A stretch of 64,000 nucleotides of DNA, from assembly GCA_001464545.1 (NCBI GenBank), contig LNFC01000023.1:1-64000 (forward strand), in the 5' to 3' direction. Origin of the DNA: Acidobacteria bacterium Ga0077551 (GTDB lineage Bacteria > Pseudomonadota > Alphaproteobacteria > Caulobacterales > Hyphomonadaceae). This document shows positions 1-64,000 of the stretch, one piece after another. The notes beneath the pieces were generated by a model. That model saw nothing but the letters and a program-made list of their open reading frames with translations. It had not been told where the DNA came from and ran no database searches. How positions within the stretch are numbered: position 1 is the stretch's first letter; every line of letters begins with the position of its first letter. The translations under genes were made by a program, and so were the position numbers.

Positions 1-2
1 CC

Positions 3-539
3 CGCCAATGGGATCTGTTCTACGCGATTGCGAATGCAACGGCGCGGCAGAACGGTCTTAATGAATCCGGCGGTAAGTCCATACTGCAGTCGGTGCCCGG
101 TGTTGCTCCCGTGCCGCCGCAAACAAATACTATCGGCAGATCTGTTGACGTTCTGGTGGCTGAAGACAACGCGGTGAATCAAACCGTCATACGTGCCCTT
201 CTTGGCTCGCTGGACCTGACCTATGAGATCGTCAATGACGGAGAAGCTGCTGTTTCAGCTTGGAAACAATTGAGCCCCAAAGTCATCCTGATGGACATCT
301 CCATGCCGAAGATGAGCGGCATTGAGGCGACGGCCGCGATACGTGAAATTGAGCGGCAGGAAGGTCGAGAGTTTACGACACGGATTGTAGCAGTCACCGC
401 GCACGTCTTGAATGACAGTGAATCACGCTATCGCAGTGCCGGGATGGACGGCTTCGTCTCGAAACCAATCGTCCTCGACGCACTGAAAGCAAACCTCGCG
501 GTCTGGCTCGGACGGTCTCTCGAACGCAGGTCTGCTTAA
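3..539 (+). CDS. Response-regulator receiver domain, C-terminal end of a protein cut by the window edge
   Basis: The frame is open from the left edge of the window, so the true start lies upstream; the first internal start is a GTG at 93. The visible part is one CheY-like receiver domain. Numbered from that GTG, it has the acidic pair in AEDNAVNQ (residues 23-30), the phospho-acceptor Asp in ILMDISMP (about residue 68), the Thr/Ala switch in VAVTAH and the conserved Lys in VSKP. The EDNxxNQ signature is typical of receiver domains at the C-terminus of hybrid histidine kinases, so that is the likeliest parent protein (inference). It would accept phosphate from a kinase core or pass it to a phosphotransfer protein. 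It ends 370 bp before the next gene. Confidence 0.85.
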   Translation, partial: RQWDLFYAIANATARQNGLNESGGKSILQSVPGVAPVPPQTNTIGRSVDVLVAEDNAVNQTVIRALLGSLDLTYEIVNDGEAAVSAWKQLSPKVILMDISMPKMSGIEATAAIREIERQEGREFTTRIVAVTAHVLNDSESRYRSAGMDGFVSKPIVLDALKANLAVWLGRSLERRSA

Positions 540-739
540 CTCTCTGTGCCGGCGGCATGGCTTCATCATTTCGCATCATTGGTTTCAGCGGTGCGATGTC
601 AGCGGACGCGGCTTTGAGCCAGGGGAAGCGGCATTCAGTGCTGTGCCCCCCGATACTTGATCCGTTTGAAGTCACAGCCGGTTCCGCCCGAAGAAGCTGG
701 AATCCTACAAGCCGGTCATCCGTCCGTAAGACCATGACG

Positions 740-850
740 TCCGACTTCGGCGATCTCCTGCCTGGTTTCGGCTAGGCGGCCGAAGGGCGGTACTGAGGCG
801 ACCGTGCCGGACGCCCAGCCCAATAATCGGAGCCGACATGACCCACTTCG
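740..850 (+). repeat. Intergenic repeat family R1, copy A
   Basis: Longest copy of a degenerate repeat that recurs in the first 5.2 kb. It has arms CTTCGGC (745-751) and GCCGAAG (779-785), a middle block TGAGGCGACCGTGCCGG and an end block resembling ATCGGAGCCGACATGACCC (about 825-843). The last two blocks recur in other copies near 1380, 2961, 3541 and 5007. The 540-909 stretch that contains it has no convincing gene; a 72-codon open frame at 557-775 runs into the repeat and is not supported. Confidence 0.6.
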
Positions 851-909
851 GAAGGTCCCGGCAGCTGGGCTGACTAGGAGACGGAAGCGAACTTCAATAA
901 CGTGTCTCG

Positions 910-1335
910 ATGACAACCTCGGAAGATCAACTAGCTGATTTCCTCAAGCAGGCTAGCGATTTTGAACGAGCCGTGCCGGATGGTGCGGACCTGTTCAAAG
1001 CCATGGGTGTTACCGGTGATGACGCATTCGAACTCATGGACAGCTTCTTCGCCGCCTTCGAAATCGACGCATCAGAGTACAGGTGGTATTTCCATCATGC
1101 GGAAGAAGGGATGAACGTCGGTGGCTTGGTGTTCAAGTCACCCGATCAATGCGTGGACTATATCCCGCTGACCCCCGAGATTTTGAAGGAAGCCATAAAG
1201 TCGAAGCAGTGGCCGATACGCTACCCTGAACACTCGCTTCCAAAAGTGCGTGGCGACATGCTCATCAACCAAGTTCTGATGGTGGTTGGCGGCGCCGGAC
1301 TTTTGTTTTTCCTCTGGACTCGCTTTGTCACCTAG
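910..1335 (+). CDS. DUF1493-like protein with a C-terminal membrane segment
   Basis: 141 residues. Residues about 20-65 carry an acyl-carrier-protein-like helical pattern, GDDAFELMDSFFAAFEI followed by YRWYFHHAEEG, which is the signature I associate with the DUF1493 family (family knowledge, no search run). The far C-terminus (about residues 118-137) is a hydrophobic helix ending in WTRFVT, so the protein is probably tail-anchored with its soluble part in the cytoplasm. The function of the family is unknown. The stop codon is followed directly by a divergent copy of the R1 intergenic repeat. It stands alone, with no operon partner on the same strand. The ATG at 910 gives the expected family N-terminus, although the upstream ribosome-binding site is weak. 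Confidence 0.7.
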   Translation: MTTSEDQLADFLKQASDFERAVPDGADLFKAMGVTGDDAFELMDSFFAAFEIDASEYRWYFHHAEEGMNVGGLVFKSPDQCVDYIPLTPEILKEAIKSKQWPIRYPEHSLPKVRGDMLINQVLMVVGGAGLLFFLWTRFVT

Positions 1336-1410
1336 CGGCGATCTACGGCCTTGTGCCGGCGAAGGAACCGAATGGCAGGAATGAGGCGACATTGCCAGAA
1401 GGCGAAATCG
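1335..1410 (+). repeat. Intergenic repeat family R1, copy B (divergent)
   Basis: Starts at the stop codon of the DUF1493-like gene. It keeps GGCGATCTACGGCC, CCGAATGGC and TGAGGCGACATTGCC in the same order and spacing as copies A and C, but the first arm is eroded. Confidence 0.45.
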
Positions 1411-1434
1411 ATTGTTGGAGCAGGCTTGGGCCGT

Positions 1435-2757
1435 TCAAGATGTAATAGCCATGGGCTTTCTCTCAGCGGAGACCACCTTGGCTAGCGGGTCGCTGCGATG
1501 GGTTGAGAGCCAGGTTTTTTTGCCCGCTTCGTCTGCCCGAACGTATTCACCCAGCGCCGGTCGCCCCACCATTTGGCCGAGCTGATCGACAAGCTTTACC
1601 CAAGACGGATTTGCTGCGGTGAAAGAGCCTTTGCTCAAGTCTTCGGCGTGGATCAAATTGAAAGGTGGCGTCAGGTCGCACGGCTCCAAAATGCATGCGC
1701 ATAGCACGCCGCGCTGGCGTCCAATGGTCGCTTCCGCACGGACCCAATCAGAGGCGTTTGCGCCGGGGGACCAACAAACGAGCACCGCCTTCGCTGCGCG
1801 CACCTGCTGATTGATTTCATCGTCGAAAGTTTCTCCAGAGGCCAGATGAGCATCAAACCAAACCTCGAATTTCAGTTCACGCAGCGCGTCGACCATGGCC
1901 TCGACGCGCGGACGTTCCTCGCGTTTGTAGGAAACAAACACATCCGGTGTGAGATTGGCGCGAGACGCCGCCGTTTCGAAGAGTTTGCGGTGAGCAAGCG
2001 CAAGACAAAGCGGGACACCGACGACAGCAAGAGCTTGGACGCCGGAGAACGATTCCAAAAAAATGGTCGATGAGAACGTATTCGCATCGCCGAGCGTGCG
2101 TTCGATTTCGAGGCCAACGTTCCAGGCGATGTCAGTAATGCCGAGCGCCAACACGGCAAAAGTTAGCAGCCTGAAGGAGATGTGGCGCGGCGAGAAAAAG
2201 GACAAGACAAGGAAGAGAATGACCCAGACGGCGTACAGCGCGAAATCCGGTACGATAAAAGGGTCACCCCAACGCATGTCGTACACCCAATAGCGAAGGG
2301 AGCTCCCGAAAGTCGCTATCCAGAAAAGTCCAAGCATGGCCAAAATTGGCGCTTGACGCGAACGAGCGAAGATCGCCGCAGCAGTCAATGGGAGGATAGC
2401 AATTAGCGCGAGCCAGTCCAACTCGGCGCTGCCAGGCTTCGGAATTCGATAACTGATAAACTCATCAACCTCAACGATCGCGCCGAAGAAGATTAGAAAC
2501 GCACCAGTAACGGCTGCCACTACTGACAACTGATATCGTCGGAAAAATGATCCGAGGATAATGCAGATCAGACCGGTGCCGGCTGCCAACATTCCCAGCG
2601 CTCTATCCGCGTAGCTAAACTCGCGGACGAGGCTGGCGCCAAACATTACAGCCACGGTGCCAACGAGGCCGAAAGCGAAAACCCGCCAGAAATTGTAGGA
2701 CCAAGCCGCAGCTGCGACAGCGCCGAAGCCGACCAAACTTAGGAAATAACCCACCAT
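1435..2757 (-). CDS. Polytopic membrane protein with C-terminal TIR domain
   Basis: 440 residues from the ATG at 2757, which is preceded by GGGAGAAAAGT; a GTG eight codons upstream is a poorer start. About nine hydrophobic segments fill residues 1-255. A TIR domain follows (about 271-392): DVFVSYKREE, then FEVWFDAHLASGETF, AVLVCWSPG and SDWVRAEA. The Glu in SDWVRAEA (about residue 342) sits where NAD-cleaving TIR enzymes carry their catalytic Glu. Bacterial TIR domains commonly hydrolyse or cyclise NAD+ in phage defence (family knowledge); a membrane sensor joined to a TIR effector is an inference here. No Thoeris, CBASS or other partner gene lies beside it. It lies between small orphan genes and R1 repeats in the low-GC end of the window. 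A C-terminal tail of about 45 residues is not recognised. Confidence 0.8.
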   Translation of the reverse strand: MVGYFLSLVGFGAVAAAAWSYNFWRVFAFGLVGTVAVMFGASLVREFSYADRALGMLAAGTGLICIILGSFFRRYQLSVVAAVTGAFLIFFGAIVEVDEFISYRIPKPGSAELDWLALIAILPLTAAAIFARSRQAPILAMLGLFWIATFGSSLRYWVYDMRWGDPFIVPDFALYAVWVILFLVLSFFSPRHISFRLLTFAVLALGITDIAWNVGLEIERTLGDANTFSSTIFLESFSGVQALAVVGVPLCLALAHRKLFETAASRANLTPDVFVSYKREERPRVEAMVDALRELKFEVWFDAHLASGETFDDEINQQVRAAKAVLVCWSPGANASDWVRAEATIGRQRGVLCACILEPCDLTPPFNLIHAEDLSKGSFTAANPSWVKLVDQLGQMVGRPALGEYVRADEAGKKTWLSTHRSDPLAKVVSAERKPMAITS

Positions 2758-2937
2758 ACTTTTCTCCCGCCTTGAGTACACGGGAAGCCGACTTGTGGTT
2801 TCTTGTCCATATATTTCATTCTGAATTCCGAGCGAGCTGGGCTTTTTAATCGACCTCGGCTTGATGCGTTCTTCGGGGTGACATGAACCTCGATTGGTCC
2901 GGCGTCCATTTGGAGCATTGTCAGCGGTCTGTCATTC

Positions 2938-3063
2938 GGCGACAGGCGGTCGATGACCGGATTCGGCGATGTCGAGCCTGGCGATGGTGAGGCGGCTGAA
3001 TGACAGGACTGGGGTGCCCTTGCCGTTCCCTGAACCGCACGAAGTGAGCCGACCTGGCTCTTG
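2938..3063 (+). repeat. Intergenic repeat family R1, copy F
   Basis: Contains ATTCGGC (2961-2967) facing GGCTGAAT (2994-3001) with one G-T pair, GTGCCCTTGCCGTTCCCTGA, and the end block GTGAGCCGACCTGGCTC (3044-3060). It occupies most of the 2758-3106 gap upstream of the secreted protein gene; the rest of that gap is AT-rich and probably holds the promoter of the TIR gene. Confidence 0.6.
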
Positions 3064-3106
3064 GCGGAAGCTTGTAGGCGGCGGGCAGCCTTGCTACTCG
3101 ACCTTT

Positions 3107-3538
3107 ATGAGCAGGATACTTGTGGCACTGGTCGCCGTAACGTCGGCACTCGCTGTGGCGCCGTCGGCGTTTGCGCAGAAAACAGTTTCTGAGGCCATGG
3201 TTCGAGCAATCGAGAACCAGATGGTGATGCCACGGCGGGCCAAAGAGTTGGAGCTCTATGATCGCTATTACGCATACGATCATGTGAGTGGGCGCGAGGT
3301 GATTGCTGGAGTTTACGTTCTTCGCAAGTCTTCGGAGGCAAGAGTGGTTGATGGCGCTGCGCCAGTGCCAAACGTCAAGAACGCATTCACCACTCCGCAA
3401 GAGTACATGCCCCCGATAGTGGACGGTGGCTGCTCGGTTGTTCGCCTTTATTTTGACCTGACGACTGAGAGTTTAATCTGGATCAGGAATGAAGGCTCGG
3501 ACGCATTTGAGCTAGGTGTCTGTAACGGACACGCCTGA
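3107..3538 (+). CDS. Secreted protein of unknown function
   Basis: 143 residues from the ATG at 3107. This start gives a standard Sec signal peptide (hydrophobic stretch about 4-18, cleavage after APSAFAQ), while the longer open frame would translate an R1 repeat copy. The mature part of about 120 residues has two Cys (in GGCSVV and GVCNG) that could form a disulphide in the periplasm, and a central segment YDHVSGREVIAGVYV. I recognise no family. The R1 repeat copy C begins right after its stop codon, repeating the gene-then-repeat layout of its neighbours. Confidence 0.6.
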   Translation: MSRILVALVAVTSALAVAPSAFAQKTVSEAMVRAIENQMVMPRRAKELELYDRYYAYDHVSGREVIAGVYVLRKSSEARVVDGAAPVPNVKNAFTTPQEYMPPIVDGGCSVVRLYFDLTTESLIWIRNEGSDAFELGVCNGHA

Positions 3539-3540
3539 AC

Positions 3541-3650
3541 GTCTCCTTTCGGCGATCTCCGGCCTGGTTACCCTGATACGGCCGAACGGCTGAGCTGAGG
3601 TGACGCTGCCGGTCGCTGAACCTGAAACATAATTCCGACCTAGGTCGCAG
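3541..3650 (+). repeat. Intergenic repeat family R1, copy C
   Basis: Begins two bases after the preceding stop codon. The arms TTCGGC (3548-3553) and GCCGAA (3581-3586) can pair. The blocks GGCGATCTCCGGCCTGGT and TGAGGTGACGCTGCCGGT match copy A with few changes, and a CCGACCTAGG block closes the element. Confidence 0.65.
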
Positions 3651-3692
3651 CTGCCATTTACGGTGGCGGTGTGATCCAGTAAAATTTCACTC

Positions 3693-4049
3693 ATGACCCG
3701 CACATGGATCAATCCTGAGAATTCGTTTTGGCGCAACGCGGCTGGCGTTGTTGCTGCGGCGATCATCATTCCGATCGCGACTGTCGTGAAGCTGATTTCG
3801 ATGCCATTCGAGCGGCCAGTCAAACGAACGGCGGCCGAAGTGGCTCAGTACCTACGCGGCGTTATCAACGATTCGGATGGCAATTGGGATTGGGATGAGT
3901 TCACTAGCGTTCCGCTCTCCGATCCAAGCTTAGAGTCGATCAGGCAACGGGCGGCTAGCGTGGAAATGCCGGTCACCGAAGAAGGGCGACGCACGCTCGT
4001 TGCGTTGCTTAGGGAAGCAGAGGTCGCGAGTAAAATCCGGCGGGCTTAA
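3693..4049 (+). CDS. Small membrane protein of unknown function
   Basis: 118 residues with one hydrophobic segment at about 16-36 (AAGVVAAAIIIPIATVVKL), so probably a single-span inner-membrane protein. The soluble part contains DGNWDWDEFTSVPL followed by DPSLESIRQRAA. I recognise this as a recurrent pattern in small uncharacterised proteobacterial proteins, but I can give no function. The start at 3693 places the membrane helix near the N-terminus as expected. It is followed at once by a decayed R1 repeat and preceded by copy C, so it sits in its own repeat-bounded unit. Confidence 0.65.
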   Translation: MTRTWINPENSFWRNAAGVVAAAIIIPIATVVKLISMPFERPVKRTAAEVAQYLRGVINDSDGNWDWDEFTSVPLSDPSLESIRQRAASVEMPVTEEGRRTLVALLREAEVASKIRRA

Positions 4050-4130
4050 GAGTCCGCTCTCGACGATCTTCCGCCTAGTGATGATGTGACTGAACCACAG
4101 GATAGAGTCGATCCTGTAAGACACCTAAAT
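4049..4130 (+). repeat. Intergenic repeat family R1, copy D (decayed)
   Basis: The first part GTCCGCTCTCGACGATCTTCCGCCTAG (4051-4077) follows the R1 5' block with several changes; later blocks are not clear. The nearby stretch 4197-4227 holds nested arms CTAGC/GCTAG and CCTTA/TAAGG that could form a hairpin, without a T-tract on either strand. Nothing else is seen between 4050 and 4268. Confidence 0.35.
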
Positions 4131-4268
4131 CAATGATCGGAATCCATCTGGCCCTTAGCTGTCTGTCGTAAGTCTAAGGAGCCTGACTTGTGACACCTAG
4201 CCAAACCTTAAACCATGTAAGGGCTAGACTCGTAAAATGAATGAGGGACGCGAAGAGCTCAGCTCAGG

Positions 4269-4832
4269 CTATGAACACGACTCAAGAACAAAAAACTCGT
4301 CGTTGCTGTCGTCTGCGAGTCGCGAACTGATTTCTGCATCTGTTGGTCGGCTATCAAATGCTAGTCGCGAAAAGAGCAATGCCGGACGGTGATTGATGCT
4401 GCTGGATTGGGGCGAGGCAAGCCCGGACTCTGATTTGGCCCGTTGGACGATTTCCGAAGGTACCTCGGTAAAAACTGCTAAGGAAATTGAACCATCAGCT
4501 TCTTCAGTGAACCCTAAAAAAATGCGGGCCGTGCCGGCTGCCGGCCCTGATATGCGTGTTCCTTCCCAGCTTTCGACTCGGTCAATTCGAAATCTCGCAG
4601 GTTCTATCGATCCGGATTTGTCCCAAAACTCACCATTTTGTATCAACACATCCTTCGCAACAGAGTCATCACATATTGCGGGCCCCATGGCGTACTCCCC
4701 TTCAATTGAAGGAAAGTAATCCTGCTCATGGCCCAAACTTGCTTGGTCGGGCGAACCGGCGACCCTAGAAACGGGAGCGCACGCGGCCGGTGCGATCAAA
4801 AGGATCCAAAGGAGGAAACCGAACTTTTCCAT
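4269..4832 (-). CDS. Exported protein of unknown function
   Basis: 187 residues. The N-terminus MEKFGFLLWILLIAPAAC is a signal sequence. Cys18 follows a poor lipobox (no Leu at -3), so it may be a lipoprotein or a normally cleaved secreted protein. The mature part mentions no family I know. It has the two-Cys pattern (one in AICDDS, one near the C-terminus in LESCS) that suggests one disulphide, and a segment GPAAGTARIFLGFTEEADGS. The start at 4832 has GGAAC 6 bp upstream. Codon use is distinctly less GC-biased than in genes beyond 16.5 kb. Confidence 0.65.
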   Translation of the reverse strand: MEKFGFLLWILLIAPAACAPVSRVAGSPDQASLGHEQDYFPSIEGEYAMGPAICDDSVAKDVLIQNGEFWDKSGSIEPARFRIDRVESWEGTRISGPAAGTARIFLGFTEEADGSISLAVFTEVPSEIVQRAKSESGLASPQSSSINHRPALLFSRLAFDSRPTDAEISSRLADDSNDEFFVLESCS

Positions 4833-5006
4833 GTAGCGTTCCAGTCGGAGGATTGGAGTTTAGCCGCAAAGACTGAGCTTAAGGTTGCTTCGCTGCGTTT
4901 AACTGTATCAACTGTACGATGGTCGATGACCGCGTCGCTTTGACGTGCGCTAGTTCCTCTGTCCGCATACGACTGGCAGCGATTTACTCCAAGCGTGGCG
5001 CAAATG

Positions 5007-5115
5007 ACCGCTCTCGGCGAGTCCTGCCTGGTGTATGTGAGGCCGCTAGACGGCACGATTGGATCGACCCTGCCGGTCCCTGCGTTTGACGATCGGAGCC
5101 GACCTGGCCCTAAAT
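5007..5115 (+). repeat. Intergenic repeat family R1, copy E
   Basis: Carries CTCTCGGCGAGTCCTGCCTGG (5011-5031), facing GCCG at 5042-5045, then GATCGACCCTGCCGGTCCCTG and GATCGGAGCCGACCTGGCCC (5091-5110). It sits between the exported protein gene (upstream region 4833-5006, nothing else seen) and the 3' end of the lipoprotein gene at 5143. Confidence 0.65.
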
Positions 5116-5142
5116 AGCCGCTCGGTCAGATTGGCTGAAAGG

Positions 5143-5532
5143 CTAGTTCCCCGCCTCGCCAATAGCGCCTTCAACGGCGGCCGTTGTTGCACATTGCACC
5201 AATGCCTCGCGGGTCTCGGCGTCAACATTGCCGGCTTTCTCGATGGCGGCCGGCAAGCCTTCACCGCTAAGACTTTCGCTCACGACATTCTTCAGCGCTT
5301 GCAGGTGCTCACCGGTGATCTCGGGCCCCAGGCTGTCCTGCACGCAGCCGCAGAATACTTCCGATTGCCCGGCCAGAACGCAGGCCGTCTTGGTATCCAC
5401 TGCGCCGCTGGCCGCCTCGAGCGCCTGCCCGCCGAGATCGAGCGCGCCCTGCTTCACTTGTTGTAGGTCGGCCGCATCGCCGCAGGCCGTAAGCACCAAT
5501 GCGAAACCGGCCACCAGAACAGTACGCATCAT
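5143..5532 (-). CDS. Small lipoprotein, near-identical paralogue of the gene at 43069
   Basis: 129 residues with signal peptide and lipobox (LVLTAC, Cys at about 17), so probably a membrane-anchored periplasmic lipoprotein. The mature part holds four further Cys: one in KTACVLAG, CGC as a pair in EVFCGCVQD, and one in LVQCATT. This resembles small Cys-pattern exported proteins of unknown role. It differs from the 43069-43458 product at only nine of 129 positions and lies in opposite orientation. Similarity extends about 25 bp past the stop codon (CTGACCGAGCGGCT shared) and into the ribosome-binding site. Two adjacent ATG codons are present; the second has better spacing. Confidence 0.8.
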   Translation of the reverse strand: MMRTVLVAGFALVLTACGDAADLQQVKQGALDLGGQALEAASGAVDTKTACVLAGQSEVFCGCVQDSLGPEITGEHLQALKNVVSESLSGEGLPAAIEKAGNVDAETREALVQCATTAAVEGAIGEAGN

Positions 5533-5714
5533 GTTTTCCTTCTTTCTTTTACGGCGATAGATCCGCCTTGTTCCATATGCGGATTCATGTGCGCAGCGCT
5601 ACGCAGATGAGCGCTAGCGACCGCGCCAGTCGCATCTTGATTCGAGGTAGACGATCTCGATCTTCGCTGACCAGCCGGCGCTGCCGGCTGTCAGGCAGCA
5701 GCGCCGGTCACGGA

Positions 5715-5993
5715 TCAGAAGTCGAAGATGTCACTGAGCCTCGACCGCTTCCGGCCGCCATCACGGCCACGGCTCCGTTCGTCATCATCGACAGCCCGGG
5801 CACGGAACGTCGCTCCGCCACTCGGGTGACCTCGTTCTTCATAGGCCTCTTCCTTGACGAGGGCGATGAGCTTTTCAAGCTCACCCTTGTCGAGCCAGAC
5901 GCCGCCCGTTGTGGGGCAAACATCGAACTCGATGCCGAAGCGGTGGATTTGGCGCATCGGCGCGCCGTCGATCGGTGAGTTCACAAGCGGCAT
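5715..5993 (-). CDS. zf-TFIIB-like protein with degenerate zinc ribbon
   Basis: 92 residues. The core FGIEFDVCPTTGGVWLDKGE (about 19-38) followed by LEKLIALV is the signature of the zf-TFIIB family of small bacterial zinc-ribbon proteins. The usual four Cys are reduced to one: the N-terminal CPxC is SPIDG here and the second CPxC is CPTTG. Zinc binding is therefore unlikely by the usual mode. The C-terminal tail is Arg/Asp rich and ends in LSDIFDF. The start at 5993 has GGAGG 10 bp upstream. It lies 3 bp after the YdcH-like gene in the same direction, so the two are probably cotranscribed. The palindrome around 5670-5690 (CAGCCGGC/GCCGGCTG) may end the transcript but lacks a T-tract. Confidence 0.7.
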   Translation of the reverse strand: MPLVNSPIDGAPMRQIHRFGIEFDVCPTTGGVWLDKGELEKLIALVKEEAYEERGHPSGGATFRARAVDDDERSRGRDGGRKRSRLSDIFDF

Positions 5994-5996
5994 GGT

Positions 5997-6257
5997 TCAC
6001 GCGCCTCCGTTGGGTTGGGGTTGATATGCCTGCGTCAGCCTGGCTGACGCCCTTGGGAAGCGAGATCGCTGGTCACCATTGGTTGGGATGCGCTTCTGAG
6101 TGATCGCCTCCTTCATCTGTTCTCGGCACTGCAGGCGGATCTTTTCGAGCCGAGCGATGAGCAGCGCGTCAGGACAAGGCGATTTCTGCGCGTCCTCGAT
6201 CTGGCGCTCTACGCCGGTATGGCGCCGGACAAGCGCATTGATGTATCTTGAGTTCAT
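5997..6257 (-). CDS. YdcH-like (DUF465) small protein
   Basis: 86 residues from the ATG at 6257, which has GAGGAGAGACCC in front; a longer open frame upstream lacks such a site. Residues about 10-55 (LVRRHTGVERQIEDAQ, then LLIARLEKIRLQCREQM) form the two-helix hairpin of the DUF465/YdcH family of small coiled-coil proteins, whose role is unknown. A polar tail of about 30 residues follows and is not part of the family core. It is first in a two-gene unit with the degenerate zinc-ribbon gene. Confidence 0.7.
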   Translation of the reverse strand: MNSRYINALVRRHTGVERQIEDAQKSPCPDALLIARLEKIRLQCREQMKEAITQKRIPTNGDQRSRFPRASARLTQAYQPQPNGGA

Positions 6258-6701
6258 GGGTCTCTCCTCTTGTGTGCATTCGGGAGAGGGCGACGCAGAG
6301 CGCTTTGGACAATTCCAAGCCTGCACCGGTTCTCCCGGTGCGGTCCGACATCACAGCAGCTTCCTATCTAGGTTGCTGCCGCCAGAGGGGCCCGGTCCGC
6401 ATGATGCAAAAGTGGTATGGAGCCGGGCTGCGTGCAAGTACGCGCTCAGAGGTTTTCGGGATGTTCATCAGAATTTAATGAGCAAAGGCGGCGACGACGG
6501 CGTAGGGGGAGCCGCCCTGCGCCTTGGTCCGCTCGACTAACAAGTTGCGGCCATCGAGCCCCGCTTTGTGCGTGCTGTCTTGAGATGCTAGTTTTCAACT
6601 CGATTTCTTCAGGGAGGAATACACGTGCGCTAGTTTGAGCGCATCGGCGTCAGCCTCACGGCTGCCGCCCCAACCGCTTCTTGGGCAGACAGGCGGTGCT
6701 T
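6258..6701. other. Intergenic stretch without recognised gene
   Basis: 444 bp upstream of the YdcH-like gene and downstream of the pyruvate kinase-like gene. Open frames here have no ribosome-binding site or family match. It should hold the promoter of the YdcH-like unit; I see no clear terminator hairpin. Confidence 0.4.
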
Positions 6702-8195
6702 TCAGTCAGTGTTGGGTGAAGTCCAATCGTTGATCGGTGAAAGCCTTGCTGATTTTTTAAACTGATGCGCGTCCATGCGGCGCAGAATATTGTCCACGAA
6801 CTGCGCGCCGCTGACGATGTGCGGACCCTTGTTCAACATTACGCACTCGGCGCGCTGAGCCATCGCAACATCCGTCACCTCGCCGCGGATCGGCTTGCCG
6901 TGCTTGACGAAACTCTCCGCGACCTGCGTGGCCCAGATGACCGGCAGATGCGCAGCGTGGCATAGCCAAAGGATCTGTTCTTGAATTTCGCTGAGCCGCT
7001 CGAACCCGACCTCTACTCCAAGATCGCCTCTCGCAATCATCACGGCTGTTGAGCGCTGCGACGCCGATGCGATCATCAAGTCGGGCAAGTTTCGCAGCGC
7101 AAGACGCGTCTCGATCTTGAGAGCAACGGAAAGACCCGACGCTTTGTCGCCGCGCGCCGCAAGTTCTGCATCCAGTCGGTCGATGTCTGTGACACGCTGG
7201 ACAAAGGAATATCCCACGATATCCGCATGTTCCGCTACAAAATCGAGATTTCTCAGATCGCGTTCTGTCAGCGGATCGATCAAAAGCTGCGAGTCTGGGA
7301 AGTTGATGCCTTTGCCTTCCTTCAACTTCTCGCCATCGGGGTCTGCGTGGGTGATGATACAGTCTAGAGAAGTTTGTCCAGCCTTCTCGATGCGCCCCCC
7401 GATACGGCCATCATCAATCCAGACTTGATTGCCTGCTCTGACCTGGGTGATAACTTCGGGCAGCGAAATCGTCGCTACGAGTGCAACCTCTTCGCTGTGG
7501 TCCGGGAGGTGGCCCGAGGTGACATGAATCCGGTCCCCGACGAACAACCGCTTCTTCTGTCGCCTAATGTGTTCCAAACGGCATTTCGGACCCGCGAGGT
7601 CCATCATGATGGGAAGTCGCCGGTCATGAGTACGCTCAGCCAGTCGAATCCAGTCAATTGTTCTTTTCCAGACATCGGGGCTGTCATGTGCGCAATTGAT
7701 TCTGAACGCATCGACACCAGAAGCCACAAGGTCTGAAATCAGGGCGCCGTCGTCAGCGGCCTCGGCGGGAAGGGTGACCATTATCCGCGTATGTGGGCCG
7801 GCCGGATCGGGGCCGAACATGGTACGGGTCCGAGCGGCAATTGCGCGGTCGCCTGCGAAAAACTCCTTAGAGCTTTGGGGCGGAACATAGGGCGTTTCAC
7901 TTGCCAGGGCGGACAACACGCGTTCGAGTGCGTTCAAACTTTCAAGGACGCGGGATTCCGAACGCCCTAGAGAGGACAATCCGTGACCTGACAACCCTGC
8001 CTGAACACTGGATAGATCATGCTTGCGAAGCGCTAAATAGGCCGCAAGGTTGCGGGCGCTGGATTCGATTTTTCCGATTGTGCACGTGGCTTCCCATCCG
8101 GACAATATTTCACCTGCCTCATGGACGACCCGTTGCTTCAGGTCGCGCAGCGCGGCGAGCAACTCTGCGACGGAGGCTGATGATAAGTCCGGCAT
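6702..8195 (-). CDS. Pyruvate kinase-like protein lacking the C domain
   Basis: 497 residues from the ATG at 8195. A GTG 21 codons upstream would translate the terminator of the ompW gene and is unlikely. Residues about 125-470 match the A and B domains of pyruvate kinase: FRINCAHDS (substrate Arg and Asn), MDLAGPKCR, the B-domain segment with KEGKGINFPD, ALKIET (catalytic Lys and Glu), IARGDLGVEV (metal Asp) and WATQVAES (proton-donor region Thr). Instead of the regulatory C domain it has an N-terminal helical extension of about 120 residues and ends soon after the barrel. It may transfer phosphate between PEP and ADP, or act on a related enol substrate; this cannot be told from sequence. 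It lies downstream of the ompW-like gene on the same strand, separated by a terminator. Confidence 0.75.
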   Translation of the reverse strand: MPDLSSASVAELLAALRDLKQRVVHEAGEILSGWEATCTIGKIESSARNLAAYLALRKHDLSSVQAGLSGHGLSSLGRSESRVLESLNALERVLSALASETPYVPPQSSKEFFAGDRAIAARTRTMFGPDPAGPHTRIMVTLPAEAADDGALISDLVASGVDAFRINCAHDSPDVWKRTIDWIRLAERTHDRRLPIMMDLAGPKCRLEHIRRQKKRLFVGDRIHVTSGHLPDHSEEVALVATISLPEVITQVRAGNQVWIDDGRIGGRIEKAGQTSLDCIITHADPDGEKLKEGKGINFPDSQLLIDPLTERDLRNLDFVAEHADIVGYSFVQRVTDIDRLDAELAARGDKASGLSVALKIETRLALRNLPDLMIASASQRSTAVMIARGDLGVEVGFERLSEIQEQILWLCHAAHLPVIWATQVAESFVKHGKPIRGEVTDVAMAQRAECVMLNKGPHIVSGAQFVDNILRRMDAHQFKKSARLSPINDWTSPNTD

Positions 8196-8223
8196 GGGGA
8201 TTTGAACCTTGCTTTTGGTACAG

Positions 8224-8252
8224 AAAAACGCCGCGAATTTGACCTCGCGGCG
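8224..8252 (-). terminator. Rho-independent terminator of the ompW-like gene
   Basis: Perfect 8-bp stem CGCCGCGA (8229-8236) / TCGCGGCG (8245-8252). Read on the minus strand it is followed by TTTTTC. It lies 25 bp past the stop of the ompW-like gene. Confidence 0.85.
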
Positions 8253-8276
8253 CCTCACTGGCTCACGATGGGACCA

Positions 8277-8960
8277 TCAGAACCGGTAGGTCAAGCCAGC
8301 GCTAATCACCCACGGGTCAAGTGCATGCTCGGTTTGCAAGGCGATCGCCGAGCCCGCGCGGAACGTTGCTGTTGTGTCAATGAAATAGCGCTTGGCATCG
8401 AACGAGAGTCCGAGGCCCCGATCGTTTAGAGGAACGTCCACGCCGGCTTGCAGAGCGAAGCCGAACTCATCCGACAGGTCCGCTTCCGTTGCTCCAAGAG
8501 CCGCCGCATCCGCACCGACTTCCTCGTTGAAGATGAAGAAGTAGGCCGGGCCTGCGCCGACATACGGCTTGAAGCGGTCGAAATTGGTGAAGTGGTACTT
8601 CGCCGTAACCGTTGCTGGCAGAATGATAACGTCGTCGATCAGCGCGGCGCCGGACAATGCGCCTTCTCCTTCAACTTCGTGCGGTGTCACACAGCAGATC
8701 GTCTCGACGGAGAGGTTCGGCGAGAAGAAGTATTCGGCCGCGATTGTTGGGATCACCGAATCCGTGGCGGTCGTTTGTGCGCCTGGCGGGAGTCCGATCA
8801 GATCGGTGTTGACTTCTGTAATGGCCGCGTCGGGCTGCACGGTGGTGAGAAAACCCTTAACCTGGAAACGTCCCTCAGACGTTTGTGCGGACGCTGCCCC
8901 TGCGAACACTGCAAAGGGCATCAGGGCGGCCGAAATTAAGCGCGGTCGAAAGTTTGTCAT
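8277..8960 (-). CDS. OmpW family outer-membrane protein
   Basis: 227 residues. Signal peptide about 1-25 (cleavage after AGAASAQ). The mature chain fits the eight-stranded OmpW barrel: FQVKGFLTTVQPD near the start, PTIAAEYFFSPNLSVET, LPATVTAKYHF, FKPYVGAGPAYFF, GFALQAGVDVPL, LSFDAKRYFIDT and a final strand ending in LTYRF with the C-terminal aromatic needed for outer-membrane insertion. OmpW proteins are small hydrophobic-solute channels often linked to respiratory or redox control (family knowledge). The ATG at 8960 has GGAG 6 bp upstream. A near-palindrome at 9084-9101, also found in front of the kinase operon, lies in its promoter region. Confidence 0.9.
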   Translation of the reverse strand: MTNFRPRLISAALMPFAVFAGAASAQTSEGRFQVKGFLTTVQPDAAITEVNTDLIGLPPGAQTTATDSVIPTIAAEYFFSPNLSVETICCVTPHEVEGEGALSGAALIDDVIILPATVTAKYHFTNFDRFKPYVGAGPAYFFIFNEEVGADAAALGATEADLSDEFGFALQAGVDVPLNDRGLGLSFDAKRYFIDTTATFRAGSAIALQTEHALDPWVISAGLTYRF

Positions 8961-9083
8961 TGGGAACTCCTATTGAGATGACATGTCTGGCGGAGTTGCC
9001 ACCCGGGCGTTGCCTTCCGCTCATTCCGGCATTTGGTGTTCAACGAGAAGATCTGCGTCCGCCACAAGGCGAGCCAGGAAGCC

Positions 9084-9101
9084 TAGGCTGGTTGGCCTAT
9101 G
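9084..9101. promoter_or_regulatory. Putative operator, copy 1
   Basis: TAGGCTGGTTGGCCTATG, an imperfect inverted repeat about 125 bp upstream of the ompW-like start. Fifteen of 18 positions match the site at 10782-10799. The shared half-sites are TAGGC and GGCCTA. A NarL-type regulator encoded nearby is the natural candidate to bind (inference). Confidence 0.5.
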
Positions 9102-9148
9102 AAAGATGGTAAGTTTCGCGATGCCAGAGGCCCGAGACCAAACGGAAA

Positions 9149-9173
9149 AGGCGCGCTGGAGCGGAGCGCGCCT
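9149..9173 (-). terminator. Terminator of the outer-membrane barrel gene
   Basis: Perfect 9-bp stem AGGCGCGCT (9149-9157) / AGCGCGCCT (9165-9173) with a 7-base loop. On the minus strand it is followed by a CTTTTCC tract; the plus strand also has TCTTTGTT, so it may work in both directions. Confidence 0.8.
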
Positions 9174-9214
9174 CTTTGTTGCTTTCCATCTAAGTCAGCT
9201 ATGTCTTGTCAGTT

Positions 9215-9952
9215 TTAGAACTCCCGGCCAACGAACAGTTTGAACATGGTGTCATCCGCGCCGCGTGTGACACCAGAACGGACGGCGGTTTGCAGATAAA
9301 CGCCGTTGTCCCATTCGACTTTCAGAATTGGGCCTATCTGGTGCGCCTGATCCTCGAAACCCGGAATATCGCGGATGTTGCCGTACTCACTGAATGCTTC
9401 CAATCCGAGACGCCAGTCTTCGGATCCGAACGCGTTCAAGCTGATCGCCCGTGTAATCTGAGCACGGGTTTCGAACGCAACGCCGCCCTCGCTTCCTTCT
9501 CCTGCTTCGACTTCCGCTAAGATGTTTGCGCGCCATTCCCACACATCGGCGAACTTGTCGGTCAGCGTCAGGCGAGTTTCTATCTCGTCCGGACCCGGAC
9601 CGTCAGAGAAGCCGTAGGTGAGACGAAGGCCACCGTTGAAGCCGGAATTGTCTTCCGCCTCTTCACTCCATTGGAACCAGTTTTCAAAGGTCAGGCCTGA
9701 AAAATTCCAGTCTTGCCCGTCAGGTTGACGAAACGTGCCGATCACCCGGACCTGATACCAGTCGTTCAGACCGTAATCGTAGTGAAGCCTTCCGGCGGCG
9801 TTGCCTTCGTCGTCGAAACCGGTCCGGAATTCGACGGATCGTTCACCAGCGGTGATGCTGGCGGAGCCAACATTGCCTGTAAGAGATTGAGCGTTCGCTG
9901 GCGCGGCAATGAAGCAACCGGCAAGGGTGAGAGTGTAGAAGATGGAGCGCAT
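9215..9952 (-). CDS. Outer-membrane beta-barrel protein of unknown function
   Basis: 245 residues. Signal peptide about 1-21 (cleavage after APANAQ). The mature protein is a run of short amphipathic strands alternating with acidic turns, such as RLHYDYGLNDWYQVRVIGTF, FENWFQWSEEAEDNSGFNGG and EIETRLTLTDKF. It ends in KLFVGREF, with the terminal Phe typical of outer-membrane barrels. No family is recognised; the length suggests about ten to twelve strands. It is a single-gene unit with its own terminator, between the ompW-like gene and the NTF2-like gene, all facing left. Confidence 0.7.
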   Translation of the reverse strand: MRSIFYTLTLAGCFIAAPANAQSLTGNVGSASITAGERSVEFRTGFDDEGNAAGRLHYDYGLNDWYQVRVIGTFRQPDGQDWNFSGLTFENWFQWSEEAEDNSGFNGGLRLTYGFSDGPGPDEIETRLTLTDKFADVWEWRANILAEVEAGEGSEGGVAFETRAQITRAISLNAFGSEDWRLGLEAFSEYGNIRDIPGFEDQAHQIGPILKVEWDNGVYLQTAVRSGVTRGADDTMFKLFVGREF

Positions 9953-9990
9953 GCTTTAAGTATCCGAATCACGCTATTTAAAACAGAAAT

Positions 9991-10022
9991 GACCCACCTG
10001 CCGGGGAGGAGGCAGGCGGGTC
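9991..10022 (-). terminator. Terminator of the NTF2-like gene
   Basis: Stem GACCCACCTGCC (9991-10002) / GGCAGGCGGGTC (10011-10022) with one mismatch. On the minus strand it is followed by ATTTCTGTTTT. Confidence 0.8.
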
Positions 10023-10040
10023 ACGGGTGCGCTGAACGCC

Positions 10041-10661
10041 TCAGTTGGCGCTGTAGGGCAGCGACGAATGATGGAGCACGATCTTCATCTTGCCGTCATC
10101 GCCGAGCGTCCAGCCCCAGGTCTTGTCAACTGTGGTCTTGTTACCGTCCTTGTCAGTCAGGTGGACATTGCCCATCGAGATTGCCGTGTCGCCATCAATG
10201 AAGATAGCGGCATTGTCGATCTCGAAGCTGCGCCAGCCCTTGAGGGCAAAGCCGCTATCGCCCGGATAATTTGCATCCTGACCGACGAAGTATGCCAGCG
10301 CTCCGTCGCGGGTCGTGCGAAAGGTTGTCGGCGGGGCGGCAAGCGTCGGTTTGAAGAGAACCGGCACCATGGCGTAGCCGTAAGCGGAGTCGATCACGCC
10401 TTCGGCGACTTTGCGGGCGTCGTCATAGCCCTTGGTGTCGTAGGCGGTTGCGATTGCGACGAGGGCGCTGCCCCAGGCATTCTGGGCGGCGATCACATCG
10501 GCCTCAGTAATGGCTGCAGCGGCTGGAACCGCGGTCTGCGATACGACGGCTGGCGTAGCGGCTTGCGTCGCCGTGGTGGGCGTGGCGCAGGCAGCCGGGA
10601 CAAAGGCAAGAGCGGGCGCAACGAGGAGAGCGGCGAACGCCTTTTTTGGAGCAGAGAACAT
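10041..10661 (-). CDS. Exported NTF2/SnoaL-like protein
   Basis: 206 residues from the ATG at 10661, which has GGAAG 7 bp upstream; the longer open frame is not needed. The signal sequence reaches FVPAACATP, with a possible lipobox Cys at about 24. An Ala/Thr/Val-rich linker follows, then a domain of about 140 residues with the NTF2-like fold pattern: an N-terminal helix ITEADVIAAQNAWGSALVAI, a strand pair around GDSGFALKGWRSFEIDN, AIFIDGDTAISMGNVHLTD and a C-terminal hairpin WTLGDDGKMKIVLHHSSLP. Members of this fold bind small molecules or act as enzymes; the substrate here is unknown. It is divergent from the signalling operon and shares its intergenic region and operator. Confidence 0.7.
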   Translation of the reverse strand: MFSAPKKAFAALLVAPALAFVPAACATPTTATQAATPAVVSQTAVPAAAAITEADVIAAQNAWGSALVAIATAYDTKGYDDARKVAEGVIDSAYGYAMVPVLFKPTLAAPPTTFRTTRDGALAYFVGQDANYPGDSGFALKGWRSFEIDNAAIFIDGDTAISMGNVHLTDKDGNKTTVDKTWGWTLGDDGKMKIVLHHSSLPYSAN

Positions 10662-10781
10662 GTGACTTCCTTTCGATTGAAGCCCAACAGAGCGGCTGGG
10701 CGCCGAGCTATCGTGCTCGTGACAGCCAGATGGCACCGATGCGTCGCGCTGAACTCTGTCAGTTGGGTTAGCCTGTCGGCT

Positions 10782-10799
10782 TAGGCCGAATGGCCTATG
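10782..10799. promoter_or_regulatory. Putative operator, copy 2
   Basis: TAGGCCGAATGGCCTATG, a palindrome (TAGGCC/GGCCTA around GAAT) in the region between the divergent NTF2-like gene and the kinase operon, 32 bp before the kinase start. It matches the site upstream of ompW at 15 of 18 positions. Confidence 0.5.
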
Positions 10800-10830
10800 C
10801 CGAAGGCCGGAACGCCCCTAAATAGGTGCG

Positions 10831-11916
10831 ATGTCTCTCGGTCCCGCACCCGTCCCCGGTTTCCTCGACAGCATCAGCTCGCTGCGCGAACTCTATCGCT
10901 CGTCCGAGGCTCGGTCCGCCCGCCTGCGACTGGTCATTGAGGCGGGCCGCGATCTGGCAACCGCCACAAGCGATAATCTTGACGATATCCTGGACGTCAG
11001 CGCACGTCAGGCCGCTTATTTTTCAGGTCACGTTTCCGGCGCTATTACGTTCGATGCGGACGCCGAGGGTTACGCACTGATTGCGCCTGGCGCTGACGCA
11101 AGGCGCGTGGGAACGCTGGTTCTGAGCCCGCGCAGCCCGGCCTCCCCGATGGAAGCAGAAGACGAAGCGACCCTTGCTCTGCTCTGTCAGCTGATCGCCG
11201 CGACAATCGAGCGCGTCGCTCATGATCGGGAGCGCGAAAACCTGCTTGAGGCCTTGCGGGAACGCGAAAAGCGGCTTGAGCAAGTGGTAGACCAGCTTTT
11301 CAGGGCGCAGGAAGATGAGCGGCGACGCGTCTCCGGAGAACTTCATGACGGCGTCGCGCAAACGGCGAGCGCGCTCTTCCGGCGGCTCGAGATGCGCAAT
11401 GCCGACAATCCTGGGGTGTCAAACGCTGATCTTGAACTGGCGAACGTTGCCCAGGGCCTGGTCCGTGAGCTGCGCCGGGTGATTTCAGGGCTGCGTCCCA
11501 CGGCTTTGGATGACCTCGGCCTTGCAGCTGCGTTGTCCGGAATCGCCGACAGTCTGCGCACGGAGGGATACGAGGTAGATCTGAGGGTGTCGGGCGAAAG
11601 GCAATGGCCGCCGCTTGTCGCGACGGCGCTTTTCCGGGTTGCGCAGGAGTCCCTGACCAATATCCGGAAGCATGCTGGCGGGCCGTGCCGCGTCGAAATC
11701 GATCTGACAGCCGAGCCGGGCAAGGGGGCGACGACGCTTCGGGTCCGGGACTTTGGCCGCGGCTTTGCTGCAAACACCCCGTCCGATGACTACGGGCAGC
11801 ATATCGGCATCGAGGTCATGTCAGAACGTATGATGGCGCTTGGCGGGTCGCTGACGGTTCGTCCCCATGAGGCCGGCGGTGTGGTCGTATTCGCATCAGC
11901 TGGTGACCAAGGCTGA
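10831..11916 (+). CDS. Sensor histidine kinase, NarX/DegS type (HisKA_3)
   Basis: 361 residues, soluble, with no membrane segment seen. Residues about 35-130 look like a GAF-type sensor domain, reduced in length. A coiled coil (about 131-160, rich in RERE and KRLEQ) leads into the HisKA_3 dimerisation box EDERRRVSGELHDGVAQ, with the phospho-accepting His at about 172. The HATPase domain has RVAQESLTNIRKHA (N box), VRDFGRGF (G1) and a shortened end ISIEVMSERM-like region. It would phosphorylate the NarL-type regulator encoded 3 bp downstream. The start has AGGTGCG just in front. It is the first of four genes with overlaps or tiny gaps, so it forms one transcript. Confidence 0.9.
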   Translation: MSLGPAPVPGFLDSISSLRELYRSSEARSARLRLVIEAGRDLATATSDNLDDILDVSARQAAYFSGHVSGAITFDADAEGYALIAPGADARRVGTLVLSPRSPASPMEAEDEATLALLCQLIAATIERVAHDRERENLLEALREREKRLEQVVDQLFRAQEDERRRVSGELHDGVAQTASALFRRLEMRNADNPGVSNADLELANVAQGLVRELRRVISGLRPTALDDLGLAAALSGIADSLRTEGYEVDLRVSGERQWPPLVATALFRVAQESLTNIRKHAGGPCRVEIDLTAEPGKGATTLRVRDFGRGFAANTPSDDYGQHIGIEVMSERMMALGGSLTVRPHEAGGVVVFASAGDQG

Positions 11917-11918
11917 TC

Positions 11919-12563
11919 ATGCCAGGCGAACGAATCATCATTGTCGATGATCACGCGCTGGCCCGCGAAGGGCTTCGTTCGGCGCTCTCTGCTTCGGGGT
12001 ACGAGGTCGTCGAAGCCGTTGGGACCGGGGAAGAAGCCGTTTCGCGCGTGACCGAGACAAGACCAGATCTCGTCCTGCTCGACATCCGGCTGGGAGAGGG
12101 GATCGACGGTCTGGAAACTGCCCGCCGCATCTCGGATCTGGGCCTCGGTGCGCGCATCATGATGCTGACACTTCATGACGATCCAGACTATGTCCGCGCC
12201 GCGCTGCAGGCGGGAGCTTCGGGCTATGTCCTGAAAGACGCAAGTTTGGACGAGCTGCGGACAGCAGTACAACAGGTGCTTTCCGGAGCGACAGCGATTC
12301 CAGCGGCCTTGTTGTCCACCATTCTTATGCGATCCAACCGAGAGGCCCCGGACTCAGGCGCGATAGACCGGCTGACGGACAGGGAGCGCGAAGTTCTTGA
12401 CCGGATTGCGCAAGGTCTCACCAACAAAGCCATCGCCCGCGAGCTTGGTATCAGCCCCGCCACTGTCAAAGTCCATGTAGAGCGCGTGATTGCCAAACTC
12501 GGCGTCGCAGACCGCACCCAGGCTGCCGTCATGGTGACGCGCTGGCGGGAAACGAGACGTTAG
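11919..12563 (+). CDS. NarL/FixJ-type response regulator
   Basis: 214 residues. Receiver domain about 1-120 with acidic pair IVDDH (10-11), phospho-acceptor Asp in LVLLDIR (about 55), TLHDD and the Lys in VLKDAS. The LuxR-type HTH about 145-205 starts LTDREREVLDRIAQGLTNKA and contains ISPATVKVHVERVIAKLG, the DNA-recognition helix. It is cognate to the upstream kinase by position, 3 bp after its stop. It probably binds inverted repeats; the TAGGC/GGCCTA sites at 9084 and 10782 are candidates, which would make the operon self-regulated and include the ompW-like gene (inference). Confidence 0.92.
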   Translation: MPGERIIIVDDHALAREGLRSALSASGYEVVEAVGTGEEAVSRVTETRPDLVLLDIRLGEGIDGLETARRISDLGLGARIMMLTLHDDPDYVRAALQAGASGYVLKDASLDELRTAVQQVLSGATAIPAALLSTILMRSNREAPDSGAIDRLTDREREVLDRIAQGLTNKAIARELGISPATVKVHVERVIAKLGVADRTQAAVMVTRWRETRR

Positions 12564-12566
12564 CAG

Positions 12567-14585
12567 ATGCCGGAACCTTCCGCTCCATTGGCGCCCCTGC
12601 GCCCAGTAGTGCCAAGTCGATTGCCGCTGGCATGGGCCGATCTGTCGCTGACGGGTAAAGGGTTGGTGGTCATTGCGTTGCCTCTGGTCATCCTAATAGG
12701 GTCGTTGCTCGCGCTTTATTTTGCTTTTGACGCAGAAGCCCGCGCCGAGGACGAAGTGAGGCGTGCTTTCGCCATTCAAAGGGACATGTACCAGGTCCAC
12801 GCGCTTTTGGCCGAAGCTGGTAGCGGCGTAAGGGAATATGTCCTGTCCGGCGAAACCCGGGCTCTGGCGCCCCTTCGCGAGGCACAGGTCCTGCTACCCG
12901 AGACGCTGGCGCGCCTCGATACGTCCATCCGGGACCAAGGTGTCAGGCAAGCTTTCAGCGAGTTTCTGTCGCTGTCAGACAAAAAGCTGGCGGGTCTAGA
13001 AACGCTTTCCGAACTAGCCGGATCGAATGTTGAGCCGGATGCGCGGATGGAAGCTGTGCGCGAGTCTTTGGCATCGAACCGATTTGTCTTGGATGAACTG
13101 CGCCTTCAGATCGACGAGATTCAAAGGCTTGAGCAACAAGTGCTTGATCGCCGACGATCGGATGTCGCATCTGACCGCGCAGGCTTTCTCTGGATGACCG
13201 GCATCAGCGCGGTCGTCGGCCTGCTCGGAAGTCTCGCCGGAATTTTGCTTTTCTCCAATGGTATCGTCCGGCGGGTTCAGCTGCTTGAAGCGAACGCTGA
13301 AAAGCTGGAGCGCGGAGAAGTGCTTGATCCGTTGCCGGATGAAGCTGACGAAATCGGGCAGCTCGCTCGCAAGCTGAACTCTGCGAGTGCGCTCTTGCGG
13401 GCGCGCGAAAAGGACTTGCGAGACGGAGAGGAACGCTTCCGTCTCGTCGTCGAAGGCGTACGGGATTATGGGATATTCGCGCTTACCCCGGCAGGGCTTG
13501 TTGCTACTTGGAATGCAGGCGCCGAGCGGATCAAGGGATGGGCCGCCGATGAGATTCTGGGTGCCCACTTCGGTCGTTTCTATCCCGACGAGACCCGTGG
13601 TTTTCTGCCGGAAGCTATGCTTGCGCGCGCGCGCCGAGATGGCCGCGCAGAAGATGAAGGCTGGCGCGTCCGTAAGGACGGCACAAAGTTCTGGGCTAAC
13701 GTCGTGATCACTGCGCTGTTCGACGAGGGTGGGGCGCTGAGGGGTTATGCCAAAGTCACTCGCGACATGACGGATCGCAAACGTTCGGAAGAAGCTTTGA
13801 TGGCGGCTCAGAGAGAGGCGATCGCGGCCAGCCGGGCGAAGAGCGAGTTCCTTTCGCGCACGAGCCATGAACTACGAACGCCGATGTCCGCCATCCTTGG
13901 CTTTGCCCAGATTCTCGAACTGGATCAGAGCGACTTTGATAGTCGTCACAAGCTTGCGATTGGGCAGATCCTGAAAGCAGGCCACCACCTTCTTTCCCTG
14001 ATTACCGACTTGCTGGATATTTCGAGTATTGAAGCCGGAGGCGACGATGTCGAACTTGGGATGCTCATTCTCGCCGAAGTGCTGGAGGAAGCCCGCGCGC
14101 TGGCGCAGCCCGCCGTTGCGCCTTCAGGGGCCGATCTGGCCGTCGAACTTCCTGCTGGCGAAATAAAAATTCTCGGTGACCGGCGGCGCGTCATTCAAGT
14201 TGTCCTGAACCTGCTGACGAATGCGGCAAAGTATGGAGCCACGGGCGGCCGGATCCTGCTATCTGCCCGGTTATTGGATAACCGAATTCAAATCGAGGTG
14301 AGTGACGACGGTCCGGGAGTAAGCGAAGAGGATGTTCCCCGCTTGTTCACACCGTTCGACAGGCTTGGAAGCCAAAGCTCCAAGGCAATAGAGGGCACCG
14401 GACTAGGGCTTGCACTTTCCAAACGGCTTGTGCAGTCGATGAACGGTGAAATTGGTTTCCGAAATCGAGATGCACCTGAAAGAGGGGCAATTTTCTGGTT
14501 CACTTTGCCTGTTTGCAAGTCACCTCCTGACGGCTTGGATACGCCGTCGATCGGCCCGCAACCAATTACAGAATCAACACAATGA
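12567..14585 (+). CDS. Membrane histidine kinase with CHASE3-like, HAMP and PAS domains
   Basis: 672 residues. TM1 about 32-54, a periplasmic helical domain of about 150 residues resembling CHASE3 (AGSGVREYVLSGETRALAP), TM2 about 206-229, a HAMP-like linker, then PAS about 290-405 (GIFALTPAGLVATWNAGAER, ending YAKVTRDMTDRK). HisKA has FLSRTSHELRTPMSAILGF with the phospho-accepting His near 430. HATPase has LNLLTNAAKYG, VSDDGPGV, LFTPFDRLG and GTGLGLALS, all boxes intact. It lies 3 bp after the NarL-type gene and overlaps the next receiver gene by ATGA. This is a second, HisKA-type kinase in the same operon, so two sensing inputs may be joined here. Confidence 0.9.
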   Translation: MPEPSAPLAPLRPVVPSRLPLAWADLSLTGKGLVVIALPLVILIGSLLALYFAFDAEARAEDEVRRAFAIQRDMYQVHALLAEAGSGVREYVLSGETRALAPLREAQVLLPETLARLDTSIRDQGVRQAFSEFLSLSDKKLAGLETLSELAGSNVEPDARMEAVRESLASNRFVLDELRLQIDEIQRLEQQVLDRRRSDVASDRAGFLWMTGISAVVGLLGSLAGILLFSNGIVRRVQLLEANAEKLERGEVLDPLPDEADEIGQLARKLNSASALLRAREKDLRDGEERFRLVVEGVRDYGIFALTPAGLVATWNAGAERIKGWAADEILGAHFGRFYPDETRGFLPEAMLARARRDGRAEDEGWRVRKDGTKFWANVVITALFDEGGALRGYAKVTRDMTDRKRSEEALMAAQREAIAASRAKSEFLSRTSHELRTPMSAILGFAQILELDQSDFDSRHKLAIGQILKAGHHLLSLITDLLDISSIEAGGDDVELGMLILAEVLEEARALAQPAVAPSGADLAVELPAGEIKILGDRRRVIQVVLNLLTNAAKYGATGGRILLSARLLDNRIQIEVSDDGPGVSEEDVPRLFTPFDRLGSQSSKAIEGTGLGLALSKRLVQSMNGEIGFRNRDAPERGAIFWFTLPVCKSPPDGLDTPSIGPQPITESTQ

Positions 14586-15019
14586 ACGTCGTGAACATCG
14601 AAACTCTCCTGACTCGCCGCATCCTCGTGATTGATGATGAGGACGCCAATCTCCTTTTGCTCCAGACAATTTTGGAACGGGAAGGATACGATAACCTGCG
14701 CTTCCTCTCCGACCCGCTCTTGGCTGTTGAAACGCTGATTGAGTTCGACCCGCATCTGATCCTGCTAGACCTGATGATGCCTGGCCTTGATGGCTATCAA
14801 TTGCTGGATGCATTCCGCAGGCAAACTTTACCACACCAGTATCGACCGGTCCTTGTGCTAACCGCTGACACGACAATCGAGGCGCGACGGAAGGCGCTTG
14901 CTGTCGGGGCCAAAGATTTTCTGTCCAAGCCTTTCGATGTCATCGAAATCGGACTTCGGATTGCAAACCTGCTTGAGACGCAGGTTTTGTACGAACAGCT
15001 GACTAGGCCTGCGAATTGA
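14582..15019 (+). CDS. Single-domain response regulator
   Basis: 145 residues, one receiver domain without output domain. The acidic pair is in ILVIDDEDAN (18-20), the phospho-acceptor Asp in LILLDLMMP (about 63), the Thr in LVLTADT and the Lys in FLSKPFD (about 113). It overlaps the stop of the upstream kinase by four bases (ATGA), showing translational coupling, and is probably the partner of that HisKA kinase, either as a phosphate sink or a relay to another protein. It is last in the operon; the 236 bp after it contains no recognised feature. Confidence 0.9.
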   Translation: MNVVNIETLLTRRILVIDDEDANLLLLQTILEREGYDNLRFLSDPLLAVETLIEFDPHLILLDLMMPGLDGYQLLDAFRRQTLPHQYRPVLVLTADTTIEARRKALAVGAKDFLSKPFDVIEIGLRIANLLETQVLYEQLTRPAN

Positions 15020-15255
15020 AAGGGCTCTGAGGTCGGATGCACCGGCGCGCTTGCTACCGGCACATCGAGCGAGTTCCCGGCATAAAAGGGTAAGATAGGA
15101 AGCAGCGGGCGCCGCTTGACATCCCGTCCCGATCCCTCGATCCGCCGTTTTCGAAGCAGCAAAAGACACGAAAAAAGGGCACCCCACGACAGTCGATAGC
15201 CCTAAACCGCCCGTCGCTATGAAACGAGACTTTGGCTCGAAATTCATGGGGCAGG

Positions 15256-15657
15256 TCAGCCAAGCACTGGTAACCGCGGCGCCGGAGTAACCCGCTCGAA
15301 TGCGATGAGGCGAAACACAAGCGCGCAGGCAATTCCGGCGGGGATGGAAAAGGCTAAAGCCAGCAGCATCCCCGCACCGTAAAACAGTATGGGCAATGCA
15401 AACGTCATCAGCGCACCTCCGCCAGCGCCGACGAGCGTTGCAAACACAATCGTCAACAAGCTCTCATCTCGACGAATGGATTGCTCCATGGCGCCCAAAG
15501 CGCCCAGAAACATCAGAGTGACCGGGATCGCCAGCGGGGCATAGCCGATGCTCAAGGCAAATATTCGCCGAAGGCTTACTGCACCCTTTCGCAACGCCGC
15601 CGCGACCATGGCCGCCCCGAATGCAGACGGCGCGCCGATCAGCATCCATGTGCCCAT
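15256..15657 (-). CDS. Small polytopic membrane protein
   Basis: 133 residues with about four hydrophobic segments (residues 5-24, 32-57, 70-88, 92-118). Short charged loops such as RRDES lie on one side. GGAG sits 8 bp before the ATG at 15657. No family recognised. It is convergent with the two-component operon and has no operon partner. The arrangement of hydrophobic stretches and the good ribosome-binding site argue that it is real. Confidence 0.5.
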   Translation of the reverse strand: MGTWMLIGAPSAFGAAMVAAALRKGAVSLRRIFALSIGYAPLAIPVTLMFLGALGAMEQSIRRDESLLTIVFATLVGAGGGALMTFALPILFYGAGMLLALAFSIPAGIACALVFRLIAFERVTPAPRLPVLG

Positions 15658-15735
15658 CCAGTCAGCTCCGAAGTGACCACCAGCATAGGGGTTTGCCCAA
15701 CAGGCAAGGACCGGATTCAGCGGGCCGGCAATGAC

Positions 15736-15882
15736 CTAGGCCCAGAGCAACGCATACTTGTGGCGCAGTTTGAGCGGGCTGGGGACTTCGAGTGGTGCGG
15801 CCGGCGTAGCGTGGCTAATAACGGCGCCGTTTTCGCCAAACACGTATGTCGTTGGTTTTGCCTCTGGGGTCTCTTCGGCCAT
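15736..15882 (-). CDS. Possible 48-residue protein
   Basis: An ATG at 15882 opens 48 codons to a TAG at 15736. The product starts MAEETPEAKPTTYVFG and ends in LRHKYALLWA; it is hydrophilic and balanced in composition. The ribosome-binding site is weak (GGAAT about 13 bp upstream). It lies upstream of the small membrane protein on the same strand. The residue mix is unlike a random translation of this DNA, but the evidence is thin. Confidence 0.3.
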   Translation of the reverse strand: MAEETPEAKPTTYVFGENGAVISHATPAAPLEVPSPLKLRHKYALLWA

Positions 15883-16456
15883 GCTGCAAAACTATTCCAG
15901 CAGAGAAGAAAACTCCATGAGTGTCAGTGTCGCAAGACGGCGATGAATTGCCGGATAGCATAAACGAGACTTCGTCTGCCATCGCCCAGATTGCTGCCGT
16001 TCGGCACTTTGGAGTACTCGCGCATTTCCAGCGGGAAGTTTGTCCGTCCGGCTCGATAGCGGACGATCGGTCCCCATATTTGGAGAGTTCGTTCTGAGGC
16101 ACCGCACCGCGGCGAAACAGTTCGAAACACGGCCGCCATTTTGACCCGGTCGCAATCGGGCTCGCTTCGTTGTGTCGATTTCCGAAGGCCGGCGTTTCTT
16201 CGCTGCGAGTAAGCGCCTCAAGACGATCCGCGCTCGTGCCCGCAACTTATCGCCAATGGAGTTGGCGATTGCGCGCGCAAGAGACCCGGGGGCTGCAACG
16301 AAACGGTCCGTGCCGGGGCGTAACACTTGGGATGCTTCACAGAACCGGATCGCGCCTCGTTGAAGGGAATAGCGCACGGCCCAAAAAACACGAATGCACT
16401 AGCGAATGCACTAGGAGCCATTTTTCAATAAAAATATCAATTAAAACAATGCTATA
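15883..16456. other. Stretch without recognised gene, island edge
   Basis: 574 bp between the possible small gene and the 3' end of tRNA-Ser. Open frames here have no family match. A 12-bp unit CGAATGCACTAG is repeated twice in tandem (16391-16414), followed by an AT-rich tail up to the tRNA. No integrase or transposase remnant was recognised. Confidence 0.4.
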
Positions 16457-16546
16457 TGGCGGAGAGACAGGGATTCGAACCCTGGAGACGCGTTAACGTC
16501 TACACACTTTCCAGGCGTGCGCCATCGACCACTCGGCCACCTCTCC
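16457..16546 (-). tRNA. tRNA-Ser (anticodon GGA)
   Basis: Read on the minus strand from 16546: acceptor GGAGAGG, D-arm region GCCGAGTGGTCGATGGC, anticodon loop CTGGAAA (anticodon GGA), a long variable arm TAGACGTTAACGCGTC typical of class II tRNAs, T-arm GGGTTCGAATCCC and acceptor return TCTCTCC. The discriminator G and an encoded CCA follow (16460-16457). It marks the change from low-GC accessory DNA to the GC-rich core on its right; tRNA 3' ends are common integration sites. Confidence 0.95.
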
Positions 16547-16666
16547 GTACGCCGCAGGCGGCGAAGGGGGAGCAGATAACGGATGATGGGGCCGGTCGCA
16601 AGCTTGTGATTGCCGCTTTGGACGTTCGTGCCCATATCTGCGGTCACAACAAGGGACTCAAAGCCG

Positions 16667-17320
16667 ATGTTCTTCTCCCGCAAGCCCGCTGCCCTGCCAA
16701 CCCGTGATACCGCCCTGCCCGGCCGCTCGAAACCAATCCCGACCGCTGCGGCCCATTTCGTCAATGGCCGCCCGATCCAGGCGGATGCCCCGGCCGGATA
16801 CGAGACCGCCGTCTTCGGTCTCGGCTGCTTCTGGGGCGCCGAGCGGATCTTCTGGCAGACCAATGGCGTCTGGCTGACCCGAGTCGGCTATGCCGGCGGC
16901 ATCACCCCGAACCCCACCTATGAAGAAGTCTGCTCCGGCGGCACCGGCCATACCGAGATCGTCGAGGTCATCTTCAACCCCGCTGAAGTCACCTTCGCGG
17001 ACCTGATGAAGCTGTTCCTCGAAAGCCACGACCCGACCCAGGGCATGCGCCAGGGCAACGATGTCGGCACGCAATACCGCTCGGCCCTCTATTTCACGAC
17101 GCCGGAGCAGGAGCGCGCCGCGCGCGAGATGATCGCCGCCTATAAAGCCGAACTCGCCGCCAACGGCCACCGCGCCCCGGTCACCACCGAGCTCGGCCCC
17201 CGCGGCGATGTCTTCCTAGCGGAAGACTATCACCAGCAATATCTCGCCAAGAACCCGAACGGCTATTGCGGTATCGGTGGCACGGGCGTCAGCTGCCCGC
17301 TGCCGCAGGTGAAGGCGTAG
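16667..17320 (+). CDS. msrA: Peptide-methionine (S)-S-oxide reductase
   Basis: 217 residues from the ATG at 16667. The motif [10 protein letters not shown] holds the catalytic Cys. [22 protein letters not shown] and a [18 protein letters not shown] segment follow, both diagnostic of MsrA. It repairs oxidised methionine (S-epimer) in proteins, using thioredoxin. The C-terminal [13 protein letters not shown] supplies the resolving Cys residues. A short N-terminal extension of about 40 residues ([14 protein letters not shown] onward) has no strong signal peptide, so it is probably cytoplasmic. AAGGGAC lies upstream of the chosen start. It is a single gene ended by a palindrome, convergent with the next gene. 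Confidence 0.95.
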
Positions 17321-17380
17321 GGCGGGATTTATCCCGCCGCTCCTGTCCAGATTTCGTGAAATGGCGGGATAAACCCCGCC
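17321..17380. terminator. Paired hairpins between convergent genes
   Basis: A perfect palindrome GGCGGGATTTATCCCGCC (17321-17338) starts right after the msrA stop codon. A second hairpin with GGCGGG and CCCCGCC arms (17363-17380) ends at the stop of the facing gene. T-tracts are short; they may terminate transcription from both sides or be a dispersed palindromic element. Confidence 0.6.
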
Positions 17381-18448
17381 TTACGAACCGAAGTTCAGCG
17401 AGAACCGCTTGCGCGACTCGATCATCGCCTGCGCCTTGAACAGCGCGTCGGAGGCCGATTGCGCGCGCTGGATCACCGGGTCGCCGCGCAGGCCTTCGAC
17501 GGCTTGCGCCAGGTGGCTGATGGCTTCCTTGACCACGACCTGGTCGAACTGCTTTTCGGCCCGCACGATCAGCGCGCGGCCGAGTTCCAGTTTCGCCTGG
17601 ATGATGCGTCCGGTATCCGCCGTCATTGTCGCCGCTTCGAGGTGCTGGCGCCGCATCGCGATGACCTTGTCGAGCGCGGACAGTTCGCCGAGTTCCTCGG
17701 CCACGCGGACACCGGCGGCGCAGAAATCGGCTTCGATCTCGTTGCGGAGGGTTTGGGAGACAGGAAGTTCGTTCGCCAGCACGCTGTCGAGTTCGCCGGC
17801 CAGGTCGCGGATCTTCTCGACGCGGAAGGCCTGCGGGTCGGACAGGGCTGGCTGCAGGTGCTTGGCGATCAGGTAGGCCGCGAGGCGCGCCACATCTTCG
17901 GTTTGCGCCTTGCGCGCGCCGGGCAGCGCGATGGTGAACAAGCGCGCATCGGCCGGCGAGAGCCCGCCGCCGCGGCTGAGGCCGTGCACTTCCAGGCCGC
18001 GTTCGCCCTTGCCCTGGCGGCTCGCCCAGACGAACAGGTCTGCATCGGCCTTGGCCATGCGCTTGCGCGCCTGCGCCACCGAGGCAGTGCCGAGACCGCC
18101 CTTGATCGGGCCCATCGGGACCAGTGAGAAAGGCGCGCCGAACGAGAAAACCGGCAGGTGGCGCGTCAATGCGCCGCCGAGCCATTTGGCGGTCCGCCCG
18201 CTCGCAGAGCCGGCCGGACGGGCAAGAAGGATGCGGAAACCGGGGGTCTTGCTGGCCTTGGCGCGGGCCGCGCGGCTGCCATTGGAGACGGCGCTGGCAA
18301 GGCGCCCGAGGCCCCGCATCAGCTTGTAGACAAGGTAAAGCGCGCCCAGCACTGCCACGGCAGCGCCGAACAGGGCCAGCCATTCGGCGCCCGGCACGTT
18401 GGTTTTCAACCACTTATCAGCTGTCTCAAGCCAACCGGCAATCAACAT
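17381..18448 (-). CDS. Membrane-anchored protein of unknown function
   Basis: 355 residues. One N-terminal membrane segment (about 23-44, LALFGAAVAVLGALYLVYKL), then a basic region with SNGSRAARAKA and a soluble part. That part alternates a mixed domain (about 70-190, with FSFGAPFSLVPMGPIKGG and ADADLFVWASRQGKGERGLEV) with an alpha-helical C-terminal half resembling helical-repeat proteins (QTEDVARLAAYLIAKHL, ALDKVIAMRRQHLEAATM, KEAISHLAQAVEGLR). The last part could be TPR-like. The soluble part should face the cytoplasm by the positive-inside rule. No family recognised. Divergent from gluQ with about 60 bp between starts. Confidence 0.7.
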   Translation of the reverse strand: MLIAGWLETADKWLKTNVPGAEWLALFGAAVAVLGALYLVYKLMRGLGRLASAVSNGSRAARAKASKTPGFRILLARPAGSASGRTAKWLGGALTRHLPVFSFGAPFSLVPMGPIKGGLGTASVAQARKRMAKADADLFVWASRQGKGERGLEVHGLSRGGGLSPADARLFTIALPGARKAQTEDVARLAAYLIAKHLQPALSDPQAFRVEKIRDLAGELDSVLANELPVSQTLRNEIEADFCAAGVRVAEELGELSALDKVIAMRRQHLEAATMTADTGRIIQAKLELGRALIVRAEKQFDQVVVKEAISHLAQAVEGLRGDPVIQRAQSASDALFKAQAMIESRKRFSLNFGS

Positions 18449-18504
18449 CTCAGCTACCCTCTAATGCCTCAAGGCGATACGTTTCTTACCAAATCCTTGC
18501 AACA

Positions 18505-19374
18505 GTGAAACTCTGTATTCTCAGGACTCTGCCCGCCTTGCGCACCCGCTTCGCCCCTTCCCCCACCGGCCGCCTGCATCTTGGGCATGCCGCCTCCGCT
18601 TTTGCGGTCTGGGACGCGGCCCGGACCGAAGGCGGTGAAGTGCGGCTCCGGATCGAGGATATCGACCAGACGCGCTGCCGCCCGGAGTTCGAGTCTTCCC
18701 TTCTGGAAGACCTTGCCTGGCTGGGACTGGACTGGAGCGGCGAGGTGCGCCGTCAGTCAGACCATTTCGCGGACTATAGCACAGTTCTCAACGCCCTTCG
18801 CGCCCGGGGGCTGGTTTATCGATGCTTTCTCACCCGCCGCGAGATCGCCGCCCGCCTGCCCGCCGGGGCCGATCCGGACGAAGGCGGCCTAGTCAGCCAC
18901 CCCCTCGGCCCGGCGGAAGAGGCTGAACGCCTCGCCCACAACGCCCCCTATGCCTGGCGCCTGTCGCTGGACGCCGCGCGCGACGCCCTCGGTCCGGGCT
19001 ACCGCGACCTCGCCTATACCGAATGGACCCCCGCTGGCCCCCGCCCCGTTCCCGCCCGGCCGGACCGGTTCGGCGATGTCGTGCTCGCCCGCAAGGACAC
19101 GCCGACGAGCTACCACCTCGCCTGCTGCCATGATGATGCGCTTCAGGTGATCACCCACGTCATCAGGGGCGAGGACCTGCGCGAAGTGACCGCCATCCAC
19201 GTCCTGCTTCAGGCACTGATGGGCTGGCCCTCGCCCGTCTACCGCTTCCATCCGCTGATCCTGGGCCCGGACGGCAAGAAGCTCTCCAAACGCTTCGGCG
19301 ACAAGAGCCTCGCCGACTACCGCAAAGAGGGGATGACGCCGGACGATATTCGCGCGATGACCCGCGCCGCATGA
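18505..19374 (+). CDS. gluQ: Glutamyl-Q tRNA(Asp) synthetase
   Basis: 289 residues if the GTG at 18505 is used; a TTG at 18538 with AGGA upstream is the alternative, and either lies just before RFAPSPTGRLHLGHA, the first class I motif. The second signature is KKLSKRFGD. The length matches truncated GluRS-like enzymes without anticodon-binding domain, and the enzyme attaches Glu to queuosine in tRNA(Asp). The cysteine pair usual in the zinc site (CxC after the second Tyr) is reduced here to one Cys in YRCFLTRREI, so zinc binding is probably lost. It overlaps the downstream transporter gene by ATGA. Confidence 0.9.
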   Translation: MKLCILRTLPALRTRFAPSPTGRLHLGHAASAFAVWDAARTEGGEVRLRIEDIDQTRCRPEFESSLLEDLAWLGLDWSGEVRRQSDHFADYSTVLNALRARGLVYRCFLTRREIAARLPAGADPDEGGLVSHPLGPAEEAERLAHNAPYAWRLSLDAARDALGPGYRDLAYTEWTPAGPRPVPARPDRFGDVVLARKDTPTSYHLACCHDDALQVITHVIRGEDLREVTAIHVLLQALMGWPSPVYRFHPLILGPDGKKLSKRFGDKSLADYRKEGMTPDDIRAMTRAA

Positions 19375-20288
19375 CCAACGCCGTTCCCCAGCCTCGCCCC
19401 GTCCTCCAGCCGCGCCCCTGGCTCGGCCCGCTGATGGTGCTCGGCGGCGGCATCGCCCTCGGCTTCGCGCCGATTGGCCTGCGCCTCGGCCTCGACGAAC
19501 TCGGCCCCCAGGCCATCGCCTTCTGGCGCTACCTCTTCGCCGTGCCGATGCTGCTGGTCTTGGTCCTCGCGGTCGACCGCCGCCTGCCTGCGAAACCCAA
19601 CATCGCCGTGTTCCTCGCGGCGCTCTTCTTCACGCTCGACATGGCGCTCTGGCACTGGGCCCTGACTATGACGAGCGTGTCCAACGCCACCTTCATCGTC
19701 AATCTCGGCAACGTCCTCGTCGGTCTCGCTGCTTGGGCCTTCCTCAAGGAACGCCCAGGCCTCAACTGGGCCTTCGCTGCCGGTCTCGCCATTCTCGGCG
19801 CTGCGGCCCTGTCACTCGGCGGCGACGGCTCCCATCCCGGCGCGCTGCGCGGCGATCTCTTCGCGCTGGCCGCGGCCGTCTTCGTCTCCTTCTACATGCT
19901 GTTCTCGAAACTCGCCCGCCGCACGCTGGGCGGCCTTGAAGCGATGTTCTGGCTCAGCGTTTTCGAATCCGCCCTCGCCTTTTTCGTCGTGTTGTTTTCG
20001 GGCGAGGATTTCATGCCGAAAACGCCCGCCGGTTTCCTCGTGCCGCTCGCCCTCGCCATCGTCGTGCAGGTGGCGGGGCAAGGCCTCATCATCTCCGGTC
20101 TCGGCTCCACCGACACCGCCGTCGCCGGCATCCTTGTCCTCGCCCAGCCCGTCGTCGCCGCCGCGATCTCCTGGTCCCTGTTCAAGGAGCCGCTGACCAC
20201 GATCCAGGCCGCCGGCGCCGCCGCGATCCTCGTTGCCGTCTGGCTCGCCCAGCAGAAACAGCGCACCCGCCCCCTGCCCGCCCCGTAA
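19371..20288 (+). CDS. EamA/DMT family transporter
   Basis: 305 residues with ten hydrophobic segments arranged as two tandem EamA halves, starting GPLMVLGGGIALGFAPIGLRL and repeating around LFALAAAVFVSFYMLF. The second half has FKEPLTTIQAAGAAAIL, the usual end of the fold. It is an inner-membrane exporter or importer of metabolites; the substrate cannot be read from sequence. Its start overlaps the stop of gluQ (ATGA), so translation is coupled, although no functional link is evident. Confidence 0.88.
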   Translation: MTNAVPQPRPVLQPRPWLGPLMVLGGGIALGFAPIGLRLGLDELGPQAIAFWRYLFAVPMLLVLVLAVDRRLPAKPNIAVFLAALFFTLDMALWHWALTMTSVSNATFIVNLGNVLVGLAAWAFLKERPGLNWAFAAGLAILGAAALSLGGDGSHPGALRGDLFALAAAVFVSFYMLFSKLARRTLGGLEAMFWLSVFESALAFFVVLFSGEDFMPKTPAGFLVPLALAIVVQVAGQGLIISGLGSTDTAVAGILVLAQPVVAAAISWSLFKEPLTTIQAAGAAAILVAVWLAQQKQRTRPLPAP

Positions 20289-20351
20289 CGGGTCGCAACT
20301 GTCACAAAGCTGGGGTATGGCGTCAGGACAGATTCTGACCGGAGCCGTTCC

Positions 20352-21938
20352 ATGCGCCCATCCCTTGCCGCCCTCGCCGCCAGCCTCGCCGTTCTCGCCG
20401 CCTGCGCGACCCCGCCGGAGGCCGCCGCCCCGCAACCGGCCGCAGACCTCGCCCCGGCCCGCGAAGCCGCGCTGCCAGTCCAGTCCGCCGATGCTTATTA
20501 CACCAGCGCCGCCGCCGCCGTGGACGCCCGCATCGCGGCGCGCGGCGCAAAGCCCGCGAAGAACGTCATCCTCTTCATCGGTGACGGCATGGGCATTTCC
20601 ACGATCACTGCCGCGCGCATCTATGCCGGCCAGTCCGCCGGCGAAGACGGCGAGAGTCACATCCTCGCAATGGACACTCTGCCCTGGTCTGCCCTGTCGA
20701 AAACCTACAGCCATAATTTCCAGGTTTCGGACTCCGCCGGCACCGCCGTCGCGATGGTCAGCGGCATCAAGACGCTGTCGGGCGTGCTCGGCGTCAACAG
20801 CAGCGTCAGTTATGGCAACTGCGCGAGTGTTCCGGGTACGGAAGTTGAAACGCTGTTCGAACTCGCCGCCCGCGCCGGCCTCTCCACCGGCCTCGTCTCG
20901 ACTGCCCGCATCACCCACGCCACGCCTGCCGCTGCCTATGCCAAGGTGCCGCTGCGCGACTGGGAAGCCGACACCGACATGAAGGGCGCCTCCTCGGATA
21001 CCTGCAAGGATATCGCCCGCCAGCTGATCGAATGGCCGGAAGGCAGCTTCGACATCCTCCTTGGCGGCGGCCGCTCGAAATTCCTCACCAAGGAAACACC
21101 GGACCCGGAGTATGCCGGCAAGACCGGCGACCGCGCCGACGGCCGCAACCTCACCGAAGAATGGACCGCCAAGTCGCCTGACCACAAGTATGTCTTCGAC
21201 AAGGCCGGCTTCGAGGCGACCGACTTCACCACCGGCGTCAAGCTCCTCGGCCTGTTCGAGCCGTCCCACATGCAGTACGAACTCGACCGCGAAGCCGACA
21301 AGGCGGGCGAGCCGCACATCGCCGACATGACCCGCGCCGCGATCACGCGCCTGTCGCAGGACGAAGACGGCTATGTCCTGATGGTCGAAGGCGGACGCAT
21401 CGACCACGGACATCATGCCGGCAATGCCATCCGCGCGCTGGAAGACGCGATGGCCTTCGACGCTGCGATTGCCACCGCGCTCGAAATGACCAATCCGGAA
21501 GAGACGCTGATCATCGTCACTGCCGACCATTCGCATACGCTGTCAATTGCGGGCTACGCGCAGCGGAACAACCCGATCCTCGGCCTATCCGTCTCGGGAA
21601 TGGGCGGCGAAGGCGGCTCCATGGGCGCTGACGGCCTTCCGTACACGACGCTGGGCTATGCCAACGGTCCCGGCGCCTGCCGCGTGACCGGCAAGGACAA
21701 GGACGGCAAGGACATTCTCGCTTGCGGCCGCGAGGACCTGACCAGCGTCGACACCCAGGCGCCGGATTTCCGCCAACCGGCCCTCGTTCCGCTCGGCTCG
21801 GAGACCCATGCCGGCGAGGACGTGGCCGCCCTCGCCTCCGGTCCGGGCGCCAATCTCGTCACCGGCGTGATCGAGCAGAACGAGATCTTCCACGTCATGG
21901 GCCGCGCCCTCGGGCTGATCCCGGCCCCGACATACTGA
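20352..21938 (+). CDS. Lipoprotein alkaline phosphatase
   Basis: 528 residues. The signal sequence ends in a lipobox (AVLAAC, Cys about 17), so it is lipid-anchored and periplasmic or surface-exposed. The phosphatase core has NVILFIGDGMG (metal Asp), VSDSAGTAVAMVSG (nucleophile Ser), VEGGRIDHGHHAGN and TADHSHTLSIAGY (metal ligands), and SETHAGEDV (last His). These are the PhoA-type metal-site residues. It hydrolyses phosphate monoesters to release phosphate. Two Cys pairs (NCASV, DTCKD; ACRVTG, LACGRED) could form disulphides. It has its own 63-bp leader after the transporter gene; no Pho box was identified by eye. Confidence 0.92.
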   Translation: MRPSLAALAASLAVLAACATPPEAAAPQPAADLAPAREAALPVQSADAYYTSAAAAVDARIAARGAKPAKNVILFIGDGMGISTITAARIYAGQSAGEDGESHILAMDTLPWSALSKTYSHNFQVSDSAGTAVAMVSGIKTLSGVLGVNSSVSYGNCASVPGTEVETLFELAARAGLSTGLVSTARITHATPAAAYAKVPLRDWEADTDMKGASSDTCKDIARQLIEWPEGSFDILLGGGRSKFLTKETPDPEYAGKTGDRADGRNLTEEWTAKSPDHKYVFDKAGFEATDFTTGVKLLGLFEPSHMQYELDREADKAGEPHIADMTRAAITRLSQDEDGYVLMVEGGRIDHGHHAGNAIRALEDAMAFDAAIATALEMTNPEETLIIVTADHSHTLSIAGYAQRNNPILGLSVSGMGGEGGSMGADGLPYTTLGYANGPGACRVTGKDKDGKDILACGREDLTSVDTQAPDFRQPALVPLGSETHAGEDVAALASGPGANLVTGVIEQNEIFHVMGRALGLIPAPTY

Positions 21939-21942
21939 CCCG

Positions 21943-22329
21943 CTAGGGCGCAGGCCATTTCGAGAGGATCGTTGCGGCGTCGAAATACTCGCGCCAGGCG
22001 GTTATCAGCCCGTTCTCGACCTCCCAGACGCCCGCCACCGGCAACTCGACCCAGCCGGTGGCGAGGCGGTGGCGGTCAAGCCGCTCGGTGAACACGGCAT
22101 TGCCGTTCGTCAGCTCCCGGAGGATCAGGAACTCGTTCTCCAGCGTCGGCGAGAAGAAAGGCTCCAGCACCCCGCGCACCCCGGCCGGGCCAATGGCCTT
22201 GCCCATCGGCATGTTCTCGTATTCGCAGCCTTCCGAGATCAGCGTCATTGCGGCGTCATAGTCGAACGCCGTCACGGCATTGAGAAAGGCATGCACCGTT
22301 TCTGCGGCAGACATCTGGGTCGTCGTCAT
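21943..22329 (-). CDS. Limonene-1,2-epoxide hydrolase/SnoaL-like protein
   Basis: 128 residues from the ATG at 22329, with AAGGAG 9 bp upstream. The fold pattern is NTF2-like: helix TVHAFLNAVTAFDYDAAMTLI, CEYENMPMG, a GVRGVLEPFF segment and a C-terminal strand pair VWEVENGLITAWREYFD. Limonene epoxide hydrolase uses an Asp-Arg-Asp triad, and Arg and Asp in REYFD fit one part of it; the others are plausible but not certain. Substrate unknown. It is followed by the membrane protein gene upstream on the same strand with a 23-bp gap, so the two probably share a transcript. Confidence 0.75.
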   Translation of the reverse strand: MTTTQMSAAETVHAFLNAVTAFDYDAAMTLISEGCEYENMPMGKAIGPAGVRGVLEPFFSPTLENEFLILRELTNGNAVFTERLDRHRLATGWVELPVAGVWEVENGLITAWREYFDAATILSKWPAP

Positions 22330-22352
22330 GTCAGGTCTCCTTGGCCTGGGGA

Positions 22353-22778
22353 TCAGTGAGCGGATTTCAGCGCGCCGCTGGCCAGCAGCGGCACCATGAG
22401 CAGGATCACCAGCACGGTGTTCGACACCGCGTTGAGCGCAAAACCGGTTGAGACCGAGAATGCGCTGTCGATCACGAACCAGATCAGCATCGCTGCCGTC
22501 AGTCCCCGCCAGGCGGGTGCGCCGGCCGCATGGATTGCCGGCAGCAGGAACAGGATGGTGAAGCCCCACCCGAGTGTCACGGCGCCCATCAGGGCGACCG
22601 AAAACCGCATGCCCGGCGGATCAAAATAACCCGCGTCCACCTCGGCGCCGCCGATCAGGCTGAACGCAAGGCCCGCGATACCCTCCGTGGCCGGAAGCCC
22701 TGCCGTCGCCAGCACCGCGCCGAAAAGAATGACACCCCAGCACCAGAGGGTGATCCATGTTTTCCAAAGTCCGGTCAT
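22353..22778 (-). CDS. Four-TM membrane protein of unknown function
   Basis: 141 residues from the ATG at 22778, with AGGAG 9 bp upstream. Four hydrophobic segments at about 9-29, 58-80, 89-109 and 115-133. Loops are short and there are no catalytic motifs. No family identified with confidence. It precedes the SnoaL-like gene on the same strand and is divergent from the MmyB-type regulator. That layout suggests the regulator may control this pair (inference). Confidence 0.65.
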   Translation of the reverse strand: MTGLWKTWITLWCWGVILFGAVLATAGLPATEGIAGLAFSLIGGAEVDAGYFDPPGMRFSVALMGAVTLGWGFTILFLLPAIHAAGAPAWRGLTAAMLIWFVIDSAFSVSTGFALNAVSNTVLVILLMVPLLASGALKSAH

Positions 22779-22885
22779 GCGTCGCTCCTGTCTTGATGTT
22801 GCCTCATCCTCGCCCCGGCGGCGTAAGCTGCGCAATTACCTGCGAGGTCATGGACTCGCGCGCGCGTGCCTGCGAGCATGCTTCC

Positions 22886-23689
22886 ATGAGCCTGCGTGAC
22901 CCCGCCCTGCCCGCCACCGAAAGCGATGCCTTTGCCGCCCTCCTGCGCCGTTTCCGCGCGGCGCGCCGGATGAGCCAGCTGGACCTCGCCCTCGATTGCG
23001 ACGTCTCCGCCCGCCATCTCTCATTCCTCGAAACCGGCCGCGCCAAACCCAGCCGCGAGATGGTGCTGCAAATCTCCGAAGGCCTGACCCTCCCCCTCGG
23101 CAGTCAGAACGCGCTGCTGCAGGCGGCCGGCTATGCCGCCGTCTTCCCCGCCTCGCCGCTGGACTCCGACGCGCTCGGACCTTTCCGCGCCATACTGAAA
23201 GAAATGATGGACCGGCACGCCCCCTGGCCCGCCATCCTGTGCGACCGTCACTGGCGCGTGCGCGGCACCAATGCCGCCGCCGCCGCCTTGCTTACGCCGC
23301 TGCAAGTGGAGACCGGCGAGACCAGCCTCGTCCGCATGCTGACGGACAATCCCGTCGCCGAAGCGATGATCGCGAACCTCCCCGAAGTCGTCCACGAGAT
23401 GCGCGGCCGCATCGCCCTGGAAGCCCTTGAAGCGGCAGGCGACCCGGTCCTCAGAGACCTCCTCACCGCCCTCGATGCCGCCAGCCTGCGCCACCGCCTG
23501 CCCGGCGGCGCGCCCCGCCGCCCGATCGTGCCGCTGATCATCAATGTGCCCGGCGGCCAGCTGAGCTTCCTCTCCACCATCGCCCATTTCGGCACCAGCG
23601 AAGACGTCACCATCCGCGACCTGCGCCTCGAACTCCTGTTTCCGGCGGATGACGCGACCCGCACTGCCCTGAAGGCGATGGCGAGCTAA
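22886..23689 (+). CDS. XRE-family regulator with MmyB-type ligand domain
   Basis: 267 residues. An N-terminal helix-turn-helix about 15-75 (LLRRFRAARRMSQLDLALDC, SARHLSFLETGRAKPS) is followed by a C-terminal MmyB-like PAS-fold domain (about 90-265: WPAILCDRHWRVRGTN, then PRRPIVPLIINVPGGQLSF, ending LRLELLFPAD). These regulators sense a small ligand and control adjacent operons. The start at 22886 gives the usual length; an ATG at 22852 with GAGG close by is an alternative. It is divergent from the SnoaL-like/membrane protein pair and precedes the alcohol dehydrogenase gene. Confidence 0.85.
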   Translation: MSLRDPALPATESDAFAALLRRFRAARRMSQLDLALDCDVSARHLSFLETGRAKPSREMVLQISEGLTLPLGSQNALLQAAGYAAVFPASPLDSDALGPFRAILKEMMDRHAPWPAILCDRHWRVRGTNAAAAALLTPLQVETGETSLVRMLTDNPVAEAMIANLPEVVHEMRGRIALEALEAAGDPVLRDLLTALDAASLRHRLPGGAPRRPIVPLIINVPGGQLSFLSTIAHFGTSEDVTIRDLRLELLFPADDATRTALKAMAS

Positions 23690-23781
23690 CGCAGCGTCAC
23701 TCTGGTCAATGCCCCCACCTTGCGCGACACTTGGCGCAACAGCCTGAACACAGGCGGACATAAAACCGGAGGAAACACGCC

Positions 23782-24879
23782 ATGAAAGCTGCCGTGATGC
23801 GGGAGGCCAACAAGCCTCTGTCGATCGAGGACGTCACCATCTCCAAGCCCGGCCCGCGCGAAGTGCTCGTGCGCCTGAAGGCGATTGGCGTCTGCCACTC
23901 CGACGTGCACTTCTGGGACGGCAATTTCCCGACCGAGATGCCCGTGATCCTCGGCCACGAAAGCGCCGGCGTCGTCGAACAGGTCGGCTCGATGGTCTCC
24001 GCCGTGAAGCCGGGCGACCATGTCATCTCCATCCTCTCGCCCTTCTGCGGCGTCTGCGAATACTGCATGACCGGCCACATGTCGGTCTGCCACACTGTCA
24101 ATGGCGACCAGTTCAAGCGCCGCCCGGACGAAGCCCCGCGCCTCTCCATCGGCAAGGAGAAAGTCGGCCAGTTCCTGAACCTCTCGTCCTTCGCCGAGCA
24201 GATCCTCGTGCATGAAAACGCCCTCTGCGCCATCGACAAGGACATGCCGCTGGACCGCGCCTGCCTCATCGGCTGCGGCGTCATCACCGGCGTCGGCTCG
24301 GTCTTCCATTCCGCCAAGGTCGAGCCGGGCTCGACGGTTGCCGTCATCGGCTGCGGCGGCGTCGGCCTCGCGGCGATCAACGGCGCGGCGATTGCCGGCG
24401 CCTCGCGCATCATCGCGGTCGACCTCTCGCCGGAGAAACTCCAGCTCGCCACCCGCTTCGGCGCCACCGACACGGTCAACCCGAAATCCGGCAATGCCAT
24501 CGAGCAGGTCAAGGAACTCACCAAGGGCGGCGTGCATTATTCCTTCGAATGCGTCGGCAGCAAGCAGACCGCCGAGATGGCCTATCATATGCTCCGCCCG
24601 CGCGGCGTCGCCACCATCATCGGCATGATCTCGCCGGGCGTGAACATCGAGATCCCCGGCATCGAACTCCTTGTCACCGAGAAACGCCTGCAGGGCGCCG
24701 TCATGGGCTCGAACCGGTTCCGGATCGACTTCCCGCGCTTCGTCGATCTCTACCGGCAGGGCAAGCTGCACCTCGACGACCTGATCTCGGACCGGATCGG
24801 CCTCGACGGCATCACCGGCGCGATGCAGAACCTCAAGAACAACAAGGGCACCGTCGCCCGTCAGGTCGTTGTGCTCTGA
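23782..24879 (+). CDS. Zinc-dependent alcohol dehydrogenase (medium-chain family)
   Basis: 365 residues. Catalytic zinc ligands are in GVCHSDVH and GHESAG. The structural zinc lobe is CGVCEYCMTGHMSVC with four Cys. The Rossmann motif is AVIGCGGVGLAAINGA. It fits the class III-like and aryl-alcohol group of medium-chain dehydrogenases, which oxidise primary alcohols or formaldehyde adducts with NAD. The substrate is not determined from sequence. It has a good ribosome-binding site (GGAGG 8 bp upstream) and stands as a single gene after the regulator. Confidence 0.9.
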   Translation: MKAAVMREANKPLSIEDVTISKPGPREVLVRLKAIGVCHSDVHFWDGNFPTEMPVILGHESAGVVEQVGSMVSAVKPGDHVISILSPFCGVCEYCMTGHMSVCHTVNGDQFKRRPDEAPRLSIGKEKVGQFLNLSSFAEQILVHENALCAIDKDMPLDRACLIGCGVITGVGSVFHSAKVEPGSTVAVIGCGGVGLAAINGAAIAGASRIIAVDLSPEKLQLATRFGATDTVNPKSGNAIEQVKELTKGGVHYSFECVGSKQTAEMAYHMLRPRGVATIIGMISPGVNIEIPGIELLVTEKRLQGAVMGSNRFRIDFPRFVDLYRQGKLHLDDLISDRIGLDGITGAMQNLKNNKGTVARQVVVL

Positions 24880-24939
24880 TGATTGCCGCGCGGCAGACCG
24901 CTCGCTAAAGAGGGCGCTTCGCCAAGACCGGAGCGCCCC

Positions 24940-25650
24940 ATGGCCCGTACGCCGCCGACCAAACAGAAACGCACGCTGGTACAGCGGTTGATGCGGCGCA
25001 TCATCTACAAGAACTATGGCCGCAACCTCCTCTACCAGCTGCAGCTGCGCGCCTTGAACGAAGCGGCCGACTACGCCCAGGCCAACATGCCCGAGGCGAT
25101 GATCTTCGAGAGCTACCCGGCCTATATCGCCTTCCTGATGGAACGCGCGCCGCCCGCCGGCCTGTTCCTCGAGTTCGGCGTCGCCGGCGGCAATTCGATC
25201 CGCCAGATCGCCTCGCGCACCAAAGCCCAGGTGCACGGCTTCGACAGTTTCGAAGGCCTGCCCGAAGACTGGACCGGCCACCTCGAACGCCGCGGCGCCT
25301 TTTCCCAGAAGCAGCAGCTTCCGGAAGTGCCCTCAAACGTGAAACTGCATGTCGGCTGGTTCGACAAGACGCTCCCCGGATTCCTCGCCGCCCATCCCGG
25401 CCGGATCAGCCTGCTGCATGTCGACTGCGACCTCTATGGCGGCACGAAGATCATCCTCGACTTGGCCGGCGACCGGCTGGTTCCAGGCTCGGTCGTTATG
25501 TTCGACGAGTATTTCAACTATCCGAGCTGGCGCCACCACGAGTACAAGGCCTGGCAGGAATTCGTCAGTGCCCGGAACGTGAAGTATACCTACATCGCGA
25601 TGACGGCCGTGGACGGCTGCGTCGCGGTGCGCGTGGATTCCATCGGCTAG
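24940..25650 (+). CDS. Class I SAM-dependent methyltransferase, TylF-like
   Basis: 236 residues from the ATG at 24940 (GGAG 6 bp upstream). The SAM-binding part is GLFLEFGVAGGNSIRQIA with HGFDSFEGLPEDWTG as the second conserved region, then LHVDCDLYGGTKIILD and PGSVVMFDEYFNYPSW. These match the Methyltransf_24/TylF-type family, often acting on sugars of secondary metabolites or lipids. The acceptor is unknown. Its stop codon overlaps the stop of the convergent pyrD gene by the CTAG shared bases. Confidence 0.85.
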   Translation: MARTPPTKQKRTLVQRLMRRIIYKNYGRNLLYQLQLRALNEAADYAQANMPEAMIFESYPAYIAFLMERAPPAGLFLEFGVAGGNSIRQIASRTKAQVHGFDSFEGLPEDWTGHLERRGAFSQKQQLPEVPSNVKLHVGWFDKTLPGFLAAHPGRISLLHVDCDLYGGTKIILDLAGDRLVPGSVVMFDEYFNYPSWRHHEYKAWQEFVSARNVKYTYIAMTAVDGCVAVRVDSIG

Positions 25651-26696
25651 AGATCTTTCCCGGTCGCCTCGGCAATCGACGCGAAGCCGTCCTTCGCCCG
25701 CGCGGCGTCCAGTTCACCGGCAATCCGCGCCGCAAGGCCGGGGCCTTCATAGACCAGCATCGAGTAAAGCTGCACGGCATGCGCCCCGGCGCGCAGCTTG
25801 CGGTACGCGTCTGCGCCGGACGCAATGCCGCCCGCGCCGATCAGGTCGAACTCGCCGCGAAGCTCGCGGGCAAACCGCGTCAGCACCGCCGTGGACGGAT
25901 GAAACAGCGGCGCGCCCGAAAGGCCGCCCGCCTGGGTTTTCTGATCGTCCTGCAGCGTGGATGGCCGCGCCAGCGTCGTGTTGGAGATGATCAGGCCCGA
26001 CAGCCAGGCCCCTTCCCCGCGCACCACGCCGCAGATGTCGGCAATCGCCTCGGCATCGAGATCCGGCGCCACTTTCAGGAAGACCGGCTTGCCTTTCCGG
26101 TCTGCCGCCCTGCAACGCGTCAGCAGCGCGGTCAGCGAGGCCTTGTCCTGCAAGCCGCGCAGGCCCGGCGTGTTGGGCGAGGAAATGTTGATCGTGATAT
26201 AATCCGTATGCGGCGCCACCGCCTCGATGCCGGTGACATAGTCCTGCGTGCGGTCTTCCGAATCCTTGTTGGCGCCGACATTTGCGCCCACCGGCACCCC
26301 GGGTGAACACTTCGCGAGCCGGCGGACGAAATAGTCGAGCCCGTAATTGTTGAAGCCCATCCGGTTGATCACCGCACGGTCTTCCTCAAGACGGAACAAG
26401 CGCGGCTTCGGATTGCCCGCCTGCGGCTTCGGCGTGACCGTGCCGCATTCGACAAAGCCGAAACCGAACCGCGCCATCGCTTCCGGCACTTCGCAATTCT
26501 TGTCAAACCCGGCGGCGAGCCCCACGGGCGAGGCGAGCTTCAATCCGGACTTGGGCAGCGTCACCGACAGGCCCGAAGGAAACGCAGGCGCCCGCGCGGG
26601 CACGCCGATCCCCTTCGTCAGCAGGCGGAGGGTTGCATTGTGCGCCGCCTCGGGCGGCAGCAGGCGGATTGCCTTGGCGCCAAGATCTGCCAGCAT
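25647..26696 (-). CDS. pyrD: Dihydroorotate dehydrogenase (quinone), class 2
   Basis: 349 residues from the ATG at 26696. Class 2 features: an N-terminal helical extension of about 45 residues for membrane-quinone contact, then ASPVGLAAGFDKNCEV, FVECGTVTPKPQAGNP, INRMGFNNYG, TINISSPNTPGLR (with the catalytic Ser region), PVFLKVAPDLD and LIGAGGIASGADAY for FMN and product. It oxidises dihydroorotate to orotate in pyrimidine synthesis and passes electrons to the quinone pool. The start overlaps the stop of the upstream DUF952 gene (TGATG), so translation is coupled. Confidence 0.95.
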   Translation of the reverse strand: MLADLGAKAIRLLPPEAAHNATLRLLTKGIGVPARAPAFPSGLSVTLPKSGLKLASPVGLAAGFDKNCEVPEAMARFGFGFVECGTVTPKPQAGNPKPRLFRLEEDRAVINRMGFNNYGLDYFVRRLAKCSPGVPVGANVGANKDSEDRTQDYVTGIEAVAPHTDYITINISSPNTPGLRGLQDKASLTALLTRCRAADRKGKPVFLKVAPDLDAEAIADICGVVRGEGAWLSGLIISNTTLARPSTLQDDQKTQAGGLSGAPLFHPSTAVLTRFARELRGEFDLIGAGGIASGADAYRKLRAGAHAVQLYSMLVYEGPGLAARIAGELDAARAKDGFASIAEATGKDL

Positions 26697-27037
26697 CACA
26701 CGTCCTCCGGAATGACGGGCGCGCCGTCCGGCCCCGGCGCCAGCCACCAGCTACCCGTGGCCCTGGCAATCTCCAGCGCGCCATAAAGGTGCGGAAACAA
26801 GTCCCCGCCCCGGCTTTCCTCCCAGCGGATATCGCCGAGCGTTGCAAGATCGAACCGCAGGAGCCGCACGCGCGCCTGCCCGGAATAATACCGCCGGGCC
26901 GTTTCGCGCACTTGCGCGTTGGTGGACAGATGAACGTATCCGTCCGCTCTATCCAGCGCCGTATCGGTGGCGCCCGAGGCTTCGGCCAGGGCCCAGTCGC
27001 CTTCGGTCAGCAGTTTGAAAACGGGTCCGGTCGTCAT
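26696..27037 (-). CDS. DUF952 family protein
   Basis: 113 residues from the ATG at 27037. The family signature is an N-terminal VFKLLTEGDWALAEA, then DGYVHLSTNAQVRETARRYY and a Trp/Pro-rich end with WWLAPG. DUF952 proteins are widespread and uncharacterised; a link to ADP-ribose-type chemistry has been proposed for the fold but is not shown. It is cotranscribed with pyrD through a TGATG overlap, an arrangement seen in other alphaproteobacteria. Confidence 0.85.
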   Translation of the reverse strand: MTTGPVFKLLTEGDWALAEASGATDTALDRADGYVHLSTNAQVRETARRYYSGQARVRLLRFDLATLGDIRWEESRGGDLFPHLYGALEIARATGSWWLAPGPDGAPVIPEDV

Positions 27038-27102
27038 GGCGAAGTCCTGTCGCAGGCTTTGTTCTTGTGTGCAATCATGAGGCGCGATGCAGGAGAGCGA
27101 AC

Positions 27103-27552
27103 TTGGGCCTGAAGACCGCCGTTGCCGATGAAGCCCTGCTGCAGGTACGCCTCGAAAGCGGGCGCACCGTGGAGGAAGAATTGAAGGCGCTGCGCTCATT
27201 GGCGCGGCTTCTCGATTCGCAGTTCGAAGTGATGGGCGTGAAATTCGGCGCCGACGCGCTGGTCGGCCTCATACCCGTGGCCGGCGACGCGGTGACGCTG
27301 GTGACGGGCGGCGCAGCGCTGGCAACTTCGGTGCGGCTGCGCCTGCCCTGGCATGTGCACACGCAGATTCTCGTCAATCTCGTCACCGATGCGGGCCTGG
27401 GCGCCATTCCGATCCTGGGCGATGCGTTTGACTTCTTCTTCCGGTCCCACAAGCGCAACTTCCGGCTGGTCGAACACCATGTGCTGGAACGCGCGGCGAA
27501 GCAGACGGGCGTCAAACGCGCGCGGCCGACGAAACAGGCTCCTGCCAGCTAG
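27103..27552 (+). CDS. DUF4112 membrane protein
   Basis: 149 residues from a TTG at 27103 that has AGGAG 8 bp upstream; there is no ATG or GTG with a comparable site. The domain has SLARLLDSQFEVMGVKFGAD then ALVGLIPVAGDAVTLVTG, with two hydrophobic segments around 45-75 and 90-120, ending in FFFRSHKRNFRLVEHH. This is the DUF4112 signature. The function is unknown. The stop overlaps that of the convergent coiled-coil gene by four bases. Confidence 0.85.
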   Translation: MGLKTAVADEALLQVRLESGRTVEEELKALRSLARLLDSQFEVMGVKFGADALVGLIPVAGDAVTLVTGGAALATSVRLRLPWHVHTQILVNLVTDAGLGAIPILGDAFDFFFRSHKRNFRLVEHHVLERAAKQTGVKRARPTKQAPAS

Positions 27553-29420
27553 ATCGGATTGCCGTTCGTGGTCGAGGCGCGGGCCATCGTCCAGGTGCCA
27601 TCGGCGCCTTCGCACGCGGCAAACCGGCCGCGTTCCTGGCCCGGGAAGGCATAGGACACATCCCGGCACATGACCGACACCGTGACATCGACCGGCTGCA
27701 GGTAGGCGCGCGTGACGAAATCATCCGTCAACGGCGCATAGCCGATCGCCTGGATGCTGGCCTTCATCGGATCGACCGGAACCGTGCGCTCGAAATGGAT
27801 CAGCAGCGGACGGCCGTCCGGCGTCAGCAATTCGTGGTGCGTGCCGTCGGCGCTGCCTTCGACGAGCTTGAGGAAATCGGTTTTCAGAACGTCCAGCGCC
27901 GCCGGATCCAAAGCGCGTCCTGCCGTGTATTCAGCGCGTTCGGCGATGAAATCATCTACCGGGCGCGGCATGTTGGCGAGCTGGCGCACTTCCGGCGTAC
28001 CGGTGCTCAGCGATGGCGGCGCCGTGCGCTCCACCGGCGCCGCGGCGACCAGCGTGGCGGTCGGGCGCTCCGGCTTCAGCGAGGCGCGGCCCGGCGGGTT
28101 GGTCCAGACGCGCGGCGCGGGCGCGGCGGCGACAGCGGCCACCTTAGCCAGGCGCGCGGCTTCCGCTTCGGCGAGCCGGCGCGATTCGAGCGTGGCGAGG
28201 CGCGTCGCTTCAGCCGCATCCGCCGCCCGCTTGGCCTCAAGCGAGGCAAGCCGTTTGGCTTCCGCATCGGCGGCGCGTTTCGCTTCGATGTCCGCCAGGC
28301 GTTTCGTCTCGGCCGCCTTGGCGGCCTTGTCGGCTTCGATCTGTGCGAGGCGCTTTGCTTCTGCGTCGGCCGCCTGTTTCTTTGCCGCAAGATCGGCGAG
28401 CCGCTTGGCCTCCGCATCGGCGGCGCGCTGCGCTTCGACCTGCGCGATCCGTTGCTGCTCGGCAGCCGCAGCCGCTGCGCGCGCAGCCTCTTCGGCGGAG
28501 ATACGGTCAGCTTCCACTCTCGCAGCCGCAGCCGCTTCCTGCGTTTTGAGCTGCGCGGCAACCGTGGCCGAGGCGGCGCGGGCCGCTTCTTCGGCAGCGA
28601 CCCGGTCGCGGACGCGGTTGTCGATGATTGCCGGACCGGTGGTCGCGGCGGGCTGTTCGGCGGCGACGCGCGCGGCTTCAGCATTGGCGATGGCGGCGGC
28701 CGCCGTGCGGTCCGCCTCGGCGGAGGCGAGTTGGACCGCTGCCTCTTCCTCGGCGCGCAGTTCGGCGACGCGCGCCTTCAGCAGATCGGCCGTGCCGCGA
28801 TAATCGAACCAGGGCGTGGCCACGGTGCCCATCGGCGCCGACGCCTGTTCAACAGCGGCCGCCGAAACGCTGGCCGTAGTGACCGTCGCGCCATCTTCGG
28901 CAGTGTCCGTGTCCGGCTTTACGCCGAGCGCATTTTCGGCGGCCATGACGGACAGGCCTGCCAGGCCCAGCACCGCGAGACCGGCGAAGGCGAACTGCGA
29001 GAAATCGCCTACCCGCCCGAAGAAACCGGCCCGGGCATCTTCGCTGTCATCGCCGGAGCCGCCCTGCTTGCCGCCCTGCGGAATGACGGCAACACCGCCC
29101 GCCGTCGCCGCGACCGGAACGAGCGGCGCCTTGTTCACAGGCTTCGCCGGCACGGGCTGCTTGCGCAGCAGGCGCACTTCCGAGACTGCATTGTGCGAGA
29201 CCGGGCCAGCGGTGATCGGGCCGGAATGGGTGAGGATCGACAGCGTCGGCTGCGGGCGCACCGCGTCGCGGGCGCGCAAACGGGCGCGGAACGGCATGGC
29301 AGACTGGGCGCGTTCCTCTGCAGCGCGGCCGGTGGCTTCGGCCTCGCGGACCGCCTGGCGCAGGCTATCCGGCAGCGCCGGGTTGCGGCGGGTCGCACTG
29401 TCCATCGGGTCGTTCAACAT
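27549..29420 (-). CDS. Large TolA-like protein with long coiled coil and periplasmic tail
   Basis: 623 residues from the ATG at 29420 (AAGGTGG just upstream). A cytoplasmic N-terminal part is basic. One membrane segment at about 140-165 (FAFAGLAVLGLAGLSVMAAE) is followed by a long, Ala-rich charged helix (about 215-455) with repeats of the EAKRLAxIEA type. The C-terminal globular part (about 515-620) has LTPDGRPLLIHFERTV and two Cys (VMCRDV, AACEGAD). The layout, one membrane span, a long helix and a small C-terminal domain, is that of TolA-type envelope proteins. The function is not known. Confidence 0.7.
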   Translation of the reverse strand: MLNDPMDSATRRNPALPDSLRQAVREAEATGRAAEERAQSAMPFRARLRARDAVRPQPTLSILTHSGPITAGPVSHNAVSEVRLLRKQPVPAKPVNKAPLVPVAATAGGVAVIPQGGKQGGSGDDSEDARAGFFGRVGDFSQFAFAGLAVLGLAGLSVMAAENALGVKPDTDTAEDGATVTTASVSAAAVEQASAPMGTVATPWFDYRGTADLLKARVAELRAEEEAAVQLASAEADRTAAAAIANAEAARVAAEQPAATTGPAIIDNRVRDRVAAEEAARAASATVAAQLKTQEAAAAARVEADRISAEEAARAAAAAAEQQRIAQVEAQRAADAEAKRLADLAAKKQAADAEAKRLAQIEADKAAKAAETKRLADIEAKRAADAEAKRLASLEAKRAADAAEATRLATLESRRLAEAEAARLAKVAAVAAAPAPRVWTNPPGRASLKPERPTATLVAAAPVERTAPPSLSTGTPEVRQLANMPRPVDDFIAERAEYTAGRALDPAALDVLKTDFLKLVEGSADGTHHELLTPDGRPLLIHFERTVPVDPMKASIQAIGYAPLTDDFVTRAYLQPVDVTVSVMCRDVSYAFPGQERGRFAACEGADGTWTMARASTTNGNPI

Positions 29421-29597
29421 GACAGCCACCTTGTCGCTGGCGGCCACCGAAGCCGCCCTGATCCAGCAAATTCACTATAGCGGCTCAAGGCGCCGTAAAC
29501 CACAGGAATCACCCAACCTGTCCTGCTTGTCAGGCAGCGGGCGGGACTTTAAGGCAACACTTTCCCCTCTTCGCCGAAAATCACGTCAGGAATCTCC

Positions 29598-30839
29598 ATG
29601 TCGAAGCCCCGCACCGCGCCCAAAAAGGTCGTTCTTGCCTATTCGGGCGGCCTCGACACCTCGATCATCCTGAAATGGCTGCAGGTCGAATTCGGCTGCG
29701 AAGTCGTCACCTTCACCGCTGACCTCGGCCAGGGCGAGGAGCTGGAGCCCGCCCGCAAGAAAGCGCTGGCCGCCGGCGTGAAGCCGGAAAACATCTTCAT
29801 CGAGGACGTGCGCGAGGAATTCGTCCGCGACTTCGTCTTCCCGATGTTCCGCGCCAACGCCGTCTACGAGGGCGTATACCTCCTCGGCACCTCGATTGCC
29901 CGGCCGCTGATCGCCAAGCGGCAGATCGAGATTGCCGACATGGTCGGCGCCGACGCCGTCTGCCATGGCGCCACCGGCAAGGGGAATGACCAGGTCCGCT
30001 TCGAACTCGGCTATTACGGCCTCAACCCCGACATCAAGGTCATCGCCCCCTGGCGCGACTGGAACTTCAAGTCGCGGACGGACCTGCTGAAGTTTGCCGA
30101 AGAACACGGCATCGAGATCGCCAAGGACAAGCGCGGCGACGCCCCCTTCTCCGTGGACGCGAACCTTCTCCACTCGTCCTCCGAGGGCAAGGTGCTCGAA
30201 AACCCCGGCGAGCCCGCCCCCGAATTCGTCCACATGCGGACGATTTCGCCGGAAGACGCGCCGGACCAGGCCGAAGTGATCAAGATCGGCTTCGAGCGCG
30301 GCGACGCGGTCTCCATCAATGGCGAAGCGATGAGCCCGGCAACCCTGCTGACCGCGCTGAACGCCTACGGCAAGAAGCACGGCATCGGCCGCCTCGACCT
30401 TCTGGAAAACCGCTTCGTCGGCATGAAGTCACGCGGCATCTACGAGACGCCCGGCGGCACCATCCTGCTGGTCGCCCACCGCGGCATCGAACAGGCCACC
30501 CTCGACCGCGGCCAGAGCCACCTCAAGGACGAGCTGATGCCGCGCTATGCCGAGATGATCTATAACGGCTTCTGGTGGAGCCCCGAGCGCGAGATGCTGC
30601 AGGCCGCCATCGACCATTCGCAGCGCTGGGTCACCGGCGAAGTGACGATTAAGCTCTACAAGGGCACCGCCTACCTGATCGGCCGCACCTCGCCCTATAG
30701 TCTGTACTCGGAGAAAATCGTGACCTTCGAAGACGACCACGGCGCCTACGACCAGAAAGACGCCGAAGGCTTCATCAAACTGAACGCCCTGCGCCTGCGC
30801 CTGATGGCCGGCCGCGACCGGAAGTTCGGGAAGAACTGA
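29598..30839 (+). CDS. argG: Argininosuccinate synthase
   Basis: 413 residues. The ATP-binding PP-loop is [38 protein letters not shown] and [12 protein letters not shown] follow, with [10 protein letters not shown] near the end, all typical of ArgG. It condenses citrulline and aspartate in arginine synthesis. The ATG at 29598 is the first start in the family alignment region. It is a single gene convergent with a DUF6065 gene and separated from it by a 49-bp gap. Confidence 0.95.
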
Positions 30840-30888
30840 GTTATTCCGTACATCCCCGCACAGGCGGAGATGACGACCAACTGGCGCC

Positions 30889-31626
30889 CTACTTGATTTC
30901 CTTTGGCGGCTTCAGCCTCCGCTTCGTCTGGTGCACTTCCGCCTTGTCGCCGGTCGGCTTTTCGCCCTTCATGTAGTGGCGCTGCCACCGTTCTTTCATC
31001 GCGGTCTGCTCGCCGTCCTTGAGGCGGGTGTTGAAGTCAGCGCGGCTGTCGCGCCAGGCCTTGTACTCGTCGACGAGGTCCGGGTTGGTGCTCATCAGCT
31101 TGCGCTCAGGTTCGATCTCCTCAAGGCGCCTGTGCTCCATCAATGTGATGAAGGCGAAAGGCTCGCCCTTGCGGAAGACGACTTCGCCGGGGCGCGTCAT
31201 CTGCCAGTTCATCGTGAACGGGAACGGCAGCCAGTCGGTCTCGACGAGGCCGGTGAGCGGCGCGATGCCATCCTTCGGCCAGTTCGGCGGGCCGGTGACC
31301 CAGACGCCCCAGCCCGGCGGCGTGCGGAACAGGTGCCCCGTGTGGAAGGTGACGATGCCGCGCATGAAATGGCTGTCGGCAAAGCTCGCGATCGCGGCAG
31401 GGTCGCCCGTGGTCATCAGGTTGATGTCCTCGATGCGCGGGCCGCCATTCCACTGGATCTTGATGTCCATCGGGCAGAGGATTTCCCAGCCTGTCGAGTT
31501 CGCCATGGTCAGCGGCAGGCAGCGATAGGGGTGGCGATCCACAAACGCGTCCATCCAGGCGCGGTCGGACCGGCCGGGGACGATCTGCGGAGCAACATCG
31601 TAGATCTTGTAGCATTCGAGGCGCAT
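30889..31626 (-). CDS. DUF6065 family protein
   Basis: 245 residues from the ATG at 31626. Much of the longer open frame upstream is antisense to the YbaK-like gene and is not translated. The signature includes YRCLPLTMANSTGWEILCP, SHFMRGIVTFHTGHLFRTPP and DWLPFPFTMNWQMTRPG. I recognise this as DUF6065 (family knowledge), of unknown function. The protein is cytoplasmic with many Trp and His. The C-terminal tail is Lys-rich (KRRLKPPKEIK). It is divergent from the YbaK gene. Confidence 0.75.
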   Translation of the reverse strand: MRLECYKIYDVAPQIVPGRSDRAWMDAFVDRHPYRCLPLTMANSTGWEILCPMDIKIQWNGGPRIEDINLMTTGDPAAIASFADSHFMRGIVTFHTGHLFRTPPGWGVWVTGPPNWPKDGIAPLTGLVETDWLPFPFTMNWQMTRPGEVVFRKGEPFAFITLMEHRRLEEIEPERKLMSTNPDLVDEYKAWRDSRADFNTRLKDGEQTAMKERWQRHYMKGEKPTGDKAEVHQTKRRLKPPKEIK

Positions 31627-31680
31627 CGGGCGGACCCTTAAGTGCTTGACGGAACGCGGAACTCTTGGCGAAACGAAACC

Positions 31681-32178
31681 ATGCAAGCAACCCCTGATGA
31701 CCTGTTCGCCTATCTCGACCGCCTCGGCATCGCCCATTCGACCGTCTGGCACGAGGCGATGTTCACGGTGGAGCAATCCGGCGCACTGAAGGCCGACATG
31801 CCGGGCGCGCACACCAAGAACCTGTTCCTGAAGGATGCCGAGGGCACACTCGTCCTGATCGCGGCGGAGGCCCATAACCAGCTGAAGCTCAACCAGCTGC
31901 ACAAGCTGATCGGCACGAAGCGGCTCTCCTTCGGCCCGGCGGATCTGATGACCGAAGTGCTCGGCGTGGTGCCGGGATCGGTGACAGCTTTCGCGCTGAT
32001 GAATGATCGCGCGGGCCGCGTGCGCTTCCTGGTCGACGCGGTGCTCGCGGGCGCGGACATCGTCAACTTCCACCCCCTGGTGAACACCGGCACCACGGCG
32101 ATCTCCCAAGCCGATTTCCGCCTCTTCGTGGAAGCGACAGAACACCGGTTCGAGCTGGTCGATTTTTCGGGGCTTTAG
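31681..32178 (+). CDS. YbaK/ProX-type aminoacyl-tRNA deacylase
   Basis: 165 residues from the ATG at 31681. The family fold shows KNLFLKDAEGTLVLIAAEA with the catalytic-face Lys, then PGSVTAFALMNDRAGRVRFL and ADIVNFHPLVNTGTTAIS, matching the prolyl-tRNA editing group (PrdX/ProXp). It hydrolyses mischarged tRNAs, probably Ala-tRNA(Pro) or Cys-tRNA(Pro); which one cannot be told from this. It is convergent with asd, sharing four bases at the stop codons. The ribosome-binding site is weak. Confidence 0.85.
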   Translation: MQATPDDLFAYLDRLGIAHSTVWHEAMFTVEQSGALKADMPGAHTKNLFLKDAEGTLVLIAAEAHNQLKLNQLHKLIGTKRLSFGPADLMTEVLGVVPGSVTAFALMNDRAGRVRFLVDAVLAGADIVNFHPLVNTGTTAISQADFRLFVEATEHRFELVDFSGL

Positions 32179-33215
32179 GCCCGCGCGGTGACTTTTTCCG
32201 GCTTAATCACGCCGCGGTTCAGCAGTTCCTCGGCGATCTGCACCGCGTTGAGGGCAGCCCCCTTGCGCAGGTTGTCGGAGACAACCCAGAAGACGAGGCC
32301 GTTCTCGGTGCTGACATCCTTGCGGACGCGGCTGACGAAGGTCGCCCAATCGCCAACGCATTCCTTCGGCGTCACATAGACATCCTTGGACGGATCATCG
32401 AGCAGCATGATGCCGGGGCTTTCGCGCAGCAGCGCCTGGGCCTCTTTCGCGCTCATCGGGCCGTTGAGCTCGACGTGGACGGCTTCCGAGTGGCCGACAA
32501 AGACCGGCACGCGTACGCAGGTGACCGACAGCTGGATCGCCGGGTCGATCATCTTCTTGGTCTCGTTCCACATCTTGGCTTCTTCGTCCGTGTACCCGTC
32601 AGGCAGGAAGGACCCGATCTTCGGGATCACGTTGAAGGCAATCTCTTTCTCGAACACGACCGGGGCCGGCTCGTCATTGACGAAGATGCCCTTGGTCTGG
32701 TTCCACAGCTCGTCCATCGCTTCCTTGCCGGCGCCGGAGACCGACTGGTAGGTCGAGACGACCACGCGCTTGATGCCGACCGCGTCATGCAGCGGCTTCA
32801 GCGCGACGACCAGCTGGGCGGTCGAGCAGTTGGGGTTCGCGATGATGCGTTTCTTGGTGTAGCCCATGACCGCATCGGCGTTCACCTCCGGCACCACCAG
32901 CGGCACGTCCTTGTCCATCCGCCAGGCGGAGGAGTTGTCGATCACGATTGCGCCGGCGGCGGCGATCTTCGGGCACCATTCCTTCGACACCTTGCCGCCA
33001 GCCGACATCAGCACGACGTCGACCTTCGAGAAGTCGAACTGCTCGAGGTCATGGCATTTCAGGGTCCGGTCGCCATACGCGACTTCCTTGCCGATCGAGC
33101 GGCGCGAGGCGATGGCGTAGACCTCGTCTGCGGGGAACAGGCGTTCGTCGAGAATGTTGAAGAGCTCCCGCCCGACATTGCCCGTGGCGCCGACGACAGC
33201 GATGCGCGTACCCAT
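32175..33215 (-). CDS. asd: Aspartate-semialdehyde dehydrogenase
   Basis: 346 residues from the ATG at 33215 (GAGGA 10 bp upstream); a TTG three codons upstream is a weaker choice. The NADP-binding motif is VVGATGNVGRE at the N-terminus. The catalytic Cys is in IANPNCSTAQL, and the substrate Arg and His lie in VPVFVGHSEAVHVEL. It makes aspartate semialdehyde, the branch point to lysine, methionine, threonine and diaminopimelate. In alphaproteobacteria asd often follows leuB in the leuC-leuD-leuB run; here leuB, leuD and leuC lie to the right, interrupted by other genes. Confidence 0.95.
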   Translation of the reverse strand: MGTRIAVVGATGNVGRELFNILDERLFPADEVYAIASRRSIGKEVAYGDRTLKCHDLEQFDFSKVDVVLMSAGGKVSKEWCPKIAAAGAIVIDNSSAWRMDKDVPLVVPEVNADAVMGYTKKRIIANPNCSTAQLVVALKPLHDAVGIKRVVVSTYQSVSGAGKEAMDELWNQTKGIFVNDEPAPVVFEKEIAFNVIPKIGSFLPDGYTDEEAKMWNETKKMIDPAIQLSVTCVRVPVFVGHSEAVHVELNGPMSAKEAQALLRESPGIMLLDDPSKDVYVTPKECVGDWATFVSRVRKDVSTENGLVFWVVSDNLRKGAALNAVQIAEELLNRGVIKPEKVTARA

Positions 33216-33252
33216 GATATCCAAGTCCTCTTCCGGTCAGCTTGGGGGCCTT

Positions 33253-33714
33253 ATGGCGCAAACTGGCTCCGGCTTAAAGCGGCTTGTGCAATACGCCCCC
33301 GGCTGGCAGGTAGCAGGGACGCCGAAAAGGGATCTGCAAGCCGTGCTGGACGAGATCATCCGCCGTTATATCGCAAGCTATAATGACCGTGACATCGACG
33401 CGATGCTGGCCTGCGTGACCGATGATGTCGTGTTCGAGAACATCTCCAATGCCGGCCAGTCCATGCGCCTCGACGGCAAGGCAATGATGCGCCAGGTGGC
33501 GGAAGTCTCCGGAAACGCCTTTTCCTACCGCCGCCAGCGGCTGACGAACCTCGTCACCGGGGCCAGCACCGCCGCCGCCGAGATCGAATTCGAGGGCCGC
33601 GCCGCCGTGGACCTGCCCAACGGCATCCGCGCCGGCGAGACCGTCCGCGTCCGCGGCGCCAGCTTCTTCGAGTTCCGCGGCCCCCTGCTCTGCCGGATCG
33701 CGGATTACAGCTAG
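33253..33714 (+). CDS. NTF2/SnoaL-like protein
   Basis: 153 residues from the ATG at 33253. The central region has the NTF2-like fold: IIRRYIASYNDRDIDAMLA, VTDDVVFENISN, then a strand pair EIEFEGRAAVDLPNG and VRVRGASFFEFRG. Likely an enzyme or ligand binder of unknown substrate. The start may be later (a GTG near 33341 lies closer to the fold). It is divergent from asd and convergent with the repeat protein gene. Confidence 0.65.
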   Translation: MAQTGSGLKRLVQYAPGWQVAGTPKRDLQAVLDEIIRRYIASYNDRDIDAMLACVTDDVVFENISNAGQSMRLDGKAMMRQVAEVSGNAFSYRRQRLTNLVTGASTAAAEIEFEGRAAVDLPNGIRAGETVRVRGASFFEFRGPLLCRIADYS

Positions 33715-33720
33715 GTGGCT

Positions 33721-36237
33721 CTACTCTTTCGGCTTGAATACGCCCGAATAGGTTATGCCCGCGAAGCTGACGAGGAATGTGCCCAGCAAGGCGTAAATCG
33801 CCTTGGCCCATGTCCAGAGTGCGACTTCGTCGAACAGGGTCACCGCCGGCATGGCTGGCAGGAATGCCATCTCTCCGGCCAGGCGCGAGAGCTGGATACC
33901 CTGGAACAAGCCAGCCTGGCCGACATCCGCTGGATCACAAAGCGACTCCTGACGCAGGTCGATGATCGGAATGGCCGTATCCAGTGCGTAAAGCGCTGGC
34001 ACAAGCGACAAGCAAGCTTGCGGGTCGCCACGGCTAGAGAGGTCGACGAACACGTTTCTCGCGAGCATGAACTCGGCACCCACGATGCCGGCGAGCCAGA
34101 ATGCAAGGAGCGTCACGGTCGCACGCAGCGCCGAAAGACCAAAGCCGAACGGAACTTCCGCAAACAGCCAGACGAACGGCCGGATCCAGAGCGGACGGGC
34201 CCGGTTCTCCTCGCGGTAGCCTTCGCGCTGGATCCGCCGCGCGTCGGTATGGCGGCCAGACCGCGCGAATGCGATGGCGCACTCCCGCCAGGGATGCGGT
34301 GACACGATGCGCTGTCCCTTGGCGGTTCGGTCGGTGCTGCGTTGCAGCCAGCGCATCCGGGCCTGCCAGGCGACACCGTCCGACTGGTCCACTTCGATCT
34401 GGCGCAGGCTGATACTATCGAGGCGGATGCGGCGGGCGCCGCTCCAGGCCGAGTCGGCAAAGCTGCCCAACGTATCGATCCGGGAATTCGACAGATCGAC
34501 GATACCATCTAGCGTGTTGTCATGCACGTACAGTCCGCCGTCTACGGAACATGCGCTGGCATTGAGCGCGACACCATCGGGACGTGTAAACCGGGCGCCC
34601 TGACAGATGAAGTCTCCGGCAACCCGAGCCTTCCAGAACGTGGCCGTGCCGTCCGCCTCGAACTTGTGGTCGTTTATCGCGACGAGCCGGACATGGCCGC
34701 CGACGTTGCAGGCGCTCGCATCCAGCGCGTCGCCGTCCGGATGGCTCAGGGCGGCGCCAAAGAAGCTGAGCGACTTGCCGATGCTTCCATTGGCCAGCCT
34801 GACTTCACCGGAAGATTCGAACCGGAAATGTTCATAGGCATCAAAGTTGGCAAGGCCGCTAATCTCGATACCGGCGGCGGCGAGCGCGAGCCCGCCGGGA
34901 TTGTTCAAACGCGCGCCATGGCACACCAGGTCCCCCGCGACCCGCGCGTCCCAAAACAGGGACGCCCCCTCGGCCTCGAATCGCGTCCCGTCGATAGGCA
35001 GGAGCTGAACATGGCCGCCGACGCTGCAGGCGTTGGCATCCAGCGCGTCGGCGCCGGGGTTGCAGAGGTGCGCACCGAAAAAGGTGAGGTCTTTGCCGAT
35101 GGTCGCGTTCGAGAGCTGCACCTCGCCTGCGGCTTCAAAGCGCGACCCTTCGACCATGTCGAAGCCGGCCCGTCCACCCACCTGGATGTTTGCAGCCGCA
35201 AGCGCGAGACGACCAGGCGCAGACAAGCGCGCGCCGTTGCAGATGAAGTCGCCGGACACTTTCGTGTCCCAGAAGACCGCCTGCCCATTTGCCTCGAACC
35301 GGTGACCTCTGGCGACGGTCAGGCGAACGTGCCCACCGATTGTGCTGGCGCTGACATCGAGCGCGTCACCGTCCGGGTTGGACAAGGCCGCACCGTAGAA
35401 GTTGAGATTCTTTCCAACGCTGGCGTTTGACAGGCGTACTTCACCTTCAGCAATAAAGCGGCGCTCATCGAGCAGGTCAAAGGTTGCCTCGCCGCCGATG
35501 TTGACGCCGGCCGCATCAAGCGCGAGGCCGTTGCGGCCCGTGATCGTGGCGCCGTCGAATGCAAGGTCGCCGCCAATGAAGGCGCTCGACATCCGAACAT
35601 CGCCCTCGGCGACGAAGCCCATCTCGAACAGGGCGCTGCCCTCGATTCTGGCAAGCCAGAGGTTCAAAGCCGGGGGCACCATTGTCAGGCCCCTCGGCAC
35701 GTCGCCGGGGCATTTCAGCACTGCTCCGCGCGCCCATAGATCGCCGCCGATCCGGGCCGCCCGCAAGCGAATATAGGCCACCGGCACTTCCGGCGGCGGC
35801 GACGGCAATGGAGAGGCCTCCCTGAAGTCGAAGTCTCCGCTGACCTTGACGCCTTCTCCCCAGAGTTCGCGAAACCGGCTCTGGCGGATCGAAAAGCGGG
35901 AGAGTTCCGCATTGGTGATGTCAATGCGGCCTGAGAAATCACACTGCTCAAGGGCAACAACGCCAAAGCCGCCGCCGCCTGGCGCGGTGCAATCTGCGAG
36001 GTCGAGATCGCCCTCGACCCGGACGCCGCGAATCCGAAGGCCCGACGGGAGACCGGCAACGCGGCTATCGAGCCCGAGCAGCATGTCCCGGAGGAATCGC
36101 GCCGGAACGACCGGCTTCAGCTCGGCGTCATATCCGGGCGCCTGCGTGAGATCGGCCCAGACACCGGCGCGCAGCGCTGCGATCAGCGCCTGCTCATCGG
36201 CCAGTGGCCCGGCTCCGCCCCCGCTTTGCATCTCCAA
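33721..36237 (-). CDS. Large repeat protein with C-terminal membrane segments, function unknown
   Basis: 838 residues. From about residue 212 to 582 it is made of seven tandem 53-residue units, alternating two variants: one like GEVRLSNASIGK, the other like GQAVFWDTKVSGDF. Each carries GARL or GAAL, a P-G-ALxA stretch and a closing RFEA. The short period of G-x-V-x-L strands suggests a beta-helix or beta-roll rod. The C-terminal quarter has a hydrophobic segment (about 690-712), a Pro/Cys region and a final helix WAKAIYALLGTFLVSF before GVFKPKE. It lies alone between the NTF2-like and DUF1801 genes. Similar architecture with this C-terminal end occurs in unannotated bacterial proteins I recall, but the role is unknown. 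Confidence 0.7.
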   Translation of the reverse strand: MEMQSGGGAGPLADEQALIAALRAGVWADLTQAPGYDAELKPVVPARFLRDMLLGLDSRVAGLPSGLRIRGVRVEGDLDLADCTAPGGGGFGVVALEQCDFSGRIDITNAELSRFSIRQSRFRELWGEGVKVSGDFDFREASPLPSPPPEVPVAYIRLRAARIGGDLWARGAVLKCPGDVPRGLTMVPPALNLWLARIEGSALFEMGFVAEGDVRMSSAFIGGDLAFDGATITGRNGLALDAAGVNIGGEATFDLLDERRFIAEGEVRLSNASVGKNLNFYGAALSNPDGDALDVSASTIGGHVRLTVARGHRFEANGQAVFWDTKVSGDFICNGARLSAPGRLALAAANIQVGGRAGFDMVEGSRFEAAGEVQLSNATIGKDLTFFGAHLCNPGADALDANACSVGGHVQLLPIDGTRFEAEGASLFWDARVAGDLVCHGARLNNPGGLALAAAGIEISGLANFDAYEHFRFESSGEVRLANGSIGKSLSFFGAALSHPDGDALDASACNVGGHVRLVAINDHKFEADGTATFWKARVAGDFICQGARFTRPDGVALNASACSVDGGLYVHDNTLDGIVDLSNSRIDTLGSFADSAWSGARRIRLDSISLRQIEVDQSDGVAWQARMRWLQRSTDRTAKGQRIVSPHPWRECAIAFARSGRHTDARRIQREGYREENRARPLWIRPFVWLFAEVPFGFGLSALRATVTLLAFWLAGIVGAEFMLARNVFVDLSSRGDPQACLSLVPALYALDTAIPIIDLRQESLCDPADVGQAGLFQGIQLSRLAGEMAFLPAMPAVTLFDEVALWTWAKAIYALLGTFLVSFAGITYSGVFKPKE
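34492..35604 (-). repeat. Tandem 159-bp repeats inside the large repeat protein gene
   Basis: Seven in-frame units of 53 codons within the gene at 33721-36237, in alternating A and B types, giving a 318-bp super-repeat. The units are diverged in sequence but constant in length. Confidence 0.75.
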
Positions 36238-36327
36238 GACCCCCGACCCGGCTTATGCACAAGATGGATAAGCGAGACTCCGGCGGAGGCAATAGGGGTT
36301 TGCCAGATGCCTGCTCAGCACAGAGGC

Positions 36328-36753
36328 TCAGGGTTTCCAGCCCGGAAGTTTCGCGGCCTGTTTCATCCATTTCGCCAGCTGCGCCTCATCGAACTCTCCC
36401 TCGTAAAGGTCAATCCAGCGCGCCTCCCCGCTTTTCGCCGTGAAGCCCGGCGGAGGCGGATCGAGCTCTGCGCCCTTGAAGAAAGTAACCTTCACGTACC
36501 GCGTCAGCACATGGAACGAGACGAACCAGCCCTGCCCGTCCAAGCCGTAGAACGGTGAGTTCCACCTCACGGCCTTTGTCACTTTCGGCACCGCCTTCAC
36601 GATCAGCGCATCAAGGCGCGCGCCAACCTCTTGCTTCCAACCGGGCATGGCGGCGATATAGGCCTGCACCGGCGCGTCGCCGTCGCCCTTCGGGATCTGC
36701 GGATTGCCGCCGGAGAGGAGGACGACCTTCGCCGGTTTTGCGTCTTTCGCCAT
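36328..36753 (-). CDS. DUF1801 family protein
   Basis: 141 residues. Core pattern VQAYIAAMPGWKQEVGARLD, ALIVKAVPKVTKAVRWNSPFYG, WFVSFHVLTRYVKVTFFKG and WIDLYEGEFDEAQLAKWMKQA match the DUF1801 (YdhG-like) fold. The function is unknown; some family members bind nucleotides or act in stress responses. It lies 5 bp after the amidohydrolase gene on the same strand, so it is probably cotranscribed. Confidence 0.8.
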   Translation of the reverse strand: MAKDAKPAKVVLLSGGNPQIPKGDGDAPVQAYIAAMPGWKQEVGARLDALIVKAVPKVTKAVRWNSPFYGLDGQGWFVSFHVLTRYVKVTFFKGAELDPPPPGFTAKSGEARWIDLYEGEFDEAQLAKWMKQAAKLPGWKP

Positions 36754-36758
36754 GCGCT

Positions 36759-37949
36759 TCAGGCCGACTGCTGCATCTTCGGCCGCCGCAAATCCGCCGC
36801 GAGCCCCTCGCCCATCAGGTCGATGAAATTCTCCGAGTAGAAGTTCGTGATCTGCGCCGGCGTGCAGCCCGCCAACGTTTCGTCGAAACGCTTCAGCGGG
36901 TTGCGGCCGCCTTCGACATGCGGATAGTCCGACGAGAAGAGGCAGATCTCATCCCCCGAATTGCGGATGATCCACCCGGCATCCTCATGCGGATAGGGCG
37001 CTGCGCGGAACGACCGGCGAACGATTTCGGACGGCTTCGCGGAGAGCTTCTGCAACCGCTCCTCATTCCTCACGAAAGCATGCGCAGCCGAATCCATCGA
37101 CCGCATCCATCCCGGCACCCAGGCCGCGCCAAGCTCGATGGCGCCCCATTTCAGCCTTGGGAACCGGTCGAACACGCCGTCGAAGATCAGCGTGGCCAGC
37201 GTCTGCATCGCCGATTGCGGGATCGGCATGTAGGACACCGACGTGAAATTGTCGTCGCCGCCATGGAAATCCGGCACCGGCGGCAGGCCATTGGCCTTGT
37301 AGACCGGGTTCATCTTCTCCTCGCCGCCGACATGCAGCAGGACCGGCAGGCCCGCCTCCTCCGCAAGCCGCCAGACGGGATCGAGCCCGATATGGCTCGG
37401 CGAATGCTTTTGTGGGCACACGGACGGAACCATGATGGCTTTGGCCCCCAGCCTGATCGCCAGCCGCGCGGTCGCCTCGGCGCGCGCGAAATCCTCCAGC
37501 GGCACATAGGCCACCGGCAACAGGCGCCGGTCGACGGAACAAAAGTCCGTCATCATCCGGTTATGCGCATCCGCCGCAGCATAGCAGAGTTCCATGTCCT
37601 CCGACTGGTCGAGCCCGAAATTGCCGAGGCAAAAGGTGGTGAAGACCAGCTGGCTGGCGAAGCCCAGACGGTCCATCGCAGCGGGCCGGTCCTCGCGGCG
37701 GAAAGATCCGAGGGCGGTATAGTTCTTGTTGAGCAGGATCGCGTCCGCGGCGGCGGCGCGGTAAGCGGCATCCTCATGCCGCGCGCGCTCCGCGTTCATC
37801 CAGTCCGCATGGGAATGTTTCCACTTGTAGACCGGCAGGTCGTGATACCGCGCCAGCAGGCGCTTCTCGAAATACGGGTCGAGCACATCAGTCATCTCCA
37901 TGAGATGACTGTCCGCGTCATGGATCAGCCGTCCGGCGGCGTAGGACAT
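36759..37949 (-). CDS. Amidohydrolase family metal-dependent hydrolase
   Basis: 396 residues. The N-terminal DADSHLMEM is a DxDSH-type metal motif of amidohydrolase_2 (decarboxylase-like) enzymes. VLLHVGGEEK gives a second metal His, and LFSSDYPHVEGGRNPL supplies the C-terminal Asp and His. The family hydrolyses or decarboxylates organic acids; substrate unknown. It is first in a unit with the DUF1801 gene and its start has GGGAGG 6 bp upstream. Confidence 0.85.
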   Translation of the reverse strand: MSYAAGRLIHDADSHLMEMTDVLDPYFEKRLLARYHDLPVYKWKHSHADWMNAERARHEDAAYRAAAADAILLNKNYTALGSFRREDRPAAMDRLGFASQLVFTTFCLGNFGLDQSEDMELCYAAADAHNRMMTDFCSVDRRLLPVAYVPLEDFARAEATARLAIRLGAKAIMVPSVCPQKHSPSHIGLDPVWRLAEEAGLPVLLHVGGEEKMNPVYKANGLPPVPDFHGGDDNFTSVSYMPIPQSAMQTLATLIFDGVFDRFPRLKWGAIELGAAWVPGWMRSMDSAAHAFVRNEERLQKLSAKPSEIVRRSFRAAPYPHEDAGWIIRNSGDEICLFSSDYPHVEGGRNPLKRFDETLAGCTPAQITNFYSENFIDLMGEGLAADLRRPKMQQSA

Positions 37950-38009
37950 GGTGGTTCCTCCCGGGTACTTTTTTGGGAGGATGTCACAAGACGCAGGGAA
38001 GTCAAAAAC

Positions 38010-39062
38010 TCAGAGCGCCGCGAGGATCGCGTCCGCCATCTGCTTCGTCGTCAAAGCGCCGCCCAGATCGCGCGTGCGCGCCCCTCGGTCGAGCGCCTTG
38101 CCCACCGCGGCGAGCAACGCGTCAGCGGCCTTCTCCTTCCCGAGCGACCAGCGCAGCGCCATCTCCAGCGACAGGATAGCGGCGCACGGATTGGCGACGC
38201 CCTGCCCCGCAATGTCCGGCGCCGAGCCATGCACCGGCTCATAGAGACCCGGCACACCCGGCGCGCCCAGCGAGGCCGACGGCAGCATGCCGATCGAGCC
38301 GGTGAGCATCGCGGCTTCATCCGAGAGCAGATCGCCGAACAGGTTGTCCGCAAGGATCACGTCGAACTGCTTCGGCTGGCGCACGAGTTCCATCGCGCAG
38401 GCATCGGCGTACATGTGGCTGAGCGCGACGCCGCCGCCGAACTCGGCATGCGCGAGCGTGACTTCCTGGCGCCAGAACAGGCCCGACTCCATGACGTTGG
38501 ATTTCTCGACCGACAGCACCCGGCCCGAACGGCCCCGCGCAATGTCGAACGCGACGCGGGCGACGCGCTCGATCTCGGGATGGGTATAGATGGCGGTATC
38601 ATAGCCGCGGCGCAGGCCGCCCTTCTCGTCGATGCCGCGCGGCTGGCCGAAATAGACGCCGCCCGTCAGCTCACGGACGATCATCAGGTCTAGACCTTCG
38701 ACCCGGTCGCGCTTCAGGCTCGAGGCGTCGACAAGCGCCGGGAAACAAAAGGCCGGGCGCAGGTTCGCGAACACGTCTAGCCCCTTACGCAGCGCGAGCA
38801 GGCCCGCTTCCGGGCGCTTGTCCCGCGCCGCGCCGGTCCATTTCGGCCCACCGACGGCGCCGAGCAGCACAGCATGCGACTTGCGCGCGCGCTCCAGCGT
38901 CTCATCGGTCAGCGGCGTGCCATGCGCATCGAAGCTGGCGCCGCCCACAAGACCGGTTTCGATGAGGATATCCGGCACAAGGAATTCCGCGACGCGGCGC
39001 GCCTCGGCAATAACTTCCGGGCCGATGCCGTCACCGGGCAGGAGAAGGAGGGTCTTTTTCAT
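38010..39062 (-). CDS. leuB: 3-isopropylmalate dehydrogenase
   Basis: 350 residues. GDGIGPEV at the start, YFGQPRG, and the NAD/substrate part [10 protein letters not shown] followed by [22 protein letters not shown] are diagnostic. It oxidatively decarboxylates 3-isopropylmalate in leucine synthesis. It lies downstream of leuD and leuC in leftward order, but separated from leuD by several small genes. In the common alphaproteobacterial arrangement these are adjacent. A small lipoprotein gene lies 22 bp upstream. Confidence 0.95.
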
Positions 39063-39083
39063 GGGTGCGGTAAGGCGGCGGTA

Positions 39084-39377
39084 TCAGCCGCCGCCGCTGG
39101 TCGCCGCGCCGGTGCCGACGCGCTGGAACTTGTCGGTCTGCTCTTTGGCATTGGTGGCCATCATCTCGTCGAACTGTTTCCACGCCGCTTCCGACTTGCA
39201 GGTCCGGTCCGGGAACCGTGAACCGATCACTTCGAGGTCCCTGCAGCTCACCGCAGTGCCATCCGGCGCGATATCACCGGCCTTGAGGGTCGCCTGAGCG
39301 CCGGTCGCCGCCGGAGGGGTCGCGCAGGCCGCAAGGGCGAAGGCAGCGACGAAGGCTGATTTGAGGCTGAGGTTCAC
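39084..39377 (-). CDS. Small lipoprotein
   Basis: 97 residues from a GTG at 39377 with GGAG 7 bp upstream; the longer open frame lacks such a site. Signal peptide and lipobox FALAACATPP (Cys at about 18) predict an envelope lipoprotein. The mature part has two Cys (SCRDLEV, TCKSEAAW) that could form a disulphide, and a Gly-rich tail. No family recognised. It lies between leuB and the ABM-like gene on the same strand, at the end of a run of small genes. Confidence 0.7.
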   Translation of the reverse strand: MNLSLKSAFVAAFALAACATPPAATGAQATLKAGDIAPDGTAVSCRDLEVIGSRFPDRTCKSEAAWKQFDEMMATNAKEQTDKFQRVGTGAATSGGG

Positions 39378-39444
39378 GGCAATCTCCTTCCAGTGAGCGG
39401 ATCGACAAACTTCGTAGCGGGGCAAGGCGCGCAGCGCAACGGAT

Positions 39445-39741
39445 TCAGATGGGCTCCGGATCGGCCTCATAGAGGCGCAGCGACCGGTCGGTCAGCCCGA
39501 GCTGGGGATAGAATGCGCGCCAGGTCGCCATGTGCGCCGTCTTGAAGTGGAGGTCGAGCGCCGCGCGGCTTTCCCAACGCTCCGTCACCCGGACAAGCCC
39601 CGCGTCCAGCACGTCGATGCTGTAGGCATAGTCGATACACCCGGGCTCGGCGCGGCTGGCGCGGATCATCTGCTCCATGACCGCGCGGGCGCGTTCGACA
39701 TTTTCCGGCGGAATGCGGACTGTGCCTTCAATGACGATCAT
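39445..39741 (-). CDS. Antibiotic biosynthesis monooxygenase (ABM) domain protein
   Basis: 98 residues. The single ABM (ferredoxin-like) domain is clear: MIVIEGTVRIPPE, then ARAVMEQMIRASRAEPGCIDYAYS, VRVTERWESRAALDLHF and a final helix. Members are monooxygenases, heme-degrading enzymes or quinone-binding proteins; which type cannot be told. The start overlaps the stop of the 54-residue lipoprotein gene by four bases (ATGA), so they are coupled. Confidence 0.85.
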   Translation of the reverse strand: MIVIEGTVRIPPENVERARAVMEQMIRASRAEPGCIDYAYSIDVLDAGLVRVTERWESRAALDLHFKTAHMATWRAFYPQLGLTDRSLRLYEADPEPI

Positions 39742-39902
39742 GGTTTTGGCGCTTCCGTTTCGGACTTGGATTCGGCGGGGTCTGCCTTTTCAGGAATCTC
39801 GACGCCCGGCACCTCCGGCTTCATCCCGAACGGATCAGTCAGGCATCCGCTCAGCGGCACCAGCAACAGCAGCGGCAGGAAAAGTCGGGCGGCGCGGGGC
39901 AT
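39738..39902 (-). CDS. 54-residue lipoprotein
   Basis: Open from the ATG at 39902 to a TGA that overlaps the ABM gene start. The product begins MPRAARLFLPLLLLVPLSGC, a textbook lipoprotein signal with lipobox LSGC (Cys20). The mature 34 residues are acidic and Pro-rich (TDPFGMKPEVPGVEIPEKAD). GGAG sits 12 bp upstream of the start. This kind of mini-lipoprotein is easily missed by length cut-offs; its function is unknown. The ATGA overlap with the ABM gene supports it being real. Confidence 0.7.
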   Translation of the reverse strand: MPRAARLFLPLLLLVPLSGCLTDPFGMKPEVPGVEIPEKADPAESKSETEAPKP

Positions 39903-39935
39903 CAGGTCGTGTCTCCGGTTGCGGCCCGCGATCCG

Positions 39936-40565
39936 TCAGCGGGCGGGTTCGAGCCAGGGGGTGGCGAGACGGCGCTGCGCCTCGAACGTGTCGATCTCCG
40001 GCGCGGCGGTCAGCGAGGCGCCGATCTCGTCGAGGCCCGCCATCAGGTTTGACTTGCGGCCCGGATCAATCTCGAACCTGTGCACCTCGCCGTCCGGCGT
40101 CGTCACGGTCTGCGTCGCGAGGTCCACGGTGAACACATGGTTCGCGCCCCCGGCCGCCTTCGCCAGCTTCTCGCAGACGTCCACCGGCAAACGGACCGGC
40201 AGGATGCCGTTCTTGTAGCAGTTGTTATGGAAGATGTCGGCAAAGCTCGGCGCGATCACGCAGGTGATCCCCTGGTCCAGCAGCGCCCAGGGCGCATGCT
40301 CGCGCGACGAGCCGCAGCCGAAATTCTCGCCCGCAATCAGGATCGAGGCCTTGGCATATTCCGGCCGGTTGAGCACGAAGCTAGGATCCGGCGAGCCATC
40401 AGCCTTCGTCTTCAGCTCATGGAACAGCCCGGTCGCAAGTCCCGTGCGCGTCGTCGTCTTCAGGAACTGCTTGGGAATGATCATGTCCGTGTCGACATTC
40501 GACATCGGCTTGCCCTTCTCGAGCAGCGGCGCAGCAGTTCCGGTAAGGGCGGTGAACGGGGTCAT
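39936..40565 (-). CDS. leuD: 3-isopropylmalate dehydratase, small subunit
   Basis: 209 residues. The start [18 protein letters not shown] and the central [20 protein letters not shown] are diagnostic of the LeuD swivelling domain, with [20 protein letters not shown] and [17 protein letters not shown]-type segment following. It pairs with LeuC (47861-49258) to isomerise 2-isopropylmalate. The two genes are about 7 kb apart here, separated by insertions, while leuC and leuD are adjacent in many relatives. The VOC-domain gene lies 9 bp upstream on the same strand. Confidence 0.95.
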
Positions 40566-40574
40566 GGGGCGTTT

Positions 40575-41423
40575 TTAATCCACGCCGCCGGAAATGAACA
40601 GGGTCGGCACGCCCAGCGTGCCGTCTCGGACGGTGAAGACGCGGGTGCCCGCGCGGCGCCCGGTGCGCAAATCGGACACATTGAAGCCCAGCCCCACCAG
40701 CCGGTCATGCGCCGCCTCGATATCGCCGACGCGCCAGGTCAGGCCCCAGAAATTGTCCGGCCCGGCAGCGTCCTCCCCCTGCCCCAACCGGTGTGCGATC
40801 TCCACCGTCAGGCCGCCGGTGCGGAAGAAGATCAGCCGCACGCCCCATTCCGGCGCCGAGCGATCCAGCGCCAGCCGCAGGCCGAGCTTCGCGCCATACA
40901 GCGCCATCGCCCGGTCCGGGTTCGGCGTATTGATGACCAGATGGTCCAGCGCATGGACATGGCCGAGCGGCACTTCCGCCGGCTCCAGCCCGCCCTCCTC
41001 CGGCGCCACGAAGAACCATCGGATGCCGGCCGTATGCTCCGGCGGCACCCGGAAACTGCGCCAGGTCCGGCGCGCTTCCCGCGCCATGTCTTCGCTCAGC
41101 GCTTCCTCGACAGCCGTAGGCGCCAGCGCAAGGCGCGACATCGCACGATGATCACCCGCAATGTCGGTAGAGCGGAGGGCGAGCGACTTGAGGCCCGGCC
41201 CCTCCTCCGTGATCCGCGCCCGCAGGTGCTCCGCCGATGATCCGTGCCCGGACGGCGCGACCAGTTCGAGCGCCGTGTTCCCCAGCTGGAACAGCGCCGT
41301 CGCAACGCCCGTATCGCTGACCGCCCGCCAGTCCGGCGCCCGGCCCAGCAGCGCGGCATACACCGCCGCGCCCGCCTCGATCTCAGGCGCGAGGATCACG
41401 ATGTGATCGACGCCGTCGATCAT
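40575..41423 (-). CDS. VOC (glyoxalase-like) superfamily protein
   Basis: 282 residues from the ATG at 41423. Two tandem VOC modules: the first starts VDHIVILAPEIEAGAAVYAALLG, the second LDHLVINTPNPDRAMALYG. GLKSLALRSTDI and GLTWRVGDIEAAH contribute the other strands, and the metal-site His and Glu residues are present. It may be a glyoxalase, dioxygenase or isomerase; the substrate is unknown. The start codon overlaps the stop of the GST gene (ATGA), so they are coupled, and the leuD gene follows 9 bp after the stop. Confidence 0.8.
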   Translation of the reverse strand: MIDGVDHIVILAPEIEAGAAVYAALLGRAPDWRAVSDTGVATALFQLGNTALELVAPSGHGSSAEHLRARITEEGPGLKSLALRSTDIAGDHRAMSRLALAPTAVEEALSEDMAREARRTWRSFRVPPEHTAGIRWFFVAPEEGGLEPAEVPLGHVHALDHLVINTPNPDRAMALYGAKLGLRLALDRSAPEWGVRLIFFRTGGLTVEIAHRLGQGEDAAGPDNFWGLTWRVGDIEAAHDRLVGLGFNVSDLRTGRRAGTRVFTVRDGTLGVPTLFISGGVD

Positions 41424-42055
41424 GCTTTCACGCTGGCCTGCGGCAGGCAGTCGTTGACGCCCTTGAAGCCGGGCAGCGCCTCGACGCGGGCGAGCCATTT
41501 GCGGACATTGCCATACGGCGCCAGATCAATGCCCGCCTGCGGGGCATAGGCGGCGATGCCATAGAGATCGATATCGGCAATCGTCGCGCCCTTGCCGACC
41601 AGCCAGTCGCGCCCGTCCAGCAGCGTGTTCAGCTCCTTCAGGCCGCCGAGCGCGGACTGCAGGTTCGCCTCGGCGACCTGTTCGGGAAACTTGAAGAAGC
41701 CGAGCTTCAGCGCCCGCGTGCGATAGATGCCGGTGGTCAGCGTGCCCGCGCCCCACAGCTGCCATTCGCGCGCGCGCAACCGCTCGCCCCGGTCCTTGCC
41801 GCCGAACTTGCCGGTCTCGTCGGCGAGATAGTCGAGGATCACCGACGACTGGCAGAGGCAATAATCCGTCTGGCTGTCTTCCAGCACCGGCACCTGTCCG
41901 TAGCGGTTCTTGACGAGAAAGGCGTCCGCCTTGTGCGCCCCGGCGCGCAGGTCGACATGCTCATAGTCGAACGGCGTTCCGGTGAGGCGCAGCATCAGCG
42001 CCGCCTTGTAGGTGGGGCCGGACGCAAAGATGCCGTGCAGGATGTAACGGGCCAT
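41420..42055 (-). CDS. Glutathione S-transferase family protein
   Basis: 211 residues. Thioredoxin-like N-terminal domain with LHGIFASGPTYKAALMLRL, GQVPVLEDSQ and QSSVILDYLADE, then an all-helical C-terminal domain with GATIADIDLYGIAAY. The catalytic Ser/Tyr position is Ser in FASGPTYK. Substrate unknown. It is cotranscribed with the VOC gene by ATGA overlap; GST-VOC pairs suggest detoxification of electrophiles (inference). Confidence 0.85.
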   Translation of the reverse strand: MARYILHGIFASGPTYKAALMLRLTGTPFDYEHVDLRAGAHKADAFLVKNRYGQVPVLEDSQTDYCLCQSSVILDYLADETGKFGGKDRGERLRAREWQLWGAGTLTTGIYRTRALKLGFFKFPEQVAEANLQSALGGLKELNTLLDGRDWLVGKGATIADIDLYGIAAYAPQAGIDLAPYGNVRKWLARVEALPGFKGVNDCLPQASVKA

Positions 42056-42101
42056 GATGTTTCCTCGGATGGTTTATCCCCCGCAGTTACCACCCTACCC
42101 C

Positions 42102-42140
42102 GGAACTTGGCGAGCCCCGCCGTCGCAGACCGAAAGACGG
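42102..42140 (+). repeat. Dispersed repeat, copy 1 of a direct pair
   Basis: Contains AACTTGGCGAGCCC, then GCCGTCGCAGACCGAAAG. The copy at 43574-43612 agrees at most positions over about 35 bp, in the same direction. It lies between the GST and UPF0114 genes. The core also resembles the first block of the R1 repeats at 5011-5031. Confidence 0.5.
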
Positions 42141-42187
42141 CCGCGAAACGCCGGCGAACACCCTTCGCGGCCCCGGTTTCTGGCGCT

Positions 42188-42706
42188 CTATTCCTTTTCG
42201 CGCGTCAGCCGCTCCGCAAAGGAAATTCCGATCGCCGAAAGGACGAACGTGAAGTGAATGACAGCCACCATCGCCACAATCTGCACGTTCTCCAGACTGA
42301 GGTCACCGCCCAGGTAAGTCTTCAGGGCGTGAACGCCTGAAATCGAGATGATGGCAAACGCGAGCTTCAGCTTGAGATTGTAGGTGTTGACGTGGTCCAG
42401 CCAGTCCGGCTTCTTCATGTCTTTCTCGTCAAAGTGCCGGGTCGTCACGAAGAGTGATACGCCCGCCAGGGACACAACCCAGACAAGCTGCGCCACCATG
42501 GTCATGTCCACCAGTTCCAGCACCTTGATGATCAGGTCGATCTTGCTGATCTCTTCAAACAGCAGCGTGTTCATCAGCTTGTAGGTTTCGAGCACGAACT
42601 TGCCCAGAATGCCAAGAATGATCGTAACCAGACCCACATAGAAGAACAGCATGGTGAAACGCATGCTGTAGAGCAGCGACCCGACCCATGAGAGTAGTTT
42701 TTCCAT
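42188..42706 (-). CDS. UPF0114 (YqhA-like) membrane protein
   Basis: 172 residues from the ATG at 42706, with AAGGTGGG upstream. Signature MRFTMLFFYVGLVTIILGIL and LELVDMTMVAQLVWVVSLAGV, then DHVNTYNLKLKLAFAIISISGVHALK and a final hydrophobic segment. There are four membrane spans, and the family is the widespread UPF0114. The function is unknown, with hints of potassium or membrane stress links in other bacteria. It lies in the low-GC pocket bounded by the direct repeats. Confidence 0.85.
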   Translation of the reverse strand: MEKLLSWVGSLLYSMRFTMLFFYVGLVTIILGILGKFVLETYKLMNTLLFEEISKIDLIIKVLELVDMTMVAQLVWVVSLAGVSLFVTTRHFDEKDMKKPDWLDHVNTYNLKLKLAFAIISISGVHALKTYLGGDLSLENVQIVAMVAVIHFTFVLSAIGISFAERLTREKE

Positions 42707-43068
42707 TCTTGCCCACCTTGAAAAAGAAGAGACGGTCACATCAGACAGCGCTGTCGCTGCAATATCCCGCGCCGCACTGCCGAACACCTCTATGGCGCAG
42801 ATGCGACGATAGGTGACGCTGTATCTGTCCAGCGCCTGTTTGGACAGACCCGAACAGAAAGCACAGCCAAATAGCTCGGTGCCGGCGTCGATGACAATCG
42901 GGCTTTCGCGACCGCGACACTTTCGCAATGTCCCGGGCGAGACGATTGCGGAAGCGCCCGGGGGTAGCCACGTCTCCCCGCGAACGGAAAAACCAATGAC
43001 CATCCAGCCGCTTCACGGCCTCCGGCTGACCGGGGCTTTCGACAAGCGAGGAAAGATAAAGGGAAAAC
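42707..43068. other. Intergenic region without recognised gene
   Basis: 362 bp between divergent UPF0114 and lipoprotein genes. Composition is intermediate. Open frames here are antisense shadows or lack start sites. The right end has GGGAAAAC before the lipoprotein start. Confidence 0.4.
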
Positions 43069-43458
43069 ATGATGCGTACTGTTCTGATGGCCGGTTTCGC
43101 TCTGGTGCTTGCGGCCTGCGGCGATGCAGCCGACCTGCAACGAGTGAAGCAGGGCGCGCTCGATCTGGGCGGGCAGGCGCTCGAGGCGGCAAGCGGCGCA
43201 GTGGATACCAAGACGGCCTGCGTTCTGGCCGGGCAATCGGAAGCATTCTGCGGCTGCGTGCAGGACAGCCTGGGGTCCGAGATCACCGGCGAGCATCTGG
43301 AAGCGCTGAAGAATGTCGTGAGCGAAAGTCTCAGCGGAGAAGGCTTGCCGGCCGCCATCGAGAAAGCCGGCAATGTTGACGCCCAGACCAGCGAGGCATT
43401 GGTGCAATGTGCAACAACGGCGGCCGTTGAAGGCGCTCTGGGCGAGGCGGGGAACTAG
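43069..43458 (+). CDS. Small lipoprotein, second copy (paralogue of 5143-5532)
   Basis: 129 residues, 120 of them identical to the product of 5143-5532. The nine changes are at signal positions (V/M, T/A), then Q/R, V/A, P/S, Q/E, E/Q, R/S and I/L, so most are conservative. The lipobox is LVLAAC and all mature Cys are kept. The ribosome-binding GGGAAAAC is similar to the first copy, and the shared 3' flank CTGACCGAGCGGCT extends about 25 bp past the stop. The two copies face opposite ways and lie about 38 kb apart, each in lower-GC surroundings, which fits duplication or transfer of one mobile unit. No partner gene is recognised. Confidence 0.85.
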   Translation: MMRTVLMAGFALVLAACGDAADLQRVKQGALDLGGQALEAASGAVDTKTACVLAGQSEAFCGCVQDSLGSEITGEHLEALKNVVSESLSGEGLPAAIEKAGNVDAQTSEALVQCATTAAVEGALGEAGN

Positions 43459-44020
43459 TTTTCACCCGCACTGACCGAGCGGCTTGAACAGGTCCATCCA
43501 ATCCGCCCGGCGCGCCAGAGCGTTGCAGCCGTTGGACCAGTGCGGCCGACACACAGCGTTCGGCGCCGGACGCCGTAACTTGGCGAGCCCTGCCGTGGCA
43601 GGCCAAAAGCCAGAGCCTTTGGGAATGGCGGGAAATCACCGATCGCGGTCACAACGTACGCATCCGGCCAGCACCGCGGCTAGAGGAGTTTAGGCCGCAT
43701 TTGCGGTCCGGTTTTGAGCGTGATCAAGGCCGCTCCTGGGCGCCTTCCAGTTCCACGGCGGAGAGCGGCCCACCTTCGGTCCGACCGAACTCCGATAGTC
43801 AGACTTTAGCCGCGGTGCCTGCAGCGCTCAGTCCACCCAGCATGATCTCACATCGATCAACTAAGCTCACGGCCGAAACCGCCATGGACGACTACGTGGT
43901 TTGCAGGGTGCGGCGACTCTAGGCACACGCGCCGCGGCAAGATATGGAAGGCATTTGGATCTCGCTTGGCGATCAAGACTGCGCCGGTTGGCGCACCCAT
44001 GGAACGAGCAAGGACAGGAC
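43459..44020. other. Stretch without recognised gene
   Basis: 562 bp after the lipoprotein gene. It holds repeat copy 2 (43574-43612) and further short patterns such as GAGAGCGGCCCACCTTCGG that vaguely resemble R1 end blocks. Open frames here lack start sites or are antisense shadows. Confidence 0.4.
43574..43612 (+). repeat. Dispersed repeat, copy 2 of a direct pair
   Basis: Contains AACTTGGCGAGCCC followed by TGCCGTGGCAGGCCAAAAG, matching copy 1 at 42102-42140 with a few changes. Together they bracket the UPF0114 and lipoprotein genes. Confidence 0.5.
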
Positions 44021-45148
44021 ATGCGGCGTTTTATTGCGGTGCTGCTTCTTTCAGCGTGTGCAGCGGTGCCCAAGCCCGTCGAATCGGTGAGCGCTGCGCC
44101 GCAATCGCCGCGCGTTGGGCCAGACGACGCCACTAGCAGCGACGCTTGGCGCGCGCCGCCGTCGACGGTTCTCATTCGGGAGGAACGAGAATTTCACAAC
44201 GGCGACATACGTCTCGCCGGCACGCTGATCCTCCCGGAGAACCAAAGTAATCTTGGCGCTGTCGTTGTTTTTCATGGCGCTGCGTCACCGTTGCGGACGT
44301 CGCCACTTTACGCGCACCTTGTCGAAACCCTGCCGTCGCTTGGCATTGCCGTCTTCCTCTTTGACCGCAGAGGATCCGGCGCCTCAGGCGGCGTGCGCGA
44401 AGGCGCTAGTTTCGATGACTTGGCAGATGATGGGCTCGCTGCGATCGAGCTGCTGCGCCAGGATCGTCGCATCGACGCCGATCGCATCGGTGTCTGGGGG
44501 TTGAGTCAAGGTGGTTGGCTAGCAGTGCTTGCCGCGACGCGCAGTCCGCATGTCAAATACGCGGTTTCGATTTCCGCCCCCATGGTCACCCCCGACGTGC
44601 AAATGATGTTCTCATCGACGAACATGCTGCGTGTCTTTGGTTATTCGCAAGCTGACATCACCCAGATGCGCGAAACCCGCGCCGCAGTTGACACCTATAT
44701 GCGCGGCCGCAGCGATCGGGAGACAGCCCAGCGCGCCGTTGACGCAGCAAGGACCAAACCTTGGTTTCGTTATCTCTACATGGGCGAAACCGTCAGCGAT
44801 CGCGCAGTTTCAGGATGGCGTCGCGAGATCGAATACGATCCGATGGTCACGCTTGAGCGGGTAAGAACGCCGTTGCTCATCCTTTATGGCGCTACCGATC
44901 CGGTCGTGCCTGTCGAAACATCCGTCGCACGGCTCACGGCCGTAACGCTTGAGCGCCAAAACATCGAGCTCGGCGTCATTGCCAATGCCGACCATCATAT
45001 GCAAATCGGCATCGAGCCGCGCATATTGCTGGATCCCGATCACGATGACGAAGCGCGTCCCGAGGCTCCGGAATATTTTGCCGTCCTGACGAACTGGTTG
45101 ACCACCCACGGCATTGCGGGACGATCCAACCAAACGACGCCCCAATAG
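44021..45148 (+). CDS. Exported alpha/beta hydrolase (lipoprotein)
   Basis: 375 residues from the ATG at 44021 (AAGGACAGGAC upstream). Signal plus lipobox LLLSAC (Cys about 13). The hydrolase core has GAVVVFHGAASPL (oxyanion region), FLFDRRGSGASGG, GVWGLSQGGWLAVL with the nucleophile Ser in GLSQGG, and ATDPVVPVETS and NADHHMQ supplying the acid Asp and the His. This is the dienelactone/S9-like serine hydrolase pattern. The DNA is less GC-biased than its neighbours, suggesting acquisition. A stand-alone gene; the substrate is unknown. Confidence 0.85.
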   Translation: MRRFIAVLLLSACAAVPKPVESVSAAPQSPRVGPDDATSSDAWRAPPSTVLIREEREFHNGDIRLAGTLILPENQSNLGAVVVFHGAASPLRTSPLYAHLVETLPSLGIAVFLFDRRGSGASGGVREGASFDDLADDGLAAIELLRQDRRIDADRIGVWGLSQGGWLAVLAATRSPHVKYAVSISAPMVTPDVQMMFSSTNMLRVFGYSQADITQMRETRAAVDTYMRGRSDRETAQRAVDAARTKPWFRYLYMGETVSDRAVSGWRREIEYDPMVTLERVRTPLLILYGATDPVVPVETSVARLTAVTLERQNIELGVIANADHHMQIGIEPRILLDPDHDDEARPEAPEYFAVLTNWLTTHGIAGRSNQTTPQ

Positions 45149-45263
45149 CCCCACCAACGTCAGCCTGACCTGCCCTAGGAATCTTGGACCAGCGATAACT
45201 TGCCGACCGACTTTTGGACAGGCACGAATGTCGCGATAGGGCCAACCCAAGCCGCTCGCGGCG

Positions 45264-46247
45264 CTACAGCCCCTCAAACAACGCCGTCGAGACGTACCGC
45301 TCCGCAAAGCTCGCGAGGATCACGACAATCGTCTTTCCCGCCATGTCCGGCCGCTTGCCGAGCTGCACCGCGGCATGCGCCGCCGCGCCGGACGAGATGC
45401 CGCCCGGAATGCCTTCGATTTTCGCGAGCTTCCGCGCCGCGGCAATCGCGTCGCTGTTCGACACTTTCAGCACTTCATCGATCAGGCTCGTATCGGCGTT
45501 GCCGGGAATAAAGCCCGCGCCGATGCCCTGGATCATGTGCGGCCCCGGCGCGCCGCCGGAGAGCACGGGGGACGCTTCCGGCTCGACAGCAAACATCCGC
45601 AGGCCCGCCTTGCGCGGCTTCAGCACGCGGCCGACGCCGGTGAACGTCCCGCCCGTGCCGATGCCGGCGATGATCGCATCGACCTTGCCGGCGGTATCGG
45701 CCCAGATTTCCTCAGCGGTCGTCTTCTCGTGGATCGCGGGGTTCGCCGGATTGTCGAACTGGCTCGGGCTGACCGAACCGGGGATCGACTCCAGCAGCTC
45801 CTTCGCCTTAGCGATCGCGCCGCCCATCCCCTTCTCTTTTGGCGTCAGCTCCAGCTCGGCGCCGAGATAGGCGAGCATCTTGCGCCGCTCGATCGACATC
45901 GATTCAGGCATGGTCAGGATCAGCCGGTAGCCGCGCTGCGCCGCGACGAACGCAAGGCCAATACCCGTGTTGCCAGACGTCGGCTCAATCAGCGTCCCGC
46001 CCGGCTTCAGCTTGCCCTCGGCCTCAAGGCCCAGGATCATCGCGAGGCCGATCCGGTCCTTGACGCTGGCCAGCGGGTTGAAGAATTCCAGCTTGAACAG
46101 AAGGTCCGCCTTGACGCCCTCGGCCTTGGCAAACTTCTCGGCCCGCACCAGCGGCGTCGCGCCAATCGTCTCCAGGATCGACCCATACACCCGCCCCCGC
46201 GGGCCATCGAGCGTCACGCCGCTCTCGAGTTTCACGGTTCCGGACAT
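45264..46247 (-). CDS. cysK: Cysteine synthase A
   Basis: 327 residues. PLP-binding Lys in NPLASVKDRIGLAMIL, then LIEPTSGNTGIGLAFVAA and TGGTFTGVGRVLKP that bind the cofactor phosphate, with GAGFIPGNAD near the end. The enzyme makes cysteine from O-acetylserine and sulphide. It lies alone between the low-GC hydrolase pocket and bioB. The start is well placed before MSGTVKLESG. Confidence 0.95.
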   Translation of the reverse strand: MSGTVKLESGVTLDGPRGRVYGSILETIGATPLVRAEKFAKAEGVKADLLFKLEFFNPLASVKDRIGLAMILGLEAEGKLKPGGTLIEPTSGNTGIGLAFVAAQRGYRLILTMPESMSIERRKMLAYLGAELELTPKEKGMGGAIAKAKELLESIPGSVSPSQFDNPANPAIHEKTTAEEIWADTAGKVDAIIAGIGTGGTFTGVGRVLKPRKAGLRMFAVEPEASPVLSGGAPGPHMIQGIGAGFIPGNADTSLIDEVLKVSNSDAIAAARKLAKIEGIPGGISSGAAAHAAVQLGKRPDMAGKTIVVILASFAERYVSTALFEGL

Positions 46248-46873
46248 GGCTGTCTCCCTTCAGAGATAAACTTGAACCCCGAATATCGGCCCGCGCAGCA
46301 CAATGCGCAACCGAAGGCGGTGTTTAGAGGAACTGATCCTCGGCTGCGTTCGTCGCCATCCCGGAATCGGCGAAGTCGAAGGATGGGCCAAGCAGGGTGC
46401 CGTCCGGACTTACGCCCACATCCCCGCACCCCAGCAAAATCAACGCGCAGTAAAATGCGTCCCCAAACTTGCCCGACACCCTCCGCACCGGAGTTATACT
46501 CCGCGCATGACCCCAGCCCCTCCGCCCCCGGAGCATCCCTGCGGCTCCAGCCAAACTAACCAGCTCATCCTGAGCGAAGCATGCCCCTGCGAAGGCAGGG
46601 GTCGAAGGATGGGCCAAACAGAGCAACTTGAACCACAAACGCCCATCCCCGCGCCCAAGTGAGAGCAAATGATAAAAAGTGAGAATCTTTGAGAAAAGAA
46701 CGCGGCTGAACGCGACAGACTGAGAGAGAATGGAGACCGAGCGAGAGCAAAAGAGAGGGTTTGCGCGCAGCCCGAACGCTCAAACACCCTGTTTCTAAAA
46801 CAAATTCCGAACGCCGCCCGCGTAAAAACCGGGGAAGCGCCCTGCCAAACCCGAAAAACCGGGACCTAAAGCC
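46248..46873. other. Intergenic region with repeat blocks and purine-rich stretch
   Basis: 626 bp without a supported gene. Two related blocks carry TCGAAGGATGGGCCAA (46378 and about 46602), each followed at similar spacing by a pattern like CATCCCCGCACCCC. The second block contains a perfect hairpin CCCCTGC/GCAGGGG (46584-46590, 46595-46601). About 46660-46800 is rich in GAGA-type purine runs. It should also hold the cysK promoter. Confidence 0.5.
46584..46601. repeat. Palindromic element in a dispersed intergenic repeat
   Basis: Perfect 7-bp arms CCCCTGC and GCAGGGG around GAAG, inside the block that also carries CTCATCCTGAGCGAAGCATG and TCGAAGGATGGGCC. A partial copy of the second motif lies at 46375-46395. 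Confidence 0.5.
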
Positions 46874-47833
46874 TCAGCACTTCGCGCAGCCACCGCCGAC
46901 CGACTCCAGCAGCCTGGCATCCTTGTCCGCGCCCGGCAGCGGCGTGGTCAGTAGGCGGTCGCCGACGAAGATGGAATTGGCGCCGGCCAGCAGGCAGAGC
47001 GCCTGGCCTTCCTGGCTCATCGACTCGCGGCCCGCAGACAACCGCACCCAGCTTTGCGGGAAGACGATGCGGCAGGTGGCAATGGCGCGGGTGAGTTCGA
47101 GCGTGTCGAGCTCTTCACTGTTTCCGAGCGGCGTACCCTTGATCGGCACGAGCTTGTTGACCGGCACGCTTTCCGGATGCGGCGTCAGCTTGGAGAGTTC
47201 GTGGATCAGCCCGACCCGGTCCGCGCGGGATTCGCCCATGCCGAGGATGCCGCCGCAGCAGAGCTTGATGCCGGCAGTACGGCAGCGGCCAAGCGTCTCC
47301 AGCCGGTCGTCATAAGTGCGTGTGCTGACGACTTCGCCATAATACTCGCGCGAGGTGTCGAGGTTGTGATTGTAATAGTCGAGCCCGGCCGCCTTCAGCG
47401 CTTCGGCCTGACCTTCTTCCAGCATGCCCAGCGTGACGCAGGTCTCGAGCCCCTCGGCCTTCACAGCGGAAATCATCTCGGCAACCTTCGGCAGGTCCCG
47501 GTCCTTCAGCGAGCGCCAGGCCGCGCCCATGCAGAACCGGTCGGCGCCATTGGCCTTGGCCCGGCGGGCCGTCTCGACGACCTCTTCGAGCGGCAGAAGT
47601 TTCTCGGCCTTCAGGCCGGTATCGAACTTGGCGGACTGGCTGCAATAGCCGCAATCCTCGGGGCAACCGCCCGTCTTGATCGACAGCAGCTGGGATTTCT
47701 GCACCGCGCCATCCGGCCAGTTGGCGGCTTTCACGGCAAGCGCGCGGGCCATCAGCTGGTCAAGCGGGAGTTCATAGACCGCCGCGATCTCTTCGCGGGT
47801 CCAGTCCTGACGGGGGGCAAGATCGAAGGCCAT
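46874..47833 (-). CDS. bioB: Biotin synthase
   Basis: 319 residues. Radical-SAM cluster [11 protein letters not shown], then CMGAAW and [17 protein letters not shown] that ligate the [2Fe-2S] and substrate. It inserts sulphur into dethiobiotin. The ATG at 47833 starts the family N-terminus. It follows leuC on the same strand after 27 bp, so it may share that transcript. Confidence 0.95.
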
Positions 47834-47860
47834 GAGCGCGTTCCTTTATCTGTAGACGGA

Positions 47861-49258
47861 TTAACCGATGACGCCGGTGATAGCGGCGCGGGCAGCAAGC
47901 TGGGGGCTCATCAGGTGGGTGCGGCCACCGCGTCCCTGACGGCCTTCGAAATTGCGGTTGGAGGTCGATGCGCAGCGCTCTCCCGGCGCGAGGATGTCCG
48001 GGTTCATGCCGAGGCACATGGAACACCCGGGCTCGCGCCACTCGAAGCCGGCGGCAAGGAAGATGGCATCAAGGCCTTCCTCTTCCGCCTGCGCACGAAC
48101 AAGTCCGGAACCCGGCACGACCATCGCGCGCACACCGGGCGCGACCTTGCCGGTCTTCGCAATGGCAGCGGCGGCACGCAGGTCTTCGATGCGCGAGTTC
48201 GTGCACGAGCCGATGAAGACGCGCTGGACCGGCGTGCCGGCAATCGGCCTCCCGCCTTCGAGACCCATATAGGCAAGCGCCCGTTCGCAGGCGGCCGCCT
48301 TCACGGGATCGGTGAAATCCTCCGGACGCGGAATATTGGCCGAGAGGGCAATCCCCTGCTCCGGGCTGGTGCCCCAGGTCACGGTCGGCTCGACGTCCTC
48401 GCCCTTGATGGTCAGCACATGGTCGAACACCGCGTCATCATCGGAGCGCAGCGTCTGCCAGTAGCGTTCCGCCATTTCCCAGGCGCCGCCCTTCGGCGCG
48501 GCGGGGCGGCCTTTCACATAGGCGAACGTCTTCTCGTCGGGGGCGACAAGACCCGCGCGGGCGCCGCCTTCGATGGAGAGGTTGCAGAGCGTCATCCGGC
48601 CTTCCATCGACAGGGCACGCACCGCCTCGCCCCGGTATTCGATGACATAGCCGGTGCCGCCGGCGGTGCCGGTGATCGCGATGATGTGGAGGGCCAGGTC
48701 CTTCGCCGTGACGCCTTCGCGCAAGCGGCCGGACACCTCGACCGCCATGTTCAGCATCTTCCGCGCGCGGAGCGTTTGCGTCGCCAGCACATGCTCGACC
48801 TCGGACGTGCCGATCCCGTGCGCCAGCGCGCCAAAGGCGCCGTGCGTGGAGGTGTGGCTGTCACCGCAGACGATCGTCATGCCGGGCTGGGTGCGCCCCT
48901 GCTCCGGCCCGACGACGTGGACGATGCCATTGTTGATGTCGCCCATCGGAAAGAACTGGATGCCGTATTCGGCGACGTTGCGCGTCAGCGTCTCGAGCTG
49001 GTTGCGGGCTTCGGAATCCTTCACGCCCGCAAGGCCGAGCGACTGGTTCTCGGTCGGCGTATTGTGATCGGCAACCGCAAGGGTCAGCTCCGGGCGGCGC
49101 ACACGGCGGCCGGCAACCTTCAGGCCGTCAAACGCCTGCGGGGTCGTCACCTCGTGGATGAGGTGGAGATCAATATAGAGGAGGCTCTCGCCGGAAGCGG
49201 CGTCAGTATGGACGACATGCGCGTCCCAGATCTTGTCGTAGAGGGTCTTGCCGGGCAT
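47861..49258 (-). CDS. leuC: 3-isopropylmalate dehydratase, large subunit
   Basis: 465 residues. [16 protein letters not shown] at the start, then [17 protein letters not shown]-type, [13 protein letters not shown] and [10 protein letters not shown], which hold the three Cys for the [4Fe-4S] cluster. With LeuD it isomerises 2-isopropylmalate to 3-isopropylmalate. It lies after rplS, an order conserved in alphaproteobacteria, with a terminator between them. leuD is about 7 kb to the left. Confidence 0.95.
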
Positions 49259-49324
49259 TTCGGTCTCGCTCTTGCGCGCCGCACAATAGCGGCGGCGCGG
49301 CAGGAAGGAAGCCTGTCAAATGCG

Positions 49325-49352
49325 AAAACGCCCCTGCCGCGAGGCAAGGGCG
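49325..49352 (-). terminator. Terminator of rplS
   Basis: Stem CGCCCCTGCC (49329-49338) / GGCAAGGGCG (49343-49352) with a 4-base loop GCGA and one mismatch; on the minus strand TTTT follows (49325-49328). It ends the trmD-rplS transcript before leuC. Confidence 0.85.
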
Positions 49353-49380
49353 CTTTGGAAGTTGGGCCTTGAGCCGAAAC

Positions 49381-49944
49381 CTATTCTTCGGCGGGCTTTT
49401 CAGCGGCGGCGGCAGCAGCAGCTTCGGCGGCTTCTGCAGCGGCGACAGCCTCGGCAGCAGCGGCAGCTTCAGCCGCTTCGGCGCGGGCCTTTGCAGCCGT
49501 GTCCTTGCGGGCGACCTTTTCGGCGTCCTTCTGGCGGCGGCGCTCGGTTTTCGAAACGGCGAGTTCCTGGGTTTCGATGCCGTGGCCGGTGGTGCGCTCG
49601 GCGATACGGGCCCCTTTGCCGCGCAGGTCGCGCAGATAGTAGAGTTTTGCGCGGCGGACGCGGCCCTTGCGGACCACTTCGATGGAGTCGATCAGCGGCG
49701 AGACCACCGGGAACACGCGCTCGACACCTTCACCGAAGGAGATCTTGCGGACCGTGAAGCTCTCGTTGAGGCCCTGACCGGCGCGGGCGATGCAGACGCC
49801 TTCGTAGCGCTGGACGCGCTCACGATCGCCTTCCTTGATCTTGACGTTCACCGCCAGCGTGTCGCCGGGCGAGAAGGTCGGAATTTTCTTGTCGCCGAGA
49901 ACGCGGGCCATTTCGGCCGTCTCAAGCTCTTTAATCAGGTTCAT
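49381..49944 (-). CDS. rplS: 50S ribosomal protein L19 with Ala/Glu-rich tail
   Basis: 187 residues from the ATG at 49944. The first about 120 residues are standard L19: [42 protein letters not shown] and [16 protein letters not shown] tail of about 65 residues ([16 protein letters not shown]) follows that typical L19 lacks. It sits in the 50S subunit near the 30S interface; the tail is probably disordered or helical. The start overlaps the trmD stop by 14 bp. It ends with the hairpin terminator before leuC. Confidence 0.95.
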
Positions 49945-50656
49945 CGCCAGTCTCCGGCGCAACAGATGTGGGGGGTCGGGAGTAAGCGGCGTATAAATCG
50001 GGGCGGCGGTCAAAAGTCAACGCCTTTGAGCGGTCCAGCCGCCACTCTTCTATACGCTTGTGGTCGCCGGAGAGGAGAATGTCCGGAATCCCCCGCCCCT
50101 CCCACTCCCGGGGCTGGGTATACTGGGGGTGTTCCAGCAGGCCGGTCTCGAAGGATTCCCCGGTCAACGAGGCCGCATTGCCCGCCACTCCGGGCAAAAG
50201 CCGCACTGCCGCCTCGACCATCGCCATCGCCGCGACATCCCCGCCGGCAAGGACAAAGTCCCCCAGCGAGACTTCCTGCATCCCCCGGGCCTCAAGCACC
50301 CGCTCGTCGAGGCCCTCGAACCGGCCGCAGAACAGGACCACGCCCGGCCCCGCCGCCCAGTCACGGGCCATTTGCTGGTTAAACCGGGGGCCGCGCGGGG
50401 AAAGGTAAACGAGGGGGCGGCCATTGGCCGGAACACTGTCGAGGGCGGCAGCGGCCACATCGGCGCGCAGCACAAGGCCCGCCCCGCCCCCGGCCGGCGT
50501 GTCATCCACCTTGCGGTGCTTGCCGAGGCCGAAGGTCCGCAAGTCCACGGTTTCGAGCGCCCAGATCCCCTCGGCGCGCGACCGGCCGAGGATCGAGGCG
50601 CCGAGCGGTCCGGGATAAGCCTCGGGCACGAGGGTGATGCAGGTGGCGGTGAACAT
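49931..50656 (-). CDS. trmD: tRNA (guanine-N1)-methyltransferase
   Basis: 241 residues. Motifs [17 protein letters not shown] and [15 protein letters not shown] and the trefoil-knot region [19 protein letters not shown] are diagnostic of TrmD, which methylates G37 in tRNAs with a neighbouring G36. The C-terminal end runs 14 bp into the rplS start. The gene order trmD-rplS is conserved; rimM, normally adjacent, is 4 kb away here. Confidence 0.95.
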
Positions 50657-50680
50657 GGGCGGGGTGTAGCGCGCGGGCGC

Positions 50681-52486
50681 TCAACCGCCAACCGAGCTTT
50701 CGTCCGGCGCGGTGTCCGGCCCGGCGACGTCTTTCGGTTTCTCGCTGCCGCCATTGCCGATCATCAGTTCGCGGCCGGCCAGCATGCCGCCGGTGAGCTG
50801 CAGGGCGAAGCGTTCTTCGTCGCGGCGGCGGAGCTCCTCGATGGCGTCGTCGATGGCGGCTTCGGGCTCGCCCAGCCGGTCGAGCGCGGCGCGGGCGAAC
50901 TTGATGGCGGACTCGAAGGTCTCGCGCACCGGATAGTCCACCCCGGCCTTCACCAGCTCCATGCCATGCTCGCGGTCATAGGCGCGCGCCAGCAGCAGCG
51001 TGTTCGGGAATTCGTGGCGCACCAGCTGGACGATCCTTGTCGCGGCGGCCCGGTCATCGATGCAGACAAGGATCAGCGAAGCGTGATGCGCCCCGGCGGC
51101 GTGCAGGATGTCGAGCCGCTGGCCGTCACCGAAATAGACCTTGAAGCCGAAGGACGCCGCAACGCGGATCATCTCGGGATCATTGTCGATGGTGGTGACG
51201 GAATAGCCGCGCGCCAGCAGCGGCTGGCTGACGATCTGGCCGAAGCGGCCGAAGCCTATCAGCAGCGCGCTGCCGGTCGCGTCCTTCGGGGTCTCGACGC
51301 CGCTCGCATCGACCTCGACCTCCGGCATCAGCCGGTCATGGATCAGCACGAACAGCGGCGTCAGCAGCATCGAGACGATGATGATGGCTGTCAGCATCGC
51401 GCTGCCTTCGTCGCTGATCAGGCCGACCGCGAGCGCGGCGGCGTAGAGGACGAAGGCAAACTCGCCGCCCTGCGTCATCAACACCGTACGCTCGGTCGCC
51501 TCCCGGTGGCTGGCCTTGAACAGGCGCGCGACGGCGTAGACACCGGCGGCCTTGAGCAGCGTGAAGGCGACGACGCTGATGGCGATCAGCTGCCAGTTGG
51601 CGACAACCACATTGAGGTCCAGCGACATGCCGACGGCGAGGAAGAACAGGCCGAGCAGGATGCCCCGGAAGGGTTCAACATCCGCTTCCAGTTCGTGGCG
51701 GTAGGAGGATTCCGACAACAGAACTCCGGCGAGGAAGGCGCCCATCGCCGTCGAAAGCCCGCCAAGCTGCATGCCCCACGCGGCGCCGAGCACGACGAGG
51801 AGCGCGGCCGCCGTCATTACTTCGCGCGCGCGGGCGGCGGCAAGGATGCGGAAGATGGGGTTCAGCAGGTAGCGGCCCGCGATGACCAGCGCGAGGATGG
51901 CGCCGAGGCCGATGGCGACGCCGGTCAGCCGCTCGGCCATGGTCACTTCCCCTGCCCCCGGCGCGAGGAAGGCGACCAGCGCCAGCAGCGGCACGATCGC
52001 CAGATCCTCGAAGAGGAGGATGGAGACCATCTTCTGCCCCTTCGGCTTGGCAAGGTCGCCGCGCTCCTGAAGCATCTGCATGACGATGGCGGTGGAGGTC
52101 AGCACAAAGCCGGTGCCCGCAATCAGGGAGGTCTGCGGCGAATAGCCAAGCGCGACCCCGACCCAGGAGAGCAGCAGGATGCAGGTGAGCACCTGCGCGA
52201 GGCCGAGACCAAAGATTTCCTTGCGCATCCCCCACAGGCGCGAGGGCTGCATCTCGAGGCCTATTATAAAGAGGAACATCACCACGCCGAGTTCGGCGAC
52301 GTGCAGGATTTCCGCAGGCTCCGTGAACACGCGAAAGCCGAACGGGCCGATGACGAGGCCGGCGGCGAGATAGCCGAGCACCGAGCCGAAACCGATCCGC
52401 TTGAAGATCGGCACGGCGATCACGGCCGAGCCGAGCAGGATCACGAGGGCGCCCAGATCGGGTCCGTGGGCAACTTCGGCGGCCAT
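50681..52486 (-). CDS. Kef-type potassium/proton antiporter
   Basis: 601 residues. A CPA2 exchanger domain (about 1-385) with 12-13 membrane segments opens LGALVILLGSAVIAVPIFKR and GYLAAGLVIGPFGF. A TrkA-N domain (about 400-520) has LLIGFGRFGQIVSQPLLARG with the nucleotide-binding GxGxxG and a IDNDPEMI end. Kef systems exchange K+ for H+ and are gated by the cytoplasmic domain; whether this one needs glutathione gating is unknown. It lies between trmD and the glycosyltransferase in the middle of the ribosomal cluster, an insertion compared with relatives. Confidence 0.92.
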   Translation of the reverse strand: MAAEVAHGPDLGALVILLGSAVIAVPIFKRIGFGSVLGYLAAGLVIGPFGFRVFTEPAEILHVAELGVVMFLFIIGLEMQPSRLWGMRKEIFGLGLAQVLTCILLLSWVGVALGYSPQTSLIAGTGFVLTSTAIVMQMLQERGDLAKPKGQKMVSILLFEDLAIVPLLALVAFLAPGAGEVTMAERLTGVAIGLGAILALVIAGRYLLNPIFRILAAARAREVMTAAALLVVLGAAWGMQLGGLSTAMGAFLAGVLLSESSYRHELEADVEPFRGILLGLFFLAVGMSLDLNVVVANWQLIAISVVAFTLLKAAGVYAVARLFKASHREATERTVLMTQGGEFAFVLYAAALAVGLISDEGSAMLTAIIIVSMLLTPLFVLIHDRLMPEVEVDASGVETPKDATGSALLIGFGRFGQIVSQPLLARGYSVTTIDNDPEMIRVAASFGFKVYFGDGQRLDILHAAGAHHASLILVCIDDRAAATRIVQLVRHEFPNTLLLARAYDREHGMELVKAGVDYPVRETFESAIKFARAALDRLGEPEAAIDDAIEELRRRDEERFALQLTGGMLAGRELMIGNGGSEKPKDVAGPDTAPDESSVGG

Positions 52487-52588
52487 GCTCTCTTTCCCCT
52501 TTCGGCTGCAGCCAGCCTTACAGCGCGCAGGCAGGCTCGCAAGACAGGAGATTGGATTCCGGCGCGGGCTGGACTAGGCAGGAGCCGA

Positions 52589-53338
52589 ATGACCCAGACC
52601 CCTGCCCTTTCCGTGCTGATCCCCTTCTTCAATGAGGCGGGCAATGTGCATCCCGTGATCGACGAGGTGCATGCCGTGCTGGCGGGGATCGATTTCGAGG
52701 TGATCTGCGTCAACGATGCGTCCGGCGACGCGACCGGCGTAGAGCTTGCGGAGGCGAAAGCGGCGCATCCGGACACGGTGACGGTGCTGACGCATGTGCA
52801 GCGGCGAGGGAAATCCGCCGCGTTGTTCACGGGGCTCAAGTCCGTACGCGGAGACTGGGTGCAACTGCTCGACGGCGACGGGCAGAATGACCCGAACGAT
52901 ACAGCGCTCCTCTGGCAGGCGCTGATCGCACCGGGCGCGCCCGGCCGGCTCGGCATCATCGCGGGCAAGCGGAGCAGCCGCAACGATTCCGGATTCAAGT
53001 GGGTCCAGTCGCGCGTCGCGAACGGTGTGCGCCGGTTCGTGCTGCAGGACGATGCGACGGATACAGGCTGCGGCTGGAAGCTGATCCGTACGCAGGCCTT
53101 CCGCGACCTGCCCTATTTCGCGTCGATGCACCGGTTCCTGCCGGCGCTGGTCAAGCGGGCCGGATGGGACGTGCGCGAGGAGTTGGTGAACGACCGGCAG
53201 CGCCTGGCGGGCCAGTCGAAGTACGGATTCCTCGGGCGCCTCGGCGCCGGCATCTTCGACCTCATCGGGATGTTCTGGCTGGTGCGCCGGGGCGGATACG
53301 GCGTTGCCGCCGAGTGGAACGATCCACGCGGCGGCTAG
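52589..53338 (+). CDS. Glycosyltransferase family 2 protein
   Basis: 249 residues from the ATG at 52589 (AGGAG 5 bp upstream). GT2 core with SVLIPFFNEAGNVHPVID, FEVICVNDASGDATG and WVQLLDGDGQNDP (metal-binding Asp) followed by GFLGRLGAGIFDLIGMFWLV as a C-terminal hydrophobic helix. It resembles DPM1-type transferases that move sugars to a polyprenyl phosphate. It is the only rightward gene in this stretch and is convergent with the crystallin-like gene. Confidence 0.88.
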   Translation: MTQTPALSVLIPFFNEAGNVHPVIDEVHAVLAGIDFEVICVNDASGDATGVELAEAKAAHPDTVTVLTHVQRRGKSAALFTGLKSVRGDWVQLLDGDGQNDPNDTALLWQALIAPGAPGRLGIIAGKRSSRNDSGFKWVQSRVANGVRRFVLQDDATDTGCGWKLIRTQAFRDLPYFASMHRFLPALVKRAGWDVREELVNDRQRLAGQSKYGFLGRLGAGIFDLIGMFWLVRRGGYGVAAEWNDPRGG

Positions 53339-53347
53339 GCCGTCACC

Positions 53348-54832
53348 TCAATCATTGTCGCGGCGGCGGGAGCCGTCACGGCCACCATCATCCGGGCGGC
53401 TGTCGCTGCGTCCGCCCCATCCGGCGTCATCGCCGTCTCCGCCCCAGCGGCTTTCGCTCGGCGGCGGAGGCGGTGGGGGTGGCGGCGGAGAAACAGCCGC
53501 CGGGGCGCTGCGGCCCGCATCTGTGCCGAATATTCCGCCTCCGGACATACCGTCACCGAACCGGCCGCCACCACCGCGCCGGTCATCGCCGCCGCCGCTG
53601 GTGGCACCATCACCGCCGCGTCCGCGTCCGCGCACACCGTCTCCGCCGCCGCGCGGCGTTTCCGTGCCCGGACCGCCGAGCAGGCCGTCCGGAATGCCGC
53701 CGCGCCCGCCCCAGCCTTCGCGTCCACCCCAGCCTTCGCGCCCACCCCGAGGCTCGCGCGGGGGATCCGCCGGCGGGGTCACGATGGCTGTGTCGATACC
53801 GGCGCCAGGAGTCCAACTTCCGCCGTCCCCGCCGCCGCGTCCGTCACGCCCGTCCCTTCCGCCCCGGCCATCGCGGCCCGGACGCGGATCGTCCGGTATC
53901 GGTGTCACGGTTCGGGTGCCGCCAGCGCCGGGTCCCCAGCGATCGCCGGGAACATCACGCACCGGACGGTCGTCGCGGTCATCGCGGCCTCCGCGTCCAT
54001 CACCGCCCCGGCCGTCACCGTCACCCGGGCGCCAGTCACGTCCACCTCCGCCGCGTCCGTCACGGTCATCCCGGTGGTCGCGGTCACCCCGGCGCCAATC
54101 GCGCCAGTCATCGCCGTGGCGCCCGTCGCGCCAGCTCCAGTGGCCATGCCGCCAGTCAGACCGGCGCCAGTCCCAACCGGTCCAGTAAGGGTTGATCACG
54201 CTCGGGCGCGGGTGGCGCCGGTAGGTCGTCGTGTACCGGATCGTGCCGCGCGGGCCCCAGGCGAAGCCATAGGGGTCGTAGCCCCAGGTCGGGCTGTAGT
54301 AGCCGTAGCGGTGATAGTCCGGTGAATAGCCGTAGTGCGAGACGCTGAGGCCCCAGGAACTGGCATAGCCGTAGTTCCAGGTGTCGTAGCCATAGCTCTC
54401 GTTGTTGGCGTAGCGGATGTAGCCATACTTGTCGCGCGAGAAAAGGAGGCCGTGCGCGGCTTCGGTATACTCATATATGGGGCGTACGGAGGAGACGCGC
54501 CCGGCAAGCCCGAACCAGCCGAGGTCGCTGACGTCTTCTTTGATGAACACGCAGCGGCCCGTGAAGTTCTTGTGCTCACAGAGTTCCCACTGGCCGGCGA
54601 AGACCGCGACCGAGCGCGTCTTGTCGTTGAAGGCGAGGTCGTGGAGATTGCCGAAGGGGTCATAGGCGTCTCGAATGTCGCCGTAGAAATTCTCGTCGCT
54701 GAAGAGGGCGATGGCGGCCGGAAGATCGTCGCCCCGCCCGTAACTTGTTTCATACTGCGCGAAGGCAGCGGGCGCGGAGAAGATGGCGGGAACCGTCAGT
54801 GCGACAACGGTGCGCAAGGATAAGCGGCGCAT
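53348..54832 (-). CDS. Secreted beta/gamma-crystallin-like protein with Gly/Arg/Asp-rich tail
   Basis: 494 residues from the ATG at 54832. Signal peptide to APAAFAQ. One beta/gamma-crystallin domain (about 30-125) has FNDKTRSVAVFAGQWELCEH and CVFIKEDVSDLGWFGLAGR, like the double-domain protein next door. A Tyr/Trp-rich region (YGYIRYANNESYGYDTWNY) and a long Gly/Arg/Asp-rich, repetitive tail follow (DGRGG, GGREGWGGREGWGGRGG, ten Pro in a row near 470). The exported tail may bind polyanions or ions (inference). It lies between rimM and the rightward glycosyltransferase gene. Confidence 0.75.
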   Translation of the reverse strand: MRRLSLRTVVALTVPAIFSAPAAFAQYETSYGRGDDLPAAIALFSDENFYGDIRDAYDPFGNLHDLAFNDKTRSVAVFAGQWELCEHKNFTGRCVFIKEDVSDLGWFGLAGRVSSVRPIYEYTEAAHGLLFSRDKYGYIRYANNESYGYDTWNYGYASSWGLSVSHYGYSPDYHRYGYYSPTWGYDPYGFAWGPRGTIRYTTTYRRHPRPSVINPYWTGWDWRRSDWRHGHWSWRDGRHGDDWRDWRRGDRDHRDDRDGRGGGGRDWRPGDGDGRGGDGRGGRDDRDDRPVRDVPGDRWGPGAGGTRTVTPIPDDPRPGRDGRGGRDGRDGRGGGDGGSWTPGAGIDTAIVTPPADPPREPRGGREGWGGREGWGGRGGIPDGLLGGPGTETPRGGGDGVRGRGRGGDGATSGGGDDRRGGGGRFGDGMSGGGIFGTDAGRSAPAAVSPPPPPPPPPPSESRWGGDGDDAGWGGRSDSRPDDGGRDGSRRRDND

Positions 54833-54911
54833 TTGGGGACCCTTTCGTCCAGTACACCTGCAAAATGACACGGGCGATATGAACCGCTCGCAACATGCGG
54901 GCCGTCAGCTG

Positions 54912-55469
54912 CTATTCGCCGTCCTCATCCGCAGGTTTACCGGTTCCCGGATCGCTCCAGACGGCGAGTTCGGGGATTACGACGCGGCGCGCGGCAACGT
55001 CTACAACTGGCACATCGGCCTGCGTGAATGGCACGAACACCGTGGAGGCGAGGCCCGTCACATCAACTTCCAGGAGGTCGCCCGATCCGAAATTCTGCAC
55101 CGAGCGCACTCGCCCCGCAGACGAGTCGCCGCCGGCGTAAACGTCCATCCCTGCGAGATCCTCGACATAGAACTCGTCTTCCTCCGCCGCCGGCAGACGG
55201 GCCCGGGGGACATAGATGAGGCGGCCGCGCAGCGCGTCCCATGCCTCTTTCTGGAGGGCCTCCTTCGGGCGGACGATGAAATGGTCCTTGCCGGCCCGGG
55301 CCGATTTCGGCGTCAGCAGCACGGCGCCCGCCTCGTCCAACAACGGCCCATAGGTGAACAGCGCTTCCGGGTCGGCCGTATAGCTCTTCACGCGAACTTC
55401 GCCGCGCACACCATGGGCGCCCCGGAGGACGCCCACAGCAATCAGTCTGTCATCAGGTTTGGCTGCCAT
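54912..55469 (-). CDS. rimM: Ribosome maturation factor RimM
   Basis: 185 residues from the ATG at 55469. The RimM N-terminal fold has AVGVLRGAHGVRGEVRVKSYT, and the PRC-barrel part has EEDEFYVEDLAGMDVYAG and DLLEVDVTG with VFVPFTQADVPVVD. It assists 30S head assembly with S16/S19. The N-terminal open extension upstream is antisense to the crystallin-like gene and is not used. It is flanked on both sides by crystallin-like secreted protein genes, so it is separated from rpsP and trmD, its usual neighbours. Confidence 0.93.
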   Translation of the reverse strand: MAAKPDDRLIAVGVLRGAHGVRGEVRVKSYTADPEALFTYGPLLDEAGAVLLTPKSARAGKDHFIVRPKEALQKEAWDALRGRLIYVPRARLPAAEEDEFYVEDLAGMDVYAGGDSSAGRVRSVQNFGSGDLLEVDVTGLASTVFVPFTQADVPVVDVAARRVVIPELAVWSDPGTGKPADEDGE

Positions 55470-55479
55470 CCGCCGCTTA

Positions 55480-56364
55480 TTAGCGGCACAAGACGTCCGA
55501 GAGAACACTTCCCGGTGCTTTATAGACAGCTTCGGAGAAACCCTGGTCCTGGCAGAAGCGCGTGGCGGCGCCGTCGCGGTTGGAGATCCGGGCGCCGCGG
55601 CTGGTCGGCGACGGGTAGAACATCGTCTGTTCGCCGCGCACGCCGCCGGCCCCGATGCCGCCGCCCCCGGGCGGGTAGACCGGATCAACCGGCCGGCGCC
55701 ACGGGCCTTCGCGGCGCACATCATAGCGGCGGAAGGACGAGATCTTGTCGTTCAGGTAGATGTCGCCGAGATTGCTCATCGAGGCATCTATGAACTCGCA
55801 CGTGCCCCGGTAATCGGCATGTTCACAGACGAGCCAGGTGCCCCGGTTGACCAGAACCGAACTGGCCGTGTCGTTGAACCGGTACTGGCTGAGCGTCGCC
55901 TCGCCTTCGTCAAAACCGAGGAAGGGGCCGCGAAAGTCGCCGTTCGCGAAGAACGCGATGTCATAGCTCTTCGGCCCCTTGTCATAGGCGGTCGCTTGCG
56001 CGGAGGAGATGTTGCCCGAGAGGTTGATGTCCCCGAGATTGCGCACCGTGCGGTCGACATATTCGCAGCGCCCGCGCAGGTTCGAGTCCGAACATAGCAG
56101 CCACACGCCGCCCTTGACCTCGACGCTGCGGGCCTTGTCGTTGAAGCGGATGGTGTTGAAGTTCAGGGTATCGCCGGTCAGCTCGACCGACGTGCCGCGC
56201 AGGCCGGTGTCGGAGTAAAGCACGATGGCGGCCGGGCCTGAGGCAGGCGGTGGGCGGCGGCGTCCCTCCTCGTCGTCGTCTTTCTGCGCGTTGGCGCCGG
56301 GAACCACCGCCAGGATCAGCAAGGCGATGGCGAGGATTGACTGGGAGAAGAGATCGCGGTGCAT
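55480..56364 (-). CDS. Secreted protein with two beta/gamma-crystallin domains
   Basis: 294 residues from the ATG at 56364 (GGAG 8 bp upstream). Signal peptide to GANAQ. Two tandem crystallin modules: IVLYSDTGLRGTSVELTG with FNDKARSVEVKGGVWLLC, and IAFFANGDFRGPFLGFDEG with FNDTASSVLVNRGTWLVC. The second has the NDxxSS calcium motif intact; in the first the Ser/Thr position is Arg. Each module ends in a Cys pair region (RGRCEYVD, RGTCEFID). A Gly/Pro linker and a short C-terminal Cys-containing part follow. It probably binds calcium in the periplasm or outside the cell. It lies between rpsP and rimM. Confidence 0.85.
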   Translation of the reverse strand: MHRDLFSQSILAIALLILAVVPGANAQKDDDEEGRRRPPPASGPAAIVLYSDTGLRGTSVELTGDTLNFNTIRFNDKARSVEVKGGVWLLCSDSNLRGRCEYVDRTVRNLGDINLSGNISSAQATAYDKGPKSYDIAFFANGDFRGPFLGFDEGEATLSQYRFNDTASSVLVNRGTWLVCEHADYRGTCEFIDASMSNLGDIYLNDKISSFRRYDVRREGPWRRPVDPVYPPGGGGIGAGGVRGEQTMFYPSPTSRGARISNRDGAATRFCQDQGFSEAVYKAPGSVLSDVLCR

Positions 56365-56462
56365 CGGAAAGTCTCCAGGTTGTGGAGAGATTTCTGCCGC
56401 GCGGCATCTGAACGGTCCATGCCATCGCCGTTGGCCCGCGTTCACCTGCGCGCCAACGAGAA

Positions 56463-56492
56463 CAGCCAGCGCCCCTTCCGGAACGCTGGCTG
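56463..56492 (-). terminator. Hairpin after rpsP
   Basis: Stem CAGCCAGCG (56463-56471) / CGCTGGCTG (56484-56492), perfect over 9 bp, with TTCTC on the minus strand after it. It lies between the end of rpsP and the crystallin-like gene, so it may limit read-through from the ribosomal operon. Confidence 0.6.
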
Positions 56493-56514
56493 GTTGTCGG
56501 CCTTGAGGACGGGA

Positions 56515-56907
56515 CTACTCGGCTTCAGCCGGTTCGGCAACGGCAGCAGCTTTCGCAGCAGCTTTACCGGCGCGCTCTTTCGCGCGTTCCTGCGCTTTCT
56601 TGCCTGGCTCGCCCTTGTTCGGGTTGTTGCCGTTGGTCCAGACAGCGACCGGTTTGCCGTCGACTTCGACTTTCGAGAGGAAGCGAAGCACGCGGTCGGT
56701 CGGCTGGGCGCCTTTCTTGATCCAGTCGGCGGCCTTGACGGCGTCGACCTTCACGCGCTCGGCGGAATCCTTGCCGAGGCGCGGATCATAGGTGCCGATC
56801 TTCTCGATGAAGCGGCCATCACGCGGGGCGCGCGCGTCGGCAACGACGATCGAGTAGAAGGGGCGTTTCTTGGACCCGCCGCGGGCGAGTCTGATTTTGA
56901 GGGCCAT
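56515..56907 (-). CDS. rpsP: 30S ribosomal protein S16
   Basis: 130 residues. [20 protein letters not shown] then [12 protein letters not shown] and [21 protein letters not shown] match S16 through its core. The C-terminal tail beyond about 85 is Lys/Ala rich ([18 protein letters not shown]) and longer than the E. coli form, as in several alphaproteobacteria. It lies 39 bp after the chorismate mutase gene on the same strand, as part of the ffh-initiated transcript. Confidence 0.96.
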
Positions 56908-56945
56908 GGGTGTCTCCTGTGTAGTGGCGTCTCTGGGGTTCTTGT

Positions 56946-57257
56946 CTATTCGGCCTCGTGGCCGCGTATCTGCTCATGATGGCGGATAACTTCCGCCACG
57001 ATGAAAGTGAGGAATTTCTCGGCGAATGCCGGGTCGAGGCCGGACTCGTGGGCGAGGCGGCGCAGCCGCTGGATCTGCTCGCTCTCGCGCGATTTGTCCG
57101 CAGGCGGCATGTTGTGCAGCGCCTTCAGCTTGCCGACCTGCTGGGTCAGCTTGAAGCGTTCGGCCAGCGTGTGGACGAGGATCGAGTCCATGTTGTCGAT
57201 CGAGGCGCGCAGCTGGTTCAGCTGGAACAGGGCGAGGGTCTGGTCAGGGCTGGTCAT
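56946..57257 (-). CDS. Chorismate mutase (AroQ type)
   Basis: 103 residues. Helical pattern [37 protein letters not shown], then SREEQ-like segment and [14 protein letters not shown]. The Arg in LRASID, the Lys in VGKLK and the Glu near the helix end are the catalytic residues of the AroQ fold. It converts chorismate to prephenate. Its start overlaps the ffh stop by four bases (ATGA). This linkage is common in alphaproteobacteria. Confidence 0.9.
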
Positions 57258-58744
57258 TTCTTCTTGCTCCCGGGAAGGCCGGGCAGCGTGCCGCCGCCGA
57301 GGCCAGGTAGTCCGCCTGCAGAGGGTCCGCCGAGACCGGGCAAGCCGCCCGGCATGCCGCCTCCCATGCCGCCCATCTTGGCGAGGTCAGAGGGCTTGAG
57401 GCCGGCCGCCTGCGCAGCGCCGAGCATGTTCTTCATGCCGCCCTTGGTGCGCATCTGCTTCATCATCGTCGCCATCTGCTGATGCATCTTCATCAGCTTG
57501 TTGACGTCGGAGACATCCACACCGGCCCCGGCGGCAATCCGCTTGCGGCGCGAGGCGTTCAGCAGCGCGGGCTTGCGACGCTCGGCGCGCGTCATCGACA
57601 GGATGATCGCTTCCTGGCGCTTCAGCACCCGGTCGTCGATGTTCGCCATCGCTTCCTTGGCTTTGCGCACGCCGGGCATCATGCCCATGATGCCGCTCAT
57701 GCCGCCTATGCGCTGCATCTGGCGGAGTTGTTCGGCCAGGTCTTCGAGATCGAACTCGCCCTTCTTGAGCTTCGCGGCCATCCGCTCGGCCTTTTCGGCG
57801 TCCATCTGCTCGGACGCTTTCTCGACGAGGCTGACGATGTCGCCCTGTCCGAGGATGCGGCCGGCGACGCGCTTGGCATCAAACGTGTCGAGGCCGTCGA
57901 GCTTTTCGCCGACGCCGAGGAACTTGATCGGGAGGCCGGTGACGGCGCGCATGGAGAGCGCTGCGCCGCCGCGCCCGTCGCCGTCCATCCGTGTCAGGAC
58001 GAGTCCGGTCAGCGGCAGACGCTCATGGAAGCGGCGGGCCGTCTCGACCGCGTCCTGACCCGTGAGGGCGTCAGCGACCAGAAGAACTTCCGAGGGCTGA
58101 GCTATTGCGGCGATCTCGGCCGCCTCGCTCATCATCTGCTCGTCGATCGAGGTGCGGCCGGCGGTATCGAGGAAGAGGACGTCATAGCCGCCGATCTTGG
58201 CGGCCTGGATGGCGCGGCGGGCGATGTCGGCGGGCAGCTGGCCCGGAATGATCGGCAGCGACGTGACCAGCGGACCGGCCTGCTGGGCGAGGACCGCGAG
58301 CTGTTCCATCGCGGCGGGGCGGCGCACGTCGAGCGAGGCGAGCAGGATGCGCTTCTTGCCGCGGTCGGCGAGGCGTTTGGCGATCTTGCCGGTGGTGGTG
58401 GTTTTGCCCGAGCCTTGGAGGCCCGCCATCATCACGACCGCCGGGGGCACATCGACGCGAAGGTGGGATTCTTCTTCGTCCGCGCCCAGCATGTCGACGA
58501 GGGCGTCATAGACGATCTTGATGACCTGCTGGCCGGGGCGGACCGAGCGGATGACTTCTTCGCCGACGGCGCGCACGCGCACCTTGTCGATGAAGTCCTT
58601 GACCACAGGCAGCGCCACGTCGGCCTCGAGCAGGGCGACGCGGATTTCGCGCAGGGCTTCGCCGACGTCCTTTTCGGACAGCGCGCCGCGCCCGGTCAGG
58701 CCGTCGAAGATACTGCCAAGGCGTTCGCTCAGGGCGTCGAACAT
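57254..58744 (-). CDS. ffh: Signal recognition particle protein Ffh
   Basis: 496 residues. N domain, then the GTPase: GLQGSGKTTTTGKIAKRL (P-loop), VRRPAAMEQL, DTAGRTSIDE and TRMDGDGRGGAALS. The M domain is rich in Met with GMMPGV-type segments and ends in a Gly/Met-rich tail (GMGGGMPGG). It binds 4.5S RNA and signal peptides to route membrane proteins. The gene opens the cluster; the next genes are chorismate mutase and rpsP. No 4.5S RNA gene was seen in the window. Confidence 0.96.
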   Translation of the reverse strand: MFDALSERLGSIFDGLTGRGALSEKDVGEALREIRVALLEADVALPVVKDFIDKVRVRAVGEEVIRSVRPGQQVIKIVYDALVDMLGADEEESHLRVDVPPAVVMMAGLQGSGKTTTTGKIAKRLADRGKKRILLASLDVRRPAAMEQLAVLAQQAGPLVTSLPIIPGQLPADIARRAIQAAKIGGYDVLFLDTAGRTSIDEQMMSEAAEIAAIAQPSEVLLVADALTGQDAVETARRFHERLPLTGLVLTRMDGDGRGGAALSMRAVTGLPIKFLGVGEKLDGLDTFDAKRVAGRILGQGDIVSLVEKASEQMDAEKAERMAAKLKKGEFDLEDLAEQLRQMQRIGGMSGIMGMMPGVRKAKEAMANIDDRVLKRQEAIILSMTRAERRKPALLNASRRKRIAAGAGVDVSDVNKLMKMHQQMATMMKQMRTKGGMKNMLGAAQAAGLKPSDLAKMGGMGGGMPGGLPGLGGPSAGGLPGLGGGTLPGLPGSKKK

Positions 58745-58986
58745 CGCATCCGTCTCCTCATGACGCGCAAAGCCGAAAAGCCCCGCTGAGCGAAATATCG
58801 CCGGGCGGGGGGCCCCGCCGCCTCCCGTTCACCAAGGAACATGGGCAAGTCAGGGCGCGCTTATGGATTGCGCATGATGTGGGGCGCCTAAAGCACGGCG
58901 CTTTCCACAGGTCAAGGTACGGGGCGGTAGCGGTAGCCCCACGCGCCACAGACCCCAGCGTTCACTGGGACCTTCAGCGGAGGGCG

Positions 58987-61155
58987 TTAGTCCTGTTTCG
59001 CCTCCGGGAACAGCTGGCGCGCCAGATAGGTAAACTCCAGCGCCGAGCGTTTGGCGCGGGCCGTCTGGTCGGCCGCTGCGGCGTGGCCGCCGTCCATGTT
59101 CTCGAAATAATAGAACGGCAGGCCGGCTTCCTCGAAGCGTTTCGCCATCTTGCGGGCATGGCCCGGGTGCACCCGGTCATCCTTCGTGGACGTCACGAAG
59201 AAGGGCACGGGGTAAGGCTTCGAGGCATCGAAGTTCTGGTAGGGAGAGATCGTCTCGAGGAAGGCGCGCTCTTCCGGCACATCCGGCGAGCCGTATTCGC
59301 CGACCCAGGACGCGCCCGCCAGCAGCAGGTGGTAGCGTATCATGTCGAGCAGCGGCACCTGCACTACGACCGCATTCCAGAGGTCTGGCCGCTGGTTCAG
59401 CATGACGCCCATCAGCAGGCCGCCATTCGAGCCGCCCTGGATGCCGAGATGTTCCGGAGAGGTGATCTTCTTCGCGATCAGGTCTTCGCCGACCGCAATG
59501 AAGTCATCATAGATGCGCTGGCGGTTCAGCTTCAGGCCGGCCTGGTGCCAGTTAGGGCCGAACTCGCCGCCGCCGCGGATGTTGGCCAACACATAGGCCC
59601 CGCCCTGCTCCAGCCAGTTGCGTCCCATAACGGGGCTGTAGCCGGGCGTCATCGACACCTGGAAACCGCCATAGCCGTAGAGCAGGGTCGGCGTCTTGCC
59701 GTCGAGCTTGATGTCTTCGCGGTGCACGATGAAGTAGGGCACCTTGGTGCCATCCTTCGACGTTGCGAAGAACTGCTCGACCTTGAGGCCGGCCGTATCG
59801 AACTTCGCCGGCAGGCTCTTCAGCGTGGTCACCGCGCCGGTCGCGATGTCATAGTTCAGCAGCGAGTCCGGCGTCAGGAAATCCTGGTAGCTGAGGAAGA
59901 CGGTGGTCTCGTTGTCGTCCGAAAACGCGATGCCCACCTGCCCCGTGCCCGGCAACTCGACCGGCGTTGTCGTCCATCCGCCTGCGGACGGCTCCAACCG
60001 CAGTACCTTGCCGATCACATTGTCGCTGATTGCCAGCAGCGCCGCGCCCTTGGCGACCGCCACACCGTCGACCGCCTGCGTCTCGGTCGGCCGGAAAACG
60101 AGGCTCACCGGCGGCAGCTTGCGCGTCGTCAGGAATTGCTCAAGCTCGAAGGCAACGAGGTCGCCGGCCTTGAACGCGGCCTGCCCTTCAGGCGCCCAGT
60201 CTTGTTGCAGCGAGAAGAGGAACTGGCCTTTGTAGACACCGTTGATCGACACCATTGGCGGGATCGGCCACTGCACCGGCGCGCTCTCGCCTTCCGGGAA
60301 CCAGAAATAGTTGGACGTGAAGAAGGTCTCCGCCTGCACCGCGCCTTCGAGGATGCGGCCGTCTTCCAGCTCCATCGTCATCGGCCAGACGCCGACATCG
60401 GTCTCCTTGCCGCGGATCAGTTCCGGAGCGGCCTCCAGCGCCGTGCCGCGGCCCCAGCGCTTGACGATGAATGGATAGCCGGACTCGGTCAGCGTGCCCT
60501 CGCCCCAGTTGGTTGCAACCAGCAGCGTATCGCGTCCCGCCCAGGCGAGGCCCTGCTTGGCTTCCGGCGTGACGAATCCGCCGTCCACGAACGTCTTGGC
60601 CTCAAGGTCGAACTCGCGGTTGATAACCGCGTCCTTGCCGCCATCCGACAGCGACACAAGGCAGCTATACTTGCCGCCCGCCTTCGGCCGGAAACAGTCA
60701 GCGCCCTTGTAGACCCAGTTCTTACCTTCGTCGGCGGCCAGCTTGTCGAAATCGACGATCGTCTCCCAGACCGGCGTCTCGTTCGCATAGCTCGCCAGCG
60801 GCGTGCGGCGCCAGAGGCCGCGCACGTTCACCGAGTCCTGCCAGAAATTGTAGACGAAACCGTCCCGCACCGTGCCGTACGGAATCCGCTCGCTGGAATT
60901 CAGCACTTCCAGCGCCGCCGCCTCATACCCGGCATATCGCGGATCGGCTTCCAGCTCGGCCAGCGTGCGCGTGTTCTGCGCCGTCACCCAGGCCAGCGCT
61001 TCGGCGCCCTCGACCTCTTCGAGCCAGAGGTGCGACGCGGCATTGAAAGGCGCAGTCTGAACTTTGGTCTCGGCGGTCACGTTGGTCTCCGGGGTGGGGG
61101 CGGAAGCGCAGGCGGCAAGCACCGCTGCACCGATCAGGGCGGGGAGGATACGCAT
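58987..61155 (-). CDS. Prolyl oligopeptidase family serine peptidase, lipoprotein
   Basis: 722 residues from the ATG at 61155 (AGGAA 8 bp upstream). Signal and lipobox VLAAC (Cys about 15). The N-terminal half (about 70-430) is a beta-propeller. The peptidase half has LLYGYGGFQVSMTPGYSP, YVLANIRGGGEFGPNWHQAG and the nucleophile in GIQGGSNGGLLMG, then STKDDRVHP (acid) and MDGGHAAAAD (His). The enzyme cleaves peptides after proline; S9A fold. It lies alone with 150 bp of open leader, and is separated from ffh by 240 bp with nothing else seen. Confidence 0.9.
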   Translation of the reverse strand: MRILPALIGAAVLAACASAPTPETNVTAETKVQTAPFNAASHLWLEEVEGAEALAWVTAQNTRTLAELEADPRYAGYEAAALEVLNSSERIPYGTVRDGFVYNFWQDSVNVRGLWRRTPLASYANETPVWETIVDFDKLAADEGKNWVYKGADCFRPKAGGKYSCLVSLSDGGKDAVINREFDLEAKTFVDGGFVTPEAKQGLAWAGRDTLLVATNWGEGTLTESGYPFIVKRWGRGTALEAAPELIRGKETDVGVWPMTMELEDGRILEGAVQAETFFTSNYFWFPEGESAPVQWPIPPMVSINGVYKGQFLFSLQQDWAPEGQAAFKAGDLVAFELEQFLTTRKLPPVSLVFRPTETQAVDGVAVAKGAALLAISDNVIGKVLRLEPSAGGWTTTPVELPGTGQVGIAFSDDNETTVFLSYQDFLTPDSLLNYDIATGAVTTLKSLPAKFDTAGLKVEQFFATSKDGTKVPYFIVHREDIKLDGKTPTLLYGYGGFQVSMTPGYSPVMGRNWLEQGGAYVLANIRGGGEFGPNWHQAGLKLNRQRIYDDFIAVGEDLIAKKITSPEHLGIQGGSNGGLLMGVMLNQRPDLWNAVVVQVPLLDMIRYHLLLAGASWVGEYGSPDVPEERAFLETISPYQNFDASKPYPVPFFVTSTKDDRVHPGHARKMAKRFEEAGLPFYYFENMDGGHAAAADQTARAKRSALEFTYLARQLFPEAKQD

Positions 61156-61261
61156 GGAAGTTCCTGTCATCGGGTTCGAGAACTGCACCTATGGCAGGAC
61201 ACTGCCGGCGCAAGAGGCGAAGGCGGCTTGATAGCCAAACCGGCGCGCCGTGCAAACCGGA

Positions 61262-61843
61262 TCAGGACAGCCGGTCGATGGTGATCCGCTCGATCAGCAA
61301 TCCGCGGAGCTTTTCCGGCACGACCGGGCGCACCGCCAGATAGTCGACGCCCTGCTCGCCCGTCGCCACCGGCACATCGTATTCGAAAGAGAAATCCGTG
61401 AAGCCCGGCTGCAGCGCAAACTTCCGCCAGCCCGATTCGCCGACCCGGCCGGCCGAATAGTTGGCCTGCATCTCCATCGCGCCCCGGTCATCCGCCGGGC
61501 GCGCCCGCACAGTGACGCGGATCTTGCGTCCCGAGAACTGCACTTCCAGATCCGGCGCGAGCCGGAAGTGCGGCCCGAGTTCCGGCGCCGCCGCCAGCGC
61601 CAGCGCCTCGGCCTCGATCTGCAGCACGTAGCCGCGCTCCGGGGTGCGCAGCAGTTTCGTGCGCGCATCGCCCCCGGCGATCACCTTGTTTAGATACCGG
61701 CCCTCGATGATGATCCGGTCATAGTTGACCCCGTCGCCCGCCACCACGCCCGTCGGCAGGCGCCCGATGCCGGGCTGCAGGGCCAGAAACACCATCAGGA
61801 TGACAAGCAGGCCCGCAAGGGGAAAGAAGATCCGGTCGCGCAT
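61262..61843 (-). CDS. Membrane-anchored protein of unknown function
   Basis: 193 residues from the ATG at 61843. One N-terminal membrane segment (about 6-24, FFPLAGLLVILMVFLALQ), then a soluble part of about 165 residues with alternating strands: YDRIIIEGRYLNKVIA, RGYVLQIEAEALALAAA, LEVQFSGRKIRVTVRARPA and FSFEYDVPV. It ends in VPEKLRGLLIERITID. No family recognised; the pattern suggests an all-beta carbohydrate-binding-like domain in the periplasm. It is divergent from the epimerase gene, with 130 bp between starts. Confidence 0.65.
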   Translation of the reverse strand: MRDRIFFPLAGLLVILMVFLALQPGIGRLPTGVVAGDGVNYDRIIIEGRYLNKVIAGGDARTKLLRTPERGYVLQIEAEALALAAAPELGPHFRLAPDLEVQFSGRKIRVTVRARPADDRGAMEMQANYSAGRVGESGWRKFALQPGFTDFSFEYDVPVATGEQGVDYLAVRPVVPEKLRGLLIERITIDRLS

Positions 61844-61973
61844 GCCTGTCCTTATGTCGTCGCAGCCATCGTTCGTGCCCCGGCTGGCCAAGCCGGGAGG
61901 CTCCTGTTAGCAGTTCCGCAGGCGGATTGGCGAGCCATTTGCACTGCGCAGCTGAAACCTGGGAGGCAGGCAC

Positions 61974-63119
61974 ATGATGACGACCAGCGCCCTGCGCCGC
62001 CGCGCCAAGGAAGCCCGGCTCTGGCTGTTCGACAGCTGTTTCCCCCTCTGGGCCGAACACGGGCTGACGGATGCCGGTCTGTTTCCCGAAGTCCTTTCGC
62101 TGCAGCATGACGAGCTTGCCCGCGGCGTCACGCGCGTGCGGCTTCAGGCGCGGCAGACCTACCTGTTCGCCGAGGCCTGGCGGCTGGGCTGGAAGCGCGA
62201 CACCGCCGCCCGCCTCGTCCAGTCCGGCGTCTCGATCCTCACTGGCCCCGCGCTCGCTGCCAGCGGCCTTCCGGGGAAAACCCTGCACGCCGATGGCAGC
62301 GGCCTCGCCGACGCCTCGGCGGACCTCTACGACACCGCCTTCGTCCTGTTCGCCCTTGCCGAAGCGGCCAACGGGCCCGGCCCGGCGGGTGAGGCACTGG
62401 CGCGTGCCAACGCGGTCCTCGCCGCGCTCGACCGGCTCGCCCGCGACACCGTCCACGGCGGCTATGCCGAGGCCCTGCCCGCACCGGCCGTGCGCCTGCA
62501 GAACCCGCACATGCACTTGCTGGAAGCCTGCCTCTCCCTGTACCGCGCCGAGCGCAGCGCTGACCATCTCGCCCGCGCCTCGGAGATCATCCAGCTGTTC
62601 GAATCCCGCTTCACCGCCGGCGAAGGCGGGTTGCTGGGCGAGAGGTTTGCGCCCGACTGGTCGGTGCCCACCGGCGAGGCGGCGGAAATCATCGAGCCCG
62701 GCCACCAGTTCGAATGGGTCTGGCTGCTGCACACCTGGTCGCGGCTCGCGAACAAGCCGCTGCCGGATGCCGCCACGCGGCTTTATGGCTTCGGCCTGTC
62801 CACTCTCGATGAAGCGGGCCGCGCCTGTCAGGAAGTGACCCGCCACGGCATCGCCCACGACGCCTCGCGCCGCACCTGGCCGCAGACCGAAGCGCTGAAA
62901 GCCCATCTCGCGATGTACGAGCAGCGCGGCGATGACCGGTTCGCCGCCGCCGCCTGCCGCAGCTTCGATGTGCTGATGGACGAATTCCTCACCGAAGATG
63001 GCGGCTGGATCGATCACTTCTCCGCCGATGGCAGCGTTCTTGCGAAGGACATGCCGGCCTCCACCGGCTACCATGTCGTGCTCGCCTTCGCCGAGCTGAT
63101 CCGCGTCATGGACGCTTGA
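61974..63119 (+). CDS. AGE-family epimerase/isomerase
   Basis: 381 residues. An (alpha/alpha)6-barrel protein of the N-acylglucosamine 2-epimerase family: helices such as LARGVTRVRLQARQTYLFAE, LYDTAFVLFALAEA, GGYAEALPA, NPHMHLLEACLSLYR, PGHQFEWVWLLHTWS and WPQTEALKAHLAMYE. The His residues in QNPHMH and PGHQFEW and the Arg in RVRLQAR are in the active-site positions. Members interconvert sugars such as mannose and fructose or GlcNAc and ManNAc; the substrate is unclear. It precedes gpmA by 61 bp. Confidence 0.85.
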   Translation: MMTTSALRRRAKEARLWLFDSCFPLWAEHGLTDAGLFPEVLSLQHDELARGVTRVRLQARQTYLFAEAWRLGWKRDTAARLVQSGVSILTGPALAASGLPGKTLHADGSGLADASADLYDTAFVLFALAEAANGPGPAGEALARANAVLAALDRLARDTVHGGYAEALPAPAVRLQNPHMHLLEACLSLYRAERSADHLARASEIIQLFESRFTAGEGGLLGERFAPDWSVPTGEAAEIIEPGHQFEWVWLLHTWSRLANKPLPDAATRLYGFGLSTLDEAGRACQEVTRHGIAHDASRRTWPQTEALKAHLAMYEQRGDDRFAAAACRSFDVLMDEFLTEDGGWIDHFSADGSVLAKDMPASTGYHVVLAFAELIRVMDA

Positions 63120-63180
63120 ATTTCTAAAGGGTTACGACGCATAACGCGCCGGATCGCCCCGCCCCATTGTCAGGACACGC

Positions 63181-63894
63181 ATGCCCAAACTCGCCCTCAT
63201 CCGCCACGGACAATCCGCCTGGAACCTCGAGAACCGCTTCACCGGCTGGTGGGACGCCGACCTCACCGCGCAGGGCGAAGCCGAAGCACGCGCCTCCGGC
63301 CAGCTGCTCGCCGCGACCGGCGCCGATTTCCGATACGCCTTCACCAGCGTGCAGACCCGCGCCATCCGCACGCTCTGGCTGGCGCTGACCGAAATGAAGC
63401 GCGCGTGGATCCCGGTCGAGAAAGACTGGCACCTGAACGAGCGCCACTATGGCGGCCTCACCGGCCTCGACAAGGCGGAGACCGCCGCCCAGCACGGCGA
63501 GGACCAGGTTCACATCTGGCGCCGCAGCTATGACATTCCGCCGCCGCCGCTGGCGGCGGGCGGCACCTATGATCTCGCCTCCGATCCGCGCTATCGCGGC
63601 ATCGACATTCCGGACACGGAAAGCCTGAAGACGACGCTGGAGCGCGTGCTGCCCTACTGGCAGTCGCGCATCGCGCCGGTCCTGGCGGACGGAAACGATG
63701 TGCTGGTCGCCGCGCATGGCAACTCGCTGCGCGCGCTGGTCAAGCACCTCTTCAACGTGCCGGACGAGACGATCACCGAGATCGAAATCCCGACCGGCAA
63801 TCCGCTGTTGATCGATCTCGATGCTTCGCTCAAGCCGGTCGCCGTGCGCTATCTCGACGCCGCACGGGCCAAGCCCCTCCCCGCCTTGCCGTGA
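63181..63894 (+). CDS. gpmA: 2,3-bisphosphoglycerate-dependent phosphoglycerate mutase
   Basis: 237 residues. [20 protein letters not shown] has the phospho-His (HG) with its Arg. The second His is in [15 protein letters not shown], and [14 protein letters not shown] matches the substrate loop. It moves phosphate between C3 and C2 of glycerate in glycolysis. The last base triplet TGA overlaps the start GTG of the next gene (GTGA), so they are coupled. Confidence 0.95.
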
Positions 63895-64000
63895 GCTTCA
63901 AACCAACCCGGCGCCGCGATCAGCGGATGATGGGCCGGGCGCTCGCGCTCGCCGGCCTCAACCAGGGGCTCACCGGCGCCAACCCGTCGGTCGGCTGCGT
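63891..64000 (+). CDS. ribD: Riboflavin biosynthesis deaminase RibD, N-terminal start, cut by the window edge
   Basis: The frame opens at a GTG (63891) that overlaps the gpmA stop by GTGA. The first 37 residues read [20 protein letters not shown], then an [17 protein letters not shown] stretch. This matches the start of the cytidine deaminase-like domain of RibD (family pattern: MxxALxLA, G-x-T-x-PNPxVGCV), here with ANPSVG in place of PNPxVG. The enzyme deaminates diaminohydroxyphosphoribosylaminopyrimidine. The reductase part lies beyond the window. Confidence 0.85.

Follow-up and report, generated by a model that had tools for sequence, protein, structure and literature searches.

Integrons are the textbook system for the collection of genes as cassettes. 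They use a single crossover point, and the attC body stays with its gene. The DNA invertases FimB and FimE, which are ∼200 aa long and comprise little beyond a catalytic domain, flip a segment located between two sites. The pdif modules of Acinetobacter, which are moved by XerC/XerD, lie between sites that have a 6-bp spacer and face in inverse directions; modules of two kinds follow one another in turn, and neighbouring pairs are able to move jointly, as described in PMC13141974.

The 64,000-nucleotide stretch of DNA analysed here (the window) contains a row of genes separated by repeats. We propose that these repeats part interchangeable gene units, which are likely recombined by a short tyrosine recombinase at two 6-bp cores; from sequence comparisons, we give this reading a probability of roughly three in four. 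Exchange at fixed points by a small recombinase would therefore constitute a gene-collecting system distinct from known integrons.

Repeats of the window and their relatives

The first-pass annotation had reported a cassette-like layout resembling integron gene cassettes, which our analysis bears out. The window contains six copies (A to F), all in one orientation, E being the copy previously described as weaker (Table 1). Right cores are changed in four of the six. Non-circular support comes from a single-query search with copy A, which retrieved D at 2.7e-8; outside the window, the same query alone found copies of the same genome on C13 (1e-10), C12 (9.5e-8) and C20 (3.3e-7). A model trained solely on another genus (R2) matched, among the matches listed, F (2.1e-6), C (6.2e-6) and B (4.1e-4). 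In total, the genome has 18 copies.

Table 1. Repeats and unit genes of the window. Scores of the iterated profile are partly circular for five of the six copies (all but E), which were its seeds.
Feature	Position	Strand	Left core	Right core	Profile match (E)	Remarks
Repeat A	737..855	+	748-753 CGGCGA, intact	839-844 TGACCC, one change from TGGCCC	741-850 (3e-22)	
Unit A-B gene, 141 aa	910..1335	+				Stop codon abuts left core of B (1336); weak DUF1493 match (E 0.0014), below Pfam cut-off
Repeat B	1325..1443	+	1336-1341, intact	1427-1432 TGGGCC, changed	1330-1436 (3e-20)	
Unit B-C gene, 448 aa	1435..2781	- (opposite to repeats)				TIR domain PF13676 (E 2.5e-18)
Repeat C	2953..3071	+	2964-2969, intact	3055-3060 TGGCTC, one change	2957-3064 (3e-21)	
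Unit C-D gene, 143 aa	3107..3538	+				Secreted by appearance
Repeat D	3539..3657	+	3550-3555, intact	3641-3646 TAGGTC, degenerate	3544-3644 (9e-18)	
Unit D-E gene, 118 aa	3693..4049	+				No Pfam or NCBIfam match
Repeat E	4050..4165	+	4061-4066 CGACGA, one change	4149-4154 TGGCCC, intact	4054-4161 (1e-15)	
Unit E-F gene, 187 aa	4269..4832	- (opposite to repeats)				No Pfam or NCBIfam match
Repeat F	5004..5121	+	5015-5020 CGGCGA, intact	5105-5110 TGGCCC, intact	5008-5117 (4e-22)	
Gene of unit after F, 129 aa	5143..5532	-				Lipoprotein-like signal by eye

Further copies proved numerous and align in one register. Copies were found in 22 of 42 Hyphomonas genomes (genus inferred), with no match in the other 20. 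A second genus has them in 26 of its 30 genomes, and one complete chromosome there carries 84 copies on a single strand over 154 kb. The Hyphomonas loci yielded 195 copies (78 of 82 loci searched), in which neighbours ≤4 kb apart lie on the same strand in 100 cases versus 3 on opposite strands, with a median gap of 1.0 kb. For the second genus, 246 copies in loci from nine genomes gave 206 same-strand neighbours versus none opposite. As an array finder, the spaced pattern TTCGGCGA-N75-100-TGGCCC was discarded as too noisy (100 of 105 genomes, with a mild excess in array genomes).

The units between repeats mostly contain one gene each and recur amid different neighbours. In both genera, shared units occur head-to-tail in new contexts, as in integron-type layouts, and unit content differs between genomes. 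Genes run in both directions (46 plus and 56 minus in Hyphomonas, counted on longest ORFs). The product of unit C-D is 52% identical over 143 aa to a homologue from the 154-kb array of the second genus, whose unit is almost as long (509 versus 505 bp including margins). The TIR gene of unit B-C is possibly a defence gene; it scores 34 bits against the NCBIfam Thoeris ThcB4 model (cut-off 220). PADLOC matched 14 models in 100 Hyphomonas unit genes, each with a single gene, and we therefore rejected the idea that the arrays are chiefly defence islands.

Random pairs of repeat bodies are ∼66% identical in Hyphomonas and ∼60% in the second genus. Because bodies are this dissimilar and the intervening units are mostly unrelated, a single tandem duplication is excluded. 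Many copies do lie beside different genes, which the first-pass annotation had named as support; the compensatory changes it also asked for are missing. RNAalifold found two pairs in 79 copies, neither with a compensatory change, and apart from D (z of -1.6) the window copies have folds no better than those of shuffled sequences, so the claimed pairing of TTCGGC/GCCGAA arms fails. Conservation is indeed at the level of sequence, chiefly in two end hexamers and not in these inner arms. An RNA or regulatory element near small genes, such as a terminator or riboregulator, would fit the three window copies that begin at a stop codon (B, D and E; the annotation had named B, C and D, wrongly for C). 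This explanation has hardly any probability, considering the absence of covariation, of an Rfam match across the repeats and of excess folding, which rules out a structured RNA, as well as the mixed orientation of unit genes; the junctions described below also oppose such a role as the main function. Of the possibilities raised originally, an apparently undescribed recombination element is thus retained and an RNA-regulatory role is not.

Junctions at two hexamers

Each end of the repeat has a hexamer at which homology between loci stops: CGGCGA on the left and TGGCCC on the right. In 20 left-junction pairs, hand-picked from the pair listing, position-wise identity is 0.75-1.00 through CGGCGA before dropping to 0.40 and 0.15 at the two bases that follow (background 0.45), and 15 pairs show the mirror-image change at TGGCCC, less sharply. 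Using fixed thresholds, and with many junction pairs having members in common, 27 of 32 Hyphomonas pairs with a common upstream flank have unlike bodies and far sides, whereas the likeness extends to the body alone in 2 and to the whole in 3; for 22 pairs with a common downstream flank, these classes number 16, 3 and 3. In the second genus, 6 of 11 upstream pairs are recombinase-side half sites. HSP ends near positions 72-88 had hinted at a mid-repeat crossover, which base-by-base alignment of the flanks ruled out.

In the window, the 110 nt upstream of A are 97% identical to the flank of the copy on C13 and the match stops at the left core; the unit after F also lies 3' of a repeat in another genome (G010, locus L043), with homology beginning near the right core of F. 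Most genomes sampled are MAGs, and the same junctions occur in an isolate, Ca. Viadribacter manganicus. There, two cases of near-identical unit copies, one of 1,305 bp with 99.5% identity and the other with 100% identity over 364+308 bp (one copy has lost 170 bp internally), break exactly at CGGCGA or TGGCCC.

The two cores are inverted, non-identical versions of SGGCSA (CGGCGA and GGGCCA) sharing an outer arm, GnC. This arm lies 9 nt outside exact cores in 54/64 left and 42/50 right cases in Hyphomonas, and in 59/67 and 48/57 cases in genome G066, where 1 in 16 is expected by chance. Since the hexamers are inverted and non-identical with a common arm motif, two recombination sites probably make up each repeat. 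Could they instead be passive dispersed repeats, whose genes are shuffled by homologous recombination or transposition without dedicated sites? The bodies do contain mosaic patches common to several copies, and a few G066 units encode IS110 transposases and group II intron proteins. Nevertheless, we consider this very improbable: the identity of the bodies is presumably too low for efficient homologous recombination, the breaks coincide with the two hexamers instead of being spread over the body, and orientation is nearly fixed.

A short tyrosine recombinase within the arrays

Related arrays contain a tyrosine recombinase of ∼220 aa that consists of a catalytic domain only. The catalytic R, K, HxxR and Y are invariant in 13 aligned sequences, and the sixth residue is present in 12. 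All 10 array copies checked are opposite in direction to the repeats; this count excludes more distant recombinases (G133 C2, and G146 C3 at 149.8 kb), which lie 13-16 kb from repeats and have the same direction as those repeats. In 8 of the 16 loci inspected, the recombinase has a lone right core upstream of it, at a distance of 105-222 bp, versus 15% of random windows (469/3,200), and a right-half model matches in 7 of 19 loci, with different units beyond the lone right end. In loci with 98%-identical recombinases, the common sequence stops at the lone right core.

The recombinase co-occurs with arrays in Hyphomonas (10 of 17 array genomes versus 3 of 25 others, p 0.002) and in the second genus (8 of 12 versus 1 of 18, p 0.0006); the thresholds of 2 and 20 copies were set after the counts were known, and two of the eight second-genus enzymes (G130, G133) are 65% relatives far from arrays on their contigs. 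The association weakens when 105 genomes from the whole family are considered (9 of 21 with at least two R2 matches versus 13 of 84 others, p 0.013). Seven of the 17 Hyphomonas and 4 of the 12 second-genus array genomes have no recombinase hit, and three Hyphomonas genomes have the recombinase without an array. The window's genome, 92% complete, has no recombinase relative beyond a 31% Xer-like hit. By analogy with CALINs, the window array is probably a fragment that lacks its enzyme.

Because the recombinase is placed like a cargo unit, it could be a passenger. The repeats would then still be sites, acted on by host XerC/XerD or another recombinase. All 17 of 17 genomes encode other tyrosine recombinases, Xer-like by inference, arrays exist in genomes without the short enzyme, and the layout with a 6-bp spacer is that of dif sites as described in PMC13141974. 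On the other hand, the exact XerD arm of dif, TTATGTTAA, is absent from all copies searched (0/195 in Hyphomonas, 0/246 in the second genus). Xer enzymes are, to our knowledge, universal, whereas arrays are patchy. Considering also the co-occurrence of the short recombinase with arrays, its orientation inside them and the adjoining half site, we find action by Xer or another enzyme unlikely, and propose that the short recombinase itself cuts at the cores.

As the 6-bp spacers of the two cores differ at positions 1 and 5, a left core would pair only with another left core and a right core only with another right core. Recombination between two left sites would carry along a repeat body together with the unit after it, and recombination between two right sites a unit together with the body after it. 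Serial events of both kinds would separate a unit from both adjacent bodies, a prediction matching the observed pattern. Primary insertion would take place, as at attI, at the lone right end beside the divergently oriented recombinase gene.

These one-direction arrays of mainly one-gene units, with a divergent recombinase, a candidate attI-like site and enzyme-less examples, could also be read as a chromosomal integron of the ordinary kind, or a CALIN, whose attC sites are aberrant and in which IntI acts on folded single strands. Four tested features speak against this identity, making it very unlikely. IntI (TIGR02249) is found above its cut-off in 0 of 17 Hyphomonas genomes, the group covered by the search, and array recombinases score 18.3 and 21.4 bits against a cut-off of 265. 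The first-pass annotation had seen no attC core, and rightly so: GTTRRRY/RYYYAAC is present in 2 and 4 of 79 copies on the two strands (shuffles, 5.2 and 4.0), and in 1 and 2 of 70 G066 copies, at or below shuffles. Bottom-strand DNA folds have z scores of -0.75 and -0.33 (40 copies each), with no conserved attC hairpin. Finally, instead of a single crossover, each of the two repeat ends has junctions, and the body is not linked to one unit.

Reach and relation to known systems

No description of such arrays was found in the titles and abstract starts of the open-licence literature, and an account may exist elsewhere; the passages drawn on are from PMC8138268, PMC8618304, PMC13141974 and PMC5009972. 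On balance, we think it probable that the arrays are a second, independently built bacterial gene-capture platform, in which units and bodies are traded separately, with its own attI-like entry and a 154-kb super-array. The recombinase family is very large (a cut-off of E 1e-20 retrieves at least 7,999 proteins), and a more remotely related member is accompanied by a half site and by different repeats of its own; the platform may therefore reach well beyond Hyphomonadaceae. A repeat profile derived from locus L126 matched L126 alone and none of 11 other loci of distant recombinase relatives. If the proposal is true, cassette capture arose more than once, with other sites, another recombinase subfamily and another site logic. 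It would account for a large variable share of Hyphomonadaceae genomes, which tools based on attC and IntI are expected to overlook, and would be a source of new recombination sites defined by sequence. The system is directly testable in an isolate.

Integrons likewise consist of mostly one-gene mobile units arranged head-to-tail, up to more than 80 of them, with very diverse cargo, a divergent tyrosine recombinase gene adjoining the primary site (here a candidate one), and enzyme-less arrays. In contrast, the arrays described here have a ∼110-bp sequence-conserved repeat with two crossover hexamers, no GTTRRRY and no folded attC. Their bodies are not bound to one unit, genes run in both directions, and the recombinase is a catalytic domain alone, far under the IntI cut-off. 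The likeness to the res site of serine recombinases (∼120 bp, three subsites) is one of length alone.

Like the pdif modules, the arrays place units between inverted sites with 6-bp spacers and alternate two modules, here a gene unit and a repeat body. On sequence grounds, the inverted cores CGGCGA and GGGCCA, their mirrored arm motif and the joining of like with like at junctions correspond to a pdif-type layout. Unlike pdif, there is no XerD arm, a conserved non-coding body of ∼85 bp forms every other module, and the arrays are long and chromosomal, with a recombinase inside them and a candidate attI-like site. The array recombinase matches the invertase model NF007371 far below its cut-off; it shares its small size with FimB and FimE, but instead of one flipped segment there are rows of dozens of units.

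Repeats and units in the window and its relatives

A profile search confirmed the six repeats that the first-pass annotation had noted in the window, all in a common orientation. The units between them contain small genes, the contents of which are unrelated to one another; apart from the three genes in the table, Pfam and NCBIfam searches of the window unit genes returned no match. Copy A, used as a plain query, finds relatives elsewhere in its own genome (3.08 Mb, 25 contigs), in which a profile model detects 18 repeat copies in total. A segment of 65-110 nt, ∼75-85% alike, lies immediately before the left core (CGGCGA) in a subset of repeats, including window copies A and C, and may define a sub-family of unit ends. 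Two segments of the window both match overlapping parts of another locus, L043 (86-87%), and one gene appears to be duplicated near 43 kb of the window.

In a DNA search of 61 genomes, 15 matched, 13 of which belong to the genus of the window, probably Hyphomonas, the other two having one weak match each. R1, a sequence-only model built from 79 copies, matches 22 of 42 Hyphomonas genomes (17 with at least two copies, maximum 60), although the strict filters of the search tool may have lost weak matches. Hyphomonas loci yielded 195 copies in 78 of the 82 searched, 171 of which are nearly full-length; adjacent copies at most 4 kb apart are on the same strand in 100 cases and on opposite strands in three, with a median gap of 1.0 kb. 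A scan that used a recombinase from one of the arrays as query led to a second genus of the family, through Hyphomonadaceae bacterium JAD_PAG50586_4 (G066), a metagenome-assembled genome with a complete chromosome and its own ∼110-bp repeats. Iterated profiles detect 84 copies in its 154-kb array, every one on the same strand (85 with a refined profile), and 25 further copies were found in five smaller stretches inspected. Repeats were matched in 26 of 30 genomes of this genus, from 1 to at least 120 per genome, and loci from nine genomes contain 246 copies, with 206 same-strand and no opposite-strand neighbors within 4 kb.

Units have a median length of 1,058 bp in Hyphomonas (n = 103) and 836 bp in G066 (n = 97). 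Their longest ORFs, some of which may be non-genes in GC-rich units, split between the two directions 46 to 56 and 61 to 35, respectively. The cargo is diverse: 100 Hyphomonas unit proteins represent 68 Pfam families, 13 of them with two or three member proteins and the others with a single one, including glutathione transferases, transporters, a beta-lactamase-fold protein, an EAL protein, and a Pycsar-type TIR protein, and 83 G066 unit proteins matched 108 families. The window unit between copies C and D has a homologue in the 154-kb array (52% identity over 143 aa), in a unit of almost equal length.

Features of the window, of the G066 array, and of L126, a locus of an uncultured proteobacterium
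Sequence	Position	Strand	Feature
Window	741		Repeat A
Window	2957		Repeat C
Window			Unit gene, 141 aa, DUF1493 match below threshold (Pfam)
Window			Unit gene, 448 aa, TIR-domain protein
Window			Unit gene, secreted-looking protein
Window	5087-5549		Match to L043
Window	5143-5532		Gene with apparent second copy
Window	6336-6403	-	terC RNA family match (RF03067)
Window	42913-43487		Match to L043
G066	3,630,846-3,784,637	-	Repeat array
L126	6340	+	Repeat, ∼90 bp
L126	6877	+	Repeat, ∼90 bp
L126	7362	+	Repeat, ∼90 bp
L126	9270	+	Repeat, ∼90 bp
L126	9820-9865		Half repeat upstream of recombinase gene
L126	10001-10576		Recombinase
L126	10680	-	Repeat, ∼90 bp
L126	12326	-	Repeat, ∼90 bp

Twin cores and breakpoints

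R2, a model trained on G066 repeats only, detects Hyphomonas copies, including window copies B, C, and F, and the two repeat sets are therefore homologous. Their middles differ, whereas the two ends are conserved, the left one as TCGGCGA and the right one as TGGCCC. Among copies reaching the end in question, the cores are exact in 146/163 (left) and 114/158 (right) Hyphomonas copies, and in 197/211 and 129/161 second-genus copies; in the window they are exact in five of six and only two of six. Viewed from the unit side, both ends read GnC, six bases, and a hexamer (CGGCGA on the left, GGGCCA on the right), the two hexamers differing at two positions only. At exact cores, GnC is found in 54/64 left and 42/50 right ends in Hyphomonas, and in 59/67 and 48/57 in G066, against a chance expectation of 1 in 16; logos are consistent with this. 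To judge from these motifs, the ends would look like two inverted core sites for one recombinase with different 6-bp spacers, which would bar left from joining right.

In many copy pairs one flanking unit is common to both copies, while the repeat body and the opposite flank are not. In 20 pairs with a common upstream flank, hand-picked from the pair listing, identity is 0.75-1.00 through CGGCGA and falls over the two bases that follow, to 0.40 and then 0.15 (background 0.45). In 15 pairs with a common downstream flank, picked likewise, the change occurs at TGGCCC and is less sharp, with single positions at 0.47 and 0.60 right after. With fixed thresholds, among 32 Hyphomonas pairs that have the upstream unit in common, 27 have different bodies and far sides, two have only the body in common as well, and three match throughout; for the downstream unit (n = 22) the figures are 16, three, and three. 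In the second genus, the same thresholds give seven pairs differing in both and four sharing the body for the upstream unit (n = 11, six being recombinase-side half sites), and three and seven for the downstream unit (n = 10). Copy pairs are not independent events because some members are common to several pairs.

The sharpest junctions are in G131, an isolate genome identified as Ca. Viadribacter manganicus (3,732,719 bp; PMC5009972). A 1,305-bp body-unit-body stretch occurs there at two places with 99.5% identity, from the CGGCGA of the first body to the TGGCCC of the second. A different unit is likewise present twice together with the body preceding it, at 100% identity across 364 and 308 bp, one copy lacking 170 internal bp; this pair breaks at CGGCGA on both sides, one flank containing an N. 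Breaks at both cores indicate that left and right crossovers both occur. The window genome also has such a junction: the upstream flank of A matches that of a copy on contig C13 at 97% identity for 110 nt, as far as the left core. Separately, two contigs of genome G022, C36 (L042) and C69 (L181), are identical in their first 141 letters before a left core and divergent after; this fork may reflect a branch in the assembly graph, which would hint that units are shuffled among members of the population sampled.

The first-pass annotation had also raised an RNA role for the repeats. This was not borne out, as RNAalifold on 79 copies proposed two pairs with zero compensatory changes.

A short tyrosine recombinase in the arrays

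The arrays of G014 and G022 contain a gene for a ∼220-aa tyrosine recombinase, with a remnant in G031. PF00589 is its sole domain match. In its AlphaFold model (pLDDT 80) residues 1-30 are disordered, and the nearest solved folds in Foldseek are XerA, XerH, Cre, and the integron integrase 2a3v (query TM ∼0.6-0.67). Thirteen aligned relatives all keep the catalytic R, K, H, R, and Y; in one of them, the G029 protein (L114), the second histidine is changed to R (GH to GR). G029 has zero repeats by R1 and one weak R2 match. The gene is opposed to the repeats in the array copies of G014, G022, G024, G010, G066, G131, G136, and G146, and in remnants in G031 and G064; more distant relatives in G133 and G146, 13-16 kb from repeats, are not. 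In PLSDB, relatives occur on 332 of 72,556 plasmid records, including Pantoea, Sinorhizobium, Escherichia, Phaeobacter, and Vibrio (best identity 68% among the matches listed). The L126 recombinase, 62% identical, lies amid repeats of its own, which may represent another sub-type of this system.

Recombinase and repeats co-occur. With presence defined as at least 58% identity, fragments counted, the recombinase is found in 10/17 Hyphomonas genomes with at least two repeats vs 3/25 others (Fisher p 0.002); corresponding figures are 8/12 vs 1/18 in the second genus (at least 20 repeats, p 0.0006) and 9/21 vs 13/84 among 105 genomes of the family (at least two R2 matches, p 0.013), all with repeat cut-offs chosen after the counts were known. 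The window genome has arrays, and the short recombinase was not found in it. The main rival reading is that host XerC/XerD, rather than the short recombinase, act on the repeats; the XerD arm is absent from them, and we regard this as unlikely. The reading that we favor, at a probability of about 0.77, is that the arrays form a cassette system whose left cores would be joined to left cores, and right to right, by the short recombinase, the identity of the acting enzyme being the part that we infer.

Upstream of the recombinase gene, exact GGGCCA occurs at -105 to -222 in 8/16 Hyphomonadaceae loci vs 469/3,200 random windows from the same loci, and in none of three loci from other groups. In 7/19 loci, including G024, the upstream sequence also matches the right-hand portion of the repeat model but lacks its left end. 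G131 and G066 encode recombinases with 98% identity, and their upstream sequences agree up to TGGCCC and diverge beyond. A primary insertion site would be expected to show such a lone right core; loci that lack one (e.g. L109, L111, and L113-L116) do not fit this view.

Comparison with integrons and dif modules

No earlier description of such arrays was found in the open-licence literature searched, and one may exist elsewhere. The first-pass remark that no attC core is visible holds: GTTRRRY is not commoner in the repeats than in shuffles. Bottom-strand folding is barely better than for shuffles (40 copies from each set), and no integron integrase scored above cut-off in 17 Hyphomonas genomes. 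The arrays resemble integrons in their way of working but are set apart by four tested features. In array logic they resemble the dif modules of Acinetobacter, in which the sites are inverted, contain 6-bp spacers, and recombine with sites of matching spacer (PMC13141974), but the XerD arm is absent from the repeats.
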